Source: Flavobacteriia bacterium
GTDB taxonomy: Bacteria > Bacteroidota > Bacteroidia > Flavobacteriales > Flavobacteriaceae
Length of the DNA: 13,007 bases
Direction of reading: 5' to 3'
Assembly (NCBI GenBank): GCA_003973375.1
Contig: QNYL01000315.1
Location: forward strand, 1 to 13,007
Part shown: in pieces, positions 1 through 13,007 of the stretch
Position numbering within the stretch: position 1 is the stretch's first letter
Layout of the letters: every line of letters begins with the position of its first letter
Translations under genes and position numbers: made by a program
Notes under the pieces: generated by a model
What the model was told of the DNA's origin: nothing
Seen by the model: only the letters and a program-made list of their open reading frames with translations
Database searches by the model: none

Positions 1-546
1 CAATTCTTCCAGTAGTTTTGCATCCTGTATTAATTTTTTGGCTTCTTCTTTTTCTTTTGCCCGTACGGTATAGGTGCCAAATTTATAGATGGATTGTGGG
101 GTAAGTCCTAAATGACCCATTACCGGAATTCCTGCAGAAAGAATCCGGGTAACCGATTCGCCAATCTCCCTTCCTCCTTCGAGTTTTACAGCATGGCCTC
201 CCGATTCTTTCATGATTCTGATAGCAGAATCCAGCGCACTTCTCGAATTTCCCTGATAGGTTCCGAAAGGCAGATCTACAACTACAAAACATCTTTCAAT
301 AGCCCGGATAACCGATGAGGCGTGATAGATCATCTGATCTAAGGTAATAGGTAAAGTGGTTTCATGACCGGCCATAACATTGGAAGCAGAATCTCCTACC
401 AGAATGATATCAATACCGGCATGATCAATGATCTTTGCCATGGTATAATCATAGGCGGTTAACATGGCTATTTTAATACCGTTTTCTTTCATTTCTACCA
501 AAGATTTGGTAGTTATTCTTTTATATTGTTTTTTGGCTGTTGACAT
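1..546 (-). CDS. panB: 3-methyl-2-oxobutanoate hydroxymethyltransferase (ketopantoate hydroxymethyltransferase), C-terminus cut by window edge
   Basis: PanB transfers a hydroxymethyl group from 5,10-methylenetetrahydrofolate to 2-oxoisovalerate, giving ketopantoate, the first committed step of pantothenate/CoA synthesis in the cytosol. The ATG at 544-546 opens a frame that stays open to base 1, giving 182 visible residues of about 270 expected. Family landmarks are clear: [20 protein letters not shown] at 49-68, DLPFGTYQ at 91-98, KLEGG at 121-125 and [10 protein letters not shown] at 143-152. By comparison with E. coli PanB, D52 and D91 are the metal ligands and E123 a substrate-site residue; the catalytic glutamate near 181 in E. 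coli lies beyond the edge. The start lies 31 bp after the cvpA-like stop on the same strand, so co-transcription is likely, although the functions are unrelated. The truncation is only the window boundary. Confidence 0.96.
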
Positions 547-577
547 GAAATTAAAATTTTAACAAAACTAATGATAA

Positions 578-1078
578 TTATTTATTGTGGTTTTTCTTAT
601 CTTTAATAAGATTAGGAAAAATAGTTACCGAAAAATTTTTAACAGGTTCATAAAGTATCGAATCTTCAACTTTGATCTTTTCTACAAAAGGCATAGAATC
701 ATTTAATTTACTGAAAACCAGAAGAACAATACTCAAGATCATCCCTACTTTCAATAATCCGAAAATACCTCCCAAAAATTTATTTAAAACACCCAGAGCA
801 ATATTCTCTGCAAGTTTTGTAATCAGTTTTCCCGCAAGGGAGATCAGGATTACTATGATTAAAAAGGTGCCTGCAAAAGAAACCAGTTGCAAAACAGAAG
901 GATCCCAATCGGAATATGTTTTGATATAATCGGAAAGAATATAAGAAAAGTAAACTGCTCCGTAAATTCCCAGCACTAAAGCTGCCAAAGAAGTTACTTC
1001 TACAATAAAACCTTTCAAAAACCCTCTGATGAATCCAAAAGAAAGAATCAAAGCCAAAATAATGTCAAGTGTATTCAT
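578..1078 (-). CDS. CvpA family inner-membrane protein
   Basis: This 166-residue protein has the size and layout of the CvpA family, named for the E. coli protein needed for colicin V production. The molecular function of the family is not well defined. Four hydrophobic segments are visible at about 4-22, 27-47, 62-83 and 103-124. They are followed by a polar tail ending in a basic stretch (KDKKNHNK). The N-terminal pattern MNTLDIILALILSFGFIRGF followed by a KGF turn, and the GGIFGLLKVG stretch before the last helix, are typical of the family. The ATG at 1076-1078 lies 9 bp after the stop of the helicase-nuclease gene, and the stop is 31 bp before panB, so it sits inside a three-gene minus-strand cluster. 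The family call is good; the physiological role is unknown. Confidence 0.85.
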   Translation of the reverse strand: MNTLDIILALILSFGFIRGFLKGFIVEVTSLAALVLGIYGAVYFSYILSDYIKTYSDWDPSVLQLVSFAGTFLIIVILISLAGKLITKLAENIALGVLNKFLGGIFGLLKVGMILSIVLLVFSKLNDSMPFVEKIKVEDSILYEPVKNFSVTIFPNLIKDKKNHNK

Positions 1079-1087
1079 ATAATAATT

Positions 1088-4000
1088 TTAAACGTTTACA
1101 ATACTAATATCTTTATCGATATAAATCAATATTTTTTTATTTATTTTAAAATTCATTTTTTGTAGTACTTCAGCATATTTTTCCAGCTGATCATAATGCC
1201 TTTTTTCCGGAGAACCCGTTTTATAATCGATGATGACCACCTGTTTATCTTCTAAAAAATTCAACCTGTCCGGAATCAGGATCTTCTTTTGTTCATCAAG
1301 GATCTCTCTTTCGGTAAAAACCTTATTCCCTTTACGGAAATACATTTCAAGATCAGGATGCTCAAGTAATTTTTGCAATCGTTCTTTAATTACAACAGCC
1401 TCATCATAAGTGATAACGCCATTGTTTACAAATCTTTCTACTAAAATATCAAGATCTTCTTTAACAATTACATTTTCCATGATCTTGTGGATCACATTAC
1501 CGAAATCGACGGCTTTTTTTCTTTCAGGATCCCATAAAAGTTCTGAGGTGGCGGCAATGGTAATATGATGGTCTTGCCACGGACTGCTGATCAGATCTTC
1601 CATAAGCAAAGGTTCCTTAACCTCCTCTTTTTTTTCTTTTCTTACAAAGGTCTTGTCTCCAAATTCATAGATCTCTTTATCTTTCTGCCAGAGCCCCAGC
1701 TCCAATAGATAATTCTTTAAAAATTCCCCACTGTTTTTAATACTCTTATCCGAACCTTTTTCAGCGATGATATACAATTGTTCAACAGCCCGGGTAAAAG
1801 CTACATAAAGTTTGTTCAGATTGTCGAGCTCAATATTTTCCAGATTTCTCTGAAAGATCTCTTGCCCTTGTGTTCCGGTATATTTTATTGATGAGGTTGC
1901 CGGAATATAAAATTGTTCAAAACCGTGATTCTCTTCAAAATTACTCAGATCATACCATGATCTGGCATCATTTTTAACATCGTATAACTTAATTTCATAA
2001 GGAAAAATCACTACCCTGTATTCAAGCCCTTTGGCTTTATGGATTGTAGAGATTTTAACCGACTCTTTATTATTGGAAGAGGCAATACTCAGTTTATTTT
2101 TTTTAAGTTCCCAGTACTCTAAAAACTCTTGAATACTTTGTGAATGATGTTGTGTAAAACTTAAGATCTCCTCCAGAAAGAATAACAAATAAGCATCGGC
2201 GGTTTCGTTCAGCCTGAATCCCCTGATGATCTGTTCAATATTTTCATACAAAGGTGTAAAAACAAAAATATCCGGATTGAAATCTACCTGATATTTCTCC
2301 AGTTCTTTAAACGTTGAGGCCGGATCCTTATCTATATATTCTGCTATAAAACTGTGTTTATCAGTATCAATTTTCAGATGTTCATGTAAAAAGTACAGAA
2401 AATTGAATTTTGAATTCTTATCATCAGGTAAAGCTATGTATTGCAACAAATTGATAATAAAATCAACCTTGGGATTACTTTTTAAAAGCAAAGTTTCAGA
2501 ACTTTCAATGGCAATTCCTTTAAGACTGAGGTAATTTGCAATTTCTATTCCCTGATCGTGTTTACTTACCAAAATAGCAATTTCATTACGATTGATCTCA
2601 CCTTCCAGCGAAAGGATGATCTGATATACTTCTTCAGGAATGATCTCAGCTCTTTTCTCATTGTTTAATTTTTCCTCGGCAATAAAATCTATCTGAACAT
2701 ACCCACCTTTTTTAGAAGTGATTTTTTGATCGTTTCCGGATCTATAAAGAATTTTATGTGATTCTTTGATCAGAAATTTTGAAACGCTGGTAAAAAAAGA
2801 ATTGTTAAAACCAATGACCTCAGAAAAACTCCTGTAATTCGTATCGAGATTCTTTACTTCCTTCGGAATATAAAAAGGATTGAAATTCTCACGGGTACAG
2901 GAAGATTCTATTACCTCTTCTGATGACAAACAAATAAACTGCTCCGGCTTGCCCCCACGCCACCGGTAAATAGATTGCTTGGCATCTCCAACCAGCAACA
3001 AACCCGCCTGTTCTTGTGACAATGCATTCGAAATTAACGGGATAAGATTATTCCACTGCAATACAGAAGTGTCCTGCATTTCATCGATATAATAGTACTT
3101 AAACTTCTCTCCGATTCGTTCGTAGATAAAAGCTGCCGGCTGATCAATAAGATAATTGTTGATGATCCGGTTAAATTCAGCATGAAATTTGATATTGTTC
3201 TCTTCTTTGATCGAGGTGAGAGATTTATTCAGCTCGCTTAAAACAGCAAGAGGAGTGATACTTTTCAAAACCGACAGGATCAACTGGTACTTTTCAAAAA
3301 GAGCCTCAGATCTTTCGTATAGAAGAATCAATTCCGGTAAGATCTCATTGATTTCCTGTTTGATCTTTTCGGGTTTTGAAACAGCAACTAAAGTCTGTTC
3401 TTCAACTCTTTTCTTTAATGTATTCTGATCAAAGAATTTGGCTTTTTTCAGATCATAGGCCAGATTTTTAAAATGGTTCGGGAACATCGATCTGAAAAAA
3501 CTATTGTATTCAACCCCTTTATTATCAATTATTTCAAGTGCTTCCTCCCCAATTAACCGAAACTCTTCTTCAATTGATTTCTTTCTTTGATACAAGTCTT
3601 TTCTAAAACTGATAAATTCCGGTATCGATTTAGATTGTAATTTTTGTAATTGAACAGCATCCTCTTCGTTAAGCAGGATCTTTGAAATTTTGATCAGATC
3701 ACGGGTAATATCCCAGCCCTTATCATCATCAATCTGCATCAATGCATATTCGGTAAGCAATTTTGTGATCTGTTTATCGGTTCCTACTTTTGAAATCACT
3801 TGTCTGACCGCCTCCTGCAACCAGGGATCGGTATCCATTTCCACTTCAAAGTTAACCGATAAACCCAGATCAATGGCAAAGGCCCTGATCAATTTATGCG
3901 TAAACGTATCGATGGTATAAATATTAAACGCCGAATAATTCTGCAACAAAATATTCAGGATCTGTTTTGCTTTTTCCCTGATGATTTTTTTATCTATTCC

Positions 4001-4246
4001 TGTTTCATTTACCAATAGATCATGCATGTCATCTTCTATCCCTAAAGAGATTCGGGTAAGGTTTTCAACCACCCGCTCTTTCATCTCTGCAGCAGCCATA
4101 TTGGTAAAAGTTACAGCCAGAATATTTTGAAACTGGTAGCTGGTATCTGCCAGAAAAAGAATCTTAAGATATTCCTTTACCAGCGTAAAGGTTTTTCCGC
4201 TTCCGGCAGAAGCATTATATACCTGAAAAGAAGTTTGGTTTAGCAC
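1088..4246 (-). CDS. AddA/RecB-like UvrD-family helicase with C-terminal PD-(D/E)XK nuclease
   Basis: This 1052-residue protein is a superfamily 1A ATP-dependent DNA helicase joined to a nuclease, the architecture of AddA and RecB, which resect double-strand breaks for RecA-dependent repair. Helicase motifs in order: Walker A ASAGSGKT at 12-19, motif Ia AVTFTNMAAAEM at 44-55, Walker B DEMQD at 388-392, motif III GDAKQSIYRWR at 420-430, motif IV around NYRS 470-473, motif V ISTIHKAKGLEY at 732-743 and motif VI VAFTRA at 815-820. The nuclease retains H920 (in FGNVIH), D993 (IPDRL), D1007 and K1009 (IDYKTG), so it should be active. The start is GTG at 4244-4246. No in-frame ATG or TTG lies between it and the upstream stop near 4298-4300, and the distance to Walker A fits the family. 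No AddB-like partner gene is adjacent. It is the first gene of the cluster leading to the cvpA-like gene and panB. Confidence 0.92.
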   Translation of the reverse strand: MLNQTSFQVYNASAGSGKTFTLVKEYLKILFLADTSYQFQNILAVTFTNMAAAEMKERVVENLTRISLGIEDDMHDLLVNETGIDKKIIREKAKQILNILLQNYSAFNIYTIDTFTHKLIRAFAIDLGLSVNFEVEMDTDPWLQEAVRQVISKVGTDKQITKLLTEYALMQIDDDKGWDITRDLIKISKILLNEEDAVQLQKLQSKSIPEFISFRKDLYQRKKSIEEEFRLIGEEALEIIDNKGVEYNSFFRSMFPNHFKNLAYDLKKAKFFDQNTLKKRVEEQTLVAVSKPEKIKQEINEILPELILLYERSEALFEKYQLILSVLKSITPLAVLSELNKSLTSIKEENNIKFHAEFNRIINNYLIDQPAAFIYERIGEKFKYYYIDEMQDTSVLQWNNLIPLISNALSQEQAGLLLVGDAKQSIYRWRGGKPEQFICLSSEEVIESSCTRENFNPFYIPKEVKNLDTNYRSFSEVIGFNNSFFTSVSKFLIKESHKILYRSGNDQKITSKKGGYVQIDFIAEEKLNNEKRAEIIPEEVYQIILSLEGEINRNEIAILVSKHDQGIEIANYLSLKGIAIESSETLLLKSNPKVDFIINLLQYIALPDDKNSKFNFLYFLHEHLKIDTDKHSFIAEYIDKDPASTFKELEKYQVDFNPDIFVFTPLYENIEQIIRGFRLNETADAYLLFFLEEILSFTQHHSQSIQEFLEYWELKKNKLSIASSNNKESVKISTIHKAKGLEYRVVIFPYEIKLYDVKNDARSWYDLSNFEENHGFEQFYIPATSSIKYTGTQGQEIFQRNLENIELDNLNKLYVAFTRAVEQLYIIAEKGSDKSIKNSGEFLKNYLLELGLWQKDKEIYEFGDKTFVRKEKKEEVKEPLLMEDLISSPWQDHHITIAATSELLWDPERKKAVDFGNVIHKIMENVIVKEDLDILVERFVNNGVITYDEAVVIKERLQKLLEHPDLEMYFRKGNKVFTEREILDEQKKILIPDRLNFLEDKQVVIIDYKTGSPEKRHYDQLEKYAEVLQKMNFKINKKILIYIDKDISIVNV

Positions 4247-4506
4247 AGATTTTATTTTGTATAAAATTAGTGTTTTTGTTTGAAAAGATATTGAGGTTTA
4301 TAATGATATTCAAAAGATTATAAATTTAAATCGCTGTAATACTGTTTTACAATATGAAATAAGGGGTAACATACTTTATATAAACCTGTATTTTGATGTT
4401 AAAAATACTTAAAAAAAAATTACTACAGTTTAACTTTTTTTACTATATTTATAACTATATAGTTTACTGAACTTTAAAATATTATTCACTAAAAAATCAA
4501 TTGATC

Positions 4507-5190
4507 ATGAAAAAACTTATGGCGGAATTTATCGGAACCTTATGGTTGGTATTAGGCGGGTGTGGAAGTGCTGTTTTAGCAGCTGCTTTTCCTGATTTAG
4601 GCATCGGATTTGTGGGCGTTGCTATTGCTTTTGGATTAACCGTACTAACAATGGTCTATGCTGTAGGCCATATTTCCGGAGCGCATTTCAATCCGGCTGT
4701 GTCTGTAGGCTTATGGGTTGGAGGTCGTTTTGACAAAAAAGATTTATTTCCCTATATCATCGCTCAGGTACTGGGTGGTATTGCCGGGGCAGGAATTTTA
4801 TACGTTATCGCTACCGGAAAAGCAGGATTTGAGGTAGGAGGCTTTGCTTCCAATGGTTATGGCGAACATTCCCCCGGAGGATACAGCTTACTGGCCGGAC
4901 TGGTTACAGAGATTGTTATGACTTTTATGTTTCTGATTATTATTTTGGGCGCCACACATTCAAAGGCTCCAAAAGGATTTGCAGGGATTGCTATCGGCCT
5001 GGGCTTAACCCTTATACATTTAATCAGTATTCCGGTTACCAATACCTCCGTAAATCCGGCAAGAAGCACAAGCCAGGCAATTTTTGCAGGAGGCTGGGCG
5101 ATCGATCAACTGTGGATGTTTTGGGTAGCACCGATTATCGGAGCAATCCTCGCCGGAATCGTTTATAAAATAATGTCGCCAGAGGAATAA
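4507..5190 (+). CDS. aqpZ: Aquaporin Z-type water channel
   Basis: This is a 227-residue inner-membrane water channel of the MIP family, close to the usual AqpZ length (about 230). Both pore loops carry intact NPA boxes, at 62-64 ([10 protein letters not shown]) and 183-185 (NTSVNPARS). The aromatic/arginine filter positions match orthodox E. coli AqpZ: F42, H171, T180 and R186. This argues for water rather than glycerol transport. I prefer the ATG at 4507. An in-frame TTG two codons upstream at 4501 is possible, but [11 protein letters not shown] is the usual AqpZ beginning. The gene is transcribed alone, divergent from the helicase across an AT-rich spacer and convergent with the feoB permease gene, whose stop lies only 13 bp away. 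A weak -7-like box TATATTTA lies at 4444-4451, without a convincing -33 element. Confidence 0.96.
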
Positions 5191-5203
5191 AGGATCCAGA
5201 CAT

Positions 5204-6625
5204 TTATCCTGTAAAGATTCTCCAGATCTGAGCTACCAAAAAGGTTACAACAAAACCTAAGATCAAGGGTAACAAAGTAGCAATGCTCGTCCATTTTACA
5301 CTTTTTGTTTCTTTATAAATTGTGTAAATGGTCGTACTGCACGGATTATGTAACAAACTGAATAACATTAAATTAACAGCAGTAAGCAAGGTCCAGCCGC
5401 CGGCTCTGAGAATCTCTACGGTTTCATTGGCCGAATCAAGTTCAAACATTACTCCGGCTCCTTCTCCTGCAGCCACACCGGTTATCATTACCGTAAGCAT
5501 CAATATGGTAGGAATAACAATTTCATTAGCCGGAATGGCAACAATATAAGCCAGCAGAATTACTCCGTTCAGGCCGATTAAAAATCCCAATGGATTGAAC
5601 ATTTCAGTCAGCCAGCCTGCGATACTTTGTCCTCCCACATCAATATTTGAGATCAGCCAGATCGCAGCTCCTGCCGGTGCTGCAAAAATAACTGCACGCC
5701 AAAGTACGATCAAAGTACGGTCGACAATTGAGGTATAGATGGTTTTCCAGAATCTGGGCGGACGATAAGGCGGCAATTCAAGATTAAAAGTAGAAACCTC
5801 TCCTTTTAGAACGGTTTTTGACAATAGCCATGAACTAAAAAACATAAAAGCAATGCCCAGAACAGCAATACCAATTACCGCAGAAACAGCTACAACCCCC
5901 GAAAGATACTGAGGGACTACCGCTCCTAAAAAAATAGTGGCGATCAGAATCTGCGTAGGCCATCTGCCGTTACACAAAGAAAAATTGTTGGTAATGATCG
6001 CGATTAGTCTTTCTCTCGGACTGTCGATGATTCTTGTAGCCACTACTCCGGCAGCATTACATCCAAACCCCATACTCATAGTGAGTGCCTGTTTGCCGTG
6101 AGCCCCTGATTTTTTAAAAAGATAATCCAGATTAAAAGCCACTCTGGGTAGGTATCCAAAGTCTTCCAGCAAAGTAAACAACGGAAAGAAAATAGCCATC
6201 GGTGGCAGCATTACCGCAATTACCCAGGCCACAGCCATATAAACCCCATCGATTAGAAAACCACTCAGCCACCAGGGCATATTGATCTGAACTGCCATAT
6301 CCTTTAAAAAGGGACGGATCGTATTCAGAAACAGATCCGATAACAAAGAGGAAGGATAATTGGCACCGACAATTGTGATCCAAAGCACAATAGCCAGAAT
6401 AAAGAACATGATGGGGAAACCCCAGGTTTTACTGGTAACGATACGGTCAATTCTTGTATCGAGTCTCGATCTGCCTCCGGAATTTTCAGATCGTGTTACA
6501 TTACTGACAATCTCCGAGGCATCGGCATAAATCCCTTCGGTAAGTTTATCGTGAAAATCATCACCGATCTTCCATCGCAGATCTTCAGCCAGATCTAATA
6601 TTTTATCTATAGGTTCTTTTTCCAT
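5204..6625 (-). CDS. feoB: FeoB permease half (ferrous iron transporter membrane domain, split FeoB)
   Basis: This 473-residue polytopic protein corresponds to the membrane part of FeoB, the pore for Fe(II) uptake, without the GTPase. Gate/nucleoside-recognition signatures are visible: [18 protein letters not shown] at 147-164, [23 protein letters not shown] at about 185-207 and PANEIVIPT near 365-373. Cysteines C189 (GFGCN), C218 and C429 (HNPCST) sit in or near membrane segments where FeoB proteins often carry conserved cysteines. The first 60 residues are soluble and charged and hold no G motifs. The ATG at 6623-6625 lies 3 bp after the stop of the GTPase gene, so the two halves are almost certainly co-translated parts of one transporter. 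It is the last gene of the operon. I see no decayed linker between the halves, so I read this as a natural split rather than a recent frameshift. Confidence 0.93.
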
Positions 6626-6628
6626 ATT

Positions 6629-7393
6629 TTACACCAGCTCTCTTTTTTTTAATGCGTTGATAATGGTTTTATCCCCTTCCAGCAACCGGAAAGCGATCCA
6701 CCTGCTGTTGGGCAAACCCGGAAATTGCTTACGTAACTCAGAAGAAAGTTTTTTTACAGCATTCTTTATTTTCTCAGGCATATTTTTAATGCGATGCGGT
6801 TTACAAACAATTTCTCCTGAAGCCACCTCTGAAATGGTTTTTGTAAGTTCGGGGATACCTTTACGGAATCTTGCCGAAGTAGGAACCACGGGAATTCCCA
6901 GATCTCTGGCCAGTGCTCTTTCATCGATCTCGATCTTGTTTCGTTTGGCCTCATCCACTAAATTTAAACATAAAACCGCCTTATTGGTTATTTCAAGGAT
7001 CTGCAGGACAAGATTCAGATTTCTTTCCAGCCGGCTGGCATCTACCACGATTACCGTAACATCCGGTTTGCCGAAAAGTATAAAATTACGCGCAACTTCC
7101 TCATCCTCAGATGTTGATAATAAGGAATACGTGCCCGGAAGATCTACGAGCTTATACTTTTTCTTATCGTAGATAAAAGCCCCTTCTGCCCTGGTTACCG
7201 TTTTCCCCGGCCAGTTGCCTGTATGTTGCCTCAATCCGGTAAGGGTATTAAATACCGTACTTTTTCCCGTATTCGGATTTCCTGCCAGGGCCACTACATA
7301 ATCAGCATCACCGGTATCTACTCCCAGCCTTTTCACGTCATCGGGAATATACTGTGGACAGCCCTCGCATCCTGTATTGGTATTTTTACTCAT
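6629..7393 (-). CDS. FeoB GTPase half (stand-alone G domain of split FeoB)
   Basis: This 254-residue soluble protein is the regulatory GTPase of ferrous iron transport. G motifs are intact: G1 GNPNTGKS at 38-45, the G2 region NWPGKTVT with T66, G3 DLPG at 84-87, G4 NLVD at 144-147 and a G5-like PTSA at 171-174. A helical stretch at about 200-254 matches the position of the guanine-dissociation-inhibitor region of FeoB. It ends where the membrane domain would normally begin, and that domain is encoded by the next gene 3 bp downstream. Its ATG overlaps the stop of the upstream fusion gene by 4 bp (7390-7393), so translational coupling is likely. The N-terminal tail carries a C9-x-x-C12 pair (GCEGCP) ahead of the G domain, a possible metal or redox site that I cannot assign. 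Identity is firm; the role of the cysteines is inference. Confidence 0.93.
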
Positions 7394-8418
7394 ACTTTTT
7401 CTTTTTTTACAAGGATCTTTGATGCCTGGTCTTCTCTTAAAGCAATGGAAGTTCCTTTGACCAGATAAGCCTTTGTATTTCCCATCGGACTCTTAAGATC
7501 AACTTTGATCGGTGTTCCCTTTACAAAGCCCAGATCGAGTAACCGCCTTCTGCTTTCTCCCCGCATTTCTTTGGAAATAGAAACCACTCTGGCTCTTTCC
7601 TTTTCCTTTAACCGGGACAAGCGGAAATATCCGGGATCTTTAAAATCTTCATCTTTTATCACCGAAACTGTAATGTTCTCTGCTACGGCAGGAGATAAAG
7701 TAAAATATTCTCCTTCAGAATAGAAAACGATCCGGTTTTTATCATTTTCCTCAACTTTGATCAAAGAATCAATGGTGATATTTCTTTTGAGAATTTGCTC
7801 ATAAATATGATAAGGTTCATCCTCCAGGTGAATGATCCTGCCTTTTGTGCCTTTCGACAACCGTGATAAGGGAATTCCCTTAAATTCAGCTGTTTTCCCT
7901 TTCGGTGAAGGGATCGGATCTCCATGTGGATCATAGATCGGATTCCCCAGTTTTTCAGCCAGTTTTTCTGTTTCTTCCTTACTTAAAAGATGTTCCATCT
8001 TCTCAGCCTGCTTATGCCATTCTCTTTGATCATAGCCCGTTCTCTCTGCCAGATATTTTTCCCACAAACGGTGTGTTCTGATAATACTTAAGGCATACTC
8101 TTTCCCGCTTTTGGTCAGGATCAGCCTGTCCCTTTCTATATGCAACAGATCTTTTGCAGCCATTCTGCTCAAGATATAAACCAGTTTACCTTCGTTTACT
8201 TTTAGTGCATCTCTTAGAATGTGTATATCAGCTGTTTTACCTGAATCCTCCAAATGATACATTTGTTTTAAAATATCTTCGGTAAGGGTCTTGCCGCCGC
8301 TTTTTGAAGTCTTTTTCCATTTCCAAAGCCATCCTTTCTCCGGCCTGAAGATCAAAAACAGAAGAAACGAAACGATTCCGAAGATCGCTAAAGCTGTTAC
8401 AGGATTATAGTTCATCAT
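7390..8418 (-). CDS. Membrane-anchored DtxR-like regulator fused to a C-terminal FeoA domain
   Basis: This 342-residue protein has four visible parts. A single hydrophobic helix (about 8-24) is followed by a basic stretch ([12 protein letters not shown]), predicting an N-out, C-in anchor. A winged-helix region (about 45-110) comes next. Then comes a DtxR metal-binding/dimerisation domain (about 111-172) with H116, E120, H135, E139, E142 and H143, ending in the family signature YDPHGDPIP at 162-170. The C-terminal half holds two small beta-barrel-type regions: a diverged SH3/FeoA-like one (about 180-255) and a clear FeoA domain (about 267-337, [12 protein letters not shown]). FeoA normally is a separate small protein that assists FeoB. 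Here no separate feoA is seen and the domain is fused to a metal sensor. The gene overlaps the upstream regulator by 14 bp and the GTPase gene by 4 bp. The start could be either of two consecutive ATGs (8416-8418 or 8413-8415). The recognition helix ([11 protein letters not shown]) is poorly conserved, so DNA binding is uncertain. Confidence 0.85.
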
Positions 8419-9073
8419 TCATTCTTTTGATTAACAGGTTTTTTGCTACCTGCTCACTGATATAAAAGGTTTCCCAGTTTGTTTTAATCAAAACCGACTG
8501 ATCAAATTTTTCTATATCCACTACTTCAATCTGGTCATCGATAACCATATTCTTTCTGTCGAGATATTTTAAAAATACATTCGAAGAATCCTTTAATCCC
8601 TTCAAAATTCCTCTTTCTCCAATTTCCATATTTTTAAGAGAAATAAGTTCCTCCCCGGCAAAATTTCCATCCTTATCAGGAATAGGATCCCCATGTGGGT
8701 CATATTTAGGAAGACCGAGAAAATAATCGAGTTTATCTATGAGTGAATCTGATTTAACATGCTCCAGTTGCTCGGCAATTTCATGTACCTCATCCCATTT
8801 ATAGTGAAGCTTATCCACCAGAAAAAATTCCCAGAGCCGGTGCTTTCTTAAAACCTTTAAAGCAATACTTCTTCCTGTTTCAGTAAGTTTTACCCCCTGA
8901 TAAGGTTTATAGCTCAACAAGTCTTTTGCCGATAATTTTTTGATCATATCAGTAACAGAGGAGGCTTTGGTAGATAATTTTTCTGCTATCAGATTAGTAT
9001 TTACAGGCGCTTCCTCAGCCTTTTGCAAAGTAAAGATTACCTTTAAATAATTCTCTTCTGACTGTGAATACAT
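8405..9073 (-). CDS. DtxR/MntR-family metal-dependent transcriptional regulator
   Basis: This 222-residue protein has the full DtxR layout. A winged helix spans about 1-72, with a canonical recognition helix KASSVTDMIKKLSAKDLL (37-53). The dimerisation/metal domain spans about 73-135. A C-terminal SH3/FeoA-like domain spans about 143-217. Putative ligands are H78, E82 and H97 for one site and E101, E104 and H105 for the other. The position of DtxR Met10 / MntR Asp8 is N8. Glutamate at the DtxR Cys102 position is MntR-like, so Mn(II) as well as Fe(II) is possible from sequence alone. It heads the feo operon and overlaps the membrane-anchored paralogue by 14 bp. A candidate operator, TTTAG-N6-CTAAA, lies just upstream at 9103-9118, suggesting repression of its own operon when metal is plentiful. 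Family call strong; metal specificity open. Confidence 0.92.
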   Translation of the reverse strand: MYSQSEENYLKVIFTLQKAEEAPVNTNLIAEKLSTKASSVTDMIKKLSAKDLLSYKPYQGVKLTETGRSIALKVLRKHRLWEFFLVDKLHYKWDEVHEIAEQLEHVKSDSLIDKLDYFLGLPKYDPHGDPIPDKDGNFAGEELISLKNMEIGERGILKGLKDSSNVFLKYLDRKNMVIDDQIEVVDIEKFDQSVLIKTNWETFYISEQVAKNLLIKRMNDEL

Positions 9074-9086
9074 TTTATATTTTTTG

Positions 9087-9121
9087 TAAATATAAAATAT
9101 TTTTTAGTCTTATCTAAATTT
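9087..9121 (-). promoter_or_regulatory. Candidate promoter of the feo operon
   Basis: On the minus strand TATATTTA (9087-9094) matches the Bacteroidota -7 consensus TAnnTTTG at seven of eight positions and lies 13 bp before the start codon of the regulator gene. A TTTA at 9115-9118, about 20 bp further upstream, could serve as a -33 TTTG-like element. The region is very AT-rich, so chance matches are easy; the link to an overlapping operator raises the probability. Confidence 0.35.
9103..9118. promoter_or_regulatory. Candidate DtxR/MntR-type operator
   Basis: The 16-bp sequence TTTAGTCTTATCTAAA has perfect 5-bp arms (TTTAG/CTAAA) separated by 6 bp. This is the same arm and spacing layout as MntR-type boxes of the form TTTAGGTTAGCCTAAA. 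It lies between the proposed -33 and -7 elements of the feo operon, where a bound repressor would block transcription. The inner bases do not match the consensus well, so this is a candidate only. Confidence 0.4.
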
Positions 9122-9305
9122 ATTTTTAAGTAAAAGATAAATTGAAAATGCTTTTCAGGACTTTTTGACAGGATTATTTATGAAAACTGTGGAATATTTT
9201 ATTTTAAATCATTACTGTCCGATAAAACTACTAAAGAAGTCTCAAAAGCTATTTAATTAAAGAGTAACAGGACTTTTAAAAAAACTTTAGCTTACTTTTT
9301 TAATC

Positions 9306-9417
9306 GGATGAATTGCTCATCAAAGATTTCTTTGCCTCCCGTCCTAAAGGAAGTAAATCATTGACAATCAATTCATCCTTTAGGATAAGAGGTGAAAATT
9401 GGTTGTCAGTGATTTAC
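9306..9417 (+). repeat. Cluster of three interleaved inverted repeats, possible structured RNA
   Basis: Three pairings overlap in an A-B-A'-B' order rather than nesting. Pair A: TCCTAAAGGA (9342-9351) with its exact complement TCCTTTAGGA (9376-9385). An outer extension pairs 9331-9338 with 9389-9396 and includes two G-U pairs. Pair B: the 21 nt at 9353-9373 with 9397-9417, complete if two G-U pairs are allowed. Pair C: GGATGAATTG (9306-9315) with CAATTCATCC (9369-9378), which competes with both. All four imperfect positions in A-outer and B are G-U in a plus-strand RNA and would be A-C mismatches in the minus-strand RNA. This favours a plus-strand transcript, but no promoter is evident. It could equally be a decayed repeat or mobile-element remnant. 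I do not recognise a known RNA family. Confidence 0.6.
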
Positions 9418-9478
9418 ATATTAAAGTTAATCGGAAAACAGTGATTTTGAATTGAAAAAAAGTTTTAGAACAAGTAAA

Positions 9479-10540
9479 TCAATCTTTTACTCTTTTCCAT
9501 TTCATTGTGGAGATCATCCATTTAGGTAACGATTTTGAAGGATCTCTTTTTCTAAGATCGATATACCAGCCCAGCTTTTTTATAATGGGCACTTTATGGG
9601 TTTCCACAAATTCTATAGGCGTGCCATCGGGATCGGAAATATAAGCAAATTGTCCTGCTGCTTCTCCCATATCAAAAGAATCGGCACTATCCACCGTAAA
9701 CGGAAATCCTTTTTGTTTTACCTCTTCCCGTAAGGCATCCATTCCAATGGTATCAAAACAAATATGTATGAATCCGGGGTCTCCCCAGATACGATCACCG
9801 TAGATCTTTTTCCCTTTTTTACCGATCAACTGAACCAGTTCTATCTGTGAGGGCCCAAACAAAGGTGCAAATCCACCACTTCTATTTTCCGAGGGTTTTA
9901 ACAACATCCTTCTTACTTTCTGATCACCTCCGGGTAAACTTTTCAGATCGTCAAAAACACGGGTATCATCATAAATAACCTCATCATAACCCAAAATTTC
10001 CTGATATACTTTTATAGACTCTTCAATATCACTTACTCCGATGATCGCCCCATAGATACCCCCTGTAACAGAATCGGTTTTTTTAAATAGGTAATCATTT
10101 TCAACCACCTGAAAAATATTGTTATAGGGATCTCTGACAAAATAATGCAGAGTACCATCCGGCGATCTTCTCAATTCCCCCAGCAGGTCCAGCCCGTCAG
10201 CTTTCATCTTTGAAAAGGCTTTTTCCACATCTGCACTTTTTACCTTGGCAACAAATATTCCGAGATCTCCCAACTGCAGCTTAAAACCCGGATGTTCAGG
10301 CACTTTACCGGTATGCTGCCAGATCTCAAAACCTCCTCCGGCCTGCATATTCATAGCGAGAACAGCATGACGGGAGCGTTTTTCCCCTTCTGTGTAATGC
10401 AACATCAATTCGGCAACAGCTGCTTCTTCAAAAACACCAATATCCATCCCAAAATGCCGGCGATACCATTTCCATGCCTGATGTACATCATCCACACCGA
10501 TTCCGATTTGCTGTATTCCTGTGATCTTTTTTGGTTTCAT
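9479..10540 (-). CDS. Double-VOC protein (glyoxalase/bleomycin resistance/dioxygenase fold)
   Basis: This 353-residue protein has two vicinal-oxygen-chelate modules, at about 5-150 and 160-315, then a basic tail with a WYIDLRKRDPSKSLPKW stretch. Each module ends with the typical DP..-G/N strand (DPYNNIFQVVE at 137-147, DPDGTPIEFVE at 303-313). Metal-ligand candidates are seen only in module 2: E234 (SQIELVQ), H259 (GFIHICF) and E310. Equivalent histidines are missing from module 1 (Q144 replaces the usual Glu), so module 1 may be structural. The layout resembles type I extradiol dioxygenases or 4-hydroxyphenylpyruvate dioxygenase, but the signature sequences and C-terminus do not let me call either. 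The substrate is unknown. The start is the ATG at 10538-10540. The gene is isolated by gene-free spacers of about 400 bp downstream and 500 bp upstream. Confidence 0.85.
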   Translation of the reverse strand: MKPKKITGIQQIGIGVDDVHQAWKWYRRHFGMDIGVFEEAAVAELMLHYTEGEKRSRHAVLAMNMQAGGGFEIWQHTGKVPEHPGFKLQLGDLGIFVAKVKSADVEKAFSKMKADGLDLLGELRRSPDGTLHYFVRDPYNNIFQVVENDYLFKKTDSVTGGIYGAIIGVSDIEESIKVYQEILGYDEVIYDDTRVFDDLKSLPGGDQKVRRMLLKPSENRSGGFAPLFGPSQIELVQLIGKKGKKIYGDRIWGDPGFIHICFDTIGMDALREEVKQKGFPFTVDSADSFDMGEAAGQFAYISDPDGTPIEFVETHKVPIIKKLGWYIDLRKRDPSKSLPKWMISTMKWKRVKD

Positions 10541-10743
10541 TGAATTTTAAGGTTTTCTGTAAATGGTTTTGTCTGCATAAAAATAGTCAATTCACTCAGA
10601 AACAAAATTTCATTTAAAAAATTTAGTCTTTTTTTAACAGTAAAAGAAGATCATCGGTTTTTATTTTACGCTAAGTAATTCTTTTAAGCATCTGATTCTT
10701 TGCTTTTAAAGCATAAACATATCGTGTTATTACAGCATTCTCA

Positions 10744-10750
10744 TATTACA
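10744..10750. repeat. Left target-site duplication TATTACA of the MITE-like element
   Basis: TATTACA directly abuts the left terminal inverted repeat and is identical to the 7 bp abutting the right end at 10951-10957. A longer match, TTATTACAGCA, at 10727-10737 and 10950-10960 suggests the original target already contained an imperfect tandem repeat. Confidence 0.6.
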
Positions 10751-10950
10751 AGACCGTTGCAATACTCTTTTAAATTATGAAAGAAAGACAATTCCTTGCC
10801 CAACTTCTTCCTACTCTAAAACCTGCTTCGCAGCAAGGCGAGCCTGCCTTTGCCGGCAGGCAGGTTAAGTCCTCATAAACAAAAGTTTACTGCGGGTTAA
10901 TTTTTTTCGAGCGTCGAATTTGAACAAATAATCGCCTTTTGCAACGGTCT
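10751..10950. mobile_element. MITE-like element, 200 bp, 12-bp terminal inverted repeats, no transposase
   Basis: The left end AGACCGTTGCAA (10751-10762) is the exact reverse complement of the right end TTGCAACGGTCT (10939-10950). Both ends are flanked by an identical 7-bp direct repeat TATTACA (10744-10750 and 10951-10957), as expected for a target-site duplication. The interior is non-coding and rich in small hairpins: a GC-rich REP-like palindrome (10820-10866), TAAAC/GTTTA (10876-10889) and TTCGA/TCGAA (10906-10918). Removing the element and one duplication restores a simple AT-rich spacer. It would need a transposase supplied in trans; I cannot name the parent IS family. Confidence 0.72.
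10820..10866. repeat. REP-like GC-rich branched palindrome inside the MITE-like element
   Basis: An outer stem AACCTGC (10820-10826) with GCAGGTT (10860-10866) encloses a small hairpin CTGC-TTC-GCAG (10823-10833). It also encloses a strong hairpin GCCTGCC (10842-10848) with GGCAGGC (10855-10861), which shares bases with the outer stem, so the two are partly alternative. The core TGCCGGCA (10851-10858) is a perfect palindrome. CCTGCC...GGCAGG palindromes of this kind are familiar as dispersed repeats in Bacteroidota genomes. It is the most GC-rich stretch of the window. Confidence 0.65.
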
Positions 10951-11018
10951 TATTACAGCAATAAATCTTGCTAAGCCAACTAAAAAATCGGACTGTTATT
11001 TTTTATTCTGACTTTATG

Positions 11019-11026
11019 TATATTTA
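11019..11026 (+). promoter_or_regulatory. Weak candidate -7 box for mfd
   Basis: TATATTTA matches the Bacteroidota -7 consensus TAnnTTTG at seven of eight positions and lies 21 bp before the TTG start, implying a very short leader. I see no good -33 TTTG at the expected distance, and AT-rich DNA makes such matches common. Confidence 0.25.
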
Positions 11027-11047
11027 CCCAATTAAAATATCATCCTT

Positions 11048-13007
11048 TTGAGTAAGCAGACCGTTTTAGAGATCTACGGGCATTCCCCAAAAACAAAGCA
11101 GATCGTAAAAGCCCTTAAGGGAGAAAGAACTGAGATTCAGCTGACAAATCTTGTTGGATCATCATTTTCATTTGTCTTTGCTTCAATTTTTAAAGATATT
11201 GACAATCCCTTTTTACTGATCTGTAACGACAAGGAAGAAGCCGCTTATTATTTAAATGATCTCGAGCAGTTTCTCGGGGAAAAGAATCTTTTATTTTATC
11301 CCGGATCTTACAGAAGACCATACCAGATCGAAGAAACCGATAATGCCAATATCCTGTTGCGTGCAGAAGTGCTCAACCGGATCAATTCACAAAAAAAACC
11401 TGCGATAATCGTTACCTATCCCGATGCGCTCTTTGAAAAAGTGATTACCAAAAGTGAGTTGAACCGGAATTCTATAAATCTTAAAACAGGTGAAGAGATC
11501 TCTCTCGATTTTATCAATGAGTTGCTGTTTGAATACCACTTTAAACGTGTTGATTTTGTTACCGAACCCGGTGATTTTGCGGTAAGGGGCGGTATTATTG
11601 ATGTTTTCTCTTTCTCAAACGAAGATCCTTACCGTATAGAATTTTTTGGTGATGAAATTGAAAGCATCCGTACTTTTGATATAGAAACCCAACTTTCAAT
11701 CGACAAGATCAACCGGATCAAGATCATGCCGAATGTAGAAAATAAATTACTCGAAGAAAAGAGGGAGAATTTTTTACGATATATCGTTAACAAAACCATT
11801 GTTTTTGTAAAAGACAAGAATATTCTATGTGCCAAACTCGATAAACTCTTTGATAAAGCTGAGAGAACCTTTAAAGATCTATCCGGAGAGATTGTGCATA
11901 CCAAACCCGGTGAACTTTTTTGCAACGGATCTGAAATCGTAAATCAATTGCAGGATTATACCCTTGTAAATTTTGGGAATCCTGATCACAGCAAAAATAA
12001 CCTTAAAGAGATCAGGTTTAACATCAAACCTCAGCCATCGTTCAACAAACAATTCGATTTGCTTATTGAAAATCTGAGAGAAAACTCCAAACGCGGTATT
12101 TCAAATTATCTTTTCTGTGACAATCAGAAACAGGCACAACGTTTTCACGATATTTTTGAAGATATTGACGGAGAGGTACAATACAAAACCTTTGTACTCC
12201 CTCTTTATCAGGGATTTATCGATGAAGATCCTAAGATCGCCTGTTATACTGATCATCAGATCTTTGACCGCTATCATAAATTCAGACTAAAAAGCAGCTT
12301 TAACAAAAAACAATCGATCAGCCTTAAAGAACTTACCAGTCTTGAAATTGGCGATTATGTAACGCATATTGATCATGGTATTGGAAAATTTGGCGGGTTG
12401 CAAAAGATCGATGTGGAAGGCAAAACCCAGGAAGCGATCAAACTTATTTACGGTGATCGTGATGTTCTGTATATCAGCATTCATTCTCTGCATAAGATCA
12501 GTAAATATAACGGCAAAGACGGTAAAGCCCCGAAAATATATAAACTTGGCTCGGGTGCCTGGAAAAAACTCAAACAAAAAACCAAGAAAAGGGTTAAAGA
12601 GATCGCCTATGATCTTATCAAACTCTATGCAAAAAGAAAAATGCAGAAAGGAATCTCTTACAGTCCCGACAGTTATTTACAGCACGAACTGGAAGCGAGT
12701 TTTATGTTTGAAGATACTCCCGATCAGCTTACCGCTACCATCGATGTAAAAAAAGATATGGAAAGTGAACAACCCATGGACCGGCTGGTTTGTGGTGATG
12801 TTGGATTCGGGAAAACCGAAATTGCGATCCGGGCAGCTTTTAAAGCCATTGATAACGGAAAACAGGTGGCAATACTTGTTCCCACTACGATCCTCGCCTT
12901 TCAGCATTTTAAAACTTTTAGTGAACGATTAAAGGATTTCCCGATCACAATAGATTATCTCAACCGTTTCAGGAGCACAAAACAGCGCAACGAGATCCTT
13001 AAAGGAA
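11048..13007 (+). CDS. mfd: Transcription-repair coupling factor Mfd, N-terminal 653 residues (cut by window edge)
   Basis: Mfd removes RNA polymerase stalled at DNA lesions and recruits UvrA, linking transcription to nucleotide excision repair. The visible part covers the UvrB-like N-terminal modules (for example EPGDFAVRGGIIDVFSF, about residues 175-190). A CarD-type RNA-polymerase-interacting domain begins at L432 (LEIGDYVTHIDHGIGKF) and runs to about 490. The first translocase domain begins about 540 and has Walker A GDVGFGKT at 583-590, followed by AILVPTTILAFQHF. About 650 of roughly 1100 residues are present; the remainder lies beyond the edge. The start must be TTG at 11048-11050. An in-frame TAA at 11033-11035 leaves only ATC ATC CTT before it, and the next in-frame ATG is more than 200 codons downstream. 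A MITE-like element lies 97 bp upstream. Confidence 0.96.
   Translation, partial: MSKQTVLEIYGHSPKTKQIVKALKGERTEIQLTNLVGSSFSFVFASIFKDIDNPFLLICNDKEEAAYYLNDLEQFLGEKNLLFYPGSYRRPYQIEETDNANILLRAEVLNRINSQKKPAIIVTYPDALFEKVITKSELNRNSINLKTGEEISLDFINELLFEYHFKRVDFVTEPGDFAVRGGIIDVFSFSNEDPYRIEFFGDEIESIRTFDIETQLSIDKINRIKIMPNVENKLLEEKRENFLRYIVNKTIVFVKDKNILCAKLDKLFDKAERTFKDLSGEIVHTKPGELFCNGSEIVNQLQDYTLVNFGNPDHSKNNLKEIRFNIKPQPSFNKQFDLLIENLRENSKRGISNYLFCDNQKQAQRFHDIFEDIDGEVQYKTFVLPLYQGFIDEDPKIACYTDHQIFDRYHKFRLKSSFNKKQSISLKELTSLEIGDYVTHIDHGIGKFGGLQKIDVEGKTQEAIKLIYGDRDVLYISIHSLHKISKYNGKDGKAPKIYKLGSGAWKKLKQKTKKRVKEIAYDLIKLYAKRKMQKGISYSPDSYLQHELEASFMFEDTPDQLTATIDVKKDMESEQPMDRLVCGDVGFGKTEIAIRAAFKAIDNGKQVAILVPTTILAFQHFKTFSERLKDFPITIDYLNRFRSTKQRNEILKG

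Follow-up and report, generated by a model that had tools for sequence, protein, structure and literature searches.

We analysed a 13,007-nucleotide stretch of DNA from a Flavobacteriia bacterium (contig QNYL01000315.1), here called the window, which holds an operon of four genes in the negative strand. These are dtxR (8405..9073), encoding a soluble three-domain regulator of 222 aa; the complete gene of a sensor-FeoA protein of 342 aa (7390..8418), hereafter the tethered protein, whose start is overlapped by the 3' end of dtxR; feoB-N (6629..7393), encoding FeoB's G-protein portion (254 aa, carrying a CxxC at the N-terminus); and feoB-C (5204..6625), encoding the membrane (Gate) part (473 aa). 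A DtxR/MntR-like palindrome, TTTAGATAAGACTAAA, was located in the same strand at 9103..9118, i.e., at -45 to -30 relative to the dtxR start. An assembly error or a pseudogene as the cause of the split feoB was ruled out, because the same split was found again across relatives. Of the 128 proteins of tethered-protein operons that are FeoB-N or whole FeoB, 123 carry a CxxC N-terminal to the G1 motif, which may serve as a further site for metal binding or redox chemistry. Beside the operon, the aquaporin Z gene (4501-5190, positive strand) ends convergently with feoB-C, and the region 9479-10540 (negative strand) encodes 353 aa with glyoxalase-like matches in each half, all 15 NCBIfam matches listed for it being under their cut-offs. 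The genome of the window (76% complete) presented two PF02742 proteins, both within this operon. Another contig (C15) carries a feoA of the classical kind (75 aa) together with the beginning of a classical feoB, truncated where the stretch read ends, so that two Feo systems coexist in this genome.

Domain organization and metal ligands of the tethered protein

Pfam searches and a structure model revealed the following organization of the tethered protein, all coordinates being in the negative strand: a predicted transmembrane (TM) helix at residues 6-23 (8350..8403), assigned from the model and the charge distribution; a linker at residues 24-46 (8281..8349) with an F-x-P-x-[KR]-G motif; a degenerate winged helix at residues 47-101 (8116..8280), with the ligand-type residue D48 on its first helix; an intact DtxR metal-binding and dimerisation domain at residues 102-172 (7903..8115), with H116, E120, H135, E139, E142 and H143; a first barrel, SH3-like or FeoA-like, at residues 178-255 (7654..7887), with the motif H197-x-E-D-E; and, as second barrel, a true FeoA domain at residues 264-340 (7399..7629; pI ~10.5). 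The metal domain matched PF02742 with an E value of 1.4e-25 and the FeoA domain matched PF04023 with 89 bits (cut-off 23), whereas PF01325 was absent from the Pfam matches of this protein at E values up to 1. PF00950 (ABC-3 permease) gave no match either, and the model contained a single membrane helix. An earlier note on this DNA, made from the sequence alone, had anticipated most of this architecture: the TM helix it claimed at 8-24 and the FeoA domain it claimed at 267-337 are both there, with slightly different limits, and the winged helix and the diverged barrel that it described are present as folds in the model.

The charge distribution puts the predicted sensor part in the cytosol. Comparison of the structure model with DtxR chains indicated that the winged-helix fold is intact; in the model, a single continuous helix runs from residue 30 of the linker through the first helical element of this fold. 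The modelled protein aligns with DtxR chains from residue 40-41, and its first helix begins about ten residues earlier, at residue 30. The six ligand residues of the metal domain, also recognized in the earlier note, were conserved among the 128 distinct tethered-type proteins compared (see below): H116, E120, H135, E142 and H143 were present in all of them, and position 139 was E in 112, D in 13, C in two and N in one. D48 was found in 120 of the 128, and the ligand-type residues of the first barrel were H197 in 127, E199 in 124, D200 in 127 and E201 in 123. The soluble DtxR neighbours mostly showed different residues at positions 197, 199 and 201. D48 is no general mark, since Asn occupies this position in most soluble neighbours, and the permease-fused modules described below have either Asn or His there.

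Occurrence and FeoB partner

The earlier note had treated the window protein as a singular case, but the architecture proved widespread. The best 80 named loci, drawn from 592 candidates of which 591 were confirmed, are spread over 11 named phyla, candidate division KSB1 and a single bacterium without a label; the phylum labels were taken from record titles, mostly of metagenome-assembled genomes (MAGs), and four of the phyla are represented by one MAG each. A TM segment was present in 78 of these 80 loci, a rate biased upward because the query contained the TM. In a survey of 392 Bacteroidota genomes with the same TM-containing query (E 1e-40), the tethered protein was found in 44, in every case with the TM. 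Among the matches listed, all 120 homologue clusters, that of the window included, presented a hydrophobic N-terminus.

The best 80 named loci, further relatives, the phylum survey and one Prevotella record together gave 132 loci with 128 distinct proteins. An N-terminal hydrophobic TM segment was detected in 129 of the 132; the three below the threshold were L013, of the soluble Prevotella type, L037, borderline at 1.47, and L092 (0.82), whose start may be wrong. FeoB-N or a whole FeoB lies directly downstream in 130 loci. The earlier note had called for a survey of this architecture beside a split feoB, and both parts of a split FeoB were seen in 114 of the 132 loci and a whole FeoB in 11. 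In 104 of the 132 loci the next gene begins within -16 to 15 bases of the end of the tethered gene. A soluble dtxR precedes the tethered gene in at least 91 loci, a lower bound because some loci were short and the dtxR of L023 lies beyond the 400-base limit used upstream.

A search with feoB-C in the 392 genomes separated two groups. Group 1 (at least 60% identical) comprised 50 genomes, 49 with a full-length sequence and one cut at a contig end; in 46 of the 49, FeoB-C is encoded by a frame of its own (472-534 aa), and in three FeoB is intact. The other matches (E 1e-30) were at most 35% identical and belonged to open frames of 555-907 aa, i.e., classical FeoB. A group-1 FeoB is present in every one of the 44 surveyed genomes that have a tethered protein. 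Six genomes have a group-1 FeoB without the tethered protein: in one the locus lies at a contig edge, and in five a stand-alone FeoA occupies the slot of the tethered protein, with 77-82 aa in four and 122 aa, counted from the first possible start, in L185. Pfam confirmed FeoA in the four stand-alone proteins checked. Because its slot is taken by a stand-alone FeoA where it is missing, the tethered protein is, as judged from these comparisons, a FeoA that belongs to one particular type of FeoB and carries a sensor in addition. In agreement with the earlier note, which had found no separate feoA, a profile of the FeoA domain of the tethered protein detected no other small feoA inside the tethered-protein operons. 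A classical feoA some kilobases off in the opposite strand was observed in seven of 127 tethered-protein loci (L016, L018, L020, L025, L026, L030 and L033); these loci are of the Flavobacteriaceae type, and a whole feoB accompanies the classical feoA.

DNA-reading surface, operator sites and relatives

To compare conservation column by column, we aligned the proteins of 87 operons that encode both a tethered protein and a soluble DtxR. The recognition helix (74-88) had 1.64 bits in the tethered proteins versus 3.01 in the soluble ones (difference -1.31, bootstrap 95% -1.43 to -1.18), and the wing (89-104) 1.88 versus 2.45. The metal domain (105-172, 68 columns) presented 3.10 versus 3.01 bits (column-wise Wilcoxon p 0.44), with a slight excess for the tethered protein in the operon bootstrap (+0.08; 0.04 to 0.12), and the first helix (46-58), which holds D48, was if anything better conserved in the tethered proteins (3.05 versus 2.72). 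The low values of the recognition helix are not due to misalignment, because near-invariant leucines flank it and the spacing 72-91 was fixed in 87 of 87 tethered proteins. The mean net charge of residues 74-90 was -0.36 in the tethered proteins and +1.09 in the soluble DtxRs. PF01325 matched 20 of 88 tethered proteins at E 0.01 (23 homologue clusters plus 65 of the best 80 named loci) and 87 of 87 soluble neighbours, the two sets overlapping without being drawn from identical operons. The DNA-reading surface of the tethered protein thus seems, from these alignments, to be relaxed, with the metal sites kept; the relaxed recognition helix could also reflect a changed rather than a lost specificity.

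Tethered proteins without an adjacent dtxR had a similarly degenerate winged helix. The two tethered sets had median winged-helix scores of 13.4 and 17.2 bits, compared with 95.1 bits in held-out soluble DtxRs; in the same comparison the recognition helix had 2.04 and 1.83 bits in the tethered proteins and 3.07 in the held-out DtxRs. In 15 of the 41 loci without an adjacent dtxR the genome was searched for a distant PF01325 protein, and all 15 genomes encoded one elsewhere, with a length usual for DtxR (217-285 aa). The idea that the tethered-only operons are those where the tethered protein keeps a DNA job was not supported, the winged helix being similarly degenerate there and a PF01325 protein being present elsewhere in 15 of 15 genomes.

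The consensus TTTAGRTATAYCTAAA scored at least 13 of 16 in 43 of 85 upstream regions, a count that is partly circular because the consensus was set after some of these regions had been viewed; the controls gave 2.7% of shuffles and none of 87 regions inside the dtxR upstream of the tethered gene. Eight of 40 operons without dtxR presented an operator-like site upstream of the tethered gene, which could be a target of the tethered protein or of an unlinked DtxR. A scan of the genome of the window yielded eight matches (one exact, upstream of dtxR, and seven with one mismatch), and a control pattern also yielded eight; because the two numbers are equal, we claim no regulon.

Two genomes of the same order presented an ABC metal operon in which genes for a binding protein, an ATPase and a permease come after a soluble dtxR; the permease has a DtxR module at its C-terminus, and Pfam recognized ABC-3 and Fe_dep_repr_C in it. 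A permease search (E 1e-50) gave matches in 50 of 296 genomes. Among the 33 permeases that were read, the metal-domain motif was present in 21 and absent from 12, L170-L175 being among the latter. The six of these 12 whose C-termini were inspected finish with a winged-helix-like stretch only. The permease-fused modules (e.g., L149 and L151) share several characters with the tethered protein: the TM-linker with a P-x-x-G motif 21 residues ahead of the module, a relaxed winged helix, the residues H116, E120, H135, E142 and H143, kept in 21 of 21, and a soluble dtxR in the operon. They differ in that the permease polypeptide includes the module, which has neither the SH3 barrel nor the FeoA domain and carries Asn or His at position 48. 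A profile of 120 tethered proteins, restricted to TM and linker up to the residue before E47, was aligned by hhalign with 15 permeases; it aligned to their last TM and linker (Prob 93.3, E 2.8e-7), the next-best alignment being to another TM (Prob 1.2). The Pro and Gly of the motif, 21 and 18 residues ahead of the module, were present in 99 of 120 tethered proteins and 13 of 15 permeases, counts that leave out the seven of 127 and six of 21 sequences that could not be anchored. When the 50 residues ahead of the module were searched, the motif occurred at this place alone in 91 of 91 tethered proteins and 13 of 13 permeases. When ten sequences per group were compared, the values for the recognition helix were 2.36 bits in the tethered proteins, 2.36 in the permeases, 2.60 in soluble twin-FeoA proteins and 3.27 in DtxRs, and those for the metal domain 3.36, 3.29, 3.81 and 3.34 bits, respectively.

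An unrooted tree could not place the tethered proteins relative to the permeases, and outgroup DtxRs were added. In the resulting tree of winged helix plus metal domain (54 rows), the tethered, permease-fused and soluble twin-FeoA proteins lie on one side and the soluble DtxRs on the other, with support 91/84, a value that was not starred. The same split was obtained with FastTree (0.805), with the metal domain alone (0.764) and, apart from one stray sequence, with only the winged helix (0.813). A topology grouping the tethered and twin-FeoA proteins with the neighbouring soluble DtxRs, to the exclusion of the permeases, was rejected with p-AU 0.028, in a test on 54 of 147 rows, outgroup DtxRs included, that was run after earlier trees had been viewed, contrary to the advice for this test. 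Taken as moderate evidence, these sequence comparisons argue for a single tethered ancestor of the tethered FeoA sensor and the permease-fused module. The odds seem to us about even that both descend from one transporter-tethered DtxR sensor and exemplify a widely used kind of metal gate that acts after translation on FeoB and ABC importers; the fold of a repressor would here have become a switch for transporters, the soluble DtxR paralogue having kept the promoter job.

Twin-FeoA DtxR proteins are already known. PgMntR (PG1044) of Porphyromonas gingivalis has the domain order of the tethered protein, a wHTH, a DtxR metal domain and two FeoA domains, and its gene sits in the operon of the FeoB homologue FB2, a Mn transporter (PMC4805248). 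Ten of the ligand positions given in that paper (H85, E89, H104, E111, H112, D132, H134, H166, D169 and E170) map onto the window protein with a constant offset of 31. According to the same source, PgMntR differs from the window protein in being soluble and in having Cys108, in metal site 1, in place of Glu139; it binds the promoter of its own operon in vitro even without metal, loses this binding without its last FeoA domain, has an overall Kd for Mn of 2.0e-11 M and, with 41 full-length homologues, forms what its authors termed a previously undescribed subfamily. A word search of the main text of PMC4805248 did not return "transmembrane". Relatives from Prevotella, Tannerella and Porphyromonadaceae have the same domain order without a TM and form a group of their own adjoining the tethered ones; in the first tree this soluble Prevotella-type clade tentatively came out as sister to the tethered proteins (branch support 0.665), and some of its N-termini looked amphipathic, with mixed hydrophobic moments. 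With a protein of this type as query (E 1e-40) only four of 296 genomes of the class of the window gave matches, so it is uncommon there. PgMntR was not recognized among the relatives listed by its published ligand positions; its domain order and a relative named Porphyromonadaceae suggest that it is kin to the soluble Prevotella-type clade, and the FeoB of the window is presumably an orthologue of FB2.

Other known systems resemble the tethered protein in part. DtxR and MntR repressors (5zr6, DR2539, IdeR) have the three-domain fold and the metal domain in common with it and, unlike it, are soluble readers of DNA. The norm of the FeoA family is a small stand-alone cytosolic protein, in contrast to 342 aa with a TM and a DtxR module. 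In the FeoA-FeoB fusion of Bacteroides fragilis, FeoA is physically tied to the transporter and acts on its G-domain, as PMC8980893 describes it without a metal sensor; GTP hydrolysis is slowed by FeoA, which touches the G-domain when this is in the GTP-like state, and the signal that removes it at iron sufficiency was left open by the authors, who mention an unknown downstream signal that might displace it. The FeoAB survey in that paper took out FeoA-DtxR fusions by hand. A search of titles and abstract openings, in which subscription journals were thinly covered, retrieved no description of an anchored DtxR-FeoA protein or of the link with permeases. The anchored form, with its proposed and testable DNA-independent function, is the new part.

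Proposed function and alternatives

From its sequence and modelled fold, the tethered protein is probably a membrane-anchored metal sensor that acts through its FeoA domain on FeoB, while the adjacent soluble DtxR would take the slower task, repression of the operon through the palindrome upstream of it. In the cytosol, directly beneath the membrane, the tethered protein would form a dimer. Once there is enough Mn(II) or Fe(II) in the cytosol, metal would bind between the first helix (D48) and the metal domain; because the D48 helix continues towards the membrane, the bound metal would lock the position of the metal domain with respect to the anchor and thereby move FeoA. The metal-bound module would stiffen, FeoA would shift relative to the FeoB G-domain and uptake would stop, a post-translational feedback inhibition in which the tethered protein may supply the signal left open for the removal of FeoA in the B. 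fragilis fusion. That metal switches uptake off, and not on, is a guess, and so is a slight preference for Mn over Fe. We lean to Mn because D48 and E139 correspond to the MntR pair Asp8 and Glu99 in the alignment of PMC4805248 and because PgMntR belongs to a Mn-transporting FeoB; a pure Mn reading is weakened by the 1.6- to 3.3-fold rise of P. gingivalis PG1042-44 under iron depletion reported in PMC10434189.

An unlikely alternative, although one kept alive by the in vitro DNA binding of PgMntR and its need for the last FeoA domain (PMC4805248), is that the tethered protein is a membrane-tethered transcription factor, whose winged helix would bind the operator in a metal-dependent manner while the anchor holds the operon near the membrane. 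The winged-helix fold, intact in the model, the 20 of 88 matches to PF01325 and the operator-like sites in eight of 40 tethered-only operons would fit such a protein, but its recognition helix and wing are poorly conserved and on average not basic, whereas the soluble DtxRs of the same operons are conserved there, and the operons without dtxR have a PF01325 protein elsewhere in all 15 genomes tested. It also counts against this alternative that the modelled first helix begins at residue 30, about ten residues ahead of the DtxR-aligned part, in a place where the N-terminus of DtxR lies close to DNA. The earlier note had proposed either gating of FeoB or tethering of the operon DNA: a membrane sensor acting on FeoB is now the best supported of the two, by the kept metal sites, the relaxed DNA surface and the FeoA slot, and the same data disfavour DNA tethering.

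It is also rather improbable that the protein is mainly a scaffold or stabiliser, its anchor and FeoA domain keeping FeoB-N at the membrane beside FeoB-C and the metal being structural. The frequency of split FeoB downstream (114 of 132 loci) and the close gene spacing (104 of 132) are consistent with this role. FeoC is a winged-helix protein. It binds the FeoB G-domain and shields FeoB from proteolysis (PMC10710835). Against a scaffold, four of the five genomes mentioned above (L183-L186) combine a split FeoB with a stand-alone FeoA, and the tethered protein occurs with an intact FeoB in 10 loci, which weakens the split as the cause of the tether; since each occurs without the other, neither requires the other. 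A full DtxR-type ligand set would moreover be needless for a structural role. Least probable, and by a wide distance, is a metallochaperone at the pore exit that picks up the metal released by FeoB and delivers it to clients in the cytosol: the tether would put the sites at the membrane and, by analogy with PgMntR (PMC4805248), they may be of high affinity, but the Kd reported there for Mn is tight for a transfer site, and the four genes of the operon include no client gene.

If the tethered protein is a sensor that gates FeoB, uptake would be controlled by one sensor fold at two levels, the promoter and the pump. A FeoA that carries its own membrane metal sensor makes the question of which signal tells FeoB of sufficiency testable by point mutants in one protein. 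The DtxR family would then gain a second, DNA-independent mode of action, one that recurs on an unrelated importer.
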